From Fodinisporobacter ferrooxydans (GTDB taxonomy: Bacteria > Bacillota > Bacilli > Tumebacillales > MYW30-H2): a stretch of DNA of 64,000 bases. The notes beneath the pieces are model-generated. The model worked only from the letters and a program-made list of their open reading frames with translations, ran no database searches and was not told the DNA's origin. The stretch is taken from assembly GCF_022818495.1 (NCBI RefSeq), contig NZ_CP089291.1, forward strand, positions 1,169,536 to 1,233,535. Direction: 5' to 3'. Positions within the stretch are counted from its first letter, which is position 1. Each line of letters begins with the position of its first letter. The position numbers were made by a program, and so were the translations under genes. This document shows positions 1 to 64,000 of the stretch, one piece after another.

Positions 1-2
1 AA

Positions 3-1160
3 GCAATAATCAATTTCTTAAAAAGCCGTAGGCTATCCTTATATGTTTCAAAGCCTGCCTTGCGGCATATTCAAGAATTTTTTATTGCAGCTACCGCGAA
101 AGGGTATCGTGGTAAAGTGGTAGATATAGCGGAATGGAGTTCCTGTCATCGAACATCCATTGGACACTTTCTCTCGGATGGAGTTTGGGACGAATCGTAT
201 ATCCAAAGACTTGTAAAAAAAGAATCACTTTCCTTTGTTTTGTCTCATGGCAAGCATACCGAACAGCCTATTTTTGTGATTCATGATGATACGGTTAGTA
301 AGAAGACAAAGCCTTCGTCACAGGCAAAACACCCAATCGAACAAACAGACGATCATCATTCCCACTTAAAAGGAAAAACCGTTTGGGGCCATCAAGTTCA
401 GGCTACGATTGTTCAATGTGGAGAACATTCTCTCATTCATGATATTCACCGTTATGATAAATCAAGCCAAAGTAAAATGGATGATGCTTGTGATTTGGCA
501 AAATCCATGCCGATTCCACCACATTCCGGTTATGCATTGGTCGATTCATGGTATACATGCCCGAAACTTATCAATGCTTACGCAGAGCGAGGATACCATC
601 TGATTGGTGCACTCAAAACAAACCGCATTGTCTATCCTAAAGGGATTCGAGTTCCAATTAGCACCTTCGCATCGTATGTGACCAAACAGGACGTTTGCCT
701 CGTGACCGTAAACGGATCTGCCTATTGGGTGTATCGATATGAAGGAGCTTTAAATAGCATTGAGAATGCAGTGGTCCTCCTTTGCTGGTCATTGGATGCG
801 TTTCAAAATCCAAAAGCATTACATGCGTTTCTGTGTACAGATGTATCCTTAGAGACACAAACAATCCTTGATTATTATAGTCACCGTTGGCCGATTGAGA
901 TTTTCTTTCGGCAAACGAAACAAAATCTAGGTTTTGATGGATATCAAGTTCGTTCCATTCGTGCAATCGAACGACTTTGGATACTCCTTTCATTTACACA
1001 TTTATATTGCACGATCGGTTTAGGTCAGCCTTCAAAATTTGGCGATGGACTTATAATGGTACGAAAGCAAGTAAAAGTGGACTACGTCCAATGGATTTAT
1101 GAATCTGCAAAGAATCAAGTACCTATTGAAACCGTTTTGCAACATTTAAAACTGGCCTAA
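3..1160 (+). CDS. IS4-type DDE transposase, 5' end outside the window
   Basis: Transposase that would catalyse cut-and-paste movement of an insertion sequence. The reading frame is open to the first base, so the protein begins upstream of the window; the first TTG at 60 is not a convincing start because residues encoded before it continue in the same style. DDE residues are visible: first Asp in VIHDDTV, second Asp in LVDSWYTC, and a late Y-x2-R-x3-E-x6-K signature in YSHRWPIEIFFRQTK, which is the hallmark of the IS4 superfamily (IS701-like members look closest). The frame ends in TAA at 1158-1160 and looks intact to its C-terminus. The right end of the IS must lie between 1161 and about 1225; its inverted repeat cannot be defined without the left end. 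It abuts a truncated HNH gene in the same orientation. Confidence 0.85.
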   Translation, partial: AIINFLKSRRLSLYVSKPALRHIQEFFIAATAKGYRGKVVDIAEWSSCHRTSIGHFLSDGVWDESYIQRLVKKESLSFVLSHGKHTEQPIFVIHDDTVSKKTKPSSQAKHPIEQTDDHHSHLKGKTVWGHQVQATIVQCGEHSLIHDIHRYDKSSQSKMDDACDLAKSMPIPPHSGYALVDSWYTCPKLINAYAERGYHLIGALKTNRIVYPKGIRVPISTFASYVTKQDVCLVTVNGSAYWVYRYEGALNSIENAVVLLCWSLDAFQNPKALHAFLCTDVSLETQTILDYYSHRWPIEIFFRQTKQNLGFDGYQVRSIRAIERLWILLSFTHLYCTIGLGQPSKFGDGLIMVRKQVKVDYVQWIYESAKNQVPIETVLQHLKLA

Positions 1161-1188
1161 CGGCAGTCTATACTTTTTTATTGTATAA

Positions 1189-1464
1189 ATTTGTAAGCGT
1201 TTTTGCTCGTTTATAGTTACTTTAATAGAAATAGCTGCGACTATTGACGGCACAAGTGGTGGAGATTTCTCAAGAGAAACAAAATCTGCAGCTTTTATCC
1301 GCGAAGCGATTTCTGGAATCCCTAAGTGCGCTCTGTGTGGAGGATATCTTCACAAGAACTCTATATCCATAGACCATGTGGTAAGACGCCAAGATGGGGG
1401 GACTAATGCGGCTGATAATGCTCAACTCGCACACCCTTATTGTAACTCTTCTATAAAAAATTGA
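1189..1464 (+). pseudogene. C-terminal remnant of an HNH endonuclease
   Basis: The frame has no start of its own and encodes an HNH zinc-finger nuclease C-terminus: a CxxC knuckle (CALCGG), then IDHVVRRQDGG containing the HNH histidine, an internal Asn, and a second knuckle of the form HPYCN. It ends with TGA at 1462-1464. The conserved part begins around 1231. HNH domains of this form are common at the C-terminus of restriction-type nucleases, including DUF262-HNH proteins. The 5' part is missing, most simply because the adjacent insertion sequence landed in the gene; codons before about 1231 are probably IS-derived. It points toward the DUF262/ATPase pair and may have belonged to the same defence island. 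I judge it non-functional as it stands. Confidence 0.7.
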
Positions 1465-1685
1465 ATTAAAAACTCTGGCTCTACCTGTCACGTAGGGCCT
1501 TCTAGTGATAACATGTTAGAAGAAATTGATCGCCTCTAGGTAGTTTTATGCTATATCTCCGCCCCTCCATCGCCTTTTTGACGGGACTTTTTCCTTCTGT
1601 GTGGCTCAAAGGGAAGCCCCAGCCAACCGAGCCGTTTCAAGCCCTTCTCTCGCTTCCCCAGCAAAAAAATTCGCCGTTACTTGTG
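1465..1685. other. Non-coding gap in the accessory island
   Basis: About 220 bp between the HNH remnant and the ATPase gene. Short open frames occur here but none has a ribosome binding site with a recognisable product. The stretch is less AT-rich than the module that follows, so it probably derives from a different source. Confidence 0.4.
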
Positions 1686-1719
1686 ATACGGTTCACCGTA
1701 TTGTACCTAAGTGAGGTTT
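1686..1719 (+). repeat. Left inverted repeat resembling the rlmH 3' end
   Basis: Contains TAAGTGAGGTTT (1708-1719), identical to the sequence that covers the rlmH stop codon when read in the rlmH direction (4453 down to 4442). Extending upstream without gaps, 23 of 31 positions match, and the frame can be read GSPYCT-stop against GEPYHK-stop of RlmH. The site also holds a perfect 7-bp palindrome, ATACGGT-TC-ACCGTAT (1686-1701). It overlaps the stop codon of the ATPase gene, so it lies exactly at the left edge of the AT-rich two-gene module. Likely an attachment-site relic or element terminus (inference). Confidence 0.5.
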
Positions 1720-3139
1720 ATTTTTTTATGGCCTCAGACAAATCTGATAAAAACTCTTCGATTTGATTTAAGTTCTCTTTTTCCCATAAATCATAAAATA
1801 TATCAACTACTGTGCTGAAATCCTTATGCGTTTTATTTGCAAGTTCTATTAACCAATCATGATATTCTATTCCTTGAACTTTAGCTAATAGTATTCTTAA
1901 TTCATGCTCACCAAGGCTTAATTTTAAACTTAGCTCATTAAAGTAGATTCTTGTTAATTTTTGAAACTGCTCTTCTAGACTAATCTCTCCAGGCAAAAAA
2001 ACGTAACCCCAATTTAAATTGCTAAATTGTATCTTCCCACTATTTTTAACATCACCGTCATAAACTCCTATTATTTTATAATCCATTTGCTTTAATCTAG
2101 GAATACTTATTATTTTTGTTATATCTGAGTATCCACTAGTTTTTTCCAACCTGAAGTATTTTAGAAAGTATAGTGCATGTCTCTTACAAATACTCTTAAA
2201 GAATTCCAAAGCTAAAGCATCTTCAAAAATGAAAATACCTTTTCTATTTATATCTAATCCTAAATCTTGTAATATATCTTCCTTATATTCTGGATTAACT
2301 ACATCTACAGAATTTAAGTAATTCTGTAGAATGACCATTCTATCCTGACTAATATTTTGTAGTATAAATGGAGAATGTGTAACCAATATTACTGAAAACC
2401 TATGTTCATTCATCTTATCAGCAATAAAATTCATTAGATTTATTTGTGAGTTAACACTAATAAACACCTCAGGTTCCTCAATTAAGATTATTCCGCTCTT
2501 GGTAATTCTTTTAAATAACCAATACACGTAAAACAGAAAATGTTCTCCAGTTCCCATTTTTAAACTGTCATATTCTAAACCATTACATAAGATCTGAAAA
2601 TAAGGCACAGTTACATTATCCTCTATCTCAATTTCTCTTAATACGACAGAATCATAAGTTTTACCCACCAAATAATTTAATTGTCTTAAGTCGCTTTCAT
2701 CGAAGATATTATCATCATACTGCTCAATTAACTCGTTGAAATTTGGTTGACTTATAAATTTATTTATTTCAATAAGTTTCATGTAATCAATTTCTTCTAG
2801 TAATACTTCATCAGAAATTACATCTATTAATCTACACCCATCTTCATTTTTTATAAGAATATCTTTATTACCTTCTTTTAAATTGCCTTGAATTTCAATA
2901 CCTTGAATTTTTATTTTATCTTGTTCCCTAATATTTATACCTAAAATATCTTTAATAGCGGTAAATACTGTAGACTTTCCTACACCATTTAAACCACAAA
3001 TTGCAAAAATCCCCTTTTTAAAATTTATTGGCTCATTAATCCCTAATATTCCATTTAAATTCAAACTTTCTATATAGTATTTATAGCTATTTCTTTCAAT
3101 TTTTCTCCATATATCAGGGATTTTAGCTGAACGTATCAT
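1718..3139 (-). CDS. ABC/OLD-like ATPase with TOPRIM-like C-terminal domain
   Basis: 473-residue protein of the AAA_15/OLD type. Walker A GLNGVGKST at residues 49-57; a signature-like KMGTGEH at 194-200; Walker B IILIEE at 217-222 with the catalytic Glu; H-loop VTHSP around 253-257. The region after residue 300 looks like an OLD-family TOPRIM nuclease: an acidic first strand FIFED (Glu306) and a DGD motif at 361-363. Related ATPase-TOPRIM proteins (OLD, GajA) are phage-defence nucleases; that role is inferred here. Its ATG overlaps the stop of the DUF262 gene in an ATGA, so the two are translationally coupled. The coding sequence is far more AT-rich than the rlmH side, with many AAT/ATT/TTA-type codons, which indicates horizontal acquisition. 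It could also be a regulator without nuclease activity. Confidence 0.75.
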   Translation of the reverse strand: MIRSAKIPDIWRKIERNSYKYYIESLNLNGILGINEPINFKKGIFAICGLNGVGKSTVFTAIKDILGINIREQDKIKIQGIEIQGNLKEGNKDILIKNEDGCRLIDVISDEVLLEEIDYMKLIEINKFISQPNFNELIEQYDDNIFDESDLRQLNYLVGKTYDSVVLREIEIEDNVTVPYFQILCNGLEYDSLKMGTGEHFLFYVYWLFKRITKSGIILIEEPEVFISVNSQINLMNFIADKMNEHRFSVILVTHSPFILQNISQDRMVILQNYLNSVDVVNPEYKEDILQDLGLDINRKGIFIFEDALALEFFKSICKRHALYFLKYFRLEKTSGYSDITKIISIPRLKQMDYKIIGVYDGDVKNSGKIQFSNLNWGYVFLPGEISLEEQFQKLTRIYFNELSLKLSLGEHELRILLAKVQGIEYHDWLIELANKTHKDFSTVVDIFYDLWEKENLNQIEEFLSDLSEAIKK

Positions 3140-4326
3140 TTTTTAATAGTTCCTCCCCAATTTAAATTACTTGTAATTATTTCAAGTGTACGACTCATAC
3201 TATCTATGTTATTTGATAAATATTTTGATAGAGTTGGATTAAAATTTTCATTAGATGAATATACCAATAAATATATTTCTAAAATAATATCTCTATAAAT
3301 AATTGAAAGTGCATCAGTACTACCCATACTAGCTCTTTGATTAAATATTAAAAACATCTGATTTAAATAATTATTGTCTCGAAACAAAGGTATAATTTTT
3401 TCAAAACCAAGTACTATTCCAGATACTTTACCTTTAACATATTCCCTTGAAAATTCAAATGTGTAAATTAATTCTGCCATCAAATCTTTATTTATATTCT
3501 CTTTATTTCTATATGTAAAAATTAACCAACTATATAAAGTCGCTTTATTAATATTTAATTTATTAAAAATAAATTTATCTTGACCTAATTTCGAACTCTC
3601 TATAAAGAAGATTAGTGTTTTTTGGACTTCATCAATAATTTCTTCAGCAAATGGCTCATTATTTCTATATTTTTCTGAAATATTATTAGAGGTAATTTTT
3701 TTCTTTAAGTTGCCCTCTTCAAGTGTGTAGCAAAACTTTGAAATTATATCATCATAGGCCATTCTTGAATTTGAGAATCCAATAGTTTCTCTATTTGCTC
3801 CAAGTTCTTCAAAAAGATTCACAAGTTCCTTAATTTGATTTCGAGTATTACCTATATAGGAATTTCTTTGTTCCGCAGAAGTTAAAGTTGCGGGTTGGTT
3901 TAATCGATAAAATAATTCTGCAGGTTCTTCAGGTAAATACTCGGTTAATCTTATAATAGTTAAACTATATTTTTTGAATTTCCTTTGAATATTAAGATCT
4001 AGGTCTTTATAATACAATCTATCTAAATCACATATATTTTTATCAACTGGCTTTAATGTACCATCTATACTGAATTGGTTTTCAATAAAATCTCTTATAG
4101 CTACCAATCTTTGTTGTCCATCAAGAACTTCATCAATAAAATCAATATTTTCAATTAAATGTATTGGTGGTATTCTCCAACCTCTTAATATCGAATCAAT
4201 TAATTTCTTTTTTTTGTTTACAGTCCAAACTTCACCTCTCTGAAATTCAGGGCTTAAATTCAAATCTTTCTCAATTATTCTTCTATAAATAGTCTCAATT
4301 TCTAATTCCGTAACTGTGCACTTCAT
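3136..4326 (-). CDS. DUF262 (GmrSD/ParB-like) protein
   Basis: 396-residue protein whose N-terminal third is a DUF262 domain, the ParB-like NTP-binding fold found in GmrS of the type IV restriction enzyme GmrSD. Visible motifs: PEFQRGEVW at residues 26-34, LIDSILRG with IPPI at about 42-54, DGQQRL at 69-74, and FYRLNQ...LTSAEQRNS at about 139-156. The remainder is helical and lacks the HNH of DUF1524, so it has no obvious nuclease of its own. The start ATG is preceded by a strong AAAGGGGGG ribosome binding site. The downstream ATPase/TOPRIM gene overlaps by four bases, suggesting that DUF262 acts as sensor or NTP switch and the ATPase as effector (inference). Strongly AT-rich; lies directly beyond the rlmH stop codon. 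Confidence 0.8.
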   Translation of the reverse strand: MKCTVTELEIETIYRRIIEKDLNLSPEFQRGEVWTVNKKKKLIDSILRGWRIPPIHLIENIDFIDEVLDGQQRLVAIRDFIENQFSIDGTLKPVDKNICDLDRLYYKDLDLNIQRKFKKYSLTIIRLTEYLPEEPAELFYRLNQPATLTSAEQRNSYIGNTRNQIKELVNLFEELGANRETIGFSNSRMAYDDIISKFCYTLEEGNLKKKITSNNISEKYRNNEPFAEEIIDEVQKTLIFFIESSKLGQDKFIFNKLNINKATLYSWLIFTYRNKENINKDLMAELIYTFEFSREYVKGKVSGIVLGFEKIIPLFRDNNYLNQMFLIFNQRASMGSTDALSIIYRDIILEIYLLVYSSNENFNPTLSKYLSNNIDSMSRTLEIITSNLNWGGTIKK

Positions 4327-4441
4327 AGAGATTCCCCCCTTTAATAATAATATTACAATTCGCTATATTTTTGGAATTTTTCTTATAACTCACATAACAA
4401 AAAATTGCTCAGAATCAAAATTATGACAATTTACCATCAAA
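4327..4441. other. Leader of the DUF262 operon
   Basis: About 115 bp of very AT-rich sequence between rlmH and the DUF262 start. The operon promoter should lie here; I see several weak -10-like hexamers but no pair with good spacing. Confidence 0.35.
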
Positions 4442-4472
4442 AAACCTCACTTACTTATGGTAGGGTTCACCG
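4442..4472 (-). repeat. Right inverted repeat, 3' end of rlmH (candidate attachment site)
   Basis: The last codons, stop codon and first nine downstream bases of rlmH. Read in the rlmH direction it ends in TAAGTGAGGTTT, which recurs in opposite orientation at 1708-1719. The 3' end of rlmH (orfX) is the chromosomal integration site of SCC elements in staphylococci, recognised by Ccr recombinases; no ccr gene is visible in the window. The base composition changes abruptly at this point. Confidence 0.5.
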
Positions 4473-4930
4473 CGCATAATCCGAAACGCCCGATAGATTT
4501 GCTCAATCAAGATACATCGCATCAACTGGTGTGGAAATGTAAATGCAGAAAAAGACAAAGGGGTGTTGGACCGCTTTGTCACGGAATCGTGCAGTCCAAG
4601 TGAACCACCGATAATAAACACGAGGCGTCCGTGGCCTTGTTGTGCAATCTTATCCATATGATCGGCAAAACTTTCCGATGTGAATGATTTGCCTTTGATT
4701 TCAAGTGTAATGATATAATCTCGATCTTTTACATGCGCCAAGATCCGTTCAGCCTCTTTCGCTTTTACTTGGTCCGCTTGGGCTTCGGACAGTTGTTCAG
4801 GGGCCGGTTCATCTGCTACTTCAATGATTTGAAGTTTGGCATAGGAATGCAGGCGTTTGGCGTATTCATCCCATGCCGATTTCCAATACTTCTCCTTTAG
4901 CTTGCCAACTGCTATGACTGCGATTTGCAT
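4451..4930 (-). CDS. rlmH: 23S rRNA (pseudouridine1915-N3)-methyltransferase
   Basis: SPOUT-class methyltransferase that methylates pseudouridine 1915 in helix 69 of 23S rRNA on assembled 70S ribosomes. Starts MQIAVIAVGKLKEKYW and ends with the conserved SFSAFTFPHQLMR, LIEQIYRAFRI and RGEPYHK blocks; the glycine-rich IIGGSLGL is the knot loop. I chose the ATG at 4930 (159 residues, the normal family length) over an in-frame GTG five codons upstream, because AAGGTG sits 12 bases before the ATG and would be part of the longer product. The protein is intact although an accessory element is joined to its stop codon. Same strand as htrA and the CxxH/CxxC gene, as in Bacillus. Confidence 0.97.
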   Translation of the reverse strand: MQIAVIAVGKLKEKYWKSAWDEYAKRLHSYAKLQIIEVADEPAPEQLSEAQADQVKAKEAERILAHVKDRDYIITLEIKGKSFTSESFADHMDKIAQQGHGRLVFIIGGSLGLHDSVTKRSNTPLSFSAFTFPHQLMRCILIEQIYRAFRIMRGEPYHK

Positions 4931-5056
4931 AATAAATTTATTCACCTTATTTTAAAATTACAAATTGCCCAGGCAATATTTCTGCCCTATTTTAATGCCC
5001 AGTTAGTAGTTGTATCTTCCGCTATCCTGCTCGACATCTGGAATGATTCAATATTT

Positions 5057-5434
5057 TCAAACCACCAAAAACACCGGCTGATCAGCACAATATCTGCATG
5101 TGTCTGGCGGCTGCCAAGAAGTAAAAGAAACGGAATCCAATCGGTACAAATCAGGCGGTTGTTCCAATTCATTTACAAAATCCTCAATGCCCAATTCCAG
5201 GTGATTGCTGCATACCACTGTAACCGGAGTCTCGTGGCCACTTTCATGCAGTCTGCGATATATAGGAGTCCCCCCGCTGCTACCGATCATTTCTCCCTGA
5301 TCCATGGAATCTTCTATGTTTTGTCCATTCGTTATTTTCCTTATAAAGTTACTCTCTTTGTCAATGCTTATCTCATTGAAATGACTCATGCTTTGATCAG
5401 AATTTTTCAAAATCCTCAACCCCCTTGCCTTCAA
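5057..5434 (-). CDS. CxxH/CxxC small protein (BA_5709 family)
   Basis: The last 53 residues match the CxxH/CxxC family found between htrA and rlmH in Bacilli: VVCSNH, then LELGIEDFVNELEQPPDL, a TSWQPP turn, and CRYC close to the C-terminus. The spacing of Cys/His pairs suggests one bound metal ion. Function unknown. The start is uncertain: the conserved domain begins near a GTG at 5218, whereas the frame is open to about 5434 and the extra 70 residues do not look conserved or well structured. An AAGGGGG lies near 5430 and could serve an upstream TTG start. The real product may be about 55 residues. Confidence 0.65.
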   Translation of the reverse strand: MKARGLRILKNSDQSMSHFNEISIDKESNFIRKITNGQNIEDSMDQGEMIGSSGGTPIYRRLHESGHETPVTVVCSNHLELGIEDFVNELEQPPDLYRLDSVSFTSWQPPDTCRYCADQPVFLVV

Positions 5435-5797
5435 TCCGTAAGAAATTCAAGGTGTGCTTAAACCAGCCAGAGTAACTTGGAGGTGGTATGAGTACAACAT
5501 GCAAAGCGCGATCCCTTAAAAAACTCAATCAGCAAGGCAATCAGCACTATTTAAGCATCTGTATGTATACTCTGCCATCCTGCATTCGGTGACTCTTATC
5601 ACGGATTCAGGCTTACTTCACTTTTCTAACCCTTCCTAACCATTTCATAGTATGCCACCAATTCATTTTACCATCATTTCACTATATCATAACCTCCGAG
5701 AAAAATAGAAATACGCTTTCTAATCATCTGTAATCATCTGTAATGGAATCATTTGTAATCATTCGTATCCATTCATTCCCGTTGCATTCGCAAGTAC
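5435..5797. other. Intergenic region with short repeats, no convincing gene
   Basis: About 360 bp between the CxxH/CxxC gene and the htrA terminator. It contains a run of related decamers, TAATCATCTG twice and TAATCATT-like variants, at about 5724-5768. A 34-codon frame on the plus strand at 5488-5592 has GGAGG four bases before its ATG, but its sequence is not informative. Confidence 0.4.
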
Positions 5798-5840
5798 AAA
5801 AAAGACACGGGATTCGCCTGTACTATTCAACATCCGTGTC
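5798..5840 (-). terminator. Intrinsic terminator of htrA
   Basis: Reading the minus strand, GACACGG pairs with CCGTGTC (5834-5840 with 5804-5810), extended by AT/AT, followed by six T residues (5803-5798). Separates htrA from the CxxH/CxxC-rlmH unit. Confidence 0.85.
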
Positions 5841-5943
5841 CAATTCTTGTTTATTTTACTTTCTTGTTTGTATTACGTTTCTGTTTTATTCAGTTTCTTG
5901 TCGCCTGTTTATTTCTCATTTATGAATCTGTTGGCTGCCGATT

Positions 5944-7179
5944 TTACGGTACAACATTGCCATTCCCTTGTCCGCCAAAATAACCTTGTGGCTGTGTTTT
6001 ATTCAAACTGCTTAAAGAGATCAGCTTTACGGATATTTCTTTCTTTTCACCGTCGCGATAGACTGTCAATTTAACGGTATCGCCGATTTTATGTTTAAAT
6101 AAAACGGTATGCAAAGTGGATGAGTCTGTAATCTTTTCCCCGTCCAAAGCCACAATTACATCTCCGCGCTGCAATCCTGACGCTTTTGCTTCCTTCGATT
6201 GTACCTGAATCACAAATACACCATAATCCACTGGCAACTGCGGAAGATATTCTGTAGGTACTTGTGAAACATCCCGCACGCCAATTCCCAGTGCCGGATA
6301 ATTCACATGTCCGTATTTCATGATATCATCAATGATCGGACGCGCTTCATTAATAGGGATCGCAAACCCCATTCCTTCCACGCCCGCACTCGCAATCTTG
6401 GCGCTATTGATTCCGATCACCTGTCCTTCGATATTACATAACGCACCACCGCTATTTCCGGGGTTAATCGCAGCATCCGTCTGCAGAACGGTCTCCTGTC
6501 CAAGTACTTGACCCGTTTTCTCATCTTTCACAGGCATGGTACGGGATAGAGCACTAATCACCCCTTCCGTCACCGTTTGATTAAATTCATGACCGAGGGG
6601 GTTCCCAATCGCAATCGCCGGCTCCCCTACTTGTAACGAATCGGAATTTCCGAATGTGGCAACGCCTGTTACAAGAGAAGCAGGGATTTGCAAGACTGCC
6701 AAATCGCTGTATCGGTCCGTTCCGATGACTTTCGCTTTGGCCTTTTTGCCGTCAGGAAGCAAAACCTCGACGCTTGTAGCCCCTTCCACCACATGATTAT
6801 TTGTAATGATATGCCCTTGTTTATCAAAAATAATTCCGGAGCCTTCACCTTGCTCCTGAACTTTTGAATTTTGTGTCCAAAAATCTGTTACACGTCCGTA
6901 ATTGACAACCCCGACAATGGCCGCCTTTACTTTATTCACTGCGCTGACAACACCGTCATTCACTTTTACGGTAACATTGCTGACAGGCGCAGATGTATTT
7001 GTCAAATTATTTCCAATCGATGCTTGCGGCATTGCAATGACATTCGACTTCAATAAAAATGGAACCGCAGCCAATGTAGATGCGGAGCCAACCAATGCTG
7101 ACAAAACGATCATCCCGACCCACTTCATTTTGTTCGGGCGCCGTGGTTCTCTTTCGTATTCGTGATTATAAAAACCCAT
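5944..7179 (-). CDS. htrA: HtrA-like membrane-anchored serine protease
   Basis: Envelope quality-control protease of the HtrA/DegP family. A short cytoplasmic head (residues 1-18) is followed by one membrane segment (about 19-41), then a trypsin-like domain with catalytic triad His129 (TNNHVV), Asp159 (YSDLAVL) and Ser243 (NPGNSGGAL), and one PDZ domain (about 310-400) carrying GLQRGDVIVALDG. 411 residues from the ATG at 7179, which has GGGAGGGG seven bases upstream; an extended frame to 7245 lacks a ribosome site. The location next to walJ/rlmH matches yyxA/htrC of B. subtilis. A SigmaA-type promoter is visible upstream and a strong terminator follows. Confidence 0.95.
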   Translation of the reverse strand: MGFYNHEYEREPRRPNKMKWVGMIVLSALVGSASTLAAVPFLLKSNVIAMPQASIGNNLTNTSAPVSNVTVKVNDGVVSAVNKVKAAIVGVVNYGRVTDFWTQNSKVQEQGEGSGIIFDKQGHIITNNHVVEGATSVEVLLPDGKKAKAKVIGTDRYSDLAVLQIPASLVTGVATFGNSDSLQVGEPAIAIGNPLGHEFNQTVTEGVISALSRTMPVKDEKTGQVLGQETVLQTDAAINPGNSGGALCNIEGQVIGINSAKIASAGVEGMGFAIPINEARPIIDDIMKYGHVNYPALGIGVRDVSQVPTEYLPQLPVDYGVFVIQVQSKEAKASGLQRGDVIVALDGEKITDSSTLHTVLFKHKIGDTVKLTVYRDGEKKEISVKLISLSSLNKTQPQGYFGGQGNGNVVP

Positions 7180-7249
7180 AAAAACCCCTCCCAGGAAGTA
7201 TAATGGCAAATGTATCATCTGCTCATAGAATGGTCGTTTCCTCACACAT

Positions 7250-7279
7250 ATTATACAAATTCATAAAAATCACTTACAA
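7250..7279 (-). promoter_or_regulatory. Probable SigmaA promoter of htrA
   Basis: On the minus strand, -35 TTGTAA (7279-7274) and -10 TATAAT (7255-7250) with an 18-bp spacer, 70 bp before the htrA start. Confidence 0.6.
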
Positions 7280-7632
7280 GTTCTCTATAATGAATGTTAT
7301 TGTTAAAAAATGTAACCACCGTGATTCCCTCAATGGCAATTTTGGAAACAAATATTGATTTCTTCAAATGGAATCTAAATAGAATTTTTTAAAACGGCAA
7401 TGGATACAATCATCCAATTTTTAAAATTTCCATAAAAATCACAGATATTCTGCCGCATTGCGATTCTCACACGTCTAAAGCAGCGTAAAAACGGTTATTC
7501 TTATCCTACTGACCATTTTTATTCAAAAAAAGTTCGCTATAAATCCTGTTTTGCAATCAATTTTATATTTATTCTTCTTGACAGCGTGATCCTTTTAACG
7601 CTTTCTTAAAATTTTTTTAAATTTCCCTGAAG
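7280..7632. other. Intergenic region, nothing recognised
   Basis: About 350 bp of AT-rich sequence between the divergent htrA promoter and the MITE relic. I see no gene, RNA or clear terminator. Confidence 0.4.
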
Positions 7633-7663
7633 GTGCAGTTCAAAAAGTGGTTATTGAACATCC
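7633..7663. repeat. Internally deleted relic of the MITE-like repeat
   Basis: GTTCAAAAAGTGGTTA is joined directly to TTGAACATCC, so both outer ends of the repeat found in full at 9248-9405 and 39411-39568 are present but the interior of about 120 bp is missing. Confidence 0.55.
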
Positions 7664-7720
7664 TTTAAAGAAAACTTGATTCCGTCAAGCTTTTCTAACA
7701 ATACCAATATACTTTCCGAT

Positions 7721-7756
7721 AGTATCAATAAAATTTGTAGTATCAACAAAATTTGC
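7721..7756 (+). repeat. Tandem 18-bp direct repeat upstream of a small gene
   Basis: AGTATCAATAAAATTTGT (7721-7738) is followed immediately by AGTATCAACAAAATTTGC (7739-7756); 16 of 18 bases agree. It ends 21 bp before the start codon of the small protein gene, a position suited to a regulator or leader element. Confidence 0.6.
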
Positions 7757-7777
7757 ATGATAGAATGGAGAATCACT

Positions 7778-7996
7778 ATGAAAAATCGTTTTTCCGATCT
7801 TCCTTTTGAAGTAGATCTTTTTGGTCAATTGGCAAATCTAAAGGAAGTGGATTATAAAAATACGCTGATGATCACCGCAATTGTAGAAGTGTTAGTGGAA
7901 AAGGGACTCATAACCCGAAAAGAAGTGCTGAAAAAAGCAGAAGAACTCGATCAGGAGATACATTTTGATCCTGAACATGATTCTCACTTCATATAG
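7778..7996 (+). CDS. Small conserved-looking protein of unknown function
   Basis: 72 residues. The ATG at 7778 is chosen because GGAGAATC lies just upstream; the frame is open further 5' but that part is low-complexity (repeat-derived). The sequence is a compact helical protein: hydrophobic helix TLMITAIVEVLVEKGLI, then TRKEVLKKAEEL and an acidic/His-rich tail (DPEHDSHF). The arrangement 'helix, VEKGLITRKE, helix' is seen in many small helical proteins and in accessory subunits, and does not define a function. Followed by a 350-bp gap and codY on the same strand. Confidence 0.6.
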   Translation: MKNRFSDLPFEVDLFGQLANLKEVDYKNTLMITAIVEVLVEKGLITRKEVLKKAEELDQEIHFDPEHDSHFI

Positions 7997-8064
7997 CGAA
8001 TAGTCCATCATTCCCTGACAGCAGATGCAACATCAATCGACCGCCAGTCGTTGGCCTGTGTATC

Positions 8065-8091
8065 TGATCGTTGATCGTTGATCGTTGATCG
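8065..8091. repeat. TGATCGT heptamer repeat
   Basis: Three perfect copies of TGATCGT and a fourth lacking only the last base. A simple sequence repeat likely to vary in number by slippage; not within a gene. Confidence 0.8.
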
Positions 8092-8248
8092 CTACTCGCC
8101 AACCGCAACTACATTCTCCCGGATGAAGCAAAAACTCCATCTGATGCCAGTTTCACTTTATGATTGCACTTTTACTGTTGAAATTGTATATTTTACGTAT
8201 TTGTCTATTTTGTAAACTTTTTTGAATCGTTTTATTTCCGTTAATTTT

Positions 8249-8277
8249 TTGCACAAAAAATGCTTTTCGATTATAAT
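8249..8277 (+). promoter_or_regulatory. Probable codY promoter
   Basis: -10 TATAAT (8272-8277) with a weak -35 TTGCAC (8249-8254) at 17-bp spacing. Transcription would start about 8284, ahead of the CodY box. Confidence 0.5.
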
Positions 8278-8303
8278 AATTCGTTGTATAATTCCTAGGG
8301 ATC

Positions 8304-8318
8304 AATTTTTTGAAAATT
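8304..8318 (+). promoter_or_regulatory. CodY box in the codY leader
   Basis: AATTTTTTGAAAATT differs at one position from the CodY consensus AATTTTCWGAAAATT. It lies about 20 bp downstream of the predicted transcription start and 31 bp before the codY start codon, consistent with negative autoregulation by blocking elongation. Confidence 0.75.
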
Positions 8319-8349
8319 CTATCTGTATATAAATTTTGAGGTGAACAAA

Positions 8350-9123
8350 ATGCTTTTAGAAAAAATGGAACGGATTAACCGCCTTGTCCAAAACACCGTT
8401 TCCGAGTCGGTAAATTTTGTGGAAGTATCAAAAATTCTTAGTGAAGTATTGCAAGCGAACGTGTATGTTGTCGATGAACTAGGAGACATTCTTGGATATG
8501 GGATGGCCGAATACGCATTGACAGCGGAATGGGAACAAATCATGAATGTGGATAAAAAATTTCCCGAGAAATTTAATCAGGCTTTGCTCGATCTGAATCG
8601 TTTGACGGCAAATCTTGAAGACAAGTCCCCGTTTCTGGTTTTTTCCGCAGAAGAAAATGCAGTTTTCCAGGAAAAGTGTATTACAGTTGCTCCGATTATC
8701 GGTGGCGGCAGACGGATCGGAACACTCGTTTGTGCACGGGAAAACCGCCAATTCAACGAAGACGATCTCGTATTGATCGAATACAGTTCAACAATTGTCG
8801 CTATGGAGATCTTGCGTCAAAAGCATGAGTTGCAACAAGAACAAATGAAGCAGCGCATGATGGCTAGTCTTGCTGTTGATGCATTATCATTTTCGGAATC
8901 CATTGCTATTCAGCGTATTTTTGAAGTTATCGAAAACGATGAAGGAATCGTGGTGGCAAGCCAAATTGCGGACCGCGACAATTTGACTCGCTCGGTCTTT
9001 GTCAATGCTTTGCGTAAGCTGCAAAGTGCTGGCGTGATTGAAAGCCGTTCACTTGGAATGAAAGGAACGTTTATTAAAATCATTAATCCTTACATTCGTG
9101 AACACATTCAAAAAAGCAGCTAA
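8350..9123 (+). CDS. codY: GTP- and branched-chain amino acid-responsive regulator CodY
   Basis: Global nutritional repressor that binds DNA when charged with GTP and isoleucine/leucine/valine. N-terminal GAF-type sensing domain (residues 1 to about 155) with the conserved start KMERINRLVQ, then a linker helix and a C-terminal winged helix with ASQIADRDNLTRSVFVNALRK. 257 residues from the ATG at 8350, which has GAGGTG six bases upstream; the GTG at 8341 is part of that ribosome site. codY normally follows xerC-hslV-hslU in Bacilli; here it stands alone with ylqG and ylqH downstream, inserted between htrA and walJ. A CodY box in its leader suggests autorepression. Confidence 0.97.
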   Translation: MLLEKMERINRLVQNTVSESVNFVEVSKILSEVLQANVYVVDELGDILGYGMAEYALTAEWEQIMNVDKKFPEKFNQALLDLNRLTANLEDKSPFLVFSAEENAVFQEKCITVAPIIGGGRRIGTLVCARENRQFNEDDLVLIEYSSTIVAMEILRQKHELQQEQMKQRMMASLAVDALSFSESIAIQRIFEVIENDEGIVVASQIADRDNLTRSVFVNALRKLQSAGVIESRSLGMKGTFIKIINPYIREHIQKSS

Positions 9124-9247
9124 TTCCTTATAGTGCGTGTTTAAAAGTGCGGACAGTGTCACCACAAATTTGAAGGTAGAGTCTGGTGCAGCGAAAATCT
9201 GTCCGATTCTGCCTTCTTATTTTGCCGTTCTTTTATTTTCTTCTTTA
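9124..9247. other. Intergenic region after codY with a partial repeat end
   Basis: TATAGTGCGTGTT at 9130-9142 is the same left boundary as the MITE-like repeat that follows at 9248, but continues differently. CGGACAG (about 9152) and CTGTCCG (about 9205) can pair and are followed by a T-rich stretch, so the region may terminate codY transcription. Confidence 0.35.
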
Positions 9248-9405
9248 TAGTGCGTGTTCAAAAAGTGATTAAGTAAGACACAAGGAGTGCGAAGTCGAAG
9301 CACGAAAAGGCGACGGAGTGTACGTGTTTGGTACATGAGTAAATCTCTTTGGGATTCGGCAAAGCAATCCGCCGTGGAGTTTTGACTACTTTTTGAACAT
9401 CCTCT
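9248..9405. mobile_element. MITE-like repeat, full copy A
   Basis: About 157 bp with imperfect terminal inverted repeats: left GTGTTCAAAAAGTGATTA, right (reverse complement) ATGTTCAAAAAGTAGTCA. The interior carries small hairpins (GTGC/GCAC, TGTAC/GTACA). A second copy at 39411-39568 is nearly identical, and partial copies occur at 7633 and 40014. No coding capacity of its own; a 70-codon frame on the minus strand that spans it is an artefact present in both copies. Confidence 0.75.
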
Positions 9406-9457
9406 ATTAAATCCATGTTACAATGGTTTGAAACTGACAGGATCGGGAAGTGAATAA

Positions 9458-11035
9458 ATGAACGTTCCAATGTATATCAACCAGGCAATCAGCCATTTTA
9501 CAAATATCTCTTCTACGGCCATTGAGTTGCGTCCCGGTCAGATTTTGCAAGGTACCGTTTTAAAATTGCTGTCCGACAAAATGGCAACTGTGCAACTTGG
9601 GTCCTTATTGGTCACCGCGCGATTAGAAGCGGCTTTAGAACCTGGTCAAAACATTTGGCTGCAAGTTCAGCCGGAACAAAATCCGATTACTCTGCGAATT
9701 ATTCCGAAGCCATCGAATGCAAAGACGGCCCAAAATCAAGCAGCGGGCGGCACGTTATCCGATCTTGCCAAAGCCGTTTCCATACCTTTAACAAAAAATC
9801 AATTGGCGTTTCTCGGATCACTGTTTGAATATCAGATTCCAGTATCGACAGAGCTTATGAAAGCATTACCGGAAATCACACAGAAATTTGGCGCTTCCGA
9901 AGATCTGATTGAAGTTTTGCAAATCATAACAAAGAAGGGTCTGCCGTTAACAGAGAATACAATTCGGGGAATACGCGCGTTTCAAAAAAACGAAAATGTT
10001 TCTGCGCAAATGGATCATCTTTTACAAAACATGCAACAGTTCTCCTCAGCGCCGGACGGGCAAGATTCGATTGGAAAACAGTTGCGATCCTATGTAAACC
10101 AGTTGGTCGCGCAGTTGCAATCCATAAAGGAAACTCTCCATGGGATCACAAATCAATGGGATAACCAAAGGAACCGCAGCGGCGCAGAACAGGAATTTGA
10201 AAATCTCGCTTCAGAAACGCCCACGGCAGAAGTCCCAGCGAACGCTACAGTGCGTCCAACATCGTTGACAGGTAACGATTGGCCGAAGCAAACTGCCAAA
10301 GCGGCAAATGCCGCCTTCCCAATCCAGTTCGATCCAAGAGGCACTCAAAATACATCAAAGGCCGCTTCACGGGAATCTTTGCCCAATCAACAGTTGAACG
10401 ATCCGCAACCAATCCTTCGTTTGCTGCAACAATTCGGCATGGAGCATGAGCGGCAAATTCTGCAGGCATCTATGACGAATCCGTCTTCTTTGGCACAGCA
10501 TACCGGATCTGTAAAAGCAGCAATACTGCAATTGTTGCAAAGTCCTGAGGCAGGTCATTTGCCCCATGCACTCAAACAAGATATGCAGCAGCTTGTCGAT
10601 CATATTACCGGACAACAACTGATGGCAAGTGACAATACTCCAACTGCCTTTGTCCAATATACCGTGCAATTTCCAATGCCGGGTCTGCAGCGAGAGAATG
10701 CATGGATCCATATTGAATCCAAGAAAAAAGGCGAGAAAGGGATTGATAAAGACAATTGCCGGTTGTTTTTTTATTTAACAATGGAACACATGGGCGAAAC
10801 GATCCTTGATGTATCCATTATCAATACAATACTGACAGTGACTTTATATAATAACCAGACATGGATTCCGGGCGTAGTACAGCATTTCGAAAAACAACTA
10901 AGACAAACGTTAGCCGATCATGGCTATGTGCTTTCAAATATAAAAATTGCGCCTTTACCCGCATCGACAACTTCTTTTTCCCAATCTCCGCCTGACAGCA
11001 TAACCAATTACAAAGGAGTGGATATACGTATATGA
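9458..11035 (+). CDS. ylqG: YlqG-like protein with flagellar hook-length control domain
   Basis: 525 residues. The N-terminal section (about 20-80) has a beta-rich GQILQGTVLKLL...LEPGQNIWLQVQ pattern typical of FliK/YlqG N-terminal domains; the middle is low-complexity and rich in Gln, Asn, Ala and Ser; the C-terminal section (about 410-510) resembles the Flg_hook domain, with LFFYLTMEHMGETILDVSI and a helix QHFEKQLRQTLADHGY. FliK measures hook or needle length; the job of the YlqG paralogue, which is outside flagellar operons, is not known. The start is the ATG at 9458 with GGGAAGTG upstream. The stop overlaps the ylqH start (ATGA), as in other Bacilli. Confidence 0.8.
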   Translation: MNVPMYINQAISHFTNISSTAIELRPGQILQGTVLKLLSDKMATVQLGSLLVTARLEAALEPGQNIWLQVQPEQNPITLRIIPKPSNAKTAQNQAAGGTLSDLAKAVSIPLTKNQLAFLGSLFEYQIPVSTELMKALPEITQKFGASEDLIEVLQIITKKGLPLTENTIRGIRAFQKNENVSAQMDHLLQNMQQFSSAPDGQDSIGKQLRSYVNQLVAQLQSIKETLHGITNQWDNQRNRSGAEQEFENLASETPTAEVPANATVRPTSLTGNDWPKQTAKAANAAFPIQFDPRGTQNTSKAASRESLPNQQLNDPQPILRLLQQFGMEHERQILQASMTNPSSLAQHTGSVKAAILQLLQSPEAGHLPHALKQDMQQLVDHITGQQLMASDNTPTAFVQYTVQFPMPGLQRENAWIHIESKKKGEKGIDKDNCRLFFYLTMEHMGETILDVSIINTILTVTLYNNQTWIPGVVQHFEKQLRQTLADHGYVLSNIKIAPLPASTTSFSQSPPDSITNYKGVDIRI

Positions 11036-11307
11036 AAAAGCAAAAACAGGCGGTTGCGCTGCGCTATCAATCGGAAATGCATGAAGCGCCGATTGTTGTG
11101 GCAAAAGGCAAAGGACAAATTGCTGAAAAAATTCTGGAACAGGCAAAAGAATACGATATACCCATTCAAGAAGACCCATCGTTAGTAGAAATTTTGGGGA
11201 AACTGGATTTGCAGCAGCAAATTCCACCTGAACTTTACCAAGTGGTAGCAGAGCTCCTGGCTTTTATCTATCAGGCAGATAAACGTAACGAGTCTCCCTC
11301 CTACTAA
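11032..11307 (+). CDS. ylqH: FlhB C-terminal-like protein (YlqH)
   Basis: 91 residues that match only the cytoplasmic C-terminal domain of the FlhB/YscU export switch: AVALRYQSEMHEAPIVVAKGKGQIAEKILEQAKEYDIPIQED, followed by LVEILGKLDLQQQIPPELYQVVAELLAFIY. FlhB proteins cleave themselves at NPTH; this paralogue has no such motif, so it does not autoprocess. It presumably interacts with the FliK-like YlqG encoded just upstream with a 4-bp overlap. Faces walJ tail to tail, 48 bp away. Confidence 0.85.
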   Translation: MKKQKQAVALRYQSEMHEAPIVVAKGKGQIAEKILEQAKEYDIPIQEDPSLVEILGKLDLQQQIPPELYQVVAELLAFIYQADKRNESPSY

Positions 11308-11355
11308 TTTTCAATATGGTATTTTCGGTCGGCTCCCCTGTTTTGACGATGTTTC

Positions 11356-12162
11356 TTACTTCTGCAGACTCTCTGCTTGCCCTAGCACTTGCAAAGTTGT
11401 CGGCCGGTTGCGATACGTTTTATGTAATCGATATGTTTCGATCCGATTTTGCTGCAAAACCGACTGTACGGTTATTTCCGCCAACTCCGGTGTGTTGTTG
11501 TCCTGGCTCAAGTGCGCCAAATATACATCTGTCAACTGATTATTTGCAAGCTCGACTAATGCCTCCCCAGCCGATTGATTGGATAAATGCCCTTTATCCC
11601 CCAGAATTCGCCGTTTGAGGCTCCAAGGGTAAGGGCCTACTCTCAACATCTCCGTATCATGATTCGCCTCAAGAATATACGCATTGGAATCTTGTATAAT
11701 CTCAAGAATTCGATCCGAAACAAATCCCAAATCTGTCAATACGGTCAATTTTGTATCTCCCTGAAAGAAGCAAAATCCAATCGGCTCCTTGCTATCGTGT
11801 GAAATACGAAAGGGCTGAATTTTCAAATCGCCAAATTCAAGAATTTCCTCTGCCGCTACAATCCGCTTTCTCTCCAACGGAATTTGCCCAATTTGGGAGT
11901 CCATTTCCGACCACGTACCCTCTGTTGCGTAAACGGGCAATGCAAACTTGCGTGCAACGACCCCAACGCCTTTAATATGATCTTGATGTTCATGTGTAAC
12001 CAAGATTGCGTCCAAATCACTGCCGCTTACCGCAATTTCTTCAAGAGCGGATTGAATTTGCTTGCCGCTTACACCTGCATCCAGTAATACGGACGATTGC
12101 TCTGTACTTACATAGATACAATTCCCGGAACTTCCACTTGCCAATATGCTAAAACGAATCAT
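11356..12162 (-). CDS. walJ: Metallo-beta-lactamase fold exonuclease WalJ
   Basis: 268-residue MBL-fold protein (YycJ/VicX), last gene of the walR operon. The metal-binding motif THEHQDHIKG is at about residues 56-65; further ligands are in VLTDLGF, EANHD and the C-terminal AHLSQDN. WalJ/YycJ is a 5'-exonuclease-like enzyme linked to mismatch repair and to coordination of division and wall synthesis. A 100-bp gap separates it from yycI, so it may also have its own signal. Confidence 0.93.
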   Translation of the reverse strand: MIRFSILASGSSGNCIYVSTEQSSVLLDAGVSGKQIQSALEEIAVSGSDLDAILVTHEHQDHIKGVGVVARKFALPVYATEGTWSEMDSQIGQIPLERKRIVAAEEILEFGDLKIQPFRISHDSKEPIGFCFFQGDTKLTVLTDLGFVSDRILEIIQDSNAYILEANHDTEMLRVGPYPWSLKRRILGDKGHLSNQSAGEALVELANNQLTDVYLAHLSQDNNTPELAEITVQSVLQQNRIETYRLHKTYRNRPTTLQVLGQAESLQK

Positions 12163-12262
12163 TTGCCCCTCCCTATTCTGCGATTCCTTGCTTATCCAGT
12201 ATTCTCTTGCTATTAATCTCTTATTGCTATCCTCTTACTACTATCCTATCGCCACAATTCTA

Positions 12263-13141
12263 CTACCGCGTCGATTCTACTTCTCCCGTAATGGCATTGA
12301 CATAAAATGTAGTCGTATTCGTAACGAACCTCCACATCGGAGTCAGATACCAATCATCTTCATTGTAGGGTTTTCCATAATATCCTAAACGAATATTTCG
12401 TATCTCTATCGATGACAGGCTATTTTTTGAAGAGCTCGTGAATGAAGTCGCCAACGATCGCAATGCGCTTACGGCAGACAACACTTGCCTTTTCTTCATT
12501 CCTTCTTCTTCCGTGACATCCAGCAACGTTTCCTGGTAGCCGGTAATTTTCCCGTGATCAAGTTCAATCGCCAACATCGCCGGAAAGATCGGATATCCCT
12601 GATATTGCATGCTATAATATGCGGTTCCTGTCCCCTGATTATCGACCGTTGCATAATCTTTCTTAAATTGGTTGCCATCCCATAGTTGATCTGTCAATGC
12701 CGGGCTAATTTTCGCCAAAACATTGGCTTTTTCAATATTGCCGACAACGATCTGATCTCCTGTATGCCAACTTGCTCTATAGGAACCGGGCGCCAAAACG
12801 AGCATTTCCCCATGGTCACCTTGATACTGTATCACATGTTGTGTTGCTTGATCTACCTCGGTCGGTTTTGCATGTCCCAAAACCGTTTGTGCGATTTTTT
12901 CCATATTTAAAGTTTTATATCTGGCACGCAAAAACGACAATGTTGGCGTATCTTTCGGAATATCCGCTTTTACACGAATATGCTCTGTCGCCAATAAATC
13001 CTTGACAGAAGCCACCTCATCCGCAAAGGAATCCACATAGACGGATGCCTGATGGCGAATCGTCCACCATTGGTAGCCTAGCAAGAGATCAAGGAATAAA
13101 AAGGTAATGATCAAATAATTTTTTGCCTTACTCCAATCCAT
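12263..13141 (-). CDS. yycI: WalK regulatory protein YycI
   Basis: Membrane-anchored extracytoplasmic regulator that, with YycH, contacts WalK and tunes its activity. One transmembrane helix near the N-terminus (MDWSKAKNYLIITFLFLDLLL), then an extracellular domain of two repeat-like units of the YycI/YycH fold with YYSMQYQGYPIFPAMLAIELDHGKITGYQETL. The ATG at 13141 is preceded by AGGAGG; the upstream extension is part of yycH in another frame. Overlaps the end of yycH by 14 bp. Confidence 0.9.
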   Translation of the reverse strand: MDWSKAKNYLIITFLFLDLLLGYQWWTIRHQASVYVDSFADEVASVKDLLATEHIRVKADIPKDTPTLSFLRARYKTLNMEKIAQTVLGHAKPTEVDQATQHVIQYQGDHGEMLVLAPGSYRASWHTGDQIVVGNIEKANVLAKISPALTDQLWDGNQFKKDYATVDNQGTGTAYYSMQYQGYPIFPAMLAIELDHGKITGYQETLLDVTEEEGMKKRQVLSAVSALRSLATSFTSSSKNSLSSIEIRNIRLGYYGKPYNEDDWYLTPMWRFVTNTTTFYVNAITGEVESTR

Positions 13142-14465
13142 GCTTGGCCTCCTGATCGAGCAAAGTCCCGGAAAGCGCATCTACATAATGTATTCCGCCG
13201 GAACTTTGCGTAATCTTGTAAACAGGTTCTAATTGCATTTGCTTTTTATCGTTGCGGATTGGAAGAAACACCAACATGATTTGCGTAATCGAATTTTCGG
13301 AAATCGATTGTCCCTTCGTCAACCGATCCAGCAATTCCGATGCAGACAATGCGTTTTGAAACGATTTTTTCATCTGCATCCCGAGATATAAATCCGATCG
13401 TTGAAATTCCGTTACCTCATTGCCTTGAAGACGTACTTGAATCGATCCTAAAGCGCCTTCCACAGGGATTCCATCAATATATTCCTGAATCGTATACGTG
13501 CTATCCGGACCTACAGAATAATTGGGATTTTCCATGGAAATCTGCGAATAATCCGGAATTCCCCCATGATCATTGGCAAATGTGATTGCTTGTCCAATTT
13601 GTTTTTCAGGCAATACCGCTTCATTCTTCCAGTTGGTGACCGGATCTGTAAATTGAACACGCGCCAATTGAGGACTAAAACTTACACCCCGACTGCCATC
13701 TGTTTTAATAAACGACCCATCCCGTTCGTTAATCTTTTTTGTCAACGAAGGATCTACAAAAAAAGAATTGGTCAGTTGATCGACATTAAAGGATTCCAAT
13801 CGATACGTATAAATCGGCAACTGCAATTGTCTTTCAGGAAGGTAGTACGATTGCTCCATCGTAAACCCATACAGAACGTAATTGGGTTCTTTGCTTTGCA
13901 GTTGATGGAGCAAAGTTGCAAATGACTCTCCTGCCATGTTTACATGTGCAATATACGAGGATGTTCCAACATTATGAATGTTCATAAAGATGATGCGCAT
14001 GTTTTGAAAATTGCTGTCAGCAGTGATAAAAATTCTTCTGCAGGTTGGTTTCGTCTCCACGATCTTGATGCCGGGAAATAAATGGCTCACAATATCAAAG
14101 GGAACATCCCATGAGAATTGCATCTCGATACTGTGGCCGTTGACTGCACGTTTCCATTCCTCGTTTGTAAATTGAATCGGCTTTATATCGTAGATGGAGG
14201 ATTTTTGCAGTTCTCTCAAGATGGAAGCATATCCATCGGATTGCGGGCGCAAGACAGCATGTTTATTTGCACCGAAATGAGCGATAATCTGGTCAGGGAA
14301 TACCAATTGATTGACTGTTTTATCTCTGCCATAGGAGACAGTTGTTAAAATAGTCGGTTGGTCGATGGGTCCATTTGTCGGTATGCTTGTCCAAATCGTA
14401 AACGTTAAAACGAGACTCATCATAACAAGTGCCGCTAACAACCATGATTTCAATCGTTCCCACAT
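13128..14465 (-). CDS. yycH: WalK regulatory protein YycH
   Basis: 445 residues beginning MWERLKSWLLAALVMMSLV, a single membrane anchor followed by a large extracytoplasmic domain. Typical YycH traits are the W-TSIPT turn just after the membrane helix and the late LSASELLDRL helix. It forms a complex with YycI and the WalK membrane helices. AAGGTGG lies upstream of the ATG at 14465. It starts 1 bp after the walK stop, so the operon is tightly packed. Confidence 0.92.
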   Translation of the reverse strand: MWERLKSWLLAALVMMSLVLTFTIWTSIPTNGPIDQPTILTTVSYGRDKTVNQLVFPDQIIAHFGANKHAVLRPQSDGYASILRELQKSSIYDIKPIQFTNEEWKRAVNGHSIEMQFSWDVPFDIVSHLFPGIKIVETKPTCRRIFITADSNFQNMRIIFMNIHNVGTSSYIAHVNMAGESFATLLHQLQSKEPNYVLYGFTMEQSYYLPERQLQLPIYTYRLESFNVDQLTNSFFVDPSLTKKINERDGSFIKTDGSRGVSFSPQLARVQFTDPVTNWKNEAVLPEKQIGQAITFANDHGGIPDYSQISMENPNYSVGPDSTYTIQEYIDGIPVEGALGSIQVRLQGNEVTEFQRSDLYLGMQMKKSFQNALSASELLDRLTKGQSISENSITQIMLVFLPIRNDKKQMQLEPVYKITQSSGGIHYVDALSGTLLDQEAKHGLE

Positions 14466-14466
14466 A

Positions 14467-16263
14467 TCATCGACCACCTTTTTGCGGTAACGTAAACGTA
14501 ACAACCGTACCTTTCCCTAACTCGCTATCAATATGAATCGTACCGCCGTGCGCCTCAACCATTTGTCTTGAAATGGACAACCCAAGTCCTGTTCCACCCA
14601 TTTTTCGAGAACGAGCTTTATCCACCCGGTAAAATCGATCGAAAATTTTCGGAAGATCTTCTTTCGGAATCCCAATCCCTGTATCCGCCACGCGAAATAC
14701 AATTCGCTGATCCTCCGTTCCTTCCACCTCCAGCCGGATTTTTCCGCCTGCATGCGTATATTTTAATGAGTTTGACAAGATGTTATCGAGCACTTGATCC
14801 AGTTTATCCCGATCCGTATACACGATTAAATCATCATCCGGTTCCGAAAAATCCAATTGGATCTGCTGCCGAATACATTCCAAGTGAAAACGTTCATACA
14901 CACTTTGCAACACATCACGCAAATGAATCGTTTGAAAATTCCATGTTATGATCCCCGCATCGAGGCGTGAAAGCTGCAATAAATCATTGACCAAACGCAC
15001 CATGCGCTTTGTTTCATTTTCGATTACCTGAATAAACTTCAAGCTGATGGATGGATCGTATAAAACACCATCCATTAAGGCTTCCAAATAGCTGGAAATG
15101 GTAGTAAGCGGCGTTCGAATTTCATGGGAAACGTTTGCGACAAACTCTCTGCGCATTTGTTCTTGTGTTTCAAATTCGGTGACATCACGCAATACCAAAA
15201 TCTGTCCTGTATGAATGGAACCTTTATCGCGAAAAAAGGTCAGATAGGCATGCAGAGTTCTTCCGTTGGGACCCTTTAATATGACATTGGAGGGAGAATC
15301 CCCACTCATAATCGAGCCTGCTGCAGATGTTGCAAGGTCAGACAGATCGATGCAGTCAATCAGCGGTTTGCCGATTAGCTCCCCTTTCTTTTTGCCAAGC
15401 ATCGATTCTGCCGCAGGATTTGTAATCATAATTTCACCGCTTTGATTCGCCGCGATCACACCATCGCTCATATGCAGAAGAATGGCTGTAATTTTATCCT
15501 TTTCCCCTTCAATTTCTTCCAAAGCCGCTTTTAAACGATCTGTCAAATAATTAAACGCTTCTCCTAATTGACCGATCTCATCGTCGCTATGAATCAATAC
15601 TTTCTGGCTAAAATCTCCCTTTGCCATTTCCTTCGCTTTCTTGGTAATTTCTACAACAGGAACCGTAATCGTACGTGCGATTACAAAACCCAGAAAGGCT
15701 GTCAAACCAAGTGCCAAAAACGTACCGGAAAAGAAAATCCAATAGATTCTGTAAATCGTTTGATAAATTCCTTTCATCGGAACTTCCAGATCCACAGCAC
15801 CTACCACTTGATCGCTATCTTGAATCGGCACTGCCAACACCATAAACCTTCTGCCTTCTCCCATATCGACAAGCTGCGGTGTATCATTGACTCCCGAAGA
15901 TAATGCATGTGTCACTTGTGTTTGAATCCGTTTCTGTCCTATTAGCGTCTTACTGGCTGAAGTGCTTACAATCACGCCATTCTTATTTAGAATATAAATC
16001 TGCCCGCCCGTAAGCTGTGCAAATGTATAAGCGAAATTATCCATATCCAGATTCGCTTCCGGAGATGCGGAGTTCCCCTGATCGGAAAATGAATGTTTGA
16101 GATAATCGGCGAGCAGTCGTGCTTGTGTTGTCAAATTTGACGATAATTGACCGATAAAGTATGTGTTGATCTCCCGCATAAAATAGAAACCGATCAGCTG
16201 CATGGCAAACAAAATTAATAAAAGGTAAGTCATGACCAGTTTCCACTGTACCTTTTTAAACAA
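14467..16263 (-). CDS. walK: Sensor histidine kinase WalK
   Basis: 598-residue essential cell-wall sensor kinase. Order of domains: transmembrane helix about 9-28, extracytoplasmic Cache/PAS-like domain about 32-170, second transmembrane helix about 172-197, HAMP about 198-250, cytoplasmic PAS about 255-360, HisKA with phospho-accepting His380 (NVSHEIRTP), HATPase with DNILSNSLKYT (493-503), DTGIGI (527-532) and GGTGLGLSI (556-564). The start is TTG at 16263 with AAGGGGGC eight bases upstream; no better ATG exists. Located 13 bp after walR. Confidence 0.95.
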   Translation of the reverse strand: MFKKVQWKLVMTYLLLILFAMQLIGFYFMREINTYFIGQLSSNLTTQARLLADYLKHSFSDQGNSASPEANLDMDNFAYTFAQLTGGQIYILNKNGVIVSTSASKTLIGQKRIQTQVTHALSSGVNDTPQLVDMGEGRRFMVLAVPIQDSDQVVGAVDLEVPMKGIYQTIYRIYWIFFSGTFLALGLTAFLGFVIARTITVPVVEITKKAKEMAKGDFSQKVLIHSDDEIGQLGEAFNYLTDRLKAALEEIEGEKDKITAILLHMSDGVIAANQSGEIMITNPAAESMLGKKKGELIGKPLIDCIDLSDLATSAAGSIMSGDSPSNVILKGPNGRTLHAYLTFFRDKGSIHTGQILVLRDVTEFETQEQMRREFVANVSHEIRTPLTTISSYLEALMDGVLYDPSISLKFIQVIENETKRMVRLVNDLLQLSRLDAGIITWNFQTIHLRDVLQSVYERFHLECIRQQIQLDFSEPDDDLIVYTDRDKLDQVLDNILSNSLKYTHAGGKIRLEVEGTEDQRIVFRVADTGIGIPKEDLPKIFDRFYRVDKARSRKMGGTGLGLSISRQMVEAHGGTIHIDSELGKGTVVTFTLPQKGGR

Positions 16264-16276
16264 GCAAGAAGCCCCC

Positions 16277-16963
16277 TTACCGCTTCAGCGAGTAACCTAC
16301 TCCCCGCCGCGTCAGGATAAATACCGGGTTGCTGGGATCGTCCTCAATTTTTTCCCGCAGTCTGCGAATCGTCACATCTACCGTTCGCACATCGCCCAAA
16401 TAATCAAAGCCCCATACTTCTTGCAGCAAATGCTCTCGTGTCAACACGATCCCGCGATGACGCGCCATATATTCCAGGAGTTGGAACTCACGATGCGTCA
16501 GGTCTACGATTGCACCGCTGCGTCTCACTTCATATGTCTCTGTATCGATTTCCAAATCATCTATGATCCACCGGGGCCGCTTTTCCAACGGAAGATCTCC
16601 TTGTAAACGACGCAAATTGGCCTTGATTCTTGCAAGCAGTTCCCGGGAGCTAAAGGGTTTTGTCACATAATCGTCAGCACCCAATTCGAGACCAAGCACT
16701 TTATCTACTTCCGTGTCGCGTGCCGTCAGCATGATAATCGGCTTATCGGAAAACGTGCGAATTTCCCGACATACCTGAAACCCGTCTTTTTTGGGCAGCA
16801 TCACATCAAGCAAGATCAGATCGGGGTGTACTTTTTGGGCGATTTCAATCGCTTCCTCTCCATCATAGGCAACGTTTACGTCATACCCTTCTTTTGACAA
16901 TGTAAAGTTTAAAATTTCAGCAATCGGCATTTCATCTTCTATGACAAGAATTTTCTGTTTCAC
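16277..16963 (-). CDS. walR: Response regulator WalR
   Basis: OmpR/PhoB-type response regulator controlling autolysin and wall-turnover genes. Receiver domain with DE pair near the start (VIEDE), phospho-acceptor in [12 protein letters not shown], Thr in MLTARD and Lys in VTKPF; C-terminal winged helix ending [12 protein letters not shown]. The GTG at 16963 is chosen: AAAGGAG sits eight bases upstream and the product begins [11 protein letters not shown] as in the family. This GTG overlaps the TGA of the preceding peptidase gene (ATGTGA), so walR translation is probably coupled to that gene. Confidence 0.96.
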
Positions 16964-17907
16964 ATTACATGCTCCTTTTTTATATATCTGTGCCATTGAC
17001 TCTCCAATTCATTCAGCGACATGCCATACGCATTTTGAACGGCATTGGAAAACAGATGGTGCAATGCAAGCGCATCGCGCAATTTTAAATACTTGCCCCA
17101 ACCCTTTTCCTCAATTAAAAATCGAATAAACATGAACGACTCCCGATACGCTAAAGACTGATTGGGAAGATCATCGAACTGATCTGTCAATTCACGTAAT
17201 GAATAAAGTTTCTGTTGAAGGGAATTGTCCGGTTCTATCCACTCATATCCTTGCACTTTGTATTCAACATATTGTGCCATCCCTTCCGTGAACCAGCGAG
17301 GAAAATTATCACTCAATTGTTGATCCAATACGTAATGCGTATATTCATGTGCAAAAGCAGAATTTTTCCGATATGTTTTGGAGAAATCATGAAGCCAGAC
17401 AGTTGATGTCTGATCTGTTGCCATATCCAATTCATCACCTTTTAACCATAAGCGCGGGCTTAATAATCCAATGGTATCGCCCCAATACACGCCGACAGCC
17501 GATTGATTTTCACTCCACCCAAAACTTTTTTGCATCGCATTGCGTGTCGGATAGACTATGACAGGAACTCTTCCCTGTAATTGGAATGATAACAATTGAT
17601 CGATCTTGCTAATATCCTGTTCTGCCAATTTTCCCATGACGGGAACCAATGTTTTATCAGGTGTTTGGTAATATATCGTCAGATGTGCAGTTTGGTACAT
17701 TTGATCTTGAGAAAATTCATGCTCCACATGAATTTTTAGTGCCGCTCTAGCGATTGGATACACATAAGATTCAATATTTTTATTATGAAGGAAGTAGAAA
17801 GATCCGATCAACAAGAGACTTATCATACAACTGATCAACAAGACTTTGCCGCGCCGGCTGATCGACTGTGTCTGTTTCTGTTGCGTCACATGCTTTATAA
17901 GAAACAT
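16960..17907 (-). CDS. Membrane-anchored peptidase-MA-like zinc protease
   Basis: 315 residues: cytoplasmic head, one membrane helix at about 22-40, then an extracytoplasmic gluzincin-like domain with HEYTH at 187-191 and the third-ligand region [11 protein letters not shown] (Glu208). This architecture (peptidase MA family) suggests a surface metallopeptidase; substrate unknown. AAGGAG lies nine bases before the ATG. Its stop overlaps the walR start, so it is the first gene of the wal operon here, whereas in B. subtilis walR itself is first. A role in sensing or remodelling at the cell surface is inferred from this coupling. Confidence 0.8.
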
Positions 17908-18054
17908 GATTCTATATCACTCCTTGCATCTATCAAAAAGTATATCATGATTGATAGATACAAATATCGGTTAAGATTTGGAATCGAATTTGGATTCGCC
18001 GAAATCCCGAAACCTCTTAACGGATATTTCAATAAAACGGGCGGGAGACTAAAT

Positions 18055-18084
18055 AAAGATTCACTTCGTGAGAAATGAATCTTT
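18055..18084. terminator. Hairpin between the HD-GYP and peptidase genes
   Basis: AAAGATTCA (18055-18063) pairs with TGAATCTTT (18076-18084). U-tracts are weak on both sides, so it may be a modest terminator of the HD-GYP gene. Confidence 0.5.
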
Positions 18085-18104
18085 CATTTGATTTTCATAA
18101 CGCT

Positions 18105-19217
18105 TTATTTCGATACATGGCTGCGATTCACTATATGGCGCTTAAAATCCGGGAATTTTTCAGGTATGATCTTTACAAATACATCTACCAAATCTTTATC
18201 AAATTGTGTACCCGCACAGCGAGTCAGTTCACGAATGGCCAATTCAAAAGGCATATTCGTTCGGTAGACTCGTTTGGAAGTCATGGCATCAAAGGAATCT
18301 GCAATACAAACAATCCTCGCCAGCAGAGGAATCTCATTTCCTGCCAATCCATCCGGATATCCCTGCCCATCCATGCGTTCATGATGGTGTCGTACAATGG
18401 ACAGGTATGGTTTCAAATTAGGTATATTTTTAATCATATTTTCCCCATGCACCGGATGTTTTTTGATGATTTCATACTCCTCATTGGATAATTTCCCAGG
18501 TTTCAGCAGAACGCGATCAGGCGTCAGTATTTTACCAATATCATGCAGCAATCCGCCATTAAATAACTGATCCAACAATTCTTTTGACAGACCAATTGCT
18601 TCCCCGAGAATTTTTGAATATTCAGCGACATGCTGGGAGTGTCCAAACGTATATTGATCCCGTTGCTCGACAGCTTGTACGAAAGATGAAATAATGTCCA
18701 TTTGTTCTTGTTTGCGTTGTTGCTGCAACCGTACATGGTGGATGGCAACGGCAATTTGTCTGGCTAACCAGGTGGCCAACATCACATCTTCTTCACTCGG
18801 ATATGCAACCTGATCATAATAAAATGCGAGCGTACCATATGTAAAGTTCTTATAAGTGATGGGCACACACCATACCGCCCGGAGCTTCGCTTCTTCACTA
18901 TATGATAAATACGGTTTCCACAATGGATCCCGGCGCATGTCACTGACGATTTTCAACTCGTTGTATTTGCAAGCATACCCACAAGCACCGACTCCGTTTG
19001 GCACTCGAGAAGTTTTCTGAATATACGGTTCCGGCAAATGTTTGGCTGCTGTTACTACCAATTCATCTTTTGCTTCATCCAATAGCATGATCGAACATCG
19101 GACAGTGGTTAGGACATTTTCTAATCCATTCAATAAAAGATGTTGAATTTCCTCTTCATCATTCATATCATGAATGGCTGCGAATATATGTAACAAATTG
19201 AAAAATAGTGATTTCAT
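18105..19217 (-). CDS. GAF and HD-GYP domain protein, probable cyclic-dinucleotide phosphodiesterase
   Basis: 370 residues. N-terminal GAF domain (about 20-165) and C-terminal HD-GYP domain (about 170-350) with LLHDIGK, HPVHGE, VRHHHERMDGQGYPDGL and IADSFDAMTS. HD-GYP enzymes hydrolyse cyclic di-GMP (or related dinucleotides) at a metal centre; the metal ligands and the GYP triplet are intact. No membrane segment, so it acts in the cytosol and the GAF domain probably senses a small ligand. AAGGGAG precedes the ATG. It lies between purA and the wal operon, behind a strong terminator, so it is probably transcribed alone. Confidence 0.88.
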   Translation of the reverse strand: MKSLFFNLLHIFAAIHDMNDEEEIQHLLLNGLENVLTTVRCSIMLLDEAKDELVVTAAKHLPEPYIQKTSRVPNGVGACGYACKYNELKIVSDMRRDPLWKPYLSYSEEAKLRAVWCVPITYKNFTYGTLAFYYDQVAYPSEEDVMLATWLARQIAVAIHHVRLQQQRKQEQMDIISSFVQAVEQRDQYTFGHSQHVAEYSKILGEAIGLSKELLDQLFNGGLLHDIGKILTPDRVLLKPGKLSNEEYEIIKKHPVHGENMIKNIPNLKPYLSIVRHHHERMDGQGYPDGLAGNEIPLLARIVCIADSFDAMTSKRVYRTNMPFELAIRELTRCAGTQFDKDLVDVFVKIIPEKFPDFKRHIVNRSHVSK

Positions 19218-19350
19218 CTAGATGCTCCCTTGTCCAAATATTCGGCGCTCCATATTGTTTATTGAAGGTTAAAGCGAACTCCAATTCACCCAATTTCATT
19301 TCAAATGATACGAGATAAAGATAATTATCGAAGTTATATTGATATTATAC

Positions 19351-19386
19351 AAAAAAAACCTTACAAAAAACTGTAAGGTTTTTTTT
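19351..19386. terminator. Bidirectional intrinsic terminator after purA
   Basis: AACCTTACA (19357-19365) pairs with TGTAAGGTT (19372-19380), flanked by eight A on one side and eight T on the other, so it can work in both directions. Confidence 0.9.
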
Positions 19387-19446
19387 CAAGTTTTATTTAT
19401 TTTTTGGCTGTTTATTTTTTCGCTATTTAAACTTAAAGAGCCATTC

Positions 19447-20730
19447 CTAATATATGCTTTTTACTACAACCGTTTGATCCCGATTTGGGCCTGTGGAGAA
19501 GATAGCTAATGGCGCACCTGTCAATTCAGCAATTTTTGTCAAATAGTTTTGTGCTGCTACAGGCAACTCATCAAAGCTGCGCACGTTCGTAATATCTTCT
19601 GTCCAACCAGGCATTTCTTCATATACGGCTTCGCATTCCTGAAGCATTTTTAGACTTGCAGGGAAAAACTCAATCACTTCACCGCGATATTTATACGCTT
19701 TGCAAAGTTTTAATGTATCCATCCCTGTCAGAATATCAAGACGAGTAACAGCAATTCCGTCGAGGCCGCTGACTCTGCGGGCATGTCTTGTCACAACGCT
19801 GTCAAACCAACCGACCCGGCGCGGGCGCCCTGTCACAGTCCCATATTCGTGACCGGTTTCACGGATGTGATCGCCTGTTGCGTCGTGCAATTCCGTCGGA
19901 AATGGGCCATCGCCAACGCGTGTACTGTATGCTTTGACAACGCCGATAATTTGATTGATTTTGGATGGACCGACGCCGGAACCAATACATACTCCGCCAG
20001 CAACCGGGTTTGATGCGGTAACGTACGGATATGTACCCTGGTCTATATCCAACATGGTGGCTTGAGCGCCTTCAAATAATACATCCTCGCCTTGATCAAT
20101 CGCATCATTTAAAATCACAGACGTATCTGTTACGAACTTGCGAATACGTTCCGCATACCCTAAATATTCTTGAAGGATCTCTTCGGCAGTAAACCCTTCC
20201 GCATCATAAAAACGCTCCAAAAGACGGTTTTTCTCCCGTAAATTGTTGCGAAGTTTCTCTTCAAACTCCTCTTTATCCAACAAATCACAGATGCGGATGC
20301 CGATGCGGGCAGCTTTATCCATATAAGCGGGGCCAATCCCTTTTCTTGTCGTACCAATCTTGTTATCGCCACGGCGTTCTTCTTCTACTTCGTCCAACTT
20401 TTTGTGATATGGCATAACGACATGTGCACGATTGCTAATCCGCAAATTCTCGACGGATATACCTTCTGCTTGCAAATAGTCGATTTCTCTTACAAGTGCA
20501 CCTGGGTCAATGACCATGCCATTGCCGAGTACGCAGATTTTTTCATTATAGAAAATACCGGAGGGAATCAGGCTTAGCTTAAATTGTTTTCCGTTAATGT
20601 AAATGGTGTGACCCGCATTATTTCCACCTTGATAACGTGCCACAACCTGTGCTTTTTCTGCCAAGTAATCGGTAATTTTGCCTTTACCTTCGTCGCCCCA
20701 TTGGGTACCAACGACCACTACGGTTGCCAT
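19447..20730 (-). CDS. purA: Adenylosuccinate synthetase
   Basis: Joins IMP and aspartate with GTP to give adenylosuccinate, the committed step to AMP. 428 residues beginning [19 protein letters not shown] with the GDEGKGK P-loop, then NNAGHTI, the [14 protein letters not shown]-binding block, and the C-terminal guanine site (STGPNRDQT). GGAGGTG lies seven bases before the ATG at 20730. Controlled from a consensus promoter with PurBox-like sites just upstream. Lies between dnaB and the wal operon as in B. subtilis. Confidence 0.97.
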
Positions 20731-20786
20731 TGACAACACCTCCAAATATCCTTAGAAACATAAGAAAACAAAACAATACATGATCG

Positions 20787-20815
20787 ACTATAACAGGTAT
20801 ACTATAACCTGTCAA
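20787..20815 (-). promoter_or_regulatory. Consensus SigmaA promoter of purA with an internal palindrome
   Basis: -35 TTGACA (20815-20810), 17-bp spacer, -10 TATAGT (20792-20787). ACAGGT (20793-20798) and ACCTGT (20807-20812) form an inverted repeat that nearly fills the spacer and could be an operator. Confidence 0.85.
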
Positions 20816-20818
20816 CTA

Positions 20819-20862
20819 AAATACGAACATTATCGATCATCATAGAAATAACGTTCGCAATT
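20819..20862. promoter_or_regulatory. Pair of inverted PurBox-like sites (PurR)
   Basis: AAATACGAACATT (20819-20831, plus strand) matches the PurBox AWWWCCGAACWWT at 12 of 13 positions. AATTGCGAACGTT (20862-20850, minus strand) matches 11 of 13. They are inverted with 18 bp between them and sit just upstream of the purA -35, the arrangement used by the B. subtilis PurR repressor. Confidence 0.65.
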
Positions 20863-20888
20863 TATTCGTTTCAGAACTGTCATACATA

Positions 20889-21464
20889 TTAGTGTTCCTT
20901 AAATCTCCACAGGATAATCGGATGCAATACTACATCTTTATAGGGATCCATCCGGATTAAGTAACGAGCCATCTCTTTCTCATCGGTCGGGTTGCCATAG
21001 CTTTTTAAATTTAGGATAGGCGGCCCAAATGTCCAGGGCTTCCAGGCAAGATACGCATGAATTCCGGGAAACTCCTGTTGGATATATACGGGTAAATCAT
21101 ATATGTACACACATTTCCACCAAAAAATCAATAACAAGAAAACAACAAAAACAAATATCCGTAAACAAACGCGTTGAATCCCTCGGATCAAACGCTTTGC
21201 ACGGACATATCTGACTCGCTTTTTTCGCAATTGTTCTTTTGTTAAAGGCTTATGGGAATGTCCATTTTCAACGGTTTCATCTGTTTTGACTGTTTCAACA
21301 AAAGGCAACTCGTTCACATCAGAAAGAGTGTTGGCGTGCGTTCCATGCTTGCGCTCTTTTCGGCTCGGCAAGACGATAGATTCGTCCCATTCGACATATG
21401 GCTTTATAGGATGTGTATCCTGCGCGTCATTTGTATCGCTCAATAGTTTGATCTCTTGATTCAT
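20889..21464 (-). CDS. Single-pass membrane protein of unknown function
   Basis: 191 residues. Residues 1-75 are polar and acidic; 75-98 is a strongly basic stretch (KEQLRKKRVRYVRAKR); about 100-118 is one hydrophobic helix (IFVFVVFLLLIFWW); the last 70 residues follow on the other side of the membrane and include WKPWTFGPPIL. By the positive-inside rule the N-terminus is cytoplasmic. The ATG overlaps the dnaB stop (ATGA), so it is translated with the helicase. I do not recognise the family. Confidence 0.7.
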   Translation of the reverse strand: MNQEIKLLSDTNDAQDTHPIKPYVEWDESIVLPSRKERKHGTHANTLSDVNELPFVETVKTDETVENGHSHKPLTKEQLRKKRVRYVRAKRLIRGIQRVCLRIFVFVVFLLLIFWWKCVYIYDLPVYIQQEFPGIHAYLAWKPWTFGPPILNLKSYGNPTDEKEMARYLIRMDPYKDVVLHPIILWRFKEH

Positions 21465-22801
21465 GATGTCGCCTTCTCTAAACTTACAAACTTATTAAAG
21501 TTTTTTAAAAATACCAATTCAACTGTGCCGGTCGGTCCGTTCCGCTGTTTGGCAATGATAATTTCAATGATATTTTTCTTTTCTGATTCTTTGTCGTAAT
21601 AGTCATCCCGATACAAAAACGCGACTACATCCGCATCCTGCTCAATACTTCCCGATTCCCGAATATCTGAGAGCATCGGACGTTTGTCTTGCCTTTGCTC
21701 CACCGAACGGCTTAACTGAGACAGTGCAATGATCGGAACATTCAATTCACGAGCCAGTCCTTTTAACGTCCGGGAAATTTCCGAAATTTCTTGTTGCCGG
21801 TTTTCCGACCGCCCCGGACGGCCCTGAATCAATTGCAAATAATCGATGAGAATCAGGCCTAACCCGTGCTCTGTCTGCAATCGGCGGCACTTGGATCGAA
21901 TTTCCGAAACGGTAATTCCCGGTGTATCATCAATGTATATCGGGGCTTCTGATAACGTTCCCACTGCCATCGACAACTTGGGCCAATCATCATCTTCCAA
22001 GTATCCTGTCCGCATGCGCCCGGCATCCAGGTTTCCTTCTGCACAGAGAATCCTTTGCACCAACTGTTCTTTGGACATCTCCAGACTGAAAATCGCTACA
22101 GGCAGCCGGGTCCGAAGTGCAACATTTTGCGAAATATTAAGTGCAAACGCCGTTTTCCCCACAGATGGGCGGGCGGCTACGATGATCAAATCGGACTTCT
22201 GAAATCCGGACAACATGCGATCAAGATCCGGATAGCCTGTTGGAACACCAGTAACTGCCCCTTTATTGGAATACAGTGTCTCAATCCGTTCAAACGTATC
22301 TACCAGTACATCCTTAATATGAGTGAAGTTCCGCGTATTTCGCTCTTGTGATAATGAAAAGATTTTTTTCTCCGCATCGTCCAGCAATTCCGTTACATCG
22401 TGAGCTGCTTCATAACCTGTACTGGCAATCTGTGTCGCTACCTGAATGAGCCGTCTGGTAACCGCCTTTTCATGGACAATTGCCGCATAATGATCTACAT
22501 TGGCGGCTGTAGGGACAGAATTGGACAATTGTGTCAAATAGACAATTCCGCCAACGTCCTCCAGCGATTCTTGCGCTTGCAGTTCCGCAGTCAGCGTAAC
22601 GATATCGACCGGTTCCCGCCGTTCTGACAAATTCAGCATTGCCAAAAAAATCTTTTCGTGTGCAGCCCGATAAAAATCGGCAGGATGCACAATTTCTGAA
22701 GCGGTGATCAAGGCATCCGGGTCGATCAATATTGCTCCCAGGACGGCCTGTTCCGCTTCAATGTGCTGTGGGGGAAGGCGATCAAATGTTTGTTCTTCCA
22801 T
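21461..22801 (-). CDS. dnaB: Replicative DNA helicase DnaB (DnaC in B. subtilis)
   Basis: Hexameric 5'-3' replicative helicase, 446 residues. N-terminal DnaB domain starting RLPPQHIEAEQAVLGAIL (about 8-110), linker, then the RecA-like C-terminal domain with Walker A ARPSVGKTAFAL, Walker B LILIDYLQLI and the SQLSRSVEQR loop. AAGGGGAT lies before the ATG. Part of a run rplI-lonC-dnaB. Confidence 0.97.
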   Translation of the reverse strand: MEEQTFDRLPPQHIEAEQAVLGAILIDPDALITASEIVHPADFYRAAHEKIFLAMLNLSERREPVDIVTLTAELQAQESLEDVGGIVYLTQLSNSVPTAANVDHYAAIVHEKAVTRRLIQVATQIASTGYEAAHDVTELLDDAEKKIFSLSQERNTRNFTHIKDVLVDTFERIETLYSNKGAVTGVPTGYPDLDRMLSGFQKSDLIIVAARPSVGKTAFALNISQNVALRTRLPVAIFSLEMSKEQLVQRILCAEGNLDAGRMRTGYLEDDDWPKLSMAVGTLSEAPIYIDDTPGITVSEIRSKCRRLQTEHGLGLILIDYLQLIQGRPGRSENRQQEISEISRTLKGLARELNVPIIALSQLSRSVEQRQDKRPMLSDIRESGSIEQDADVVAFLYRDDYYDKESEKKNIIEIIIAKQRNGPTGTVELVFLKNFNKFVSLEKATS

Positions 22802-22814
22802 TCCTATCCCCTTC

Positions 22815-24782
22815 CTAACTTACAAACATTCGTTCGTCATCTATTGTATTTTTTTCAAATACAAACTGCAATACATCTTCAACAGTAATTGCTGTAGTGA
22901 CATCGATATCAGAAAGGCCGGCCGGTATATCTGCCGCATTATCAAAAGGCACAATCACCTGCGTGATCTCTGCTTGTCTTGCTCCAAATATTTTTTCGAC
23001 TACACCGCCGACCGGTTTGACAAAACCTTGAATGGAAACTTCACCTGTTACGGCAATATGTTGCGGAATCGGTTTTTGCATCAAAGCACTATAAATCGCC
23101 AAAAAGATCGCAACTCCTGCACTTGGTCCATCGATTTTCCCGCCGCCGATCACGTTGACATGTACATCGTAGTCTGACAAATCGATTCCCGTAATGGATC
23201 GAATGACAGACACTGCATTAAATACAGAATCTTTTGCCATACTGCCGGCAGTGTCATTAAAACGAATACGGCCTTTACCGGCATCCTTCGCTTTATATAC
23301 AACCGCCTCAATCTCAATGACAGATCCCAAAAATCCGGCAACACCCAGACCGTGTATCTTCCCGATTTTGCTGTTGCTGCTCTTCTTCGCATTTCGATAA
23401 GGAACCAATCGACTGACACGTAAAACTTCCTGAACATCCGCCTTGCGAATCGTAACTGCTACCGATTCACACTCGGTCTCTTTCTGTCCTTGTAATTGAT
23501 ATAAGGCAATCCCATACGCATCTGCCAATACATTGACCGCTTTCCGGCCTTCAATCGTGTATCGGCTAATCATTTCAGCTACGCCATGCTCAAGTGCAAC
23601 ACCTAGCTTTTGGGCTGCTCCATTGGCAATTTGCTCAATCTGTTGTGGAATCAACGGTTCGAAGTAGATCTCCGCACAGCGGGAACGCAGTGCCGGATTG
23701 ACTTCGGATGGATCACGAGTCGTTGCGCCAATCAAGATAAAATCTGCCGGTGCTCCTTCTTCGAACAATTTGCGAATATATTGAGGTACATTCTTATCAT
23801 CCGGATCAAAATACGGTGACTCAAAATGCACTCGCTTATCTTCCAAAACTTTCAACAACTTGTTTTGCAGCATCAGATCCAATTCACCGATTTCATCGAT
23901 AAACAAAACCCCGCCATGTGCATCTGTCACGAGTCCAAGCTTCGGCTCCGGCGTGGCAGAGTCTGCCAAATCCCGTTTGGCTCCTTGATAAATCGGATCA
24001 TGCACAGAGCCTAACAGCGGATTTGTCATATCCCGCGGATCCCAACGCAAAGTCGTGCCGTCAACCTCCACAAAAGGTGCATCCGAATGGAATACGGAAC
24101 CCTTGATTTTACAAGCTTCTTGCAAAGCAATTCGCGCTGCTGTCGTTTTCCCGACTCCCGGTGGCCCGTAAATCAGAATATGCTGCGGATACGGACTGGC
24201 CAATTTGGAAACCAATGCGCGAATTTGCTGTTTCTGCCCTACCATTTCGCCGAATGATTGGGGACGCAAAAGTTCATACGTAGAACGGGACAATTTTGTC
24301 TGTTCCAGCTTTTCCAATTGTGCAAACTTTTTAAGAGTTTGCGCATTTTCCGGACCGTTGTTTTCTTTTACAATTTGACTCCGAACTTCCCGAATGTATT
24401 CGTCATGTTTATCCTGCATGCGCTGAGCTACTTTAATTTCCAAATCTTCTTCTACGGCTCTTCTGGCAATCATATCTGCCAAATGTTCTTCAATCTGGTT
24501 GAGAATATCCGGAATTTGTTCAAATGCCGGCTTCTCTTGCAAGTTTGCATTCTCAAAGACGATTCTTTGCAGTGCGAGAACGCGTTCTTCCAATACATTG
24601 GAACGCATCAAGGAGACCGCATCCAGTTTTCCTGCCCGCAGCACCAACTTGTCCGCTCCATAAATATGACTCAAAATTCCAAACAATGCTGTAACCTGAC
24701 GACGAACGGCCTGCTCATTCTCCAACTTTTCCTGTAACTTGGAATGCGGTATAATACTTAATTTTTGCAATAACCGTTTCAT
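22815..24782 (-). CDS. lonC: Lon-family ATP-dependent protease, LonC type
   Basis: 655 residues. A helical N-terminal region without the LonA substrate domain (1-170), AAA+ module with Walker A GPPGVGKT (206-213) and Walker B GVLFIDEIGEL (291-301), then the Lon proteolytic domain with the Ser-Lys dyad in DGPSAGVAIFLA and PVGGVVEKIFGA. The architecture and length match the spore-former-restricted subfamily named LonC, a relative of the forespore protease LonB. A role in sporulation or germination quality control is inferred from that distribution. It sits 13 bp upstream of dnaB and 3 bp after rplI, a position typical of clostridial-type genomes and unlike B. subtilis. Confidence 0.88.
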   Translation of the reverse strand: MKRLLQKLSIIPHSKLQEKLENEQAVRRQVTALFGILSHIYGADKLVLRAGKLDAVSLMRSNVLEERVLALQRIVFENANLQEKPAFEQIPDILNQIEEHLADMIARRAVEEDLEIKVAQRMQDKHDEYIREVRSQIVKENNGPENAQTLKKFAQLEKLEQTKLSRSTYELLRPQSFGEMVGQKQQIRALVSKLASPYPQHILIYGPPGVGKTTAARIALQEACKIKGSVFHSDAPFVEVDGTTLRWDPRDMTNPLLGSVHDPIYQGAKRDLADSATPEPKLGLVTDAHGGVLFIDEIGELDLMLQNKLLKVLEDKRVHFESPYFDPDDKNVPQYIRKLFEEGAPADFILIGATTRDPSEVNPALRSRCAEIYFEPLIPQQIEQIANGAAQKLGVALEHGVAEMISRYTIEGRKAVNVLADAYGIALYQLQGQKETECESVAVTIRKADVQEVLRVSRLVPYRNAKKSSNSKIGKIHGLGVAGFLGSVIEIEAVVYKAKDAGKGRIRFNDTAGSMAKDSVFNAVSVIRSITGIDLSDYDVHVNVIGGGKIDGPSAGVAIFLAIYSALMQKPIPQHIAVTGEVSIQGFVKPVGGVVEKIFGARQAEITQVIVPFDNAADIPAGLSDIDVTTAITVEDVLQFVFEKNTIDDERMFVS

Positions 24783-24785
24783 AAC

Positions 24786-25229
24786 TTACTCCGCAATAAT
24801 ATGAACCCGCAACGAAGCACTTACCTCTGGATGCAGTTTCACGGCAACGACAGTCGTGCCAAGTGCCCGAATGGGTTCGTCTAAATGGATTTTCCGCTTA
24901 TCAACCGATACTTTCATTTTAGCTAAGCCGTCCGCGATTTGTTTTGCAGTAATGGCGCCAAAAATTTTGCCGCCTTCTCCAACTTTTGTCGGAATCGTTA
25001 CAGTCATTTCATTCAGTGTTACAGCAAGTTTTTTCGCATCTTCCAGCATTTGTTGTTGTTTCTTGACTTCAGACTCCTTTTGTGCCTGCAAAGCATGTAT
25101 ATTGGCAGAAGTTGCTTCTTTCGCCAGCCCTTTTGGCAATAAGAAATTACGGGCATATCCTTCCGAGACTTCTTTAATCTGCCCAGCTTTCCCTTGACCT
25201 TTGACATCTTGCAATAAAATAACTTTCAT
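24786..25229 (-). CDS. rplI: 50S ribosomal protein L9
   Basis: 147 residues starting [32 protein letters not shown], the conserved 23S-binding N-terminal domain, then the long connecting helix (about 40-75) and the C-terminal globular domain. GGGAG lies nine bases before the ATG at 25229; the seven extra upstream codons are excluded. L9 stabilises the L1 stalk region and reading-frame maintenance. Confidence 0.97.
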
Positions 25230-25273
25230 TCGTATCAACTCCCTACTCATTTGTATCCTTGATTTTGTATCCT

Positions 25274-26203
25274 CTATTTGTTCCTTTTGCTATTTCTTTG
25301 ATTTTGAACGAAACAATCAAAAATTCCGAATGCAATATAAACCAACCAGACGATATGAAACATGCTGCTTGCAACAATCGCTAGCATACTCCATTTTCCT
25401 ATATGATACCGGGAAATTGCTCTCCAAATCAAAGACAATCCTTGTAATGCAAGAAAAAAACTACTAAGCATCATTACATTTTCCATTAAAATTGGAAGAA
25501 TTGTCAAATCATTTGGCCAATTTACATAAGAAAGTACAAAGGAACCTAAGCTCAGCCACACGACCGATACCGGTAGTTTCCAGTCAGCAAAGCTGGCGTT
25601 CCAGTTCTTTGACTGATCATGCTTAGCAAATCTTTGGCGAACCAGGTACACATTGGCAAATATAATTAAAAAACATACCATGACAAGAATGGATGGAAAA
25701 TCATGTTGAATCATCGATTGATAATCATTTGCCATGACTTTTAGATTTATAGAGTCACTTTCTGCTTGAACGAATGCATGTTGCAGAATCATTTGCTTTA
25801 CTTCTTGGCCCATCTCATTCGGAATGCTAAATCCATACAAGGCAAAAGATAGGCCCATAAAAAATACGCTCATCCCAACAGTCACAATCGTACCGACTGC
25901 CAATGGCATCAACGGAAACTGGCCTCGCCGCCACGCTTCTCCAACAGTGGCGGCAATCACTGCCGAAATGATGACCGGAATCGCCAGATATGCCATCGAA
26001 CCGCCAAACAGTGTAAGCAACGCTGTCATCAAACAAAGAATCATGACCCAAACTCGCTCGCCATATAGCCACATATACAATAATGGCGCCGGCAACAGCC
26101 AAATCATCATAGGAGCAATCGGTGTTACAGCGCCTACAATCAGCAATAGTGCGAACAAAAACGTGGCAGCCCGGATGTGCTGTCTCCTCATCTTTCCTCC
26201 CAT
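25274..26203 (-). CDS. yybS: DUF2232 membrane protein, YybS-like
   Basis: 309 residues with about eight hydrophobic segments (for instance at 15-30, 35-50, 52-68, 72-88, 100-120, 165-182, 215-232 and 240-262), typical of DUF2232/YybS, a putative transporter component related to biotin-transporter S units. In B. subtilis it lies ahead of gdpP (yybT) and rplI; here it is followed directly by rplI, 44 bp downstream. Start uncertain between ATG 26203 (AGGTG upstream) and ATG 26191 (GGAGG upstream). Confidence 0.85.
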
Positions 26204-26209
26204 GTCCGT

Positions 26210-26599
26210 TCACCTCTTGCCAATATGTTCTTTAAACTCTGACAAATCTCCATACCACTCGCTGTTTTTTTGGATCGGCAACGTGTTTTTTGTCAATTTG
26301 TCCAACATGTGCTGATCGAGTTGTTTGTATCCGATTCCCAATCGCCGTCCCAATGTATAAGCCAAAATGACAATATTGCTTAAATAATCCGTCAATATCT
26401 CTTCATTGCCTTTGAGAAACGCACGAAACAATCCGGCAGTATTATCGAGCAATTCTGCTTTTAACCATTCGATTGCTTTTATATTTTTACCAATATCCAA
26501 CTCACGAAAGAAATTCGGCACCTGAACACACCTTCCTGCAACATTCTTCTTGCCATCTTTTCTTAGTCTAGCATTCTCTATCAATAGTTTAAACATCAT
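26210..26599 (-). CDS. MazG-like protein
   Basis: 129 residues matching the small MazG-like family found beside yybS in Bacilli. It keeps the all-alpha pattern, with WLKAELLDNTAGLFRAFLKGNEE and LTDYLSNIVILAYTLGRRLGIGYKQLDQHM, where acidic residues would coordinate magnesium in a nucleotide pyrophosphohydrolase. Activity is unproven; the EExxE-type motif is only partly kept. The gene ends 6 bp before yybS. Start is one of two adjacent ATG codons at 26599/26596. Confidence 0.75.
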   Translation of the reverse strand: MMFKLLIENARLRKDGKKNVAGRCVQVPNFFRELDIGKNIKAIEWLKAELLDNTAGLFRAFLKGNEEILTDYLSNIVILAYTLGRRLGIGYKQLDQHMLDKLTKNTLPIQKNSEWYGDLSEFKEHIGKR

Positions 26600-26728
26600 A
26601 TCTTGTCGTAGTTTGTAACATCATTAGAACCTTTGTCACACGTGAAGGAACTTCTTTCTCATCGTCGAATCTCGATATCAACACACCAAATTTGGATACG
26701 CACAGAAAAATTTTCAGGAGGGATTTTT

Positions 26729-27307
26729 GTGAATTTGATTGGATTGGCTCCATTTGGAATTTCACCATGTTTTGCTGCCTTTACAGAAGAATCCGCAGTA
26801 TCACCCGATTCCTCAACAATTGCTTCAAATGCTGATTTGAGCGCAGAAACAATCCCGGCATCACCGGCGGCAATATCTTCAACCACTGTTGAAAAATCGG
26901 TGAAATCAAACGGTATTTTCCATTTTCTATCCGAAGTTTTGTATCCGGATTGGGAAGCACTTCAAAATGATGCGTACCTGCAAATCATGCGAGACGATTT
27001 AGAACGCATCTATTCGATTTGCGACACGATCTATGTAAAACTTCAGTCCATTTTTCCACTGATCCAAATCAATAACGGCAATTCGGAAACAATTGAAATT
27101 CGAAAATTGGAATGGCGCAGTGATTTCTCCATGCCTTTGGAAGATTTGCCGAAGAGACAAAACCAAACAATGCCGAATTACAATTATGAAAGGCAATTGG
27201 AAGAACACTCTTTACCGGCCTTTTATAACCCAATACCTAGGTCTGGAAAGCAACTGTTCAAACGATTTTTGCCCAAATTTTCATCCAGATACAGTATAAG
27301 CTCCTAG
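26729..27307 (+). CDS. Unrecognised protein, possibly secreted
   Basis: 192 residues from a GTG at 26729 with AGGAGGG six bases upstream; the open frame extends upstream but without a ribosome site. Residues 1-20 are mildly hydrophobic (NLIGLAPFGISPCFAAF) and could be a poor signal sequence; 20-60 is a Ser/Thr/Ala-rich linker; 65-130 appears folded, with FHFLSEVLYPDWEAL and YLQIMRDDLERIYSICDTIYVKLQ. A basic tail follows. No family recognised. It is convergent with hemY and overlaps its last 27 bases. Confidence 0.55.
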   Translation: MNLIGLAPFGISPCFAAFTEESAVSPDSSTIASNADLSAETIPASPAAISSTTVEKSVKSNGIFHFLSEVLYPDWEALQNDAYLQIMRDDLERIYSICDTIYVKLQSIFPLIQINNGNSETIEIRKLEWRSDFSMPLEDLPKRQNQTMPNYNYERQLEEHSLPAFYNPIPRSGKQLFKRFLPKFSSRYSISS

Positions 27308-28771
27308 TTGCTTCTGTATATAATCGATTGCTTTTTCGGCTGCATCCAGGGACTGTTGAATGCAGTCAGGAATTCCCAATCCATAGTAACCTGCACCCGA
27401 TAAAAACACACCGGGTAAAGATTCTGAAATAGTTTCCTGAAGTTGTTTCATGCGTGTCAGATGTCCAACAAGATATTGAGGCATGGCCTGATTCCAGCGC
27501 ACGACCCGGGTCAACGACGGCGTTGCTGTAATTCCCATGATATCTTGCAGATCCTTTTGGACGCGGCTGACCAATTCTTCATCCGTCAGTGACAGGAAGC
27601 GCTCATCACCAGAGCGTCCGACATAGCAACGCAATAACGCAAAATCATCAGGCGCCGTATGGGACCATTTGGATGAGACCCAGGTACAAGCGGTAATCAT
27701 GCGTTTTTCCTTGCGTGGAACGACAAATCCACTGCCATTCAGGGAATGCTGCAGCAAGTGTTTCGGATATGCCAGCAAAACGGTCGAAACACTGACATAT
27801 GGTATTTCTTGCAACTGAGGAAGCGATATAAAAGGCTCAAACATTTTTTGCGTCTGAATGGCTGGAGTTGTAACAAATACCACATGTGCCGATACTGATT
27901 TTCCGTTTTCCAACTGCACCGTGTACATTCCATTTGGGCTTTTTGGCGGTTCAATCGTTTGTACGCCCTGATTCGCATGTATTTGAACGTTCTCTGCTGT
28001 TAGCACGTCCGTGAGTCTTTCGATTAAACGAATAAGCCCTGTACGCAAGGATAGAAACATGCTGTTAGGCAGTCTTGGTACAGCTCCTGAACTCGGAACA
28101 GATGTGGAATTGAGCGGCTTGGGGGACGATTTACGCTGATTCATGATCCCCAGAATCAAGCTTCTATGCTTGGCTTCCAATTCCTGAAACTGAGGAAATG
28201 TAGCTTGCAAACTAAGCAGGTTCGCATCGCCTGCATAAATTCCTGCCAATAATGGCTCAACCAGGTTTTCGAGCAATTCATCGCCAAGTCTGCGGCGTAA
28301 AAACAAGCCCAATGACTCATCTTGTTGCGTTTCTCCCTTAGGCAACACAAGATCAAACGCAGCCCGTAACTTTCCGATTGGTGAAATGAGTGATGTTCGG
28401 ACAAACGGACCGATTTCTGCCGGTATCCCCATCATTGTACCGGGTGGCATCAAGTGCAGTTTCCCATTATGCAAAATAAAGTTTTGTCGTGCTTGCGGAT
28501 TGGTGCCTACCAATTCATCTGCCAATCCAAGTTCTCTGCATAAATTGGGTGCAGCTTTTTTCCTGGCAAGAAACGAGTCGGGACCACCTTCCATCACAAA
28601 TCCGTTATATCGTTCCGTCTGAATCTTGCCACCAAGTCTTTCGTCTTTTTCTATGACTTGGCAAGCGACAGAAATACCGTTTTGTTTCGCTTTTTGGACA
28701 ATATAATGCGCGGCACTCAATCCCGAAATTCCTCCGCCAATGATTAGAACACGAATAGGTTTATTTGTCAT
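27281..28771 (-). CDS. hemY: Coproporphyrinogen III oxidase / protoporphyrinogen oxidase HemY (CgoX)
   Basis: FAD-dependent oxidase of heme synthesis, 496 residues. FAD-binding GGGISGLSAAH at about 12-22, the GGKIQTE block, VMEGGPDSFLARK, and a C-terminal LSGAGYYGLGIPDCIQ for the flavin. In Firmicutes this enzyme acts on coproporphyrinogen III in the coproporphyrin-dependent pathway. Its ATG overlaps the hemH stop. Confidence 0.94.
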   Translation of the reverse strand: MTNKPIRVLIIGGGISGLSAAHYIVQKAKQNGISVACQVIEKDERLGGKIQTERYNGFVMEGGPDSFLARKKAAPNLCRELGLADELVGTNPQARQNFILHNGKLHLMPPGTMMGIPAEIGPFVRTSLISPIGKLRAAFDLVLPKGETQQDESLGLFLRRRLGDELLENLVEPLLAGIYAGDANLLSLQATFPQFQELEAKHRSLILGIMNQRKSSPKPLNSTSVPSSGAVPRLPNSMFLSLRTGLIRLIERLTDVLTAENVQIHANQGVQTIEPPKSPNGMYTVQLENGKSVSAHVVFVTTPAIQTQKMFEPFISLPQLQEIPYVSVSTVLLAYPKHLLQHSLNGSGFVVPRKEKRMITACTWVSSKWSHTAPDDFALLRCYVGRSGDERFLSLTDEELVSRVQKDLQDIMGITATPSLTRVVRWNQAMPQYLVGHLTRMKQLQETISESLPGVFLSGAGYYGLGIPDCIQQSLDAAEKAIDYIQKQLGAYTVSG

Positions 28772-29706
28772 GCCGATTCACCTGCCAAATGTTCGACTAC
28801 GATATTCGCTAATGCTTTCAGAAAATCCGGATCTGCATTTAAGGAAGCTGTACGAATCAGGTGGATTCCTATTTCTTTGCATAATGCCTGGCATTCGATA
28901 TCAATGTCATATAAGACTTCCAAATGATCGGAAACGAATCCAATCGGACAACTGATTACAGATGTATGTCCTTCCTTTCGCAAGGACTTCAATACATCCA
29001 AAATATCCGGTCCAAGCCATGGATCTGCCGTTCTGCCGGCACTTTGCCATGCATATAACCAATGGTTTAATTTTAGTTCGCGAGCGAGGGCATCCCCGGT
29101 TTCATGGATTTGGCGAGGATACGGATCACCCATTGATAGTATTTTTTCCGGCAAACTATGTGCGGAGAATACTACGCGTATATCTTTTTGAACCTGTTTC
29201 GGAAATTTTTCTAATGAATCTTGAATACGCCTTGCTGCAGCCTGCAGGTAATCCGGATGAAGATGCCAACTGCGAATAAATGTCATATGAAGTCCATCTG
29301 ATTTTTGCAACGCCTCTTCTGCCGCTTGTATGTAGGTGCCGATGCTCATCACGGAATAATGCGGAGCCAAAACGAAACCAACAGCTTCTTCAATGCCATC
29401 GCGATGCATGTCTTCGATTGCATCCTGAATGAAAGGTGAACAATGCTTCATTCCAAGATATACACGATATGTACGATTGTTATTCGCGTTTGCATTCAGC
29501 AATGTTTCCAAACCTTGTGATTGCATCCGGGTAATTTCATTTAATGGGGATACTCCGCCAATTGCTTTATAGCGATCGATCAAATCCCGTAACAACTCTG
29601 GAGTCGGTTTGCGCCCACGCCGAATATGAGTATAATATGCTTCGACATGATCGAGACTTTGTGGTGTTCCATACGCCATGACTAATATTCCGACTGTTTT
29701 ATTCAT
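28768..29706 (-). CDS. hemH: Ferrochelatase (coproporphyrin ferrochelatase, CpfC)
   Basis: 312 residues. Inserts ferrous iron into coproporphyrin III. Conserved features: VLVMAYGTP-like start, IRRGRKPTPELL, the metal-site His in FSAHSLPEKI and the acidic C-terminal side with SCPIGFVSDHLEVLYDID. ATG at 29706. Second gene of hemEHY; the peroxide-dependent decarboxylase HemQ of this pathway is not in the window. Confidence 0.95.
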   Translation of the reverse strand: MNKTVGILVMAYGTPQSLDHVEAYYTHIRRGRKPTPELLRDLIDRYKAIGGVSPLNEITRMQSQGLETLLNANANNNRTYRVYLGMKHCSPFIQDAIEDMHRDGIEEAVGFVLAPHYSVMSIGTYIQAAEEALQKSDGLHMTFIRSWHLHPDYLQAAARRIQDSLEKFPKQVQKDIRVVFSAHSLPEKILSMGDPYPRQIHETGDALARELKLNHWLYAWQSAGRTADPWLGPDILDVLKSLRKEGHTSVISCPIGFVSDHLEVLYDIDIECQALCKEIGIHLIRTASLNADPDFLKALANIVVEHLAGESA

Positions 29707-29799
29707 ATGTACCCCTTTTGAATGAATGATGAGGCTTTTTCATTGCAAGTCGAACGGACATCCAAAATGAACGTCCTATTGTAAAATTCATTTCCCTTG

Positions 29800-30834
29800 T
29801 TACTGCCGTACCTTGTTACTACTGTATTCATGGACAAAGTGCGCAAGTTTTCGCAGGATTTCTCCATTTGTCTCCGGATATACTCCATGCCCAAGATTAA
29901 AAATAAATCCTGGCTGTTGAATCCCTTGGTCGATGATCACCCGCGTCCGGCGTTCGATTTCCTGCCAAGGCCCCAAGAGTGTAGCCGGATCAAGGTTTCC
30001 TTGCAGAGCAACATCATGACCGGCCCGCTTTCTTGCATCTGCAAGCGGTACACGCCAATCCACACCAAGGACATCCGATCCTGCTTGTTTCATCAACGGT
30101 AATAATTCTCCGGTTCCAACGCCAAAATGGATATTTGGCACAGCTAAATGGGAAATGCCCTGAATGATCCGTTTCATCGTGGGTAAAACGTAAGTTTCAT
30201 AATCAAACGGAGAAAGAGCGCCTACCCAGCTGTCAAAGATTTGCAGCGCGTCTGCACCAGCATTGACTTGACCTTCCAAATATGTAATGATCGTTTTTTC
30301 AAGGCGATCCATTAATGCAAACCAAATATCAGGATGTTCATACATCATCGTTTTTGTTTTCAGGTGATTCCTTGAAGGTCCACCTTCAATCATGTAACTG
30401 GCCAAAGTAAATGGCGCACCGGAAAATCCAATCAATGGAACATGCAATTCCTTAGACAAGATTTGAATGGTTTGGATGACATATGGCAAATCCTGTTCCA
30501 TATCAAAATCATGAAGCTTGTCCACATCCGCTTTGGAACGGATCGGTGTTTCAATTACCGGACCACCAGCCCGGATATCAAAAGGGAGGCCGATGGGAGC
30601 AATCGGCACCATAATATCGGAAAATAAAATGGCAGCATCCACATCATACTGTTTGACGGGCAAAATCGTTACTTCCGCACACAATTCCGGATTATGTGTG
30701 ATTTCAATCAACGTATACTGCTTGCGAATCTCCCTGTATTCCGCCTGGGATCTGCCTGCCTGCCGCATAAACCAAACAGGTGTAACATCCACCGGTTCTC
30801 TTCTGCATGCACGCAAAAAACGATCATTCTTCAC
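29800..30834 (-). CDS. hemE: Uroporphyrinogen decarboxylase
   Basis: Converts uroporphyrinogen III to coproporphyrinogen III. 344 residues with the invariant PVWFMRQAGR near the start, ILFSDIMVP (catalytic Asp) and GNLDPATLLG. The start is GTG at 30834 with GGGGT seven bases before it. First gene of the heme operon; 93 bp separate it from hemH. Confidence 0.96.
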   Translation of the reverse strand: MKNDRFLRACRREPVDVTPVWFMRQAGRSQAEYREIRKQYTLIEITHNPELCAEVTILPVKQYDVDAAILFSDIMVPIAPIGLPFDIRAGGPVIETPIRSKADVDKLHDFDMEQDLPYVIQTIQILSKELHVPLIGFSGAPFTLASYMIEGGPSRNHLKTKTMMYEHPDIWFALMDRLEKTIITYLEGQVNAGADALQIFDSWVGALSPFDYETYVLPTMKRIIQGISHLAVPNIHFGVGTGELLPLMKQAGSDVLGVDWRVPLADARKRAGHDVALQGNLDPATLLGPWQEIERRTRVIIDQGIQQPGFIFNLGHGVYPETNGEILRKLAHFVHEYSSNKVRQ

Positions 30835-30856
30835 TCATATACCCCATTTCATTCGA

Positions 30857-30884
30857 TCTATAGTAAAAAAGTACTGTATGTCAT
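30857..30884 (-). promoter_or_regulatory. Probable SigmaA promoter of hemEHY
   Basis: -35 ATGACA (30884-30879), 16-bp spacer, -10 TATAGA (30862-30857), 23 bp before the hemE start. Confidence 0.6.
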
Positions 30885-31121
30885 TCACATCTCATAAGAT
30901 GATCCATCTTGGCTATCGGATAAAACACTATTATCATAACGTAGAAATGGAGTGTCCTTACGCTCTAATCTTGAACAATTCGTGTCTATCGTTATCGAAC
31001 CATTGGAAGGATGTTCAAAATGTCATAACCTTTTTTAAATCTTTTCATATTCTGAATCTATCACATAGTAGTGTTGTTCGTACAGAATCAAGTTATACAG
31101 CGACTCCGAAACAAATGTAAA
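30885..31121. other. Intergenic region upstream of hemE
   Basis: About 240 bp without a credible gene. GGATGTTCAAAATGT at about 31010 resembles one end of the MITE-like repeat but the match is short. Confidence 0.35.
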
Positions 31122-31143
31122 ATCCCCGGCCATTTCCGGGGAT
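31122..31143 (-). terminator. Intrinsic terminator of the aldehyde dehydrogenase gene
   Basis: ATCCCCGG (31122-31129) pairs with CCGGGGAT (31136-31143); on the minus strand the stem is followed by TTTTACATTT. Confidence 0.8.
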
Positions 31144-31190
31144 AAAGGATACGTTACTATATCAATCATATGGTTGGAACCACACTTTTT

Positions 31191-32711
31191 TCATCCCAAA
31201 TTCATCCAAATTGCTTTTACCTGCGTATACAATTCTAGAGCATAATTTCCCATTTCCCTTCCGAAACCAGATTGCTTGTAGCCTCCAAAGGGAACGGCCG
31301 CATCAAACACATTATAACAGTTTACCCATACGGTACCAACCTCTAATTCATGCGCGACGCGATGGGCCTTTCTTGCATCTGTTGTCCACACGCCGGCAGC
31401 CAATCCGTATTCACTTGTGTTGGCTCGACGGATTACATCGGCAATTTGCTCTTCATCGTCAAATGGCAATGCAGCGACAACCGGACCGAAAATCTCTTCT
31501 TTTACTATTGTCATATCGTCTCTGACATCGGCAAAAATCGTTGGCGGTACAAAATATCCGGGTCTGTCTAACGGCTGTCCTCCAAGAATCGGATTCGCGC
31601 CTTCTTCCCGTCCCTTGTTCAGGTAATAGGATACACGGTCAAATTGTTCGTCGGAAACTAATGGCCCAATTTCTGTCGTTTCATCCAGACCGGGTCCCTG
31701 TTTTATTTTACCGGCATAGCTGCACATATCCGCCAAAAAATTATCGTATACTTTTTTATGAACGAACAGGCGGGAACCTGCACAGCAAACTTGCCCTTGA
31801 TTAAAGAAAATCCCCAATAATGCTCCCGGAATTGCTTTCGAAAAATCAGCATCAGGAAAAACAATATTGGGAGACTTTCCTCCCAGCTCCAATGACACCC
31901 GTTTCAGGTTGCCAGCAGCCTGCTGCATAATTAATTTTCCGACTTCTGTAGACCCGGTAAACGCCACTTTACGAATTCGCGGATGCTGTACAATCGCACC
32001 GCCCGCTGTTGGACCAAATCCGGATAAAATATTTACAACGCCATCGGGAAACCCGGCTTCCTGTATTAATTCAGACAGATACAATGCAGACAATGGCGTT
32101 TGTTCCGCTGTTTTCAAGACGACCACATTTCCTGTCGCCAACGCCGCACCCAGTTTCCAAGCAGCCATTAGCAAAGGAAAATTCCACGGTATAATCTGTC
32201 CGACAACTCCGACAGGCTCGCGTCTTGTATATGTAAACATATGCGATCCTACGGAATTATCGATGACTTCCCCATGAACTTTTGTCGCCCATCCTGCGTA
32301 ATACCTGAAATGATCAATTGCTAAAGGAACATCTGCATTTCGTGTTTCACGAATTGGTTTTCCATTGTCCAGAGTATCCAATTGCGCCAAAGCCTCAGCA
32401 TGCTCCTCCATCAGGTCTGCCAATTTCCAAATCAATTTCCCCCGCTCACTGGGAGTTACCTTTGCCCAAGGTCCTTGCAATGCTTTTTCTGCAGCTTCAA
32501 CAGCCCGATCCACATCTTCTTTATCAGCCTCAAATACGTATGTAAGAACTTCACCCGTTGAAGGATCTTTTGTAGCAAATGTTCTTCCTGAGATAGATTC
32601 TACATATTGCCCGCCGATAAATAATCGTTTGGGTCCACTGTTTAAAAATGCTTGAACTCTTGGATCTAGTTGCGCAGTTGTTGATTCTGGTTTTACAAAA
32701 TTTGTTGACAA
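31191..32711 (-). CDS. Aldehyde dehydrogenase family protein
   Basis: NAD(P)-dependent aldehyde dehydrogenase, 506 residues counted from a TTG at 32711 that has AGGTGG nine bases upstream (the frame is open to 32753). NAD-binding IIPWNFPLLM, FTGSTEVGK, catalytic Glu275 in LELGGKSP, catalytic Cys309 in FNQGQVCCAG, and the EIFGPV block are all present. It looks most like the DhaS/phenylacetaldehyde or betaine aldehyde dehydrogenase group; the natural substrate cannot be told. Single-gene unit with its own terminator and a cre-like site just upstream. Confidence 0.9.
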   Translation of the reverse strand: MSTNFVKPESTTAQLDPRVQAFLNSGPKRLFIGGQYVESISGRTFATKDPSTGEVLTYVFEADKEDVDRAVEAAEKALQGPWAKVTPSERGKLIWKLADLMEEHAEALAQLDTLDNGKPIRETRNADVPLAIDHFRYYAGWATKVHGEVIDNSVGSHMFTYTRREPVGVVGQIIPWNFPLLMAAWKLGAALATGNVVVLKTAEQTPLSALYLSELIQEAGFPDGVVNILSGFGPTAGGAIVQHPRIRKVAFTGSTEVGKLIMQQAAGNLKRVSLELGGKSPNIVFPDADFSKAIPGALLGIFFNQGQVCCAGSRLFVHKKVYDNFLADMCSYAGKIKQGPGLDETTEIGPLVSDEQFDRVSYYLNKGREEGANPILGGQPLDRPGYFVPPTIFADVRDDMTIVKEEIFGPVVAALPFDDEEQIADVIRRANTSEYGLAAGVWTTDARKAHRVAHELEVGTVWVNCYNVFDAAVPFGGYKQSGFGREMGNYALELYTQVKAIWMNLG

Positions 32712-32740
32712 ATAATTTCCCCACCTTTGACTATTTTTCA

Positions 32741-32754
32741 GAAGCGCTTTCAAA
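32741..32754 (-). promoter_or_regulatory. Cre-like (CcpA) site before the aldehyde dehydrogenase gene
   Basis: On the minus strand TTGAAAGCGCTTCT contains TGAAAGCGCTTC, one mismatch from the cre consensus TGWAARCGYTWNCW. It lies about 30 bp upstream of the TTG start, where CcpA would repress. Confidence 0.4.
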
Positions 32755-32845
32755 GAAGAGCTTTACTACTATATATACAGTCGATAGAGTTTATATTCCC
32801 AAAAAGAAACACTCCGAACATTCAAAAATATGTACAAGCAAAACA

Positions 32846-32893
32846 AAAAGGACATCCCAATCCATAAAAAATGGAATAAAGATGCCTTTTTTT
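32846..32893 (-). terminator. Terminator downstream of the ABC-F unit
   Basis: On the minus strand AAAAAGGCATC pairs with GATGTCCTTTTT with one mismatch, with an inner TCCAT/ATGGA stem, followed by a T-rich stretch. It ends the ABC-F and small-protein unit. Confidence 0.65.
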
Positions 32894-32975
32894 GCTTTTG
32901 TTATGATAGTGCAAGCGAAAGCTAACCATCTAAAAATGAACGCTTGGGACATCCGCTGCTATTTTAATACTGAAC

Positions 32976-33137
32976 TTATTTGTCAAATAACCCGCCTTTT
33001 TTTCCAACCTTTACACCTTTTCTCTGCTTTCCAATCTTTTTATCAGGTCTTATGGATCCCATCTGTCCCGCGTTTTTCTTTTTCTTTGCTTCAATCAGCT
33101 GTTTCATTCGTTCAATGTCTTGATTCACCGAATTCAT
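32976..33137 (-). CDS. 53-residue basic protein downstream of the ABC-F gene
   Basis: Short frame starting MNSVNQDIERMKQLIEAKKKK and ending GKKGGLFDK. An N-terminal helix is followed by a very basic tail (many Lys, PDKKIGKQRKG). The ATG at 33137 has AAGGA just three bases upstream, tight but usable. It begins 29 bp after the ABC-F stop and precedes a terminator, so it is likely co-transcribed. Its basic nature would suit RNA or ribosome binding (inference only). Confidence 0.6.
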   Translation of the reverse strand: MNSVNQDIERMKQLIEAKKKKNAGQMGSIRPDKKIGKQRKGVKVGKKGGLFDK

Positions 33138-33166
33138 CTTCCTTATTTTGATTTTCGTTCATTCAT

Positions 33167-35119
33167 TCATGATTCATGCTTGCGTTGTTTCGCAATGGTT
33201 TCCGCCAGTTCATTTAAGTATGTCCACCGTTCGAACAATACCTCTAGTTTTTTTTCCAACTCCTGTTTGTGTGAGAACAACTCTTGCAAAAGCTCAAAAT
33301 CGCTTCCAGCACCATCAATTTTTTCATTGATAACGCGCAAATCGTTCTCTGCTTGCTCAATGATGCCTTCAATTTCATCATACTCTTTCCGTTCTTTATA
33401 GGTAAATTTTAACAGATGTTCCTTTTTCTCTTGCTCCTGCTCTTTTGCTTTATGATTTTGAGTTGGCAAGTGTTTTTTCTCTTGATTCTGTCGACCAGCC
33501 GGATTGTCTGAGACTTTTGGCGGCATTGTGTTGGATTCCAGATACTCTGAATAATTCCCTATATACTGCCGAATGACACCATCGCCTTCAAACACGAACA
33601 ACTTGTCAACAACGCGATCCAAAAAATACCGATCGTGGGAAACAGCTATGACTGCTCCAGCAAATTCCTCAAGATATTCTTCAAGAATTGTCAACGTTTG
33701 AATATCCAAATCATTCGTCGGTTCATCTAACAGGAGTACGTTTGGTGCACCCATCAAAATCCGCAATAACTGAAGCCGCCGTTTTTCTCCTCCGGAAAGC
33801 TTTCCTATTGGTGTCCACTGAAGTGCAGCAGGAAATAAAAACCTTTCCAACATTTGTGCAGCACTGATCAATCCACCATCAGCAGTGAAAACATACTCCC
33901 CTGCTTCCTTGATGTACTCAATCACTCTTTGATTGCCGTCCATTTCATCACTTTCTTGGGAAAAAAATCCGTGTTTGACAGTTGGACCTTTCTCAATGCT
34001 TCCTGAATCCGGGTCAATCCTTCCTGCTATGATATTGAGCAGCGTGGATTTTCCTCTGCCATTTGGTCCGATAATCCCGACTCGATCCTCTTTGGAAACA
34101 ATATAAGTAAAATCCTGGATCAAGCGTTTCCCATCATAGCTTTTCTCTATACGCTCCAATTCAAAAACTTTCTTGCCCAATCGAGTGGCTACAGAAGAAA
34201 TTTCAATTTTAGTCGTCCCAGATTCGTATGATTGCTGTTGGAGTTTTTCAAACCGATCAATTCTGGCTTTTTGTTTTGTCGACCTGGCTTTGGCTCCTCT
34301 CTGAATCCATGCCAATTCCCTTCGCAACAGGTTGGCCCGTTTTCTCTCCGAGGATTCCCGTTGTTCTTCCCGTTCCGCTTTTTTCTCTAGAAAGTAACGA
34401 TAACTGCCATCGTAACTATAAAGACGCCCTTGATCCAATTCGATAATCCGATTGACAACGCGATCCAGAAAATACCTGTCATGTGTGACGAGCAGTAATG
34501 CCCCTTTGCGTTTATTTAAATACTGTTCTAGCCAGTCGACCGTTTCATGATCGATATGGTTTGTTGGTTCATCCAATATTAATAGATCAGATGGATGAAT
34601 AAGAGCATTTGCCAAAGCTACTCGTTTCCTCTGTCCACCGGAAAGTGTGCCGACTTTTGCATCAAACTGCGGGATTCCCAATCTGGTTAAAATGGTCTTT
34701 GCTTCACTTTCCATCTGCCAGGCATCTAACGCATCCATTTGTTGCTGCAATGACAGCAATCGATTTTGCAAAGCGGTATCATTCTGCTGCAGTTCCAATT
34801 TCCCTATCGTTTCCTGATACTCTTTAACGGTTTGCATAACTGGTGTATTGCCTTTGAAGACTTGTTGCAGTACTGTAGCATCCGGATCAAACTCGGGATT
34901 TTGCGGTAAATATTCAATTGTTGCATGACTTCCCGCAATAACTTTTCCTGAATCGGGACTTTCCAAGCCCGCAATGATCTTTAAAAAACTCGATTTTCCG
35001 GTTCCATTCACACCAATTAAACCGATTTTGTCTCCAACTCCTATACCAAAGGAAACATGCTCAAATAAGCACTTGACGCCAAAGCTTTTGGAAATATCTT
35101 CAATCGATAGTAAGTTCAT
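33167..35119 (-). CDS. ABC-F family ATPase, Uup/YfmR type
   Basis: 650 residues with two ABC domains and no membrane segment. First domain: Walker A GVNGTGKSS, signature LSGGQRKR, Walker B LLILDEPTNH; second: GPNGRGKST, LSGGEKRR, VLLLDEPTND. A linker between them is charged (EEQRESSERKRANLLRRELAW) and about 100 C-terminal residues are a coiled coil (KEQEQEKKEHLL...QELEKKLEVLFERW), the layout of Uup/YfmR. ABC-F proteins bind the ribosomal E site; YfmR relieves stalled ribosomes together with EF-P. The start at ATG 35119 is chosen by AAGGAAG and by homology; an upstream extension of 47 codons is ignored. Confidence 0.92.
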   Translation of the reverse strand: MNLLSIEDISKSFGVKCLFEHVSFGIGVGDKIGLIGVNGTGKSSFLKIIAGLESPDSGKVIAGSHATIEYLPQNPEFDPDATVLQQVFKGNTPVMQTVKEYQETIGKLELQQNDTALQNRLLSLQQQMDALDAWQMESEAKTILTRLGIPQFDAKVGTLSGGQRKRVALANALIHPSDLLILDEPTNHIDHETVDWLEQYLNKRKGALLLVTHDRYFLDRVVNRIIELDQGRLYSYDGSYRYFLEKKAEREEQRESSERKRANLLRRELAWIQRGAKARSTKQKARIDRFEKLQQQSYESGTTKIEISSVATRLGKKVFELERIEKSYDGKRLIQDFTYIVSKEDRVGIIGPNGRGKSTLLNIIAGRIDPDSGSIEKGPTVKHGFFSQESDEMDGNQRVIEYIKEAGEYVFTADGGLISAAQMLERFLFPAALQWTPIGKLSGGEKRRLQLLRILMGAPNVLLLDEPTNDLDIQTLTILEEYLEEFAGAVIAVSHDRYFLDRVVDKLFVFEGDGVIRQYIGNYSEYLESNTMPPKVSDNPAGRQNQEKKHLPTQNHKAKEQEQEKKEHLLKFTYKERKEYDEIEGIIEQAENDLRVINEKIDGAGSDFELLQELFSHKQELEKKLEVLFERWTYLNELAETIAKQRKHES

Positions 35120-35431
35120 AATTCTTCCTTTTCTAATCGTAAAATTGATCATCGGATGTTGACAACGAATTGAATAGAATGTCAATGAATCCTGATATTT
35201 ATTGTTTATTGTCCTGTTATAGGAATACTGTTCCGTTATGCGCTTGCAATTGCAAAACAATACTTTTCATAAAAACAGCTATACGGCAAAGAAATTTTGG
35301 TGTTTGTAATATATGCGTGGTAAAAGTTTTTCGAAGGTCATTATAGATGTTGATTATAAATGCTGCCACTGCAATCAGGCAACGACAACCTTTTTGGGGA
35401 TGGTCAAGGACCCGAACAAAAAATCAGGAAT
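35120..35431. other. Intergenic region, nothing recognised
   Basis: About 310 bp. It holds a perfect 12-bp palindrome TTGCAATTGCAA (35244-35255) that could be an operator for the ABC-F gene, but no gene. Confidence 0.35.
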
Positions 35432-35863
35432 TTACGCGCGTCTCTCCTGACGCAATTCCCTGACTTCCTTGTCAAGCCTCCATACCTCTTTTTCTCTTTC
35501 TATATGTTTTTCTTTAAAAAATTGTACATCATCACTGACTTCCAGTAATCTCCGCTCTATTCTTGTCTGACCTATTTTCAATTCAGAAATGCAATTCCCA
35601 TTACTTTCCGAGTGTTTTTCCAAGCTGTCCATTCGCGATTCCAAGCTATCCATTCGTGCTTCCAGGTTATCCATTCGTGCTTCCAGGTTATCCATTCGCG
35701 CTTCCAGGTTATCCATTCGTGCTTCCAATTTGTCCATTCTCTTGTTTAACTCTAAAAATCCTTTTTCCATACGGTTGTCCAAATCACGTATTGACTTATT
35801 CATGTTTTCAATTAACATATTGGCAAACTTACCTAACAATTCCTCCATCTCATTACGATCCAT
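35432..35863 (-). CDS. Coiled-coil protein with heptapeptide repeats
   Basis: 143 residues from the ATG at 35863, nine bases after GGGAG. The protein is almost entirely one long coiled coil: the N-terminal part (MDRNEMEELLGKFANML), a central run of six 7-residue repeats of the type LEARMDN, and a C-terminal part with EREKEVWRLDKEVRELRQ. The DNA of the repeats is a 21-bp tandem array. No signal or membrane segment; function unknown. Similar repeat proteins occur in phages and in many Bacilli. Confidence 0.7.
   Translation of the reverse strand: MDRNEMEELLGKFANMLIENMNKSIRDLDNRMEKGFLELNKRMDKLEARMDNLEARMDNLEARMDNLEARMDSLESRMDSLEKHSESNGNCISELKIGQTRIERRLLEVSDDVQFFKEKHIEREKEVWRLDKEVRELRQERRA
35620..35745. 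repeat. 21-bp tandem repeat inside the coiled-coil gene
   Basis: Six units of 21 bp; the three central ones (35662-35724) differ at only one or two bases, the outer ones more. The unit equals one heptad, so copy-number change would lengthen the coiled coil without shifting the frame. Confidence 0.85.
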
Positions 35864-36042
35864 ATTTTTCAACTCCCGTTCTGTATCTGAATATATTAAT
35901 TATAACATGTTTTATCCGATACCTAGCCGCAACTATATATTCCCGTTTCTTCAAGCCGGTGATCGTAGTTGAAACAATTTGCAATTCATCCGCGTCAAAT
36001 ATTTAAACATTCCGTAAAGAATCGCTAAGGGAGATGATTGTG

Positions 36043-37068
36043 ATGAAAACATTCTCGTTCAAATATTGGCTTCTGTATTTGCTTCTTTTGGATATTTTTT
36101 TACTGGTTGGCTGTGGCGGACAGTTGACAACTGGTGCAAGTCCGGAAAAACCGGCAAAGGAAGGAACCCAAAAGGAAAACCACGATAATCAGGTATCGCA
36201 TCCCACCACCGTCAGTAGCGTCAAGAACAACACATCCATCCCTGATTCGTCTGTGTCCCCAACTACGCAAACTTCACCGAGCAACTCAAGCACTACGGGT
36301 GCTTACATCCAGCAACCTAACTCGATTGTGTTTTGGAACATTCAACAAGGACTGCTTCTCTCCGCTAGCAATGGCCATGGATTGGTGTGGAAGACGGTTG
36401 ATGGCGGTCATAGCTGGACAAAGGTTTATGAAGATTCGAATCTGCTCAGCCGCGTTGTGTTAACAGGCAGCACAAGCGCTAAAGTGCTAGTTGGCGATGA
36501 TTGGAAAAATCCAAAATCACAGATTGAGACGACAAATAACGGGCAAACATGGGTAAAGATGCCGTATCAAAAACCTCTCTTTGCCGATCAAGCATGCTCA
36601 ATTGGCAAATTTGGCGAAGATTTATTTGTCAATCATTCCGCCCCATCATCTTCTCAAATTTGGGCTCTTTGCGATGGTCAGCCTGCTGCTGGCCAGATGT
36701 CAAAGTTAATTGTTTTCTCGCATGATGGTGGAAAAAATTGGACAAAAAAAGCCGAAGTAACCCCGAAAGCTGCAAATACCAACGGGCTAGGTCTTAACGG
36801 CTATCCTATGGGAATTGACTTCCTTTCTGATGGGAGAGGTTGGTTATGGGAATCCCGGGGCAACTCTTTTTATACCATCGACGGCGGTCAAAACTGGATT
36901 CCGTTTACCAACCTCACATCGCCTGAGACAAAAGAGGCTCGTTCGATGAGTCTGATCGATAATCAACACGGATATGCACTTCTCTGGGTCAACAACAAAT
37001 ATCTCCTTATGTTCACTAAGGATGGCGGAAAGTCTTGGAGTGAAGCAAATGCTTGGATCAATCAGTAA
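36043..37068 (+). CDS. Lipoprotein with BNR/YCF48-like repeats
   Basis: 341 residues. A signal peptide ends in the lipobox LVGC, giving lipid-modified Cys24; a Ser/Thr/Pro-rich linker (about 30-90) leads to a beta-propeller-like domain. At least five repeats of the form 'T-x-D/N-G-G-x-x-W' are visible: TVDGGHSWTK, TTNNGQTWVK, SHDGGKNWTK, TIDGGQNWIP and TKDGGKSWSE. Such Asp-box repeats occur in sialidases, sortilin and the YCF48/HCF136 family. The ATG at 36043 is nine bases after GGGAG. Function unknown; exposed on the outer face of the membrane. Confidence 0.82.
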   Translation: MKTFSFKYWLLYLLLLDIFLLVGCGGQLTTGASPEKPAKEGTQKENHDNQVSHPTTVSSVKNNTSIPDSSVSPTTQTSPSNSSTTGAYIQQPNSIVFWNIQQGLLLSASNGHGLVWKTVDGGHSWTKVYEDSNLLSRVVLTGSTSAKVLVGDDWKNPKSQIETTNNGQTWVKMPYQKPLFADQACSIGKFGEDLFVNHSAPSSSQIWALCDGQPAAGQMSKLIVFSHDGGKNWTKKAEVTPKAANTNGLGLNGYPMGIDFLSDGRGWLWESRGNSFYTIDGGQNWIPFTNLTSPETKEARSMSLIDNQHGYALLWVNNKYLLMFTKDGGKSWSEANAWINQ

Positions 37069-37122
37069 TACTGAGTATACTGTAATTCCGGCTTTTTAAG
37101 TATGGGAGGGGCACTTTAAACT

Positions 37123-37147
37123 GAAAGGGGGCCATCCAGCCCCTTTC
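37123..37147. terminator. Weak hairpin between the lipoprotein gene and ssb
   Basis: GAAAGGGG (37123-37130) pairs with CCCCTTTC (37140-37147). The T-tract is poor on both sides, so efficiency is uncertain. Confidence 0.45.
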
Positions 37148-37246
37148 AACACAATAATTCGAACAGCACAGAAATCATAATAAATTCCTCTGATGATTCA
37201 ATGATATGATACAAATGTCAAAACTGCACATTTCGTGTTAATGTCT

Positions 37247-37786
37247 TCAGAAAGGCAAATCATCATCGGAAAGATCAATTGGTCTTCCATCTCCAAAAGG
37301 ATCTTCAAATTTTGTTTCTTTCGCTGGTTCACGATTGAGTCCTGATGATCCACTGCCAAAATTCCCTGGATTACCGGAAGGATACTGAGAACCGCCGCCT
37401 AATCCGCCATAATTGGATGGAGCCATAGAGGAATTGCCCATCATCGATGAAGACGAAGGATTCTGATCGCCACGATCCAAAAATCTCACATTTTCTGCAA
37501 CGACTTCTGCAATTCGAACTCTTTGGCCCTCTTTATTCTCATACGAACGAATCTGCAACCGCCCGTCTACCGCAGCTAAGCGGCCTTTTCGCAAATATTG
37601 CGCACATAGTTCGCCTAACTTCTGCCATACGATGATATTTATAAAATCTGCTTCCCGTTCACCCATCTGATTGGCTCTTGGCCGATCAACCGCTAATGTA
37701 AATGAGGCGACCGCAACTCCGTTTGGCGTATAACGCAACTCTGGGTCCGCAGTCAGTCTTCCAATAAGAATAATGCGATTTAACAT
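37247..37786 (-). CDS. ssb: Single-stranded DNA-binding protein
   Basis: 179 residues: OB fold from MLNRIILIGRLTADPELRYTPNG to about 110, a Gly/Ser/Asn-rich linker, and the acidic tip DDDLPF that recruits replication and repair partners. It is normally flanked by rpsF and rpsR; neither is present here, as 37787-37937 and 37069-37246 are too short or empty. Confidence 0.95.
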   Translation of the reverse strand: MLNRIILIGRLTADPELRYTPNGVAVASFTLAVDRPRANQMGEREADFINIIVWQKLGELCAQYLRKGRLAAVDGRLQIRSYENKEGQRVRIAEVVAENVRFLDRGDQNPSSSSMMGNSSMAPSNYGGLGGGSQYPSGNPGNFGSGSSGLNREPAKETKFEDPFGDGRPIDLSDDDLPF

Positions 37787-37937
37787 AGGTGCACCTCCCT
37801 ATTTATGAATCGATAGTCTATTAAAATTTAGTATAACAAACCATTTGTTGCTCTACAATATTAAAAAAATTTAAAAATTTTAATAATCTCCTGAATAATC
37901 AATTGATCTACTACAATGTTTTATCAAGAAAATTGAA

Positions 37938-39038
37938 TCAAACATTAAAGCGGAAATGCATAACATCTCCATCCTGTACGATATACTCTTTTCCTTCTAA
38001 TCGTAATTTTCCCTGGTCCCTTGCAGTTACCATTGAACCTGCTTGTACAAGATCATCATACGCTACTACTTCTGCACGAATAAATCCACGTTCAAAGTCA
38101 GTATGAATCACCCCCGCCGCTTGCGGCGCCTTCGTCCCTTTTCGAATTGTCCATGCCCGTACTTCTTGTACTCCTGCTGTAAAGTACGTATACAATCCAA
38201 GAAGTTTATAAGCAGCGCGAATAAGTCGGTCTAGGCCTGATTCTTCAAGTCCTAATTCCTCTAAAAACATTTGCCGGTCTTCGCCTTCAAGTTCAGCGAT
38301 TTCTGACTCTACTTTGGCACTAATTACAATAACTTCGGCTTCTTCTTTTGCAGCATATTGCCGTACTTGCTCGACGTAAGTATTTGCATTTGCATTTGCA
38401 ACTTCCTCTTCAGCTACATTTGCTACATACAATATCTTTTTTTGCGTTAACAAATGCAAATCCCGTACCAATGCCCATTCTTCTTCCGTTAATTCCAACG
38501 TCCGCGCTGCTTGTCCTGCCTCTAGAGTCGTTTTGATTTGTTCGAGAACAGATACTTCCTGTTGATATTTTTTATCACCACTTTTCAATTGTTTCTTGGT
38601 TTTCTCCATGCGCTTATCAATTGACTCCATATCTGCCAGGATTAGCTCCAAATTGATGGTCTCAATGTCATCGATCGGGTTTACTTTTCCGGATACATGT
38701 GTAATATTGGAGTCTTCAAAACAACGGACGACTTGAATAATGGCATCCACTTCGCGAATATGCGAAAGAAACTTATTTCCTAAACCTTCTCCTTGGCTGG
38801 CTCCTTTTACTAGTCCAGCAATATCAACAAACTCAAATGCTGTAGGAACAATCCGATTGGGGTTTACGATATCCGCTAACTGTTGCAGCCGAGGATCAGG
38901 GACTTCCACCACTCCTACATTTGGATCGATTGTACAGAACGGGTAATTTGCTGCTTCAGCTCCAGCTTTTGTTATCGCATTAAACAACGTTGATTTCCCT
39001 ACGTTTGGTAATCCTACAATTCCAGCTTTTAAAGCCAT
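37938..39038 (-). CDS. ychF: Redox-regulated ATPase YchF
   Basis: 366-residue Obg-family P-loop protein. Walker [10 protein letters not shown] at the N-terminus, G3 [10 protein letters not shown], the atypical NVAE at the G4 position that makes YchF prefer ATP to GTP, a helical insertion, and the C-terminal TGS domain. It interacts with the ribosome and modulates stress responses. Gene order next to ssb matches B. subtilis except that rpsF is missing. Confidence 0.96.
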
Positions 39039-39300
39039 TTTGTTACGCCACCTCTATTTTTATTAGAATCTAAACATAATTCAAGTTGTTTCCGTAGTAT
39101 ATTTTAACTTTGTCGATTTCGAAGATTCATCGATATCGTTCCATATAAATTATTTTCAGGTTTAAAAACTTCTTTGCACATCTGAAAGCTTTCGTGCCGA
39201 TTCTCAACATTAAAAAACTAGCTCTTATTTTATGTAAATATTTTAATGTTTTCAATCCCTGCTACACGTCAAAGAGAAATATAAGCATTATAAGCTAAAA
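39039..39300. other. Intergenic region upstream of ychF
   Basis: About 260 bp, AT-rich, no gene. It leads into a parS-like site. Confidence 0.35.
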
Positions 39301-39316
39301 TGTTGCACGTGAAACA
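39301..39316. promoter_or_regulatory. parS site (Spo0J binding), one mismatch
   Basis: TGTTGCACGTGAAACA differs from the Bacillus consensus TGTTTCACGTGAAACA only at position five. It lies outside genes, about 8.9 kb from the second parS in spo0J. Confidence 0.8.
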
Positions 39317-39368
39317 TTAAACATTTTTGATCGATTCCCAATTAAAGCAATCTGAATAAATTGAAACT

Positions 39369-39404
39369 AAAATCAGATGAATTTTTTCTCCATCTGATTT
39401 TTTT
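39369..39404. terminator. Bidirectional intrinsic terminator
   Basis: AATCAGATG (39371-39379) pairs with CATCTGATT (39391-39399), with seven T after it and A residues before it. Confidence 0.8.
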
Positions 39405-39410
39405 GATTAA

Positions 39411-39568
39411 TAGTGCGTGTTCAAAAAGTGGTTAAGTAAGACACAAGGAGTGCGAAGCCGAAGCACGAAAAGGCGACGGAGTGTACGTGTTTGGTACATG
39501 AGTAAGCCTTTTTGGGATTCGGCAAAGCAATCCGCCGTGGAGTTTTGACTACTTTTTGAACATCCTCT
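39411..39568. mobile_element. MITE-like repeat, full copy B
   Basis: Same orientation and length as copy A at 9248-9405, with only a few differences (GTGGTTA for GTGATTA, GAAGCCGAAG for GAAGTCGAAG, AAGCCTTTTTGG for AAATCTCTTTGG). Ends with CTTTTTGAACATCCTC. Terminal inverted repeats TGTTCAAAAAGT are intact. Confidence 0.75.
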
Positions 39569-39677
39569 AATAAAGTCTCACTAAGTGCTTTAGTACTTGA
39601 GTCTAGACTTATCCCTGCCATTATATTGAAAAGTTCAAGTAAAAACAATCGAAATTGCAATGTTTTCATTTCTTCGT

Positions 39678-39908
39678 TTAAAATTTAGGCAACATGTCTA
39701 AATTATGCCCTTCTACTCGTTCACCCGTCCCTGCACTCTGTTCAATCACCCAATCGCCCTCCTTATTTAAATCATCAATGCTGTCAATCAATCCCTGATT
39801 AGCCAATTGCCGTACCTCTTCTATTGACAGTATTTTCCCGCTTTCCGTTTTAATATATGCTATGTCACCATTACCATCTTTTCGAATTGCGATAATTTTT
39901 TCAGACAT
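39678..39908 (-). CDS. DUF3892 small protein
   Basis: 76 residues with the DUF3892 pattern: an N-terminal beta hairpin MSEKIIAIRKDGNGDIAYIKTESGK, a helix SIEEVRQLANQGLI, and a short C-terminal strand. The family is common in Bacilli and has no known function. A good ribosome site AGGAGGC lies before the ATG. Confidence 0.8.
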   Translation of the reverse strand: MSEKIIAIRKDGNGDIAYIKTESGKILSIEEVRQLANQGLIDSIDDLNKEGDWVIEQSAGTGERVEGHNLDMLPKF

Positions 39909-40013
39909 TCATAATGCCTCCTCTGACTATGCACGAACAAAGTCGAACATTTAACGGATGTTTCCATAGTCGGATTTTTTACATATAGCATGGACAGAAT
40001 TTGCATTCACTAT

Positions 40014-40050
40014 GAGTGCGTGTTCAAAAAGTGGTTAAGTAAGACACAAT
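40014..40050. repeat. Left-end fragment of the MITE-like repeat, copy C
   Basis: GAGTGCGTGTTCAAAAAGTG and GTTAAGTAAGACACAA are the first 36 bases of the repeat; the sequence then diverges into the end of the oxidoreductase gene. Confidence 0.7.
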
Positions 40051-40058
40051 CCAAACGA

Positions 40059-42050
40059 TTAAATTTTTTTCAAATTAATGCGACAATCGTATTGGGCACT
40101 GCCAATTCCAAGATCTGATAAATAGTTGGCAGTAAGTATATTGACTGATTTTCCTTCTTTAGTAGAAAAACCCTGTTCTATTTTTATCGTTTGCTCTTGC
40201 AATCCTGATGATACTTTAACACGCCCTACTAATGAACCACGATCATTCCAGATAAGGATCCGATCTCCAGTAGTTACACTTCGCTGCATTGCAATTGCTT
40301 TCGATATCTCGATTTGCGGCAACTCAATTTGACCATTGATTGTATACCCTTGTGAATTTAGCGATTTTCTAGGATGAACTGTCAAAAGATGAAATGGATA
40401 TCGGTTTCTATATCGTTCATCCTGATTCTCAAGATACACAGGCAACGCACCGCTTTCTTCACCCGCCAATGATGATAAGAATTCATATTTACCGGATGGT
40501 GTTGCAAATTCTCCTTCTTTCCAAGGTACTTCCGGAATAGGAAATCGCAGATATCCGGCTTTCTGCAAACGCTCGCTGGAAATACCATACTCCTTTAATT
40601 TACCAAACGCACGATCTATCCATTCTTTCGGTGAACCTGCCATTTCTGCTCCAAACCCAAGTCGGTTTGCTAACTCTTGCCATATCTCCAGATCTGGCTT
40701 TGTATCTCCAATTCGAGAAATAACCGGATTCATATATACCATGTACGGACTCCACATTGTTGAAAATAAAACATCTTCTTCCTCAAGCGCATGCAGACAC
40801 GGCAAGATATAGTCTGCCAACTTAGCAGTTTCCGTCATAAACATGTCTATAACAACTTTCACCGGTATCGACTGGTATGCGCGAATCGTCTTATTTGCAT
40901 CCGGAATTTGCGTGATCGGGTTTGCACGTGTAACGAAGAGCATCTGAATCGGAGGGTTCTGAGCCTGTATGATTTCATCTGCCTGCGTAATTTTTGTAAA
41001 TTCCCGATACGCATAGCGTTTATCCAATGCTGTAAACGCATCCCAATCAAAGAATTTGGAAATACCCCGATTGGCATAATTCACACCAGCTCCAGAAATC
41101 CCTATATTCCCGCTAATTGCTGCCAAAGCATCGATTGCCCGAATGGTATTGCCGCCGTTTGAATATCGTTGCAATCCAATTCCTAATAGTGTACAAGTAG
41201 GTTTTGCATCACCATATATAGCAGCAAGCTGCATAATCTGCTCAGATGAAATGCCTGTCATTTCACTGACTCTGTCTAAGGAAAAAGATTGCAGTGAATC
41301 ATGAAATTGTTGGAATCCTACTGTTCTATTTTTTATAAACATTTCATCTGCTAAATTAAGATCAATTAATTGTTTGCATACGCCAAAAGCTAATGCGCCA
41401 TCCGTTCCGGGTCTTGGATGAAACCGATTCGCGACAAAACGGTCAAAGTCCGTAGGGGACGGATTGATAACTGTAATCGGAACACCTCTAGCCATGGCAC
41501 GTTTAATAAATGGCATCATATGCATGTTCGTAACATTAACATTTCTGCCCCATATGACGATATGTCCAGAATGTTCAGCCATATCGTCCGGACTATGGCT
41601 GGCCGAATATCCAAAATCAAACCTTTGTGCCTCTAAACCTGCACCCCAGCACAAACTGCCAATCGTATCTGTAAAACCGCCAAACAAATTGAAAAATCGG
41701 GTCTCCATTGTTTTTAATAAAGTGCCAGAACCATAATCGTAGTGATGTAATATCGATGTTGGACCGTAGGATGAGCGGAAATTGCTCATGTATTCCGCAA
41801 TTTCATCCAATGCAAGCTGCCAACTGATTTCATGAAAACGTCCATTTATCTTTTTTAGAGGCGTTAGGATTCTCTCTTTATGATATAAACGATCTACTAG
41901 CTTTCTTCCCTTACCGCAAATCATTCCCTGAGTGATCGGATGTTCCGGATCACCTTCTATATGCCGGATCCGCCCATGTTCATCGACTGTAGCCACCATT
42001 CCGCAAGCATCCCAGCAATCCAACGGACAAGCTGTACGTATATGTTTCAT
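40059..42050 (-). CDS. Molybdopterin-dependent oxidoreductase, YyaE-like
   Basis: 663 residues. N-terminal 4Fe-4S motif C8-x3-C12-x3-C16 with a fourth Cys at 45 (MICGKGRKL), then the molybdopterin domains (GSGTLLKTMETRFFNLFGG, WGRNVNVTNMHM, NRFHPRPGTDGALAFG) and a C-terminal molydopterin-dinucleotide-binding domain (LLTVHPRKSLNSQG). Family: DMSO reductase superfamily; substrate unknown. Position between ychF and the DUF951 gene is the same as that of yyaE in B. subtilis. No electron-transfer or membrane subunit and no Tat signal, so it is a cytosolic enzyme acting alone or with an unlinked partner. The 3' end abuts a fragment of the repeat. Confidence 0.87.
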   Translation of the reverse strand: MKHIRTACPLDCWDACGMVATVDEHGRIRHIEGDPEHPITQGMICGKGRKLVDRLYHKERILTPLKKINGRFHEISWQLALDEIAEYMSNFRSSYGPTSILHHYDYGSGTLLKTMETRFFNLFGGFTDTIGSLCWGAGLEAQRFDFGYSASHSPDDMAEHSGHIVIWGRNVNVTNMHMMPFIKRAMARGVPITVINPSPTDFDRFVANRFHPRPGTDGALAFGVCKQLIDLNLADEMFIKNRTVGFQQFHDSLQSFSLDRVSEMTGISSEQIMQLAAIYGDAKPTCTLLGIGLQRYSNGGNTIRAIDALAAISGNIGISGAGVNYANRGISKFFDWDAFTALDKRYAYREFTKITQADEIIQAQNPPIQMLFVTRANPITQIPDANKTIRAYQSIPVKVVIDMFMTETAKLADYILPCLHALEEEDVLFSTMWSPYMVYMNPVISRIGDTKPDLEIWQELANRLGFGAEMAGSPKEWIDRAFGKLKEYGISSERLQKAGYLRFPIPEVPWKEGEFATPSGKYEFLSSLAGEESGALPVYLENQDERYRNRYPFHLLTVHPRKSLNSQGYTINGQIELPQIEISKAIAMQRSVTTGDRILIWNDRGSLVGRVKVSSGLQEQTIKIEQGFSTKEGKSVNILTANYLSDLGIGSAQYDCRINLKKI

Positions 42051-42094
42051 TTGACTTACTCCTTTGACTTATTCCTGACAGATCGGGTTTATGA

Positions 42095-42295
42095 CTACTC
42101 TGTCGTACTTTCCGAGCGGAGAATTTTCTTTAGATCTTTCTCAAATTTACTTCTTGGCATTAATACACTACGACCACAATATTCGCACTTGATTCGTATG
42201 TCCATACCCATCCGAATAATTTTCCATTCATTTGTCCCACATGGATGAGGTTTTTTCATCATAACAACATCATTCAATTGAAATGTTTTTTGCAT
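42095..42295 (-). CDS. yyzM: DUF951 protein, YyzM-like
   Basis: 66 residues with DUF951 features: LNDVVMMKKPHPCGTNEWKI, RMGMDIRIKCEYCGRSVLMPR. The Cys/CxxC pattern suggests a bound zinc. Overlaps the mscS stop by one base. Function unknown. Confidence 0.9.
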   Translation of the reverse strand: MQKTFQLNDVVMMKKPHPCGTNEWKIIRMGMDIRIKCEYCGRSVLMPRSKFEKDLKKILRSESTTE

Positions 42296-43233
42296 TAGGA
42301 TCCCTCACCTTGCTTTTTCTCTAATTCAGTAGTTAATGAATCGGATTTTTTCTCAATCGCTGAAGATGTGATTAGTACTTGGTGCGGATAAGGAATCTCA
42401 ATGCCAACTTCGTCAAATTTTCCTTTGATCCGTTTGAAAATCTCTCTTTGAACACTATAATTCATGAGAGGATTACATTCTACGGTAGAACGAATCACTA
42501 CCTCAGAAGCTCCAAACGATTGCACCCCCATAACTTGAGGTTCACCTATCATATCGGGTACATCGATTTTTGCTTGCAGCATTACATCTTTAATTACATC
42601 AAACACGCGGTCCAAATCCTCATTGTAGGACACTCCAACATCGATAACTGCCAAGGAGTTTGCATTTGAAAAATTGGTCACTTGTGTAATACTGCTATTC
42701 GGCAGAATATATATTTCGCCTGTCCATGCACGCAGCTTTGTAATCCGCAATCCAAATTCTTCAACCGTTCCCCGAAACTGACCTGTCTGAATCGAATCTC
42801 CGACTGCAAATTGATCCTCAAAAATGATAAAAAATCCTGTGATTACATCTCGCACGAGATTCTGTGCACCAAAACCAATCGCGACACCTACTACCCCAGC
42901 TCCAGCCAATAGAGTCGTGACAGGGATATTCAATGCTTCTAATATCGCCATGATTAGCAAAAAGTACACAACATATCGAAGGACATTTATGACTAATGAT
43001 TGCAGCGTCCGATTTCTTCTTTCATTCAACCGCAATGCACGATGCTGAAATACACGTTGAATAAAGGAAGTTCCAAATTTGATAACGATTTTCGCTAATA
43101 TGTACCAAATTAGTAGCTTAATTAGAAAGATAGCAATCGATTCATACAAGTCGATGGACATGACTTGTAAATATAATCGATGAAATAAACTTTGCATGGA
43201 AACAATACTTGGATTTTTCGTATTCATTTGCAA
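42295..43233 (-). CDS. Small-conductance mechanosensitive channel, MscS family
   Basis: 312 residues with three membrane helices (about 28-50, 75-96, 99-125), the pore helix 3 being rich in Gly and Ala (TLLAGAGVVGVAIGFGAQNLVRDVITGFFII), then the beta domain (EDQFAVGDSIQTGQFRGTVEEFGLRITKLR) and the C-terminal domain. It gates under membrane tension to release solutes. Ends with an unusual charged tail. Confidence 0.93.
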   Translation of the reverse strand: MQMNTKNPSIVSMQSLFHRLYLQVMSIDLYESIAIFLIKLLIWYILAKIVIKFGTSFIQRVFQHRALRLNERRNRTLQSLVINVLRYVVYFLLIMAILEALNIPVTTLLAGAGVVGVAIGFGAQNLVRDVITGFFIIFEDQFAVGDSIQTGQFRGTVEEFGLRITKLRAWTGEIYILPNSSITQVTNFSNANSLAVIDVGVSYNEDLDRVFDVIKDVMLQAKIDVPDMIGEPQVMGVQSFGASEVVIRSTVECNPLMNYSVQREIFKRIKGKFDEVGIEIPYPHQVLITSSAIEKKSDSLTTELEKKQGEGS

Positions 43234-43407
43234 TATCCCCTCCTATAGAAATCCAAAGGACTTTCATCAATAGTACAACAATGCGCCAACATTACAAGAT
43301 GTTTTGACACATCTACTATTATAACAAAACACTTTGGATTACTCTTATAGTCTCCGGGATATTCACTCTTTATTAACTTGTCCACGATTACCCAAATAGC
43401 AAACCCT

Positions 43408-43989
43408 TTACCAAGGATTCAGTGAAAAAGACGTTCTGACAAATAAAGATTGCTGCAATGAATGATCCAACCAAGCAAATCCGTGGAACCAGGTCAACAA
43501 GCTTAGACATGAAATACTGAACATCCATGCTGCAATACCTAGTATTCCATATATCATGGCTCCAGTTAACTTGCTATCCCACATGCCGCTTCTTGGCGGC
43601 CATACAGTGATTAAGGAACGGCGAATCATCTGAATGGAAATAAAAAATGCAATCCCTGTTATACTCGTCATAACGTAATTATAGGATTTATTCCATATTT
43701 CAAGATCCCGATTGAACATATTGGATCCGACCGGAATTTCACGTACAATATGAAAAAAGGTTGCTGATACTGGTGTTGTTTCATTTATGTGGTATTGAAT
43801 CCACTCGAGCAAACGAATTTGCAACTCCGGCTGAATTACGAAATGCTCCGTCGAAGGAATGATATCTTTTACTACGATCGCTACAATAGAAAATGCCATG
43901 AAATCCATTACAGCATTTAATCCTCTACGTTTCCATCCGATGCAACATGACCAAACGAGGTATAAAACAGCCATGATATCGATTTCCAT
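43408..43989 (-). CDS. CvpA-like multi-spanning membrane protein
   Basis: 193 residues from the ATG at 43989 (GGGTGA upstream). Four hydrophobic segments at about 5-20, 28-45, 105-125 and 145-170. The start (EIDIMAVLYLVWSCCIGWKRRGLNAVMDF) resembles the CvpA family of Bacilli. Function unknown. It lies between mscS and yyaC. Confidence 0.6.
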   Translation of the reverse strand: MEIDIMAVLYLVWSCCIGWKRRGLNAVMDFMAFSIVAIVVKDIIPSTEHFVIQPELQIRLLEWIQYHINETTPVSATFFHIVREIPVGSNMFNRDLEIWNKSYNYVMTSITGIAFFISIQMIRRSLITVWPPRSGMWDSKLTGAMIYGILGIAAWMFSISCLSLLTWFHGFAWLDHSLQQSLFVRTSFSLNPW

Positions 43990-44280
43990 ATCTATCACCC
44001 ATGTCCTAGCAATCTTTCTGATATTTTTGGCTATGTTTTTATAATCGTACTCTCATCATCCATACCTGCGTTTCATGATACTCTATGACATTATATAAGG
44101 AAGTAGAACCATCGGTGGAATATGTCTAAATGGAAAGGAAACTCGAGATCTAGTGAAAGCATAAGTGAAGTCGGAGTCTATCTGAAAAAACTGTTTCTGA
44201 AAAATCTATGCAAATATTGATTCAAAACAATCGTATAATTACTCCCCAAAAAGTTCTTACAAAATGCACACGTATCTTAA
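43990..44280. other. Intergenic region, nothing recognised
   Basis: About 290 bp between the divergent CvpA-like gene and the yyaC promoter; no gene seen. Confidence 0.35.
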
Positions 44281-44310
44281 GTATATGTTGTAAAAATTTT
44301 GCATATACTA
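44281..44310 (+). promoter_or_regulatory. Candidate forespore (SigmaF/G) promoter of yyaC
   Basis: -35 GTATA (44281-44285), 15-bp spacer, -10 GCATATACTA (44301-44310), close to the SigmaF consensus GYWTA-N15-GGNRANANTW. It lies 31 bp before the yyaC start. Confidence 0.5.
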
Positions 44311-44340
44311 TCAGTATACTTTTTTAAGGTGGAGGAGCCT

Positions 44341-44991
44341 ATGTTTCGAAGTATTCGTAATCGTCTGCCTCAAATTCCCTATAAAATTGACCATGCAGAT
44401 TCGTTAGCGATACCAACTGTTCGGGATCTTTTGTATGAAACGTTACAAAGAGGAAAATCAGAGCAACAAGATTTGGTTATCGTCTGCATCGGAACAGACC
44501 GGTCCACTGGTGATTCACTAGGTCCTTTAGTAGGCACTTTTCTTAAAAGATCTTTACACCATTCGGTTATTCATCAAAATCAAAACGTATATGTCTATGG
44601 CACGCTGGATCAACCCGTACATGCGGTAAATCTTCAGGAAACAATTGCTGCAATCCAGAAAAACCACAATCGGCCTTTTATTTTAGCTATTGATGCCTGC
44701 CTTGGAAAATTGGCTAATGTGGGTACGATTCAATTAGCACACGGACCTTTAAAACCTGGAGCTGGTGTCAATAAGGAGTTGCCTGAAATAGGAGACATGC
44801 ATATTACGGGGATTGTAAATGTTGGTGGATTTATGGAGTACTTTGTATTGCAAAATACCCGTTTACATCTTGTTATGTCAATGGCCGAATGCATATCAAA
44901 TATCATTAAAGAAACTATGCTATTGAATTATAAACAAAAGCTCTCTACATTTTATATACAGTCAGAAAATCCTTCCCTTTATATGCAATAA
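44341..44991 (+). CDS. yyaC: Spore protease YyaC-like (DUF1256)
   Basis: 216 residues, GPR-like endopeptidase fold. Conserved VCIGTDRSTGDSLGPLVGT (the acidic site), LAIDACLG, and GDMHITGIVNVGGFMEYFVLQNTRLHLV. A homologue of germination protease used by the forespore. The ATG at 44341 follows GGAGGAGCC. The forespore-type promoter upstream and the terminator after it make it a single-gene unit. Confidence 0.93.
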   Translation: MFRSIRNRLPQIPYKIDHADSLAIPTVRDLLYETLQRGKSEQQDLVIVCIGTDRSTGDSLGPLVGTFLKRSLHHSVIHQNQNVYVYGTLDQPVHAVNLQETIAAIQKNHNRPFILAIDACLGKLANVGTIQLAHGPLKPGAGVNKELPEIGDMHITGIVNVGGFMEYFVLQNTRLHLVMSMAECISNIIKETMLLNYKQKLSTFYIQSENPSLYMQ

Positions 44992-45030
44992 AAACCCAAC
45001 TCGTTTTTAAAAAGTCGGGTTTTTTTTTTA
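44991..45030 (+). terminator. Intrinsic terminator of yyaC
   Basis: AAAACCC with AACT pairs with AGT-CGGGTTTT (one mismatch), followed by ten T residues. Shared with the opposing DUF4446 gene. Confidence 0.8.
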
Positions 45031-45044
45031 CAATTCCAAATGTA

Positions 45045-45551
45045 TTATGATTCGTTTGTTTGCAATGCTTTTTGTATTGCCAGTTTTTCTTCTTCTGTAA
45101 GCGGATATGTTGAGGAACCTTGAGTTACGGGTTTTGCATAAGTCCTTGATTCTTCTCTCCCATAAATACTGGATAAGACCACACCGTCACCCTTTGAATT
45201 CAAAAGTGCAACTGCATAACTTAAATCACTTCCGGTATTTCCAAACGCATTAAAACGTATTACACCAATCGTACCAAGTTTATTCGTAATTCTCTGCTCA
45301 AGACTTTCAATTGAAATTGACAATTGTTTTTGCTCGTGCATCGATTTCTGAACATCTTCAACGTATTGAAATAATAATTGCTCCAAATCGAGTTTTTTCT
45401 TGACGGTCATGATACGTTGATACTGTTTTCGCAATTGGGCAAAACGAATTAGAAACATCAGCAATAGTATAAATATAAGAATCAACAGTCCAAGAACAGT
45501 CAGGGTAATAACCTCTATATTGTCTAAGATAAGCGAATGTAACGAAATCAT
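45045..45551 (-). CDS. DUF4446 membrane protein
   Basis: 168 residues from the ATG at 45551 with GGGAGGAG upstream. One membrane helix (about 12-36), a coiled-coil linker, then a conserved globular domain IGVIRFNAFGNTGSDLSYAVALLN and GREESRTYAKPV. DUF4446 genes are regularly found beside soj-spo0J; function unknown. Confidence 0.88.
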   Translation of the reverse strand: MISLHSLILDNIEVITLTVLGLLILIFILLLMFLIRFAQLRKQYQRIMTVKKKLDLEQLLFQYVEDVQKSMHEQKQLSISIESLEQRITNKLGTIGVIRFNAFGNTGSDLSYAVALLNSKGDGVVLSSIYGREESRTYAKPVTQGSSTYPLTEEEKLAIQKALQTNES

Positions 45552-45601
45552 AAAAAAGCTCCTCCCGGTCCACGATCCAACAACGTAACATGTATTGTTG
45601 C

Positions 45602-46300
45602 CTAAATCAGATGTAATAATGCCCATTTCACTATAGCGACTATAACCAAAGATGGCAACATGTTTCCCACTCTAATTTTTTTTATGTCCAAAATATTTAT
45701 GCCAATGGCCAAGATCATTAACCCGCCTGTTGCAGTCACAACATTAACAATCGCAGGATTGTATAATACTTGCCCAAACACATGTGCAATTAGTGCAATA
45801 AGTCCTTGATATAAGAAGATAGGGATGGCAGCTAATCCAACCCCAATTCCCATTGTTGACGAAAATACTACTGAAGTAAATCCGTCTAACATGGATTTTG
45901 TATATAAGAGGTGATGGTCATTTGCGAGACCTGACTGTATTGCCCCAAGTATGGCCATCGACCCGACACAAAATATTAAACTTGCAGAAACAAATGCTTC
46001 AGCAATTCGATTCTCTCCATTCCTTTGAAACTTGCTTTCTACCCATTGTCCAAATCGCAACAAAAAGCCTTCAATATCAAGCCATTCACCAATAATAATT
46101 CCAAACACCAGACTGATAATCATAATCAATATATCGTTTCCCGCTTTTAGAGACATCGAAAGGCCGATTATAGAAACACTTAAACCAAGGCCCTGCAATA
46201 CAGTCGTCTTCATTTGTTCGGGAATCTTGGGTAGTGCAATTCCAATGAACGTACCAAGCAATACCGATACAGCATTTACAAAAGTGCCTAACAAAAACAT
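45602..46300 (-). CDS. DUF554 membrane protein
   Basis: 232 residues from the ATG at 46300 (GAGGGG six bases upstream). Six or seven membrane segments and Gly-rich loops (LGTFIGIAL, LVFGIIIGEW, FCVGSMAILGAIQSGL, DGFTSVVFSSTMGIGVGLAA) characteristic of DUF554/YqgA. Putative transporter; substrate unknown. Confidence 0.87.
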   Translation of the reverse strand: MFLLGTFVNAVSVLLGTFIGIALPKIPEQMKTTVLQGLGLSVSIIGLSMSLKAGNDILIMIISLVFGIIIGEWLDIEGFLLRFGQWVESKFQRNGENRIAEAFVSASLIFCVGSMAILGAIQSGLANDHHLLYTKSMLDGFTSVVFSSTMGIGVGLAAIPIFLYQGLIALIAHVFGQVLYNPAIVNVVTATGGLMILAIGINILDIKKIRVGNMLPSLVIVAIVKWALLHLI

Positions 46301-46349
46301 ATATATCCCCTCTACAACCAAATTCTTTTCTCTATTTGTATTATCCCAT

Positions 46350-47495
46350 TTACATTTCTTTTAAAATTTCACTGATTGCATATAAAAATATGTCAATTTC
46401 CTCTTCTGTATTAAAAAAACCTACACTGACACGCGCAGCACCCGTATCCGATGATCCTGATGCTTTATGAGCAAGGGGTGTACAATGTAATCCGGTTCGA
46501 ACGGCAATTTGATAATACTTATCCAGGATGAATCCAAGTTCTGTTGAATCCAATCCGTCTATTACAAAGGAAACCACAGGCGCCCGCAAAGAAAGTTGAT
46601 CAGGACCTAGAATTTTAATTCTTTCATATTGATTCAAACCATGAAGAATTTTTCGAGTCAATTGCAACTCATGATCTCGAATGTTTGCAATCCCCTTTTT
46701 TTGAATAAATTGAATTCCTGCTAATAGTCCGGCAATTCCAACCGTATTTCTTGTTCCACTTTCATATCGATCCGGTCTCACCTTGGGCTGGTCGATCGAT
46801 TCACTGTTTCCGCCAGTCCCACCGTACATAAGAGGCTCCAGTTCAATGCTTGGATGCACATATAAAAACCCGGTACCTTGTGGACCATATAATGATTTAT
46901 GGCCAGGTGCCGCAAGCATTTGTATATTCATTTCATGCACATCGATATCCAAAACACCTGCTGTTTGTGCTGCATCAACAAGAAAACAGATTCCATGTTT
47001 CCCTGCAAATTCACCAATACTATGTAAATCAATAATGCTTCCTGTCAGATTGGAAGCATGGGATGCAACAATCATTTTGGTATTCCCTTTTAAAGCGCTA
47101 TAAATATCCTGGGGATTCATTAATCCTTTTGAATCTACCGATACATATGTAATTTCAATTTGATATTTTCGTTTCATGTATTCTAAAGGTCGTCGAACAG
47201 AATTGTGTTCCAACATGGTAGTTATTACATGGTCTCCCGGTTTCAGAAATCCTTGAATGGCCAGATTTAACGATTCCGTGGTATTTTGTGTAAATATAAC
47301 ATCCTCCGCATGTGCGATTCCAAACAGTTTTGCGATTTCCTGACGAGCCTGGAATATCACCCGTGCTGCCTGGTTTGCCAAAGCATGGCTTCCTCGACCG
47401 GGATTCCCTGCATATTCCTTCATACATTCCATCATGGCATTTATCACTTCCGGAGGTTTAGGAAATGAAGATGCAGCATTATCGAGATAGATCAT
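46350..47495 (-). CDS. Cysteine desulfurase-family aminotransferase (class V)
   Basis: 381 residues, PLP-dependent. IYLDNAASSFPKPPEV start, TQNTTESLN, VDAAQTAGV, the PLP lysine in APGHKSLYGPQG, and an active Cys in RTGLHCTPLAHK. Belongs to the stand-alone subfamily found in Bacilli next to soj/spo0J, whose sulphur acceptor is not known. Its 3' end is 49 bp before the DUF554 start. Confidence 0.9.
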   Translation of the reverse strand: MIYLDNAASSFPKPPEVINAMMECMKEYAGNPGRGSHALANQAARVIFQARQEIAKLFGIAHAEDVIFTQNTTESLNLAIQGFLKPGDHVITTMLEHNSVRRPLEYMKRKYQIEITYVSVDSKGLMNPQDIYSALKGNTKMIVASHASNLTGSIIDLHSIGEFAGKHGICFLVDAAQTAGVLDIDVHEMNIQMLAAPGHKSLYGPQGTGFLYVHPSIELEPLMYGGTGGNSESIDQPKVRPDRYESGTRNTVGIAGLLAGIQFIQKKGIANIRDHELQLTRKILHGLNQYERIKILGPDQLSLRAPVVSFVIDGLDSTELGFILDKYYQIAVRTGLHCTPLAHKASGSSDTGAARVSVGFFNTEEEIDIFLYAISEILKEM

Positions 47496-47518
47496 AGAAT
47501 TATCCCATCTTTCTAGTC

Positions 47519-47557
47519 AATAAAATAAAAACTATCTCACCACTGCAAACGGTGAGA
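47519..47557 (-). terminator. Intrinsic terminator of soj-spo0J
   Basis: On the minus strand TCTCACC (47557-47551) pairs with GGTGAGA (47541-47535), followed by TAGTTTTTATTTTATT. Confidence 0.8.
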
Positions 47558-47829
47558 AATCAAAAAGCAACTAAACATTAGTGTATGTTTCGTAACCCGA
47601 TAATTCAAGCTTTATTCTTGAACAAATGAAACACTCGATAACAAACATCTCACTATTTTCATCATCGCATGATGAATTAAGATAGCGAATCCCCCTGTTA
47701 TTGGTGACCATCGTTATAAATTCAGGTCTTAGATATAACTATTTTTCGTTTTGTTATGATTTGTCATTCAAAACTCATGAATATAAAGTAAATGGAGACG
47801 ACAGATGTCATCCCCCAAATAATATAAAT
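47558..47829. other. Intergenic region between spo0J and its terminator
   Basis: About 270 bp of AT-rich sequence, no gene recognised. The cysteine desulfurase promoter should lie further on, between the hairpin and 47496, or be shared. Confidence 0.3.
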
Positions 47830-48690
47830 TCATTTTTTTGAATCGCCAACTTCAGAAATAAGCTGAATAATACGCTCTAAATCCTCCGGCGAAAAGAAAT
47901 CAATTTCTATTTTTCCCCGCTTTTTCCCTTGTTGAATTCGTACAGAAGTACCTAAATAGGATCGAAATTGATCTTCATATTGTTTTAATAGGGAGTTCTT
48001 TTTATCAGGCCTTTTCGGTTCTCGCGTGATTCCGGAGGATAAACGATTGACAAGTTGTTCAACTACTCGAACACTTAAATCTTCCTCTGTAATTTTTTGC
48101 GCTAATGTCTTTTGTTGGCTCTCATCTTGCAAACCCAGAATTGCCCTTGCGTGTCCCATCGTTATTGTTCCACGTGAAACATAATCTCGAACTTCTTTTG
48201 GCAAATGAGTAAGACGTAAGTAATTCGCAACATGAGAACGGCTTTGCCCTACTTTTTTTGCGAGTTCTTCCTGTGTCAAATTGAAATTCTCCATTAGCTT
48301 TGAATAGGCCTCTGCAATTTCAATGGGATTTAAGTCTTCTCTTTGCAAGTTTTCAATTAAAGCAATTTCGCTCAATTGAATATCTGTAAACTCCCGAACA
48401 ACAACCGGTACGTATTGCAGTTTTACAAGTTTAGCAGCTCTCCAGCGTCTTTCTCCCGCAACAATTTCATAACCATTAAAACTTTTCCGAACGACTAGTG
48501 GCTGAATAATACCATGTTCTTCAATCGAATTGGCTAATTCCTGTAGTTTCCCTTGATCAAAAACTCGTCTCGGCTGAAAGGGATTTGGCCGTAACTCATT
48601 GACTTCAATTTGAGTCACAGGATCTTGCTCATCAACGCCGAGTTGAGGAAACAATGCCTCCAGACCCTTTCCTAAACGATTTTTACTCAT
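47830..48690 (-). CDS. spo0J: Chromosome partitioning protein Spo0J (ParB)
   Basis: 286 residues. ParB CTPase N-terminal domain with NPFQPRRVF and GERRWRAAK (CTP-binding), the parS-binding helix-turn-helix SQEELAKKVGQSRSHVANYLRL-type region, and a C-terminal dimer domain. Loads as a CTP clamp at parS and recruits SMC. Starts MSKNRLGKGLEALFPQLG, overlapping soj by 8 bp, and contains a parS site inside its own coding sequence. Confidence 0.97.
   Translation of the reverse strand: MSKNRLGKGLEALFPQLGVDEQDPVTQIEVNELRPNPFQPRRVFDQGKLQELANSIEEHGIIQPLVVRKSFNGYEIVAGERRWRAAKLVKLQYVPVVVREFTDIQLSEIALIENLQREDLNPIEIAEAYSKLMENFNLTQEELAKKVGQSRSHVANYLRLTHLPKEVRDYVSRGTITMGHARAILGLQDESQQKTLAQKITEEDLSVRVVEQLVNRLSSGITREPKRPDKKNSLLKQYEDQFRSYLGTSVRIQQGKKRGKIEIDFFSPEDLERIIQLISEVGDSKK
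48166..48181. promoter_or_regulatory. parS site inside spo0J
   Basis: TGTTCCACGTGAAACA, identical to the variant known in B. subtilis spo0J; one mismatch from the full palindrome. Confidence 0.93.
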
Positions 48691-49447
48691 GATGGCTACT
48701 CACTTCCTTAGCCAGATCAAGATAACATTCAGCTCCTCTTGACTTAGCATCATATTGAATGATTGATTGCCCATGGCTAGGCGCTTCACTTAGTCGTACA
48801 TTACGAGGAATCACGGTTTGATATACTTTTTCACGAAAATACTTCTTAACATCCTCAATCACTTGAATTCCCAAATTTGTACGCGCATCCAACATGGTCA
48901 AAAGCACACCTTCAATCTCCAGAGCCGTATTCAAATGTTTTTGAACCAAGCGTATCGTGTTTAATAATTGACTTAACCCTTCCAAAGCATAGTATTCGCA
49001 TTGGATGGGAATCATAACAGAATCAGAAGCAGTCAAGGCATTTACGGTTAATAAACCCAATGAAGGAGGGCAGTCAATCAATATAAAGTCAAAATATTGT
49101 TTTAGAGGTTGAATTGCTTTTCGTAATCGTACCTCTCTGGAAATTGTCGGTACAAGCTCAATTTCCGCACCAGCCAGTTGAATCGTAGCAGGCAAAATTT
49201 TTAGTGTATCAATCTCAGTGGCCAAAACTGCATCACTTGCAGGGACATCATTTATGATTACATCATAGATACAATGGTGAACGTCTGCTTTATTTACACC
49301 AATACCGGACGTTGTATTTCCTTGAGGGTCAATATCGATAAGCAGCACACGCTTCCCTAAACTTGCAAGGGACGCACCAAGATTTACAGAAGTAGTTGTC
49401 TTCCCAACTCCTCCTTTTTGATTGGCAACGGCTATTACTCTTGCCAT
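48683..49447 (-). CDS. soj: Chromosome partitioning ATPase Soj (ParA)
   Basis: 254-residue ParA-type ATPase. Deviant Walker A KGGVGKTTT at residues 11-19, LLIDIDPQGN, FILIDCPPSLG. Soj controls DnaA activity and works with Spo0J on origin placement. GAGGTGACG lies before the ATG. Confidence 0.97.
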   Translation of the reverse strand: MARVIAVANQKGGVGKTTTSVNLGASLASLGKRVLLIDIDPQGNTTSGIGVNKADVHHCIYDVIINDVPASDAVLATEIDTLKILPATIQLAGAEIELVPTISREVRLRKAIQPLKQYFDFILIDCPPSLGLLTVNALTASDSVMIPIQCEYYALEGLSQLLNTIRLVQKHLNTALEIEGVLLTMLDARTNLGIQVIEDVKKYFREKVYQTVIPRNVRLSEAPSHGQSIIQYDAKSRGAECYLDLAKEVSSHHE

Positions 49448-49579
49448 TTCGTCACCTCATTCCTGAAACATTCGGCATCTAAAAAATATTCGCCATACGT
49501 ATTGTTCATCCTGCATAATCCTCGCTTGTTTCACTACTAATTTTAGGGAAAAATTATTTGATATGCTGAAGAGTAATCA

Positions 49580-49608
49580 ACAAGAAAGCCCCCGATGCAA
49601 CCGGAGGC
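49580..49608 (-). terminator. Intrinsic terminator after noc
   Basis: On the minus strand GCCTCCGG pairs with CGGGGGC (49608-49601 with 49594-49588), followed by TTTCTTG. Stem has one mismatch. Confidence 0.6.
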
Positions 49609-49679
49609 AACCAATTTTTATATCGTAAACAGAAACATACTCAAAACTTCATTTCCACTTGGTTAAACATACAGAACAT

Positions 49680-50513
49680 CTATTTTTTGTTTTTAGGAAC
49701 GCGAATCGTAAACTGGTAAAATTCCTCATGATCTTCTTCTTCTGTGTCGACTGTTAGTCCATTCTTTTGGATCATATCCAAAGATTGGCGAATCGTATTG
49801 ACTGCCAACCGGACATCCTTTGAAAACGAAATTCGTTTTGGCTTCGGCTTTGCTCGCTCTTGCATTTGCTCCAGAATCTGCTTTACTTTCCCCTCTGTCT
49901 GCTTCACGTTTAGATCTCGTTCCTGAATTTCTTTTACAATCTTTAGTTGCAAATCTACAGACGGTAAAGATAACAATGCACGCGCATGGCGTTCTGTGAT
50001 GATTCGATTCATCAGTGCTTCCTGCACCTGTTCAGGCAAATGCAGCAAACGCAGCTTATTTGCAATCGTCGATTGTCCTTTGCCTAAACGCTGCGCAAGG
50101 CTTTCTTGCGTCAAACCATGAAGCTCCAACAATTGTTGATATGCAATTGCTTCCTCAATTGCAGTTAAACCTTCTCTTTGCAAATTCTCAATAAGCGCGA
50201 CTGATGCTGCCTGGGAATCGCCCATTTCTCGAACGATCGCCGGAATTGTGGGCAACCCCAGTTTTTTGGCCGCTCTCCAGCGACGTTCTCCTGCAATCAA
50301 CTCATAGGAATTCTCAACTTTGCGTACGATAACTGGCTGAATCATTCCATGTGTACGAATGGTTTGACTTAATTCCTCAATTTTATCATCATCAAAAACG
50401 GAGCGAGGTTGATACGGACTTGAGATAATTTCATCAACAGGTACCTGTTTGACTTCCTCTTGCCCTTGAACCCGATTATCAAAACCAAACAACCTTGTCA
50501 ATTGATCTCTCAT
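49680..50513 (-). CDS. noc: Nucleoid occlusion protein Noc
   Basis: 277 residues; ParB paralogue that binds NBS sites and keeps the division septum off the nucleoid. Start MRDQLTRLFGFDNRVQ with an amphipathic N-terminal helix (membrane targeting), then SPYQPRSVF, GERRWRAAK, the helix-turn-helix TQESLAQRLGKGQSTIANKLRLL, and the C-terminal YYQFTI-type ending (EFYQFTIRVPK). Lies between rsmG and soj as in B. subtilis. No clear NBS palindrome was noticed in the window. Confidence 0.95.
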   Translation of the reverse strand: MRDQLTRLFGFDNRVQGQEEVKQVPVDEIISSPYQPRSVFDDDKIEELSQTIRTHGMIQPVIVRKVENSYELIAGERRWRAAKKLGLPTIPAIVREMGDSQAASVALIENLQREGLTAIEEAIAYQQLLELHGLTQESLAQRLGKGQSTIANKLRLLHLPEQVQEALMNRIITERHARALLSLPSVDLQLKIVKEIQERDLNVKQTEGKVKQILEQMQERAKPKPKRISFSKDVRLAVNTIRQSLDMIQKNGLTVDTEEEDHEEFYQFTIRVPKNKK

Positions 50514-50620
50514 CCTGGAAATCACCAACCCTGCAATTTCTCGCTACCGTACAAGAATATCCTGTAGACACTAGCAAATTTTTATATTCGTCATTCGTGG
50601 GAAGGATTCCTGCAAATGAT

Positions 50621-51382
50621 CTATACTAATGGTCTTTTTTGCGGCACGCCCGCTTTTCTTGGAAATGATTTCGGACACTGCTTCACCTTTCGAATCACAA
50701 GAATGCATCGCTTTCCTGCCTGTAAAGGCAAATCCACAGGTATCACTTGTTCAATTTCGCCGCCCAATTGATGCACAGCGCTTTTACCTTCTCTCGCTTC
50801 TTCCTCTCCCTCAAGACCTTTTAAGGCGAGAAAACATCCATTCACTTTCACAAAAGGCAAACAATATTCCGCCAATACCGGCAAGCGGGCGACCGCCCGT
50901 GCAGTCACTTGATCAAAGGATTCTCTCCAAGCAGGGCGCCTGCCAAAATCTTCAGCGCGTCCATGTACGGCTGAGACATTATTTGATATCCGTAATCCCA
51001 GAATTAATTCACCAAGGAATTGAATTCGCTTCTGTAAGGAATCCAAAATTGTAACCTGTAATTCAGGATACACAATTCGCAGCGGTATGCTTGGGAAACC
51101 TGCACCTGCCCCAATATCTAACAGGGATCCCCGCGTTTGCAAAGATGGTGCGGATGCAAGTGTCAATGAATCATAGAAATGTTTCAGATATACATCCAGC
51201 ACTTCTGTTAAAGCTGTTAAATTCATACGTTCATTCCATGCAATTAACATTTGATAATACGAGAAAAATTGTCTTAGCTGATCCGAACCCAATGATAAGG
51301 AAAGCCCTTCACACCATTCTTGAAATTGGGGTTCGAGGGTTTGCTGTTGAACCATCAACTGCCGATCCATCGAACTATCCAT
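50621..51382 (-). CDS. rsmG: 16S rRNA (guanine527-N7)-methyltransferase
   Basis: 253 residues with the SAM-binding [17 protein letters not shown] and catalytic-region motifs [15 protein letters not shown]. Modifies G527 of 16S rRNA. Starts inside the end of mnmG (8-bp overlap), with AAAGGAA just before the ATG. Confidence 0.95.
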
Positions 51383-53270
51383 TTGCCACGTTCCTTTTTC
51401 CGCGAGATTCCAGATAAATCAATAAAATCGATATATCCGCAGGCGTTACACCCGAGATCCTCGAAGCTTGTCCAATCGAACGCGGGCGAATGTTTTTCAA
51501 CTTTTCTCTCGATTCGGAAGATAATCCTTTGACAACCTGATAATTGATATCATCAGGAATTAGCTTTTGTTCCAACTTTTTTTGCTTTTCGATCTGCTGT
51601 GTCTGTTTTTCAATATATCCCGAATACTTAATCTGAATTTCCACTTGTTCTTTCACATCTGGATGCAACTCCGTGTCAATGTTAGGCGCCAAAGACTCAA
51701 TCAACTCATAATTAATTTCGGGTCGACGCAACAATTGTTCAAGGGACATTACATTCGCCAAAGGCATCGATCCGCTCTCTTGAATTTTTTTTATGACAAT
51801 TGGATCCTCTGGTTTGACTCGGGTACTGGCCAAACGGTCTTTTTCCCTTGCAATCCACTCTTTCTTTTTAAGAAATTTATCAAAACGTTGTTCAGAAACC
51901 AAACCAATCCGATAACCTATTTCCATTAGACGCAAATCCGCGTTATCATGACGTAAAATCAACCGATATTCCGCGCGGGATGTCAATAGTCGATAGGGTT
52001 CACTGGTTCCCTTTGTAACCAAATCATCAATCATCACTGCAATATAAGCATCGGAACGATCCAAAACCAACGGCTCACGGTCCAAAACTTGTAATGCGGC
52101 ATTAATTCCTGCCATAATCCCTTGTCCAGCAGCCTCTTCATATCCTGAAGTACCATTGATCTGACCAGCCGTGAAAAATCCTTTGACTTCTTTTGTCTCC
52201 AGAGTTGACCAAAGTTGTGTAGGCATAATGGCATCATATTCGATTGCGTAGCCAGGCCTCATCATTTCTACATGTTCCAGTCCGGGAATGGATTTTAACA
52301 TCAACAATTGAACATCTTCCGGCAAGCTTGTCGATAGTCCTTGTACATACCATTCAGCAGTATGGCGACCTTCCGGCTCCAAAAATATCTGATGGGACGG
52401 GCGATCAGCAAAACGCACAATTTTATCTTCAATAGACGGACAATACCGCGGTCCGGTTCCTTTTATTTCACCAGAGTACATGGGGCTGCGGTGGAGATTT
52501 TCCCCGATAATGGCATGTGTTGTTTCCGATGTATATGTTAGCCAGCAAGGGACTTGTTCCCGTTCCGGCACGTTGTCATCGTACGAAAAATGCAAAGGCT
52601 CTTCATCCCCCGGCTGTACCGTCATTTTTGAAAAATCGATCGTATGCTTGTTTACCCGCGGAGGAGTGCCCGTTTTAAAGCGCGCCAACTGAAATCCTAA
52701 ATCCAGTAAACTATCCGTTAATTTCATGGCTGGCATTTGACCATTTGGACCACTTTGATAGGAAATATCACCAATGATGATCCGGCCCCGCAAATATGTA
52801 CCCGTTGTCAATACAACAGCTTTTGACCGATAAATCGCACCTGTTTTTGTAATGACTCCTCTTACACGGCCATTTTCAGTAACAACTTCTTCCACCATTC
52901 CTTGCCGTAATGTAAGATTCGGTTCATTCTCTATCGTATGCTTCATGGCTTGTCCATACAAAAATTTATCGGCTTGAGCCCGCAACGCATGTACAGCAGG
53001 TCCTTTCCCCGTGTTTAACATGCGCATTTGAATATAGGTTTTATCAATATTCCGAGCCATCTCGCCGCCTAAGGCATCAATTTCCCGAACCACATTTCCT
53101 TTCGCTGGACCGCCAATCGCCGGATTACAAGGCATATACGCAACCGTATCAAGGTTAATCGTTAAAAGCAATGTACGACAGCCCATGCGTGCCGCCGCCA
53201 AAGCAGCCTCACACCCGGCATGTCCGGCGCCAATAACGATAACATGATATTCTCCAGCTTCATATTTCAT
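51375..53270 (-). CDS. mnmG: tRNA uridine-5-carboxymethylaminomethyl modification enzyme MnmG
   Basis: FAD- and NADH-dependent enzyme that, with MnmE, modifies the wobble uridine of several tRNAs. 631 residues from the ATG at 53270 (AGGTGG six bases upstream). FAD motif [12 protein letters not shown], then the conserved [17 protein letters not shown]-like TGTYLRGRI, and C-terminal helical domain ending [12 protein letters not shown]. Confidence 0.97.
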
Positions 53271-53279
53271 ACAATCCAC

Positions 53280-54659
53280 CTACTTTCCTAAACAAAATTG
53301 TGAAAAGATTTGATCCAATAGATCCTCCCCAACTTCTTTGCCAATGACTTCGCCTAGCGTAGACCAGGCATTTTTTACATCAACAGCTACTAAGTCAAGT
53401 GTCATGCCCATTTGAGCGGATTGGACAGCTTCTGATAATTGTGTTTTTGCTTGCTCCAATAAAGCAATATGTCGTACATTCGTGGCATATGTCGCATCTT
53501 TTTGCTCGATTTGTCCACCCAAAAACAGTTCCTCTACCAGATCTTCAAAATTCTCTAAACCGATTCCCGTTTTTATTGAAGTATGTACAATTCGCTCTAC
53601 GGGCATATATTGTCCAATTTGATCCAGTGAAACAGCAGATCCTAAATCGGCTTTATTGACGATTACAATACTCATTCGCTTTGAAGCTATTTGCAATAAA
53701 TCCTCATCTGTAGCGCTTAATGGCTTGGATCCGTCCAAAACGACAACTGTCAGGTCCGCATCCTGAATCGCTTCTCTGCTTCTCTCCACACCGATTTTTT
53801 CAACAACATCCTCTGTTTCCCGAATGCCTGCCGTATCAAGAATCGTCAAAGGTATACCGCGAATATTGACGCTTTCCTCTAAAATATCACGGGTAGTGCC
53901 TGGAATATCAGTAACAATCGCCCGCTCAGTACGAGACAATCGATTTAATAACGACGATTTGCCAACGTTCGGTTGACCAACAATAACCGTTTTTAGTCCT
54001 TCTCGCAAAATTCTTCCGTGGCGTGCACCATGTAATATGCGCTGAATTCGCTCAATGGCAACCTCTCCATCCTGGATCACACGTCGAACCGTTACATCCT
54101 CTACATCATGTTCCGGATAATCAATTGTTACTTCAATATGTGCCAACAATTCAATCAACTTTTGCCTTAATAGACGAATTTCTTGGCTCAAGCTTCCCTC
54201 TACCTGCTTTAGAGCTACTTGCATAGCCGTATCCGTCTTCGCACGAATCACGTCGATCACTGCTTCCGCTTGGGAAAGATCAATCCTTCCATTCAGAAAC
54301 GCTCGTTTCGTAAATTCACCAGGCTCTGCCAATCGCGCACCTGCTTCCAGAATCGTTTCCAGTACACGGCGAATGGCTACTATACCACCATGACATTGCA
54401 CTTCTACAACATCCTCTGCGGTATAACTTCTTGGAGAACGCATTACAAGTACAAGCCCCTCGTCAATAATATCCCCAGTGGAAAACTTTCGAATATGACC
54501 ATAATGTACTGTATGTGACGCTACAGTTTCTAACCGCTTTTTCCCTGTAAAAACTTTATCCACAATGCGAATCGCTTCCGGTCCGCTGATGCGAACGATT
54601 CCAACACTACTCTCCCCAAGAGCGGTCGCAATCGCAGCTATCGTATCCCAATCATTCAC
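53280..54659 (-). CDS. mnmE: tRNA modification GTPase MnmE
   Basis: 459 residues. N-terminal formyl-THF-like domain (starting DTIAAIATALGESSVGIVRISGP), helical domain with an embedded G domain: GQPNVGKSSLL, DTAGIR and NKAD. The C-terminal motif FCLGK (Cys near the end) is intact. The start is GTG at 54659 after AAGGAG. It lies 9 bp before mnmG. Confidence 0.97.
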   Translation of the reverse strand: MNDWDTIAAIATALGESSVGIVRISGPEAIRIVDKVFTGKKRLETVASHTVHYGHIRKFSTGDIIDEGLVLVMRSPRSYTAEDVVEVQCHGGIVAIRRVLETILEAGARLAEPGEFTKRAFLNGRIDLSQAEAVIDVIRAKTDTAMQVALKQVEGSLSQEIRLLRQKLIELLAHIEVTIDYPEHDVEDVTVRRVIQDGEVAIERIQRILHGARHGRILREGLKTVIVGQPNVGKSSLLNRLSRTERAIVTDIPGTTRDILEESVNIRGIPLTILDTAGIRETEDVVEKIGVERSREAIQDADLTVVVLDGSKPLSATDEDLLQIASKRMSIVIVNKADLGSAVSLDQIGQYMPVERIVHTSIKTGIGLENFEDLVEELFLGGQIEQKDATYATNVRHIALLEQAKTQLSEAVQSAQMGMTLDLVAVDVKNAWSTLGEVIGKEVGEDLLDQIFSQFCLGK

Positions 54660-54797
54660 AACTTTCGCTCCTTACTTTTCCACAATAGTATAGATTCACA
54701 ATATCATGCAAAGTTGTGCACATTATATTGTAACACACCGATTTGCAACTCTAAACACATCCGGAAAAATTATCAACATGTGAATAGAATAATAAAA

Positions 54798-54833
54798 AAC
54801 TCCTTCCCTCATAGCAGGTAAGAAGTTTTCCAC
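54798..54833 (-). terminator. Second terminator hairpin between jag and mnmE
   Basis: On the minus strand AACTTCTTACC pairs with GGGAAGGAGTT with two mismatches, followed by TTTTATTATT. Confidence 0.55.
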
Positions 54834-54849
54834 ATGTGCACACTTTTTT

Positions 54850-54902
54850 AAAAAATAAAAAGAGCCTATCGATTCAATGCAAACATTTGAATCAACGCTC
54901 TT
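54850..54902 (-). terminator. Intrinsic terminator of the rpmH-jag operon
   Basis: AAGAGC/GCTCTT outer stem (54902-54897 with 54865-54860) and GATTCAAATG/CATTGAATC inner stem on the minus strand, followed by TTTTATTTTTT. Confidence 0.85.
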
Positions 54903-54952
54903 GATCGTAAGAAACCTATTTATATAATCATGAAAGTTTGATCATGAAAGTT

Positions 54953-55723
54953 TTAATTTGGAATAATGACGATTTTGCGATAAGGCTCTTCCCCGCGGCT
55001 TTGTGTTTTTACATCTTTTCGTTCTTGCAACCGACTATGAATCACTTTACGCTCCGATGCAGACATAGGTTCTAAAACCACTTCCGTCCGCTGCCGAGCA
55101 GCCCGATCCGCCAAACGATCTGCAAGCTTCTCTAATGTTTCTCTTCTTCGGCTTCGATAGCTTTCTGCATCCAAAACAATTCGAACAAATCGATCCGAAT
55201 GTTTATTTGCAACAAGATTTACAAGATACTGTAACGAATCGAGAGTATGGCCGTGTTTTCCTATCAGAACACCAATATCGGAACCAAACATATGAAATTC
55301 AAATCGGTCTTCTTTATTAAGCCTCTCAATTTTTACGTTTTGAAGGCCCATAGCTTCTACAATCTGAAGCAAAAACTCATATGCCTCTTCAACTGCATCT
55401 TTCGATTCCACTGTGGTCAGCTTGGTTTCTATCAAATCATTTTTCAATGAGTCCGTCGCCGTAGTCATTTCCACATTTGCCGCAGAATTTGATGCGAATA
55501 CAGTATCGACAGACGAACCGGTATCAGATCTTACCTCCTGTTCAACCTTAATCACCAACTCGACTTCCACTTCCGCATCTCGAGTTCCGATCAAACCGAA
55601 CAAACCACGGCTCGGTTGCTTTAGAACCGTAATGTTTACTTGTTCCTTCGTTGCCTGCAACCGTTGTAAAGCCTTTTGCACCGCTTCATCAATTGTTTTT
55701 CCGGTCGCCACCACTTTTTTCAT
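54953..55723 (-). CDS. jag: RNA-binding protein Jag (KhpB)
   Basis: 256 residues. N-terminal Jag_N domain (KKVVATGKTIDEAVQKAL ... QPSRGLFGLIG), a variable Asp/Thr-rich linker (about 70-115), a KH domain (HMFGSDIGVLIGKHGHTLDSLQYL) and an R3H domain (RRRETLEKLADRLADRA). Partner of KhpA in small-RNA and wall-synthesis control. Overlaps the yidC stop by 4 bp. Confidence 0.95.
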   Translation of the reverse strand: MKKVVATGKTIDEAVQKALQRLQATKEQVNITVLKQPSRGLFGLIGTRDAEVEVELVIKVEQEVRSDTGSSVDTVFASNSAANVEMTTATDSLKNDLIETKLTTVESKDAVEEAYEFLLQIVEAMGLQNVKIERLNKEDRFEFHMFGSDIGVLIGKHGHTLDSLQYLVNLVANKHSDRFVRIVLDAESYRSRRRETLEKLADRLADRAARQRTEVVLEPMSASERKVIHSRLQERKDVKTQSRGEEPYRKIVIIPN

Positions 55724-56373
55724 TTAGCCGTTGCCTCCTCCTTTTTCGCAGGCAATGTCTTTGTAAAATAGGTTTGCGCAATTGTGAACACACTACCATA
55801 TACCCAATATAAAGCTAAAGCCGCTGGAAACTTAAAGCTAATAAACAGGATCATAACCGGATAAATGATCAGCATCATTTTTTGCTGCTGCTCACTCATG
55901 CCGCCAATCGTGCCAACCATCATCATTTTCTGTTGGAAATATGTCAAAGCTGCTGCCAAAATCGGCAATATGTAAAAATGATCAGGCAACCCTAAGCTGG
56001 ACACCCACAAAAAGCTGGCAGACTTGATACTCGTGTTATACATAATTGCCCGGTACAAGGCCAACAGGATTGGCATCTGAATCAAAATTGGAAAACAACC
56101 GGAAAGAGGATTCAGATTATACTGCTGGTACAACTTCATCATTTCCTGCTGCATTTTTTGAGCGTCATTTTTATGCTTATCCCGGATCTTTTTAATTTCT
56201 GGCTGCAACACCTGCATTCCTTTGGTATACCGCAACTGTTTTAGATAAAAAGGTAATGTTGCCAGACGGATAATCAATGTCACGATCAGGATGGACCAGC
56301 CATATCCGGTATAATGCGCGAAAAAATCAATGCCATCAGATATAAATGAAACAAAATTCGACCACCAACTCAA
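55720..56373 (-). CDS. yidC: Membrane protein insertase YidC/Oxa1, lacking a lipoprotein signal
   Basis: 217 residues from a TTG at 56373 with GGAGG eight bases upstream. Five membrane segments: about 18-40 (GYGWSILIVTLIIRLATLPFY with the conserved Arg of the hydrophilic groove), 90-112, 130-150 and two near 170-205; cytoplasmic hairpin KYKNDAQKMQQEMMKLYQQYNLNPLSG-type loop. Bacillus SpoIIIJ and YqjG begin with a lipoprotein signal and about 40 more residues; no lipobox or upstream start fits here, because yidD ends only 28 bp before. Basic C-terminal tail (KKEEATAK). Confidence 0.88.
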   Translation of the reverse strand: MSWWSNFVSFISDGIDFFAHYTGYGWSILIVTLIIRLATLPFYLKQLRYTKGMQVLQPEIKKIRDKHKNDAQKMQQEMMKLYQQYNLNPLSGCFPILIQMPILLALYRAIMYNTSIKSASFLWVSSLGLPDHFYILPILAAALTYFQQKMMMVGTIGGMSEQQQKMMLIIYPVMILFISFKFPAALALYWVYGSVFTIAQTYFTKTLPAKKEEATAK

Positions 56374-56400
56374 AGGGGTTTGCCTCCAATTCAAAACAGA

Positions 56401-56610
56401 TTATGGTACCGGATCATATCCACCTTTATGCCAAGGCCCGCATTTTAGTATCCGAATCATGGACAAATAACCACCATAAACAGCACCATATTTGCGCACT
56501 GCCTGTAAAGCATACTCGGAACAAGTAGGTGAAAATCTGCAACTTGGCGGTTTCAATGGTGAGATCCACATTTGATAAAAACGAATACAAGCAATCAAAA
56601 TCATTTTCAT
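56401..56610 (-). CDS. yidD: Membrane protein insertion efficiency factor YidD
   Basis: 69 residues; family signature [29 protein letters not shown] with the three-Cys pattern, then [13 protein letters not shown]. Overlaps rnpA by four bases. Confidence 0.97.
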
Positions 56611-56948
56611 GTGCGAAACAACCCGGCATTGGAAAATGCATGTATCAGGTTTTTTTTGACTTCTTCAAATTCCAGTTCTACAACACGCGGGCGTGCAATA
56701 ATTACAATGTCGAACCTGGAATCGATTTGTTCGGAAATATCGGCTATTGCCGCTTTTAACAATCGCTTGACACGATTGCGGACCACAGCTTTTCCAACTT
56801 TTTTGCTGACAGAAAATCCAATATGAAATTCAGAAGGTAATTCTTGAGGCTTAAAATAAACAACGAGGAAGCGATTGGCAAAAGATCTGCCATGTTTAAA
56901 AACTTCCTGAAATTGTTCATTTTTGCGAAGTTTGTGTTGTGATCGCAT
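56607..56948 (-). CDS. rnpA: Ribonuclease P protein component
   Basis: 113 residues. Binds the RNase P RNA and the 5' leader of pre-tRNA. Conserved [14 protein letters not shown] and the RNR motif [15 protein letters not shown]. Confidence 0.97.
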
Positions 56949-57140
56949 GGATCTCTATCCTTTTCAACCGCTTACACTAAAAAATCATACATAAACGAAA
57001 TCTAAAAGTAATAATTTGATATTGTCGAATATTGTCTATAGAAAAAGCTATATAGAGACATATGCAGCACCTTTGTAAATGCAGTACCTTTGTAAATTTG
57101 CAAAATATCTTTTCAGTATCATGTATTTTCAACTATATGT

Positions 57141-57168
57141 AGAAAAAGGCCACCAAAGTGGGGCCTTA
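57141..57168 (-). terminator. Attenuating hairpin between rpmH and rnpA
   Basis: On the minus strand AAGGCCCCAC pairs with GGTGGCCTT (57167-57158 with 57154-57146), followed by TTTTTC. Placed 1 bp after the rpmH stop, it would lower expression of rnpA relative to rpmH. Confidence 0.75.
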
Positions 57169-57169
57169 C

Positions 57170-57304
57170 TTAAGCAGATAATACCTTTCTACCCTTACGG
57201 CGACGAGCAGCCAAAACTTTACGCCCATTCTTTGTGCTCATGCGTTTACGGAATCCATGAACTTTTTTACGTTTGCGAACATTCGGTTGGAAAGTTGGTT
57301 TCAA
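57170..57304 (-). CDS. rpmH: 50S ribosomal protein L34
   Basis: 44 residues: starts with TTG ([14 protein letters not shown]), then the conserved [32 protein letters not shown] lies six bases upstream of the TTG; the nearer ATG is out of frame. First gene of the rpmH-rnpA-yidD-yidC-jag operon, with a consensus promoter in front. Confidence 0.97.
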
Positions 57305-57357
57305 TTCATACACCTCCATCGGTTAAAACAATCGTCCCGAAGATGACATTCCCTAAT

Positions 57358-57387
57358 AGTATAACGACATCTATTATATACTGTCAA
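57358..57387 (-). promoter_or_regulatory. SigmaA promoter of rpmH
   Basis: -35 TTGACA (57387-57382), 18-bp spacer, -10 TATACT (57363-57358), 54 bp before the rpmH start. Confidence 0.8.
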
Positions 57388-57459
57388 GAAGAGAAATAGC
57401 AAATAAAAAATCTGGATAACATGTGAATAATTTTATACCGGCATACGACATGTATCGAC

Positions 57460-57760
57460 AACTTATTCACGACTTTATCCCCAATTCACAACCATGTGAA
57501 TACACTAAACTGCTTATTGTTTGTCATGTGGATAAGTTTTTAAAAATGCATTGCTCCAACCTTTGCCGATCTGTTATCATAGTCTTATCTTGGGGATAAT
57601 AAAAATCTATCCACAACTTTTTCCACAGGTGTGGATAACTTTGTTAATACTTATTCTCATGCTCTGAATAAAGTTATTCACAAAACTCGACATGTTGTTT
57701 ACAATTTTCCACATATCATATAAAATATCGACGTTCTGCGACTTTTTTGTCCACAGTTCC
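57460..57760. other. oriC: oriC, upstream DnaA-box cluster (incAB-like)
   Basis: DnaA boxes between rpmH and dnaA: TGTGGATAA at 57527-57535 and 57630-57638 (perfect, reverse orientation), CTATCCACA at 57608, TTTTCCACA at 57618 and 57705, TTATTCACA at 57674, TTATTCACG at 57463, TTATCCCCA at 57475, TTGTCCACA at 57748. Such clusters in front of dnaA form half of the bipartite Bacillus origin and also autoregulate dnaA. Confidence 0.9.
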
Positions 57761-57881
57761 TGTTCATACTTTTTATGTTCTGTGGGCTTTATTTGTGTCT
57801 TTAATTTGGGAACGTTCGCATGATTTTCACCTTTTACGTAATTACTTTTTGTACGTGAGCTAGGAGGAGGTTCCGCGCAAC

Positions 57882-59237
57882 ATGGATCGCCGCGCACAAG
57901 AATTGTGGGAAAACACGTTAGCGGCTTTAGAAAACCGCTTAAGCAAGCCAAGTTATGAAACATGGTTAAAAGCCACAAAAGCACATTCTTTCGATGGACA
58001 AAGCTTATTTATTCAAGCGCCTAATGAATTCGTCAGGGACTGGCTGGATTCACACTATACTTCGATTATTGAAGAGATGTTAAAACAATTGACCAAAAAA
58101 AATCTTTCCGTACGATTTACCATCCCTCAATTCCCGAATGAAGATGCGCATGTTGCCCAAAAACCAGCGGAAAACCAACCGGAACTACCGACTGCAGCCG
58201 CCGAAGAATTTGTACCAACCATGTTAAATCCAAAATATCGATTTGAAACCTTCGTGATCGGCGCTGGAAACCGATTTGCTCACGCAGCCAGCCTTGCAGT
58301 TGCAGAAGCGCCGGCAAAAGCATACAATCCTTTATTTATTTACGGTGGGGTAGGTCTTGGAAAAACACACCTCATGCATGCGATTGGTCATTATGTATTA
58401 CAGCAAAATCCATCTTCAAAGGTTTTATATATTTCTTCCGAAAAATTCACGAACGAATTTATTACGGCCATTATGAATAATAAAGGTGCGGATTTCCGTA
58501 ATAAATATAGAAATATTGACGTTCTGTTAATTGACGATATTCAATTTTTGGCTGGAAAAGAACAAACACAAGAAGAGTTTTTTCATACATTCAACGCATT
58601 GCATGATGCCGAAAAACAAATTATTATTTCCAGCGACCGCCCGCCAAAAGAGATACCTACACTCGAAGATCGCTTGCGTTCCCGATTTGAATGGGGATTA
58701 ACCACAGATATTCAAATCCCTGATTTAGAAACCCGTATTGCGATTCTCTATAAAAAAGCAAAAGCGGATGGGCTGGACATTCCTGATGAAGTCATTATGT
58801 ATATAGCCAATAAGATCGATACAAATATTCGAGAGCTGGAAGGCGCTTTAATTCGAGTTGTTGCATACTCATCGTTAACCAATCGGGATATGTCGATGGA
58901 ATTGGCAGAAGAAGCACTTAGAGACATCATTTCACCCAGCAAGACAAAAATCATTACAATCGCAGATATTCAAAAAATAGTCGGGGAACATTTCAGTTTA
59001 AAAATTGAGGATTTCAAAGCAAAAAAACGTACGAAAGCCATTGCATTCCCGCGTCAAATTGCGATGTATCTGGCACGAGAAATAACCGATTGTTCACTTC
59101 CGAAAATCGGAAGCGAGTTTGGCGGAAGAGATCATACGACAGTCATTCATGCACATGAAAAGATTACAAAAGAAATCACTCAAGATTTCTCACTCCGTCA
59201 AACGGTTGAACATCTGAAAGAAAAAATTACGCAATAA
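57882..59237 (+). CDS. dnaA: Chromosomal replication initiator DnaA
   Basis: 451 residues. Domain I (1-80, [18 protein letters not shown]), linker, AAA+ domain III with Walker A GGVGLGKT (155-162), Walker B LLIDD (215-219), and domain IV DNA-binding signature [24 protein letters not shown] lies 11 bases before the ATG. Flanked by DnaA-box clusters on both sides. Confidence 0.98.
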
Positions 59238-59265
59238 ATAGAAATTCACATGGGTTTGCTGAATA

Positions 59266-59420
59266 TGTGGATAAATTCGGGTCGATTGTAAACAACTTGT
59301 CCACAATGATGACATGTGGATTTCATTGGATGCTTCCTGCCTTTTTGAAATTATCCACATATTCAGGGCCCCTACTACTATTATTACTATATTTATATTC
59401 TTACTATTACTATCTATGCT
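59266..59420 (+). other. oriC: oriC, downstream DnaA boxes and DnaA-trio-like unwinding tract (incC-like)
   Basis: Between dnaA and dnaN: TGTGGATAA (59266-59274), TTGTCCACA (59297-59305), TTATCCACA (59351-59359), then a GC cluster AGGGCCCC and the triplet run TACTACTATTATTACTAT, continued by a second run CTTACTATTACTATC. This is the DnaA box - GC-rich - DnaA-trio order of the B. subtilis basal unwinding system. Confidence 0.85.
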
Positions 59421-59463
59421 ACCTTGAAGAGACTTATTCCTAAAATTTTTAGGAGGCTTATCC

Positions 59464-60600
59464 ATGCATATAACCATTGATCGCAGTCACTTTTTAACCG
59501 CCATTCAATCTGTTCAAAAGGCAATTTCTACAAAAACAACAATTCCCATATTAACTGGCATCAAATTAAGTGTGACAGAACAAGGTTTAAAAATGACTGC
59601 AACTGATTTACAAATCGGTATCGAAACAATCGTACAGAAAGAACAAAATGGAGAAACAATCCTGCAAATTCATCAATTGGGATCGATTGTATTAACAGCA
59701 AAATATCTAGGCGAAATCGTTCGCAAATTACCACAAGCAACCGTTGATATTGAAGTGAAACAAAATTATTTAACCATTATTCGTTCTGGTACTTCCGAGT
59801 TTAATTTACATGGTTTAGACGCAGAAGAATTTCCAAGATTGCCGCAAGTCACAGGAAATCAGGTTTTTAGCATACCAAGCGATCTATTAAAAGATATGAT
59901 TCGTCAAACAGTTTATGCTGTTTCAACTGAAGAAATTCGTCCGGTTTTAACTGGTGTCGTTTGGTCGCTTAAAGAAGGCAATCTGAAATTTGTGGCAACA
60001 GATAGTCATCGATTGGCAAGCAGAAAAGTACAAGTAGAAGCACCGGAAGAAATGCAGCTTTTCAATATTATTGTTCCTGGGAAGAGTCTGCTTGAATTAG
60101 GCCGTTTATTATCAGAAGATGATACGTTAGTTGACATTGTTGTTGCAGATAACCAGGTATTGATTCACATGGGGAGAACCCAATTTTATTCCCGGCTATT
60201 AGAAGGCCAATATCCGGATACGACGCGAATCATTCCAAATACGTATAAAACGGCTGTCCAAGTCAAGACAAAAGATCTTCTTGATGCAGTTGAACGTGCT
60301 GCCTTAATTGCAAAAGACAATGACAACAATGTAGTTCGATTTAATATTAAACAAATGATCATTGATATCACTTCCAATTCACCGGATGTTGGAAAAGTAT
60401 CAGAAACACTAAAGCCAATCCAGGTATCAGGAGAAGATATGATCATTGCTTGTAATGCAAAATATCTGATTGAAGCACTACGCGTAATTACAAGCCCTGA
60501 AATTACTGTTGAATTTACAGGCTCCATGAGTCCTATACTATTAAAACCCCTGGACAATCCGGGATATTTGACACTCGTTCTGCCAGTCAGGATTTATTAA
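59464..60600 (+). CDS. dnaN: DNA polymerase III beta subunit (sliding clamp)
   Basis: 378 residues, three clamp domains starting MHITIDRSHFLTAIQSVQKAIS and ending LVLPVRIY. AGGAGG lies before the ATG. Dimer clamps DNA for polymerase and repair enzymes. Confidence 0.98.
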   Translation: MHITIDRSHFLTAIQSVQKAISTKTTIPILTGIKLSVTEQGLKMTATDLQIGIETIVQKEQNGETILQIHQLGSIVLTAKYLGEIVRKLPQATVDIEVKQNYLTIIRSGTSEFNLHGLDAEEFPRLPQVTGNQVFSIPSDLLKDMIRQTVYAVSTEEIRPVLTGVVWSLKEGNLKFVATDSHRLASRKVQVEAPEEMQLFNIIVPGKSLLELGRLLSEDDTLVDIVVADNQVLIHMGRTQFYSRLLEGQYPDTTRIIPNTYKTAVQVKTKDLLDAVERAALIAKDNDNNVVRFNIKQMIIDITSNSPDVGKVSETLKPIQVSGEDMIIACNAKYLIEALRVITSPEITVEFTGSMSPILLKPLDNPGYLTLVLPVRIY

Positions 60601-60642
60601 GAATTTTTTTATGTCACTCCCTGAAGGAGGATCCATCGACAG

Positions 60643-60855
60643 ATGACAGATATAAAAATTACGACAGAGGAAATAACACTCGGGCAATTTTTAAAATATG
60701 CGGATGTTATTACGTCAGGCGGCGATATAAAATGGTTTTTGAGTGAATATGAAATACATGTCAATGGAAAACTTGAAAATCGCCGGGGGAAAAAATTGTA
60801 TCCAGGAGATATGATTGCCATTCAGAATATAGGAATATTTAAAATTGTCCATTAA
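60643..60855 (+). CDS. yaaA: S4-domain RNA-binding protein YaaA
   Basis: 70 residues; S4 fold with ITLGQFLKYADVITSGGDIKWFLSEYEIHVNGKLENRRGKKLYPGD. Found between dnaN and recF in almost all Bacilli; probable ribosome-assembly role. GAAGGAGG upstream. Confidence 0.95.
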   Translation: MTDIKITTEEITLGQFLKYADVITSGGDIKWFLSEYEIHVNGKLENRRGKKLYPGDMIAIQNIGIFKIVH

Positions 60856-60878
60856 ATTTAATTTCAAAGGATACCGTC

Positions 60879-62030
60879 ATGTTTGTAACAGCATTGCAAG
60901 CAAAACAATTTCGCAACTATCAGTCTCTTGCCATTGAATTTTCGCCTACTGCGAATTTGATCGTCGGTCAAAATGCACAAGGAAAAACCAATATTCTGGA
61001 AGCCATTTTGATGCTTGCGGTTGCTAAATCACACCGCACCAACAAGGATCAGGAAATGATTCGCTGGGGCAGCGAGAAAGCGACAATTTCTGCCTCAATC
61101 AATAGATCTGAAAGGCGCTATAAGCTGGAATTGGATGTCTTGAAAAAAGGCAAACGAGCTTTGATTAATGGAGTGGAAAAACGCAAAATGAGTGACTTCG
61201 TCGGTCATTTAAATATTGTGTTATTTGCCCCAGAAGATTTGACCCTAGTGAAAGGCAGTCCGCAAATCCGCAGAAAATTCATGGATTTGGAAATTGCGCA
61301 AATGAGTCCCAAATATTTGTACCATTTGTCCCAGTATCAAAAAGTATTGCAACAACGAAACAGTATTTTAAAAAATGGACAGCAGCAATCCATTCGCTCT
61401 ATACAACCGATTCTTGCAGTTTGGGATGAACAAATCATTGAACACGGAATAAAAGTCATTCGAAAACGTTATGAATTTATTCACAAATTGCAAAAATACG
61501 CAAATCAAATTCATCAACAAATATCAGGAGGCAGAGAAGATCTTTCCTTGAGTTATGTAAGTTCCATTCCAATATTTCTCCCTGATACTACATGTAAAGA
61601 AGAAATGAACCCACTTTCTGCTGAACAAATGCGGGAAGTTTATATAAATCAACTTGAGCAACGCATGCCGCAAGATTTACAGAGAGGCAGCACATCAATA
61701 GGCCCACATCGAGATGATGTACAGGTATCCATTCACGATAAGCCGGTTGATATTTATGGATCCCAAGGACAACAGCGAACAGCCGCTTTATCCATGAAAC
61801 TCGCAGAAATAGACTTGATCAAAGAAGAGGTCGGGGAATATCCAATTTTGCTTTTAGATGATGTGTTATCCGAATTGGACGAACAGCGTCAGCAACATTT
61901 GGTAAAATCAATGGGCGAAAAAGTACAAACATTTATTACGGCTACCACAACCTATGGATTGGAGATTTTTTTAAAAAATCATGCCGAAGTTTTTTCTGTC
62001 AATTCTGGTATAATAACCAAGGAAGGGTAG
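60879..62030 (+). CDS. recF: DNA replication and repair protein RecF
   Basis: 383 residues of an SMC-like ATPase: Walker A GQNAQGKTNILEA, signature SQGQQRTAALSMKLAE, Walker B LLLDDVLSELD. Loads RecA at gaps. Follows yaaA by 23 bp. Confidence 0.97.
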   Translation: MFVTALQAKQFRNYQSLAIEFSPTANLIVGQNAQGKTNILEAILMLAVAKSHRTNKDQEMIRWGSEKATISASINRSERRYKLELDVLKKGKRALINGVEKRKMSDFVGHLNIVLFAPEDLTLVKGSPQIRRKFMDLEIAQMSPKYLYHLSQYQKVLQQRNSILKNGQQQSIRSIQPILAVWDEQIIEHGIKVIRKRYEFIHKLQKYANQIHQQISGGREDLSLSYVSSIPIFLPDTTCKEEMNPLSAEQMREVYINQLEQRMPQDLQRGSTSIGPHRDDVQVSIHDKPVDIYGSQGQQRTAALSMKLAEIDLIKEEVGEYPILLLDDVLSELDEQRQQHLVKSMGEKVQTFITATTTYGLEIFLKNHAEVFSVNSGIITKEG

Positions 62031-62041
62031 GTGTCCCGTTT

Positions 62042-62293
62042 TTGTTTATACATTTAGGCGGAGATGTAATGGTCTCTAGTAAAGATGTAATCGCAATTTT
62101 TGATTTAAGAATGAAAGAGGAATCGGAAGAAACCGCAAAATACCTGCAAAAAGTTGAGAAAAACGGAAAAATTGTCATGATTGATCCCGATGATTCAAAA
62201 TCGTTTGTCGTAACCAACGATTACATCTATTATTCGCCAATCAGTTCACTAACACTTAAAAAACGGGCGAGTTATATGGATGAATTGGAATAA
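62042..62293 (+). CDS. remB: Extracellular matrix regulator RemB (YaaB-like)
   Basis: 83 residues, starting with a TTG (MFIHLGGDVMVSSKDVIAIFDL) that has AGGTG eight bases upstream within the recF stop. Ends IYYSPISSLTLKKRASYM, the family C-terminus. Paralogue of RemA; regulates biofilm matrix genes in B. subtilis. Confidence 0.92.
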   Translation: MFIHLGGDVMVSSKDVIAIFDLRMKEESEETAKYLQKVEKNGKIVMIDPDDSKSFVVTNDYIYYSPISSLTLKKRASYMDELE

Positions 62294-62308
62294 TGGGAGT
62301 TGAAAAAG

Positions 62309-62338
62309 GCACGCGGCGACTATTGCGTGCGTTTTTTG
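62309..62338 (+). terminator. Intrinsic terminator between remB and gyrB
   Basis: GCACGC (62309-62314) pairs with GCGTGC (62325-62330), followed by GTTTTTT. Confidence 0.85.
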
Positions 62339-62364
62339 GTATTCATACATAATTATGATAAGAT
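62336..62364 (+). promoter_or_regulatory. Possible gyrB promoter
   Basis: TTGGTA (62336-62341), 17-bp spacer, TAAGAT (62359-62364). It partly overlaps the terminator T-tract; modest match. Confidence 0.35.
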
Positions 62365-62366
62365 AA

Positions 62367-64000
<1,634 letters not shown>

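Follow-up and report, generated by a model that had tools for sequence, protein, structure and literature searches.

The window analysed here is a stretch of 64,000 nucleotides of the Fodinisporobacter ferrooxydans genome, in which codY (8341-9123) lies about 49 kb from dnaA (57882-59234). Just downstream of codY lies copy A of a short repeat, and a second full copy, B, together with several fragments, is found in the same window:

7633..7665, + strand: probable decayed mini-element of about 33 bp, left end fused to right end, boundary approximate
9133..9146, + strand: short decayed left-end fragment, directly after codY
9245..9249: left flank of copy A, TTATA; it differs from the right flank TATTA, thus no clean target duplication
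9250..9404, + strand: MITE copy A, 155 bp, left end GTGCG, right end CCTC, 96.8% identity to the 60-copy consensus
9314..9342, + strand: conserved hairpin tip of copy A, CGGAGTGTAC-loop-GTACATGAGTA; genome pattern match G000:C1:1178850-1178874
9405..9409: right flank of copy A, TATTA
39408..39412: left target duplication of copy B, TAATA, 5 bp
39413..39567, + strand: MITE copy B, 155 bp, same sequence as the family consensus
39477..39505, + strand: conserved hairpin tip of copy B; genome pattern match G000:C1:1209013-1209037
39568..39572: right target duplication of copy B, TAATA, 5 bp
40016..40049, + strand: solo left-end fragment of the family (40015-40049, 35 bp, by blast with copy A), breaking off after GACACAA

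The initial annotation had placed a repeat of 157 bp at 9248-9405. The element itself stands, while its ends had to be corrected by up to 2 bp, as comparison of the flanks and target duplications of copies A and B set the exact length at 155 bp. When copy A was aligned to the window by blast, copy B was recovered with 95.8% identity over 168 bp (E = 1.6e-75), and weaker fragments were detected besides copy B and the solo left end. The two near-identical copies are thus real, although to describe them as agreeing almost base for base was slightly strong given 7 differences in 168 bp. Terminal inverted repeats are present as described, with a length of about 20-24 bp and imperfect pairing (GTGCGTGTTCAAAAAGTGG / GAGGATGTTCAAAAAGTAG). 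Likewise, no plausible gene lies in the element, in line with the claimed lack of coding capacity: among mechanically predicted ORFs of at least 80 aa in the window only one, of 82 aa, overlaps a copy, namely copy B.

The host genome (4,856,687 bp, one contig) was then searched with the ends and with the hairpin tip. Allowing at most 2 mismatches, there were 150 matches to the left end GTGCGTGTTCAAAAAGT and 146 to the right end AGAGGATGTTCAAAAAGT, compared to 3 and 1 for the respective reversed-pattern controls. The tip pattern GGAGYRTACN{4,10}GTACRTGAG gave 84 matches and its reversed control none. These numbers describe a large dispersed family and not two loci, so that confinement to these loci, which together with the lack of a same-end transposon had been named as a refuting outcome, was not observed. 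Among the end matches listed (100 per end), at least 60 pairs show exactly equal spacing, and others form mini-elements of 40-66 bp.

Length and flanks were examined for 70 copies, a part of the genome's total. Exactly 155 bp were found in 60 of these, and 53 of the 60 are bordered by a perfect 5-bp duplication; copy A is among the 7 that are not. Thus the duplication, proposed as a check, was seen at copy B and at most full-length copies, but not at copy A. Copies of other length carry a perfect 5-bp duplication in 6 of 10 cases. The target starts with T in 70/70 copies on both sides and ends with A in 66/70; additionally, C tends to precede it and G to follow it, so that the target looks like CTNNNAG. 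Such a narrow target could also be expected from placement by a site-specific recombination system in place of a DDE transposase, and there are element-beside-element insertions with one common 5-bp site (L016, L174; L030) that would fit this idea. However, 16 different sequences are represented among the 59 perfect duplications, as is typical of staggered transposition, and the ends are inverted repeats. We therefore regard site-specific recombination as very unlikely.

The 60 full-length copies have a mean identity of 98.4% to the consensus and 97.0% among pairs, and 31 pairs are identical. From this similarity it is plausible that the copies moved recently, as had been claimed. For 30 copies, 1.5 kb of flanking sequence on each side was analysed; 26 of them are located between ORFs, and the other 4 overlap mechanically predicted ORFs of 101-199 aa.

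Mini-copies of 38-64 bp, which do not contain the core, also carry duplications. If these minis jump as minis, the core is dispensable for transposition. On the other hand, short copies in the genome have internal-deletion junctions that recur at several loci and lie at short direct repeats, so that internal deletion after insertion is an alternative origin of the minis. One of these junctions is also present in another family of the order (L099). As read from the sequences, the recurrent junctions suggest recurrent slippage across the hairpin.

Two further repeats accompany the family. The first, about 53 bp long (CTTATGTGGCC...TTTTCGTA, with two small hairpins), is a sister module inserted in the terminal repeat after GTTCAAAA and with CAAAA on both sides. 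It was found at either end of several copies and gave 23 matches, some of them partial (L071-L093 in this genome, e.g. G000:C1:1429810-1429880); it looks like a secondary insertion which then spread with the element end. The second is another MITE-like family of 161 bp with ends GAGGCTGTCCCAAAAG, located at L268:4133-4293 (G000:C1:1733632-1733792), where it adjoins a copy of the first family across a 5-bp TTTTA. Relatives of this 161-bp family are found on two Alicyclobacillus fastidiosus plasmids.

Among Bacilli, the element as a whole was detected by blast in 2 of 61 genomes, its own included. The end motif alone was found in 69 of 398 Bacilli genomes and 27 of 145 genera (at most 1 mismatch). 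The inverted repeats of the family can be written as G[AT]G..TGTTCAAAAAG or G[AT]GNNTGTTCAAAAAG, and the ends seen in Bacilli are GAGGNTGTTC with TNNNA. Many of the Bacilli loci that were opened contain elements of about 40-320 bp whose ends are those of the family and whose interiors differ; others were single end matches, probably by chance. Of 74 readings from other Bacilli with both ends, a count in which matches in both orientations enter twice, 35 show a perfect 5-bp duplication. In one draft assembly (G252), many contigs begin about 60-150 bp inside an element end (e.g. C14:110, C17:79, C18:96). Thus, assemblies are broken up by the repeats, whose number may be underestimated in this genome.

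One locus (L134) contains two matches to the Bacillaceae-1 RNA (RF01690, above cut-off) at 1538-1605 and 1732-1798, which lie in opposite arms of a 318-bp element with family ends and a TTTAA duplication. RF01690 itself was found in 82 of 398 genomes, often with 12 or more candidates. As a general part of the element it was rejected: among 30 further RF01690 loci, two of which are incomplete stretches, only one has an end-like site (2 mismatches) within about 400 bp.

A transposase located elsewhere in the genome had been expected to act in trans on the family. To find an autonomous partner with the same ends, several searches were carried out. In the host genome, pairing of ends at IS distance among the matches listed (100 per end) gave none, nor did 40 loci around ends that have no close partner, which are a part of such ends. 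Variant ends (GNGNNTGTTCAAAAB) led to no autonomous element either, and a domain scan of 10 ORFs at the variant-end loci returned 0 transposase domains. The same holds for all 53 exact end positions in another genome (G279) and for 9 loci of two more (G004 and G005). In 41 viral stretches, the only end pair within 4 kb belonged to a 329-bp element, and no autonomous element was seen. Plasmids and phages gave end matches, and the four that were opened, one of them an almost unannotated record, showed no autonomous element. Lastly, a search for elements of 600-3500 bp with TNNNA duplication and inverted ends matching in 13/16 positions yielded 0 in 299 sequences (1,135,573 bases). A same-end transposase was therefore not found in the loci, viral stretches, plasmids and phages searched, which is not proof of absence. 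Mobilisation in trans is inferred from the ends and the duplications; GAG ends together with a T...A target are features that we take to hint at the substrate of an IS5-like transposase. Apart from an autonomous element with the same ends, which was not found in the searches above, the element is a MITE by every feature examined: inverted repeats, duplications, short length, many copies and no transposase gene.

The interior hairpins noted by the initial annotation were evaluated by folding. With RNA parameters, copy B folds over its entire length on the left-to-right strand, with -67.9 kcal/mol compared to a mean of -38.5 in shuffled sequences (z -9.0), while the opposite strand folds more weakly (z -5.7). 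DNA parameters gave z -6.9 and -3.8 for the two strands, respectively. Covariation was analysed on eight elements, taken from the host genome and from five further genomes of Bacilli. Overall, 95.4% of the cells in this alignment are paired and 24 of the 46 pairs changed on both sides; none of 500 shuffles reached values as high on any of five measures, and sliding the 3' side by 1-3 columns reduced pairing to only 34-48%. With its low z value and covarying stems, the interior is thus structured, as had been proposed.

While the stems vary, certain elements of the fold hardly do. The lower internal loop TAAGA/AGTT is the same in 8/8 Bacilli sequences, and the internal loop GGA/GA beneath the tip is nearly constant (3/8 rows have CTGAG instead of CGGAG). 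The tip itself is nearly constant as well and reads about CGGAGYRTAC-loop-GTACRTGAG(N)A, i.e. C-GGA-GYRTAC-loop-GTACRT-GA-G-N-A; hits of a covariance model show further variation in the tip. Two possible explanations of the tip were dropped. A kink-turn has a three-base bulge, and the bulge here is of one base. A short ORF starting from the ATG in the tip does not keep a constant length in other families, as judged by eye.

We then considered whether RNA or DNA is the folded form. In the Bacilli alignment, whose structure is RNA-based, mismatches of the G-U type outnumber A-C by 35 to 2, which at first argued for an RNA strand. This argument was withdrawn because the structure came from RNA energies, so that the ratio is inflated by RNA folding. 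With symmetric scoring across phyla, G-T and A-C mismatches in the arms are about equal (71 vs 78), which fits DNA as well as RNA as the folded form.

A related explanation is that the hairpin persists because its RNA is useful to the host, for example as a stabiliser of mRNA 3' ends, an RNase III site, a terminator or a small RNA, the spread of copies being secondary. The strong, strand-asymmetric fold and the covarying stems would agree with it, and so would a core-bearing hairpin in E. coli that lies between the pheM leader and pheS (L449:230-460). Regulation of mRNA by transcribed MITE hairpins has also been proposed, as stated in PMC2229807. However, orientation to genes shows no bias, with 10 copies in the same and 11 in the opposite direction (hand count of the 21 copies between co-directional ORFs in 30 loci), and across phyla the arms do not prefer G-U, as described above. 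Taken together, these two observations do not indicate a role in host mRNA. Stems and loops of the 60 resident copies also drift equally (0.97 changes per site in paired and 0.96 in unpaired columns), and no terminator-like site was found in 9150-9500 around copy A. As for a conserved RNA, an outcome which the initial annotation had named against itself, the best match of copy A among the curated families of Rfam 15 scored 15.6 bits against a gathering score of 41.2, and the copy B locus (L003) gave no Rfam match up to E 1; nevertheless, a conserved folded core does exist. Overall, an RNA kept for the host seems unlikely to us.

To extend the analysis beyond close relatives, the covariance model of the eight Bacilli sequences was applied to the class, with matches in 40 of 398 genomes, the weakest of them close to the limit of E 0.001. 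Next, the tip pattern was scanned in one genome per species. This gave at least 118 stretches, which are not a random sample. Among the matches listed, the tip occurs in Mesorhizobium, Agrobacterium, Klebsiella, Xanthomonas, Chlorobium, Nitrospirae, Deltaproteobacteria, Listeria, Clostridia and Paenibacillus. From 121 core instances, 113 with 60 bases on both sides were retained, of which 38 remained after dereplication and 33 with an arm score of at least 13. The base before the tip and the N after TGAG, a pair that is not imposed by the pattern, form Watson-Crick pairs of three types in 112/113 instances (57 expected). After dereplication this closing pair is formed in 37/38, whereas the highest number reached in 20,000 shuffles was 26. 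Complementarity between the 60-base arms surpasses the 99th percentile of shuffled arms in 88/113 instances and in 29/38 after dereplication. On the tip strand of the 33 elements, arm mismatches of the G-A type are far more frequent than C-T (108 vs 11), with more G-A in 30 elements and more C-T in 2.

A slightly looser tip pattern detected 1-93 copies in each of 28 tip-selected genomes, with 0 reversed-control matches in all 28. For example, there are 84 copies in the host genome, 42 in Mesorhizobium hawassense, 34 in Listeria fleischmannii, 18 in Chlorobium ferrooxidans and 1 in Xanthomonas phaseoli. Of 16 core-selected loci, 13 were recognised by the full-length Bacilli model with E values up to 0.0014, and in 11 cases the match spanned the entire model; this result is partly circular as the loci were selected by the tip. 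The three loci missed were one from Chlorobium, one from Mogibacterium and the E. coli locus. In E. coli, a related query matches 5375 of 5426 genomes, with a median of 4 places.

Could the tip be a convergent or chance motif, i.e. pattern matches in unrelated palindromes? The scan is pattern-based and does not sample at random, and in 25 of the 113 matches the arms do not exceed the 99th percentile of shuffles. Against this, the motif is present in many copies within single genomes while reversed controls are zero, its free positions pair in 37 of 38 elements, and the Bacilli model recognises most core-selected loci, with the circularity mentioned. Chance is thus a highly improbable origin of the shared tip. 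Another concern is that the covariation of the arms could be a by-product of palindrome correction, that is template switching or conversion between arms, and not of selection on the fold. Replication can homogenise the arms of a palindrome and thereby generate paired changes in which selection takes no part. Such correction should, however, erase internal loops, whereas both the tip and the G-A loops are retained on one strand in different phyla; moreover, the tip is conserved in sequence and not just palindromic. We therefore consider palindrome correction quite unlikely as the source of the covariation.

Not every core-bearing repeat resembles the element of the window. Some proteobacterial loci have apparent CTAG- or TTAG-like flanks (by eye), unlike the TNNNA of Bacilli. 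In Listeria fleischmannii, 14 core-bearing repeats (L451-L464) have about 30 bp of left flank in common, while their right flanks are unrelated and most contain terminator-like hairpins; no duplication is evident by eye. With a common left flank and no evident duplication, the Listeria repeats indicate that not all core-bearing repeats are MITEs of this kind.

Considering these observations as a whole, we think it probable that the element is a 155-bp non-autonomous MITE which is moved by a DDE transposase in trans and whose folded strand is required for its own propagation. In this mechanism, a DDE-type transposase supplied in trans would bind the inverted repeats of about 20-24 bp and would make cuts staggered by 5 bp at a CTNNNAG-like site, leaving the TNNNA duplications; here the duplications and ends are observed and the enzyme is putative. 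The left-to-right strand is predicted to form one long hairpin, whose stems vary and yet pair and whose G-A-rich loops and tip stay near constant. Palindromic repeats from other phyla carry the same tip, although some of them have other ends, as far as the selected loci and the inspection of ends by eye can tell. The folded strand, as ssDNA or as RNA, would be needed for propagation of the element itself. After insertion, single copies would drift freely while the lineage as a whole would remain constrained. As the fold is constrained across families, stems and loops of resident copies drift alike and orientation is random, selection appears to act on spreading more than on use by the host. 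We thus favour that the core is kept for the element's own propagation.

The MITE family as such is ordinary; the unexpected part is the cross-phylum core. On elements with different terminal repeats and targets, the core would be a module recognised as single strand. We see roughly even chances that these repeats form one cross-phylum superfamily of mobile imperfect palindromes, defined by the folded tip (XC-GGA-GYGUAC-loop-GUACRU-GA-GX'-A) and by G-A loops on the same strand and not by the ends, with the core as a module read single-stranded by a conserved factor of the host or the element, and with ERIC possibly as a divergent member. Bacterial MITE-like hairpins have mostly been described by group, each separately named, and a tip common to repeats of Bacilli, Rhizobiales, Xanthomonas, Chlorobium, Nitrospirae and Listeria would unite many such groups. 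If true, it predicts that a conserved factor recognises the folded single strand, and it would bear on how gene-less repeats spread and why they are hairpin-shaped.

Lastly, the family was compared to known systems. The ERIC/IRU element of enterobacteria (127 bp) is likewise MITE-like, an imperfect palindrome comparable in size. An E. coli ERIC copy, located with what we take to be the ERIC core sequence, has at its tip a GA/GA internal loop next to a G-U pair, as in the family here. The ERIC tip itself differs (GGAGCTTAC...GTAAGTGAC) and does not have the covarying XC/GX' closing pairs. Its termini are TA, with a 7-bp TIR (PMC2229807). Membership in ERIC was rejected, as the family has TNNNA duplications and other ends, and only features of the fold are in common.

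The bcr1 repeat of the Bacillus cereus group is 147-167 bp long with a predicted common stem-loop (PMC2267715) and has mobile features, a TTTAT motif and a restriction to that group (PMC6542083). In size, predicted stem-loop and mobile features it is like the family here, from which it is set apart by description, with TTTAT in place of TNNNA. Membership was rejected by description, since TTTAT does not occur among the 59 perfect duplications. Correia/NEMIS elements of Neisseria are MITEs of 107 or 155 bp with TIRs, a long hairpin and TA termini, as summarised in PMC2229807; compared by description, size, TIRs and hairpin are alike and the TA termini differ. REP/BIME units are palindromes of 20-40 bp with a GTAG or CGTC tag (PMC3733652), and membership was rejected for a unit of 155 bp with TIR and duplication.

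BoxC is an interspersed, intergenic structured repeat of many bacteria with a 37-nt G/C-rich intrastrand triplex motif, and in E. coli K-12 it is not associated with mobile elements, according to PMC4666352. Like the family here it is an interspersed structured repeat, and from its description we judged it to be a different sequence; on the same description (PMC4666352), BoxC was dropped as a name for the core-bearing relative in E. coli. When eight core-bearing loci were scanned, the hairpins of two were overlapped by a match to the Xanthomonas small RNA sX9 (RF02228 in Rfam). Both matches fall short of the gathering score of 44 (38.3 and 33.4) and lie on the strand opposite to the core. In the open-access literature, of which coverage was partial so that absence is weak evidence, no treatment of the end sequence or the tip was found. 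The core may be noted by specialists under other names; compared with the systems described above, the family of the window is a new MITE family.
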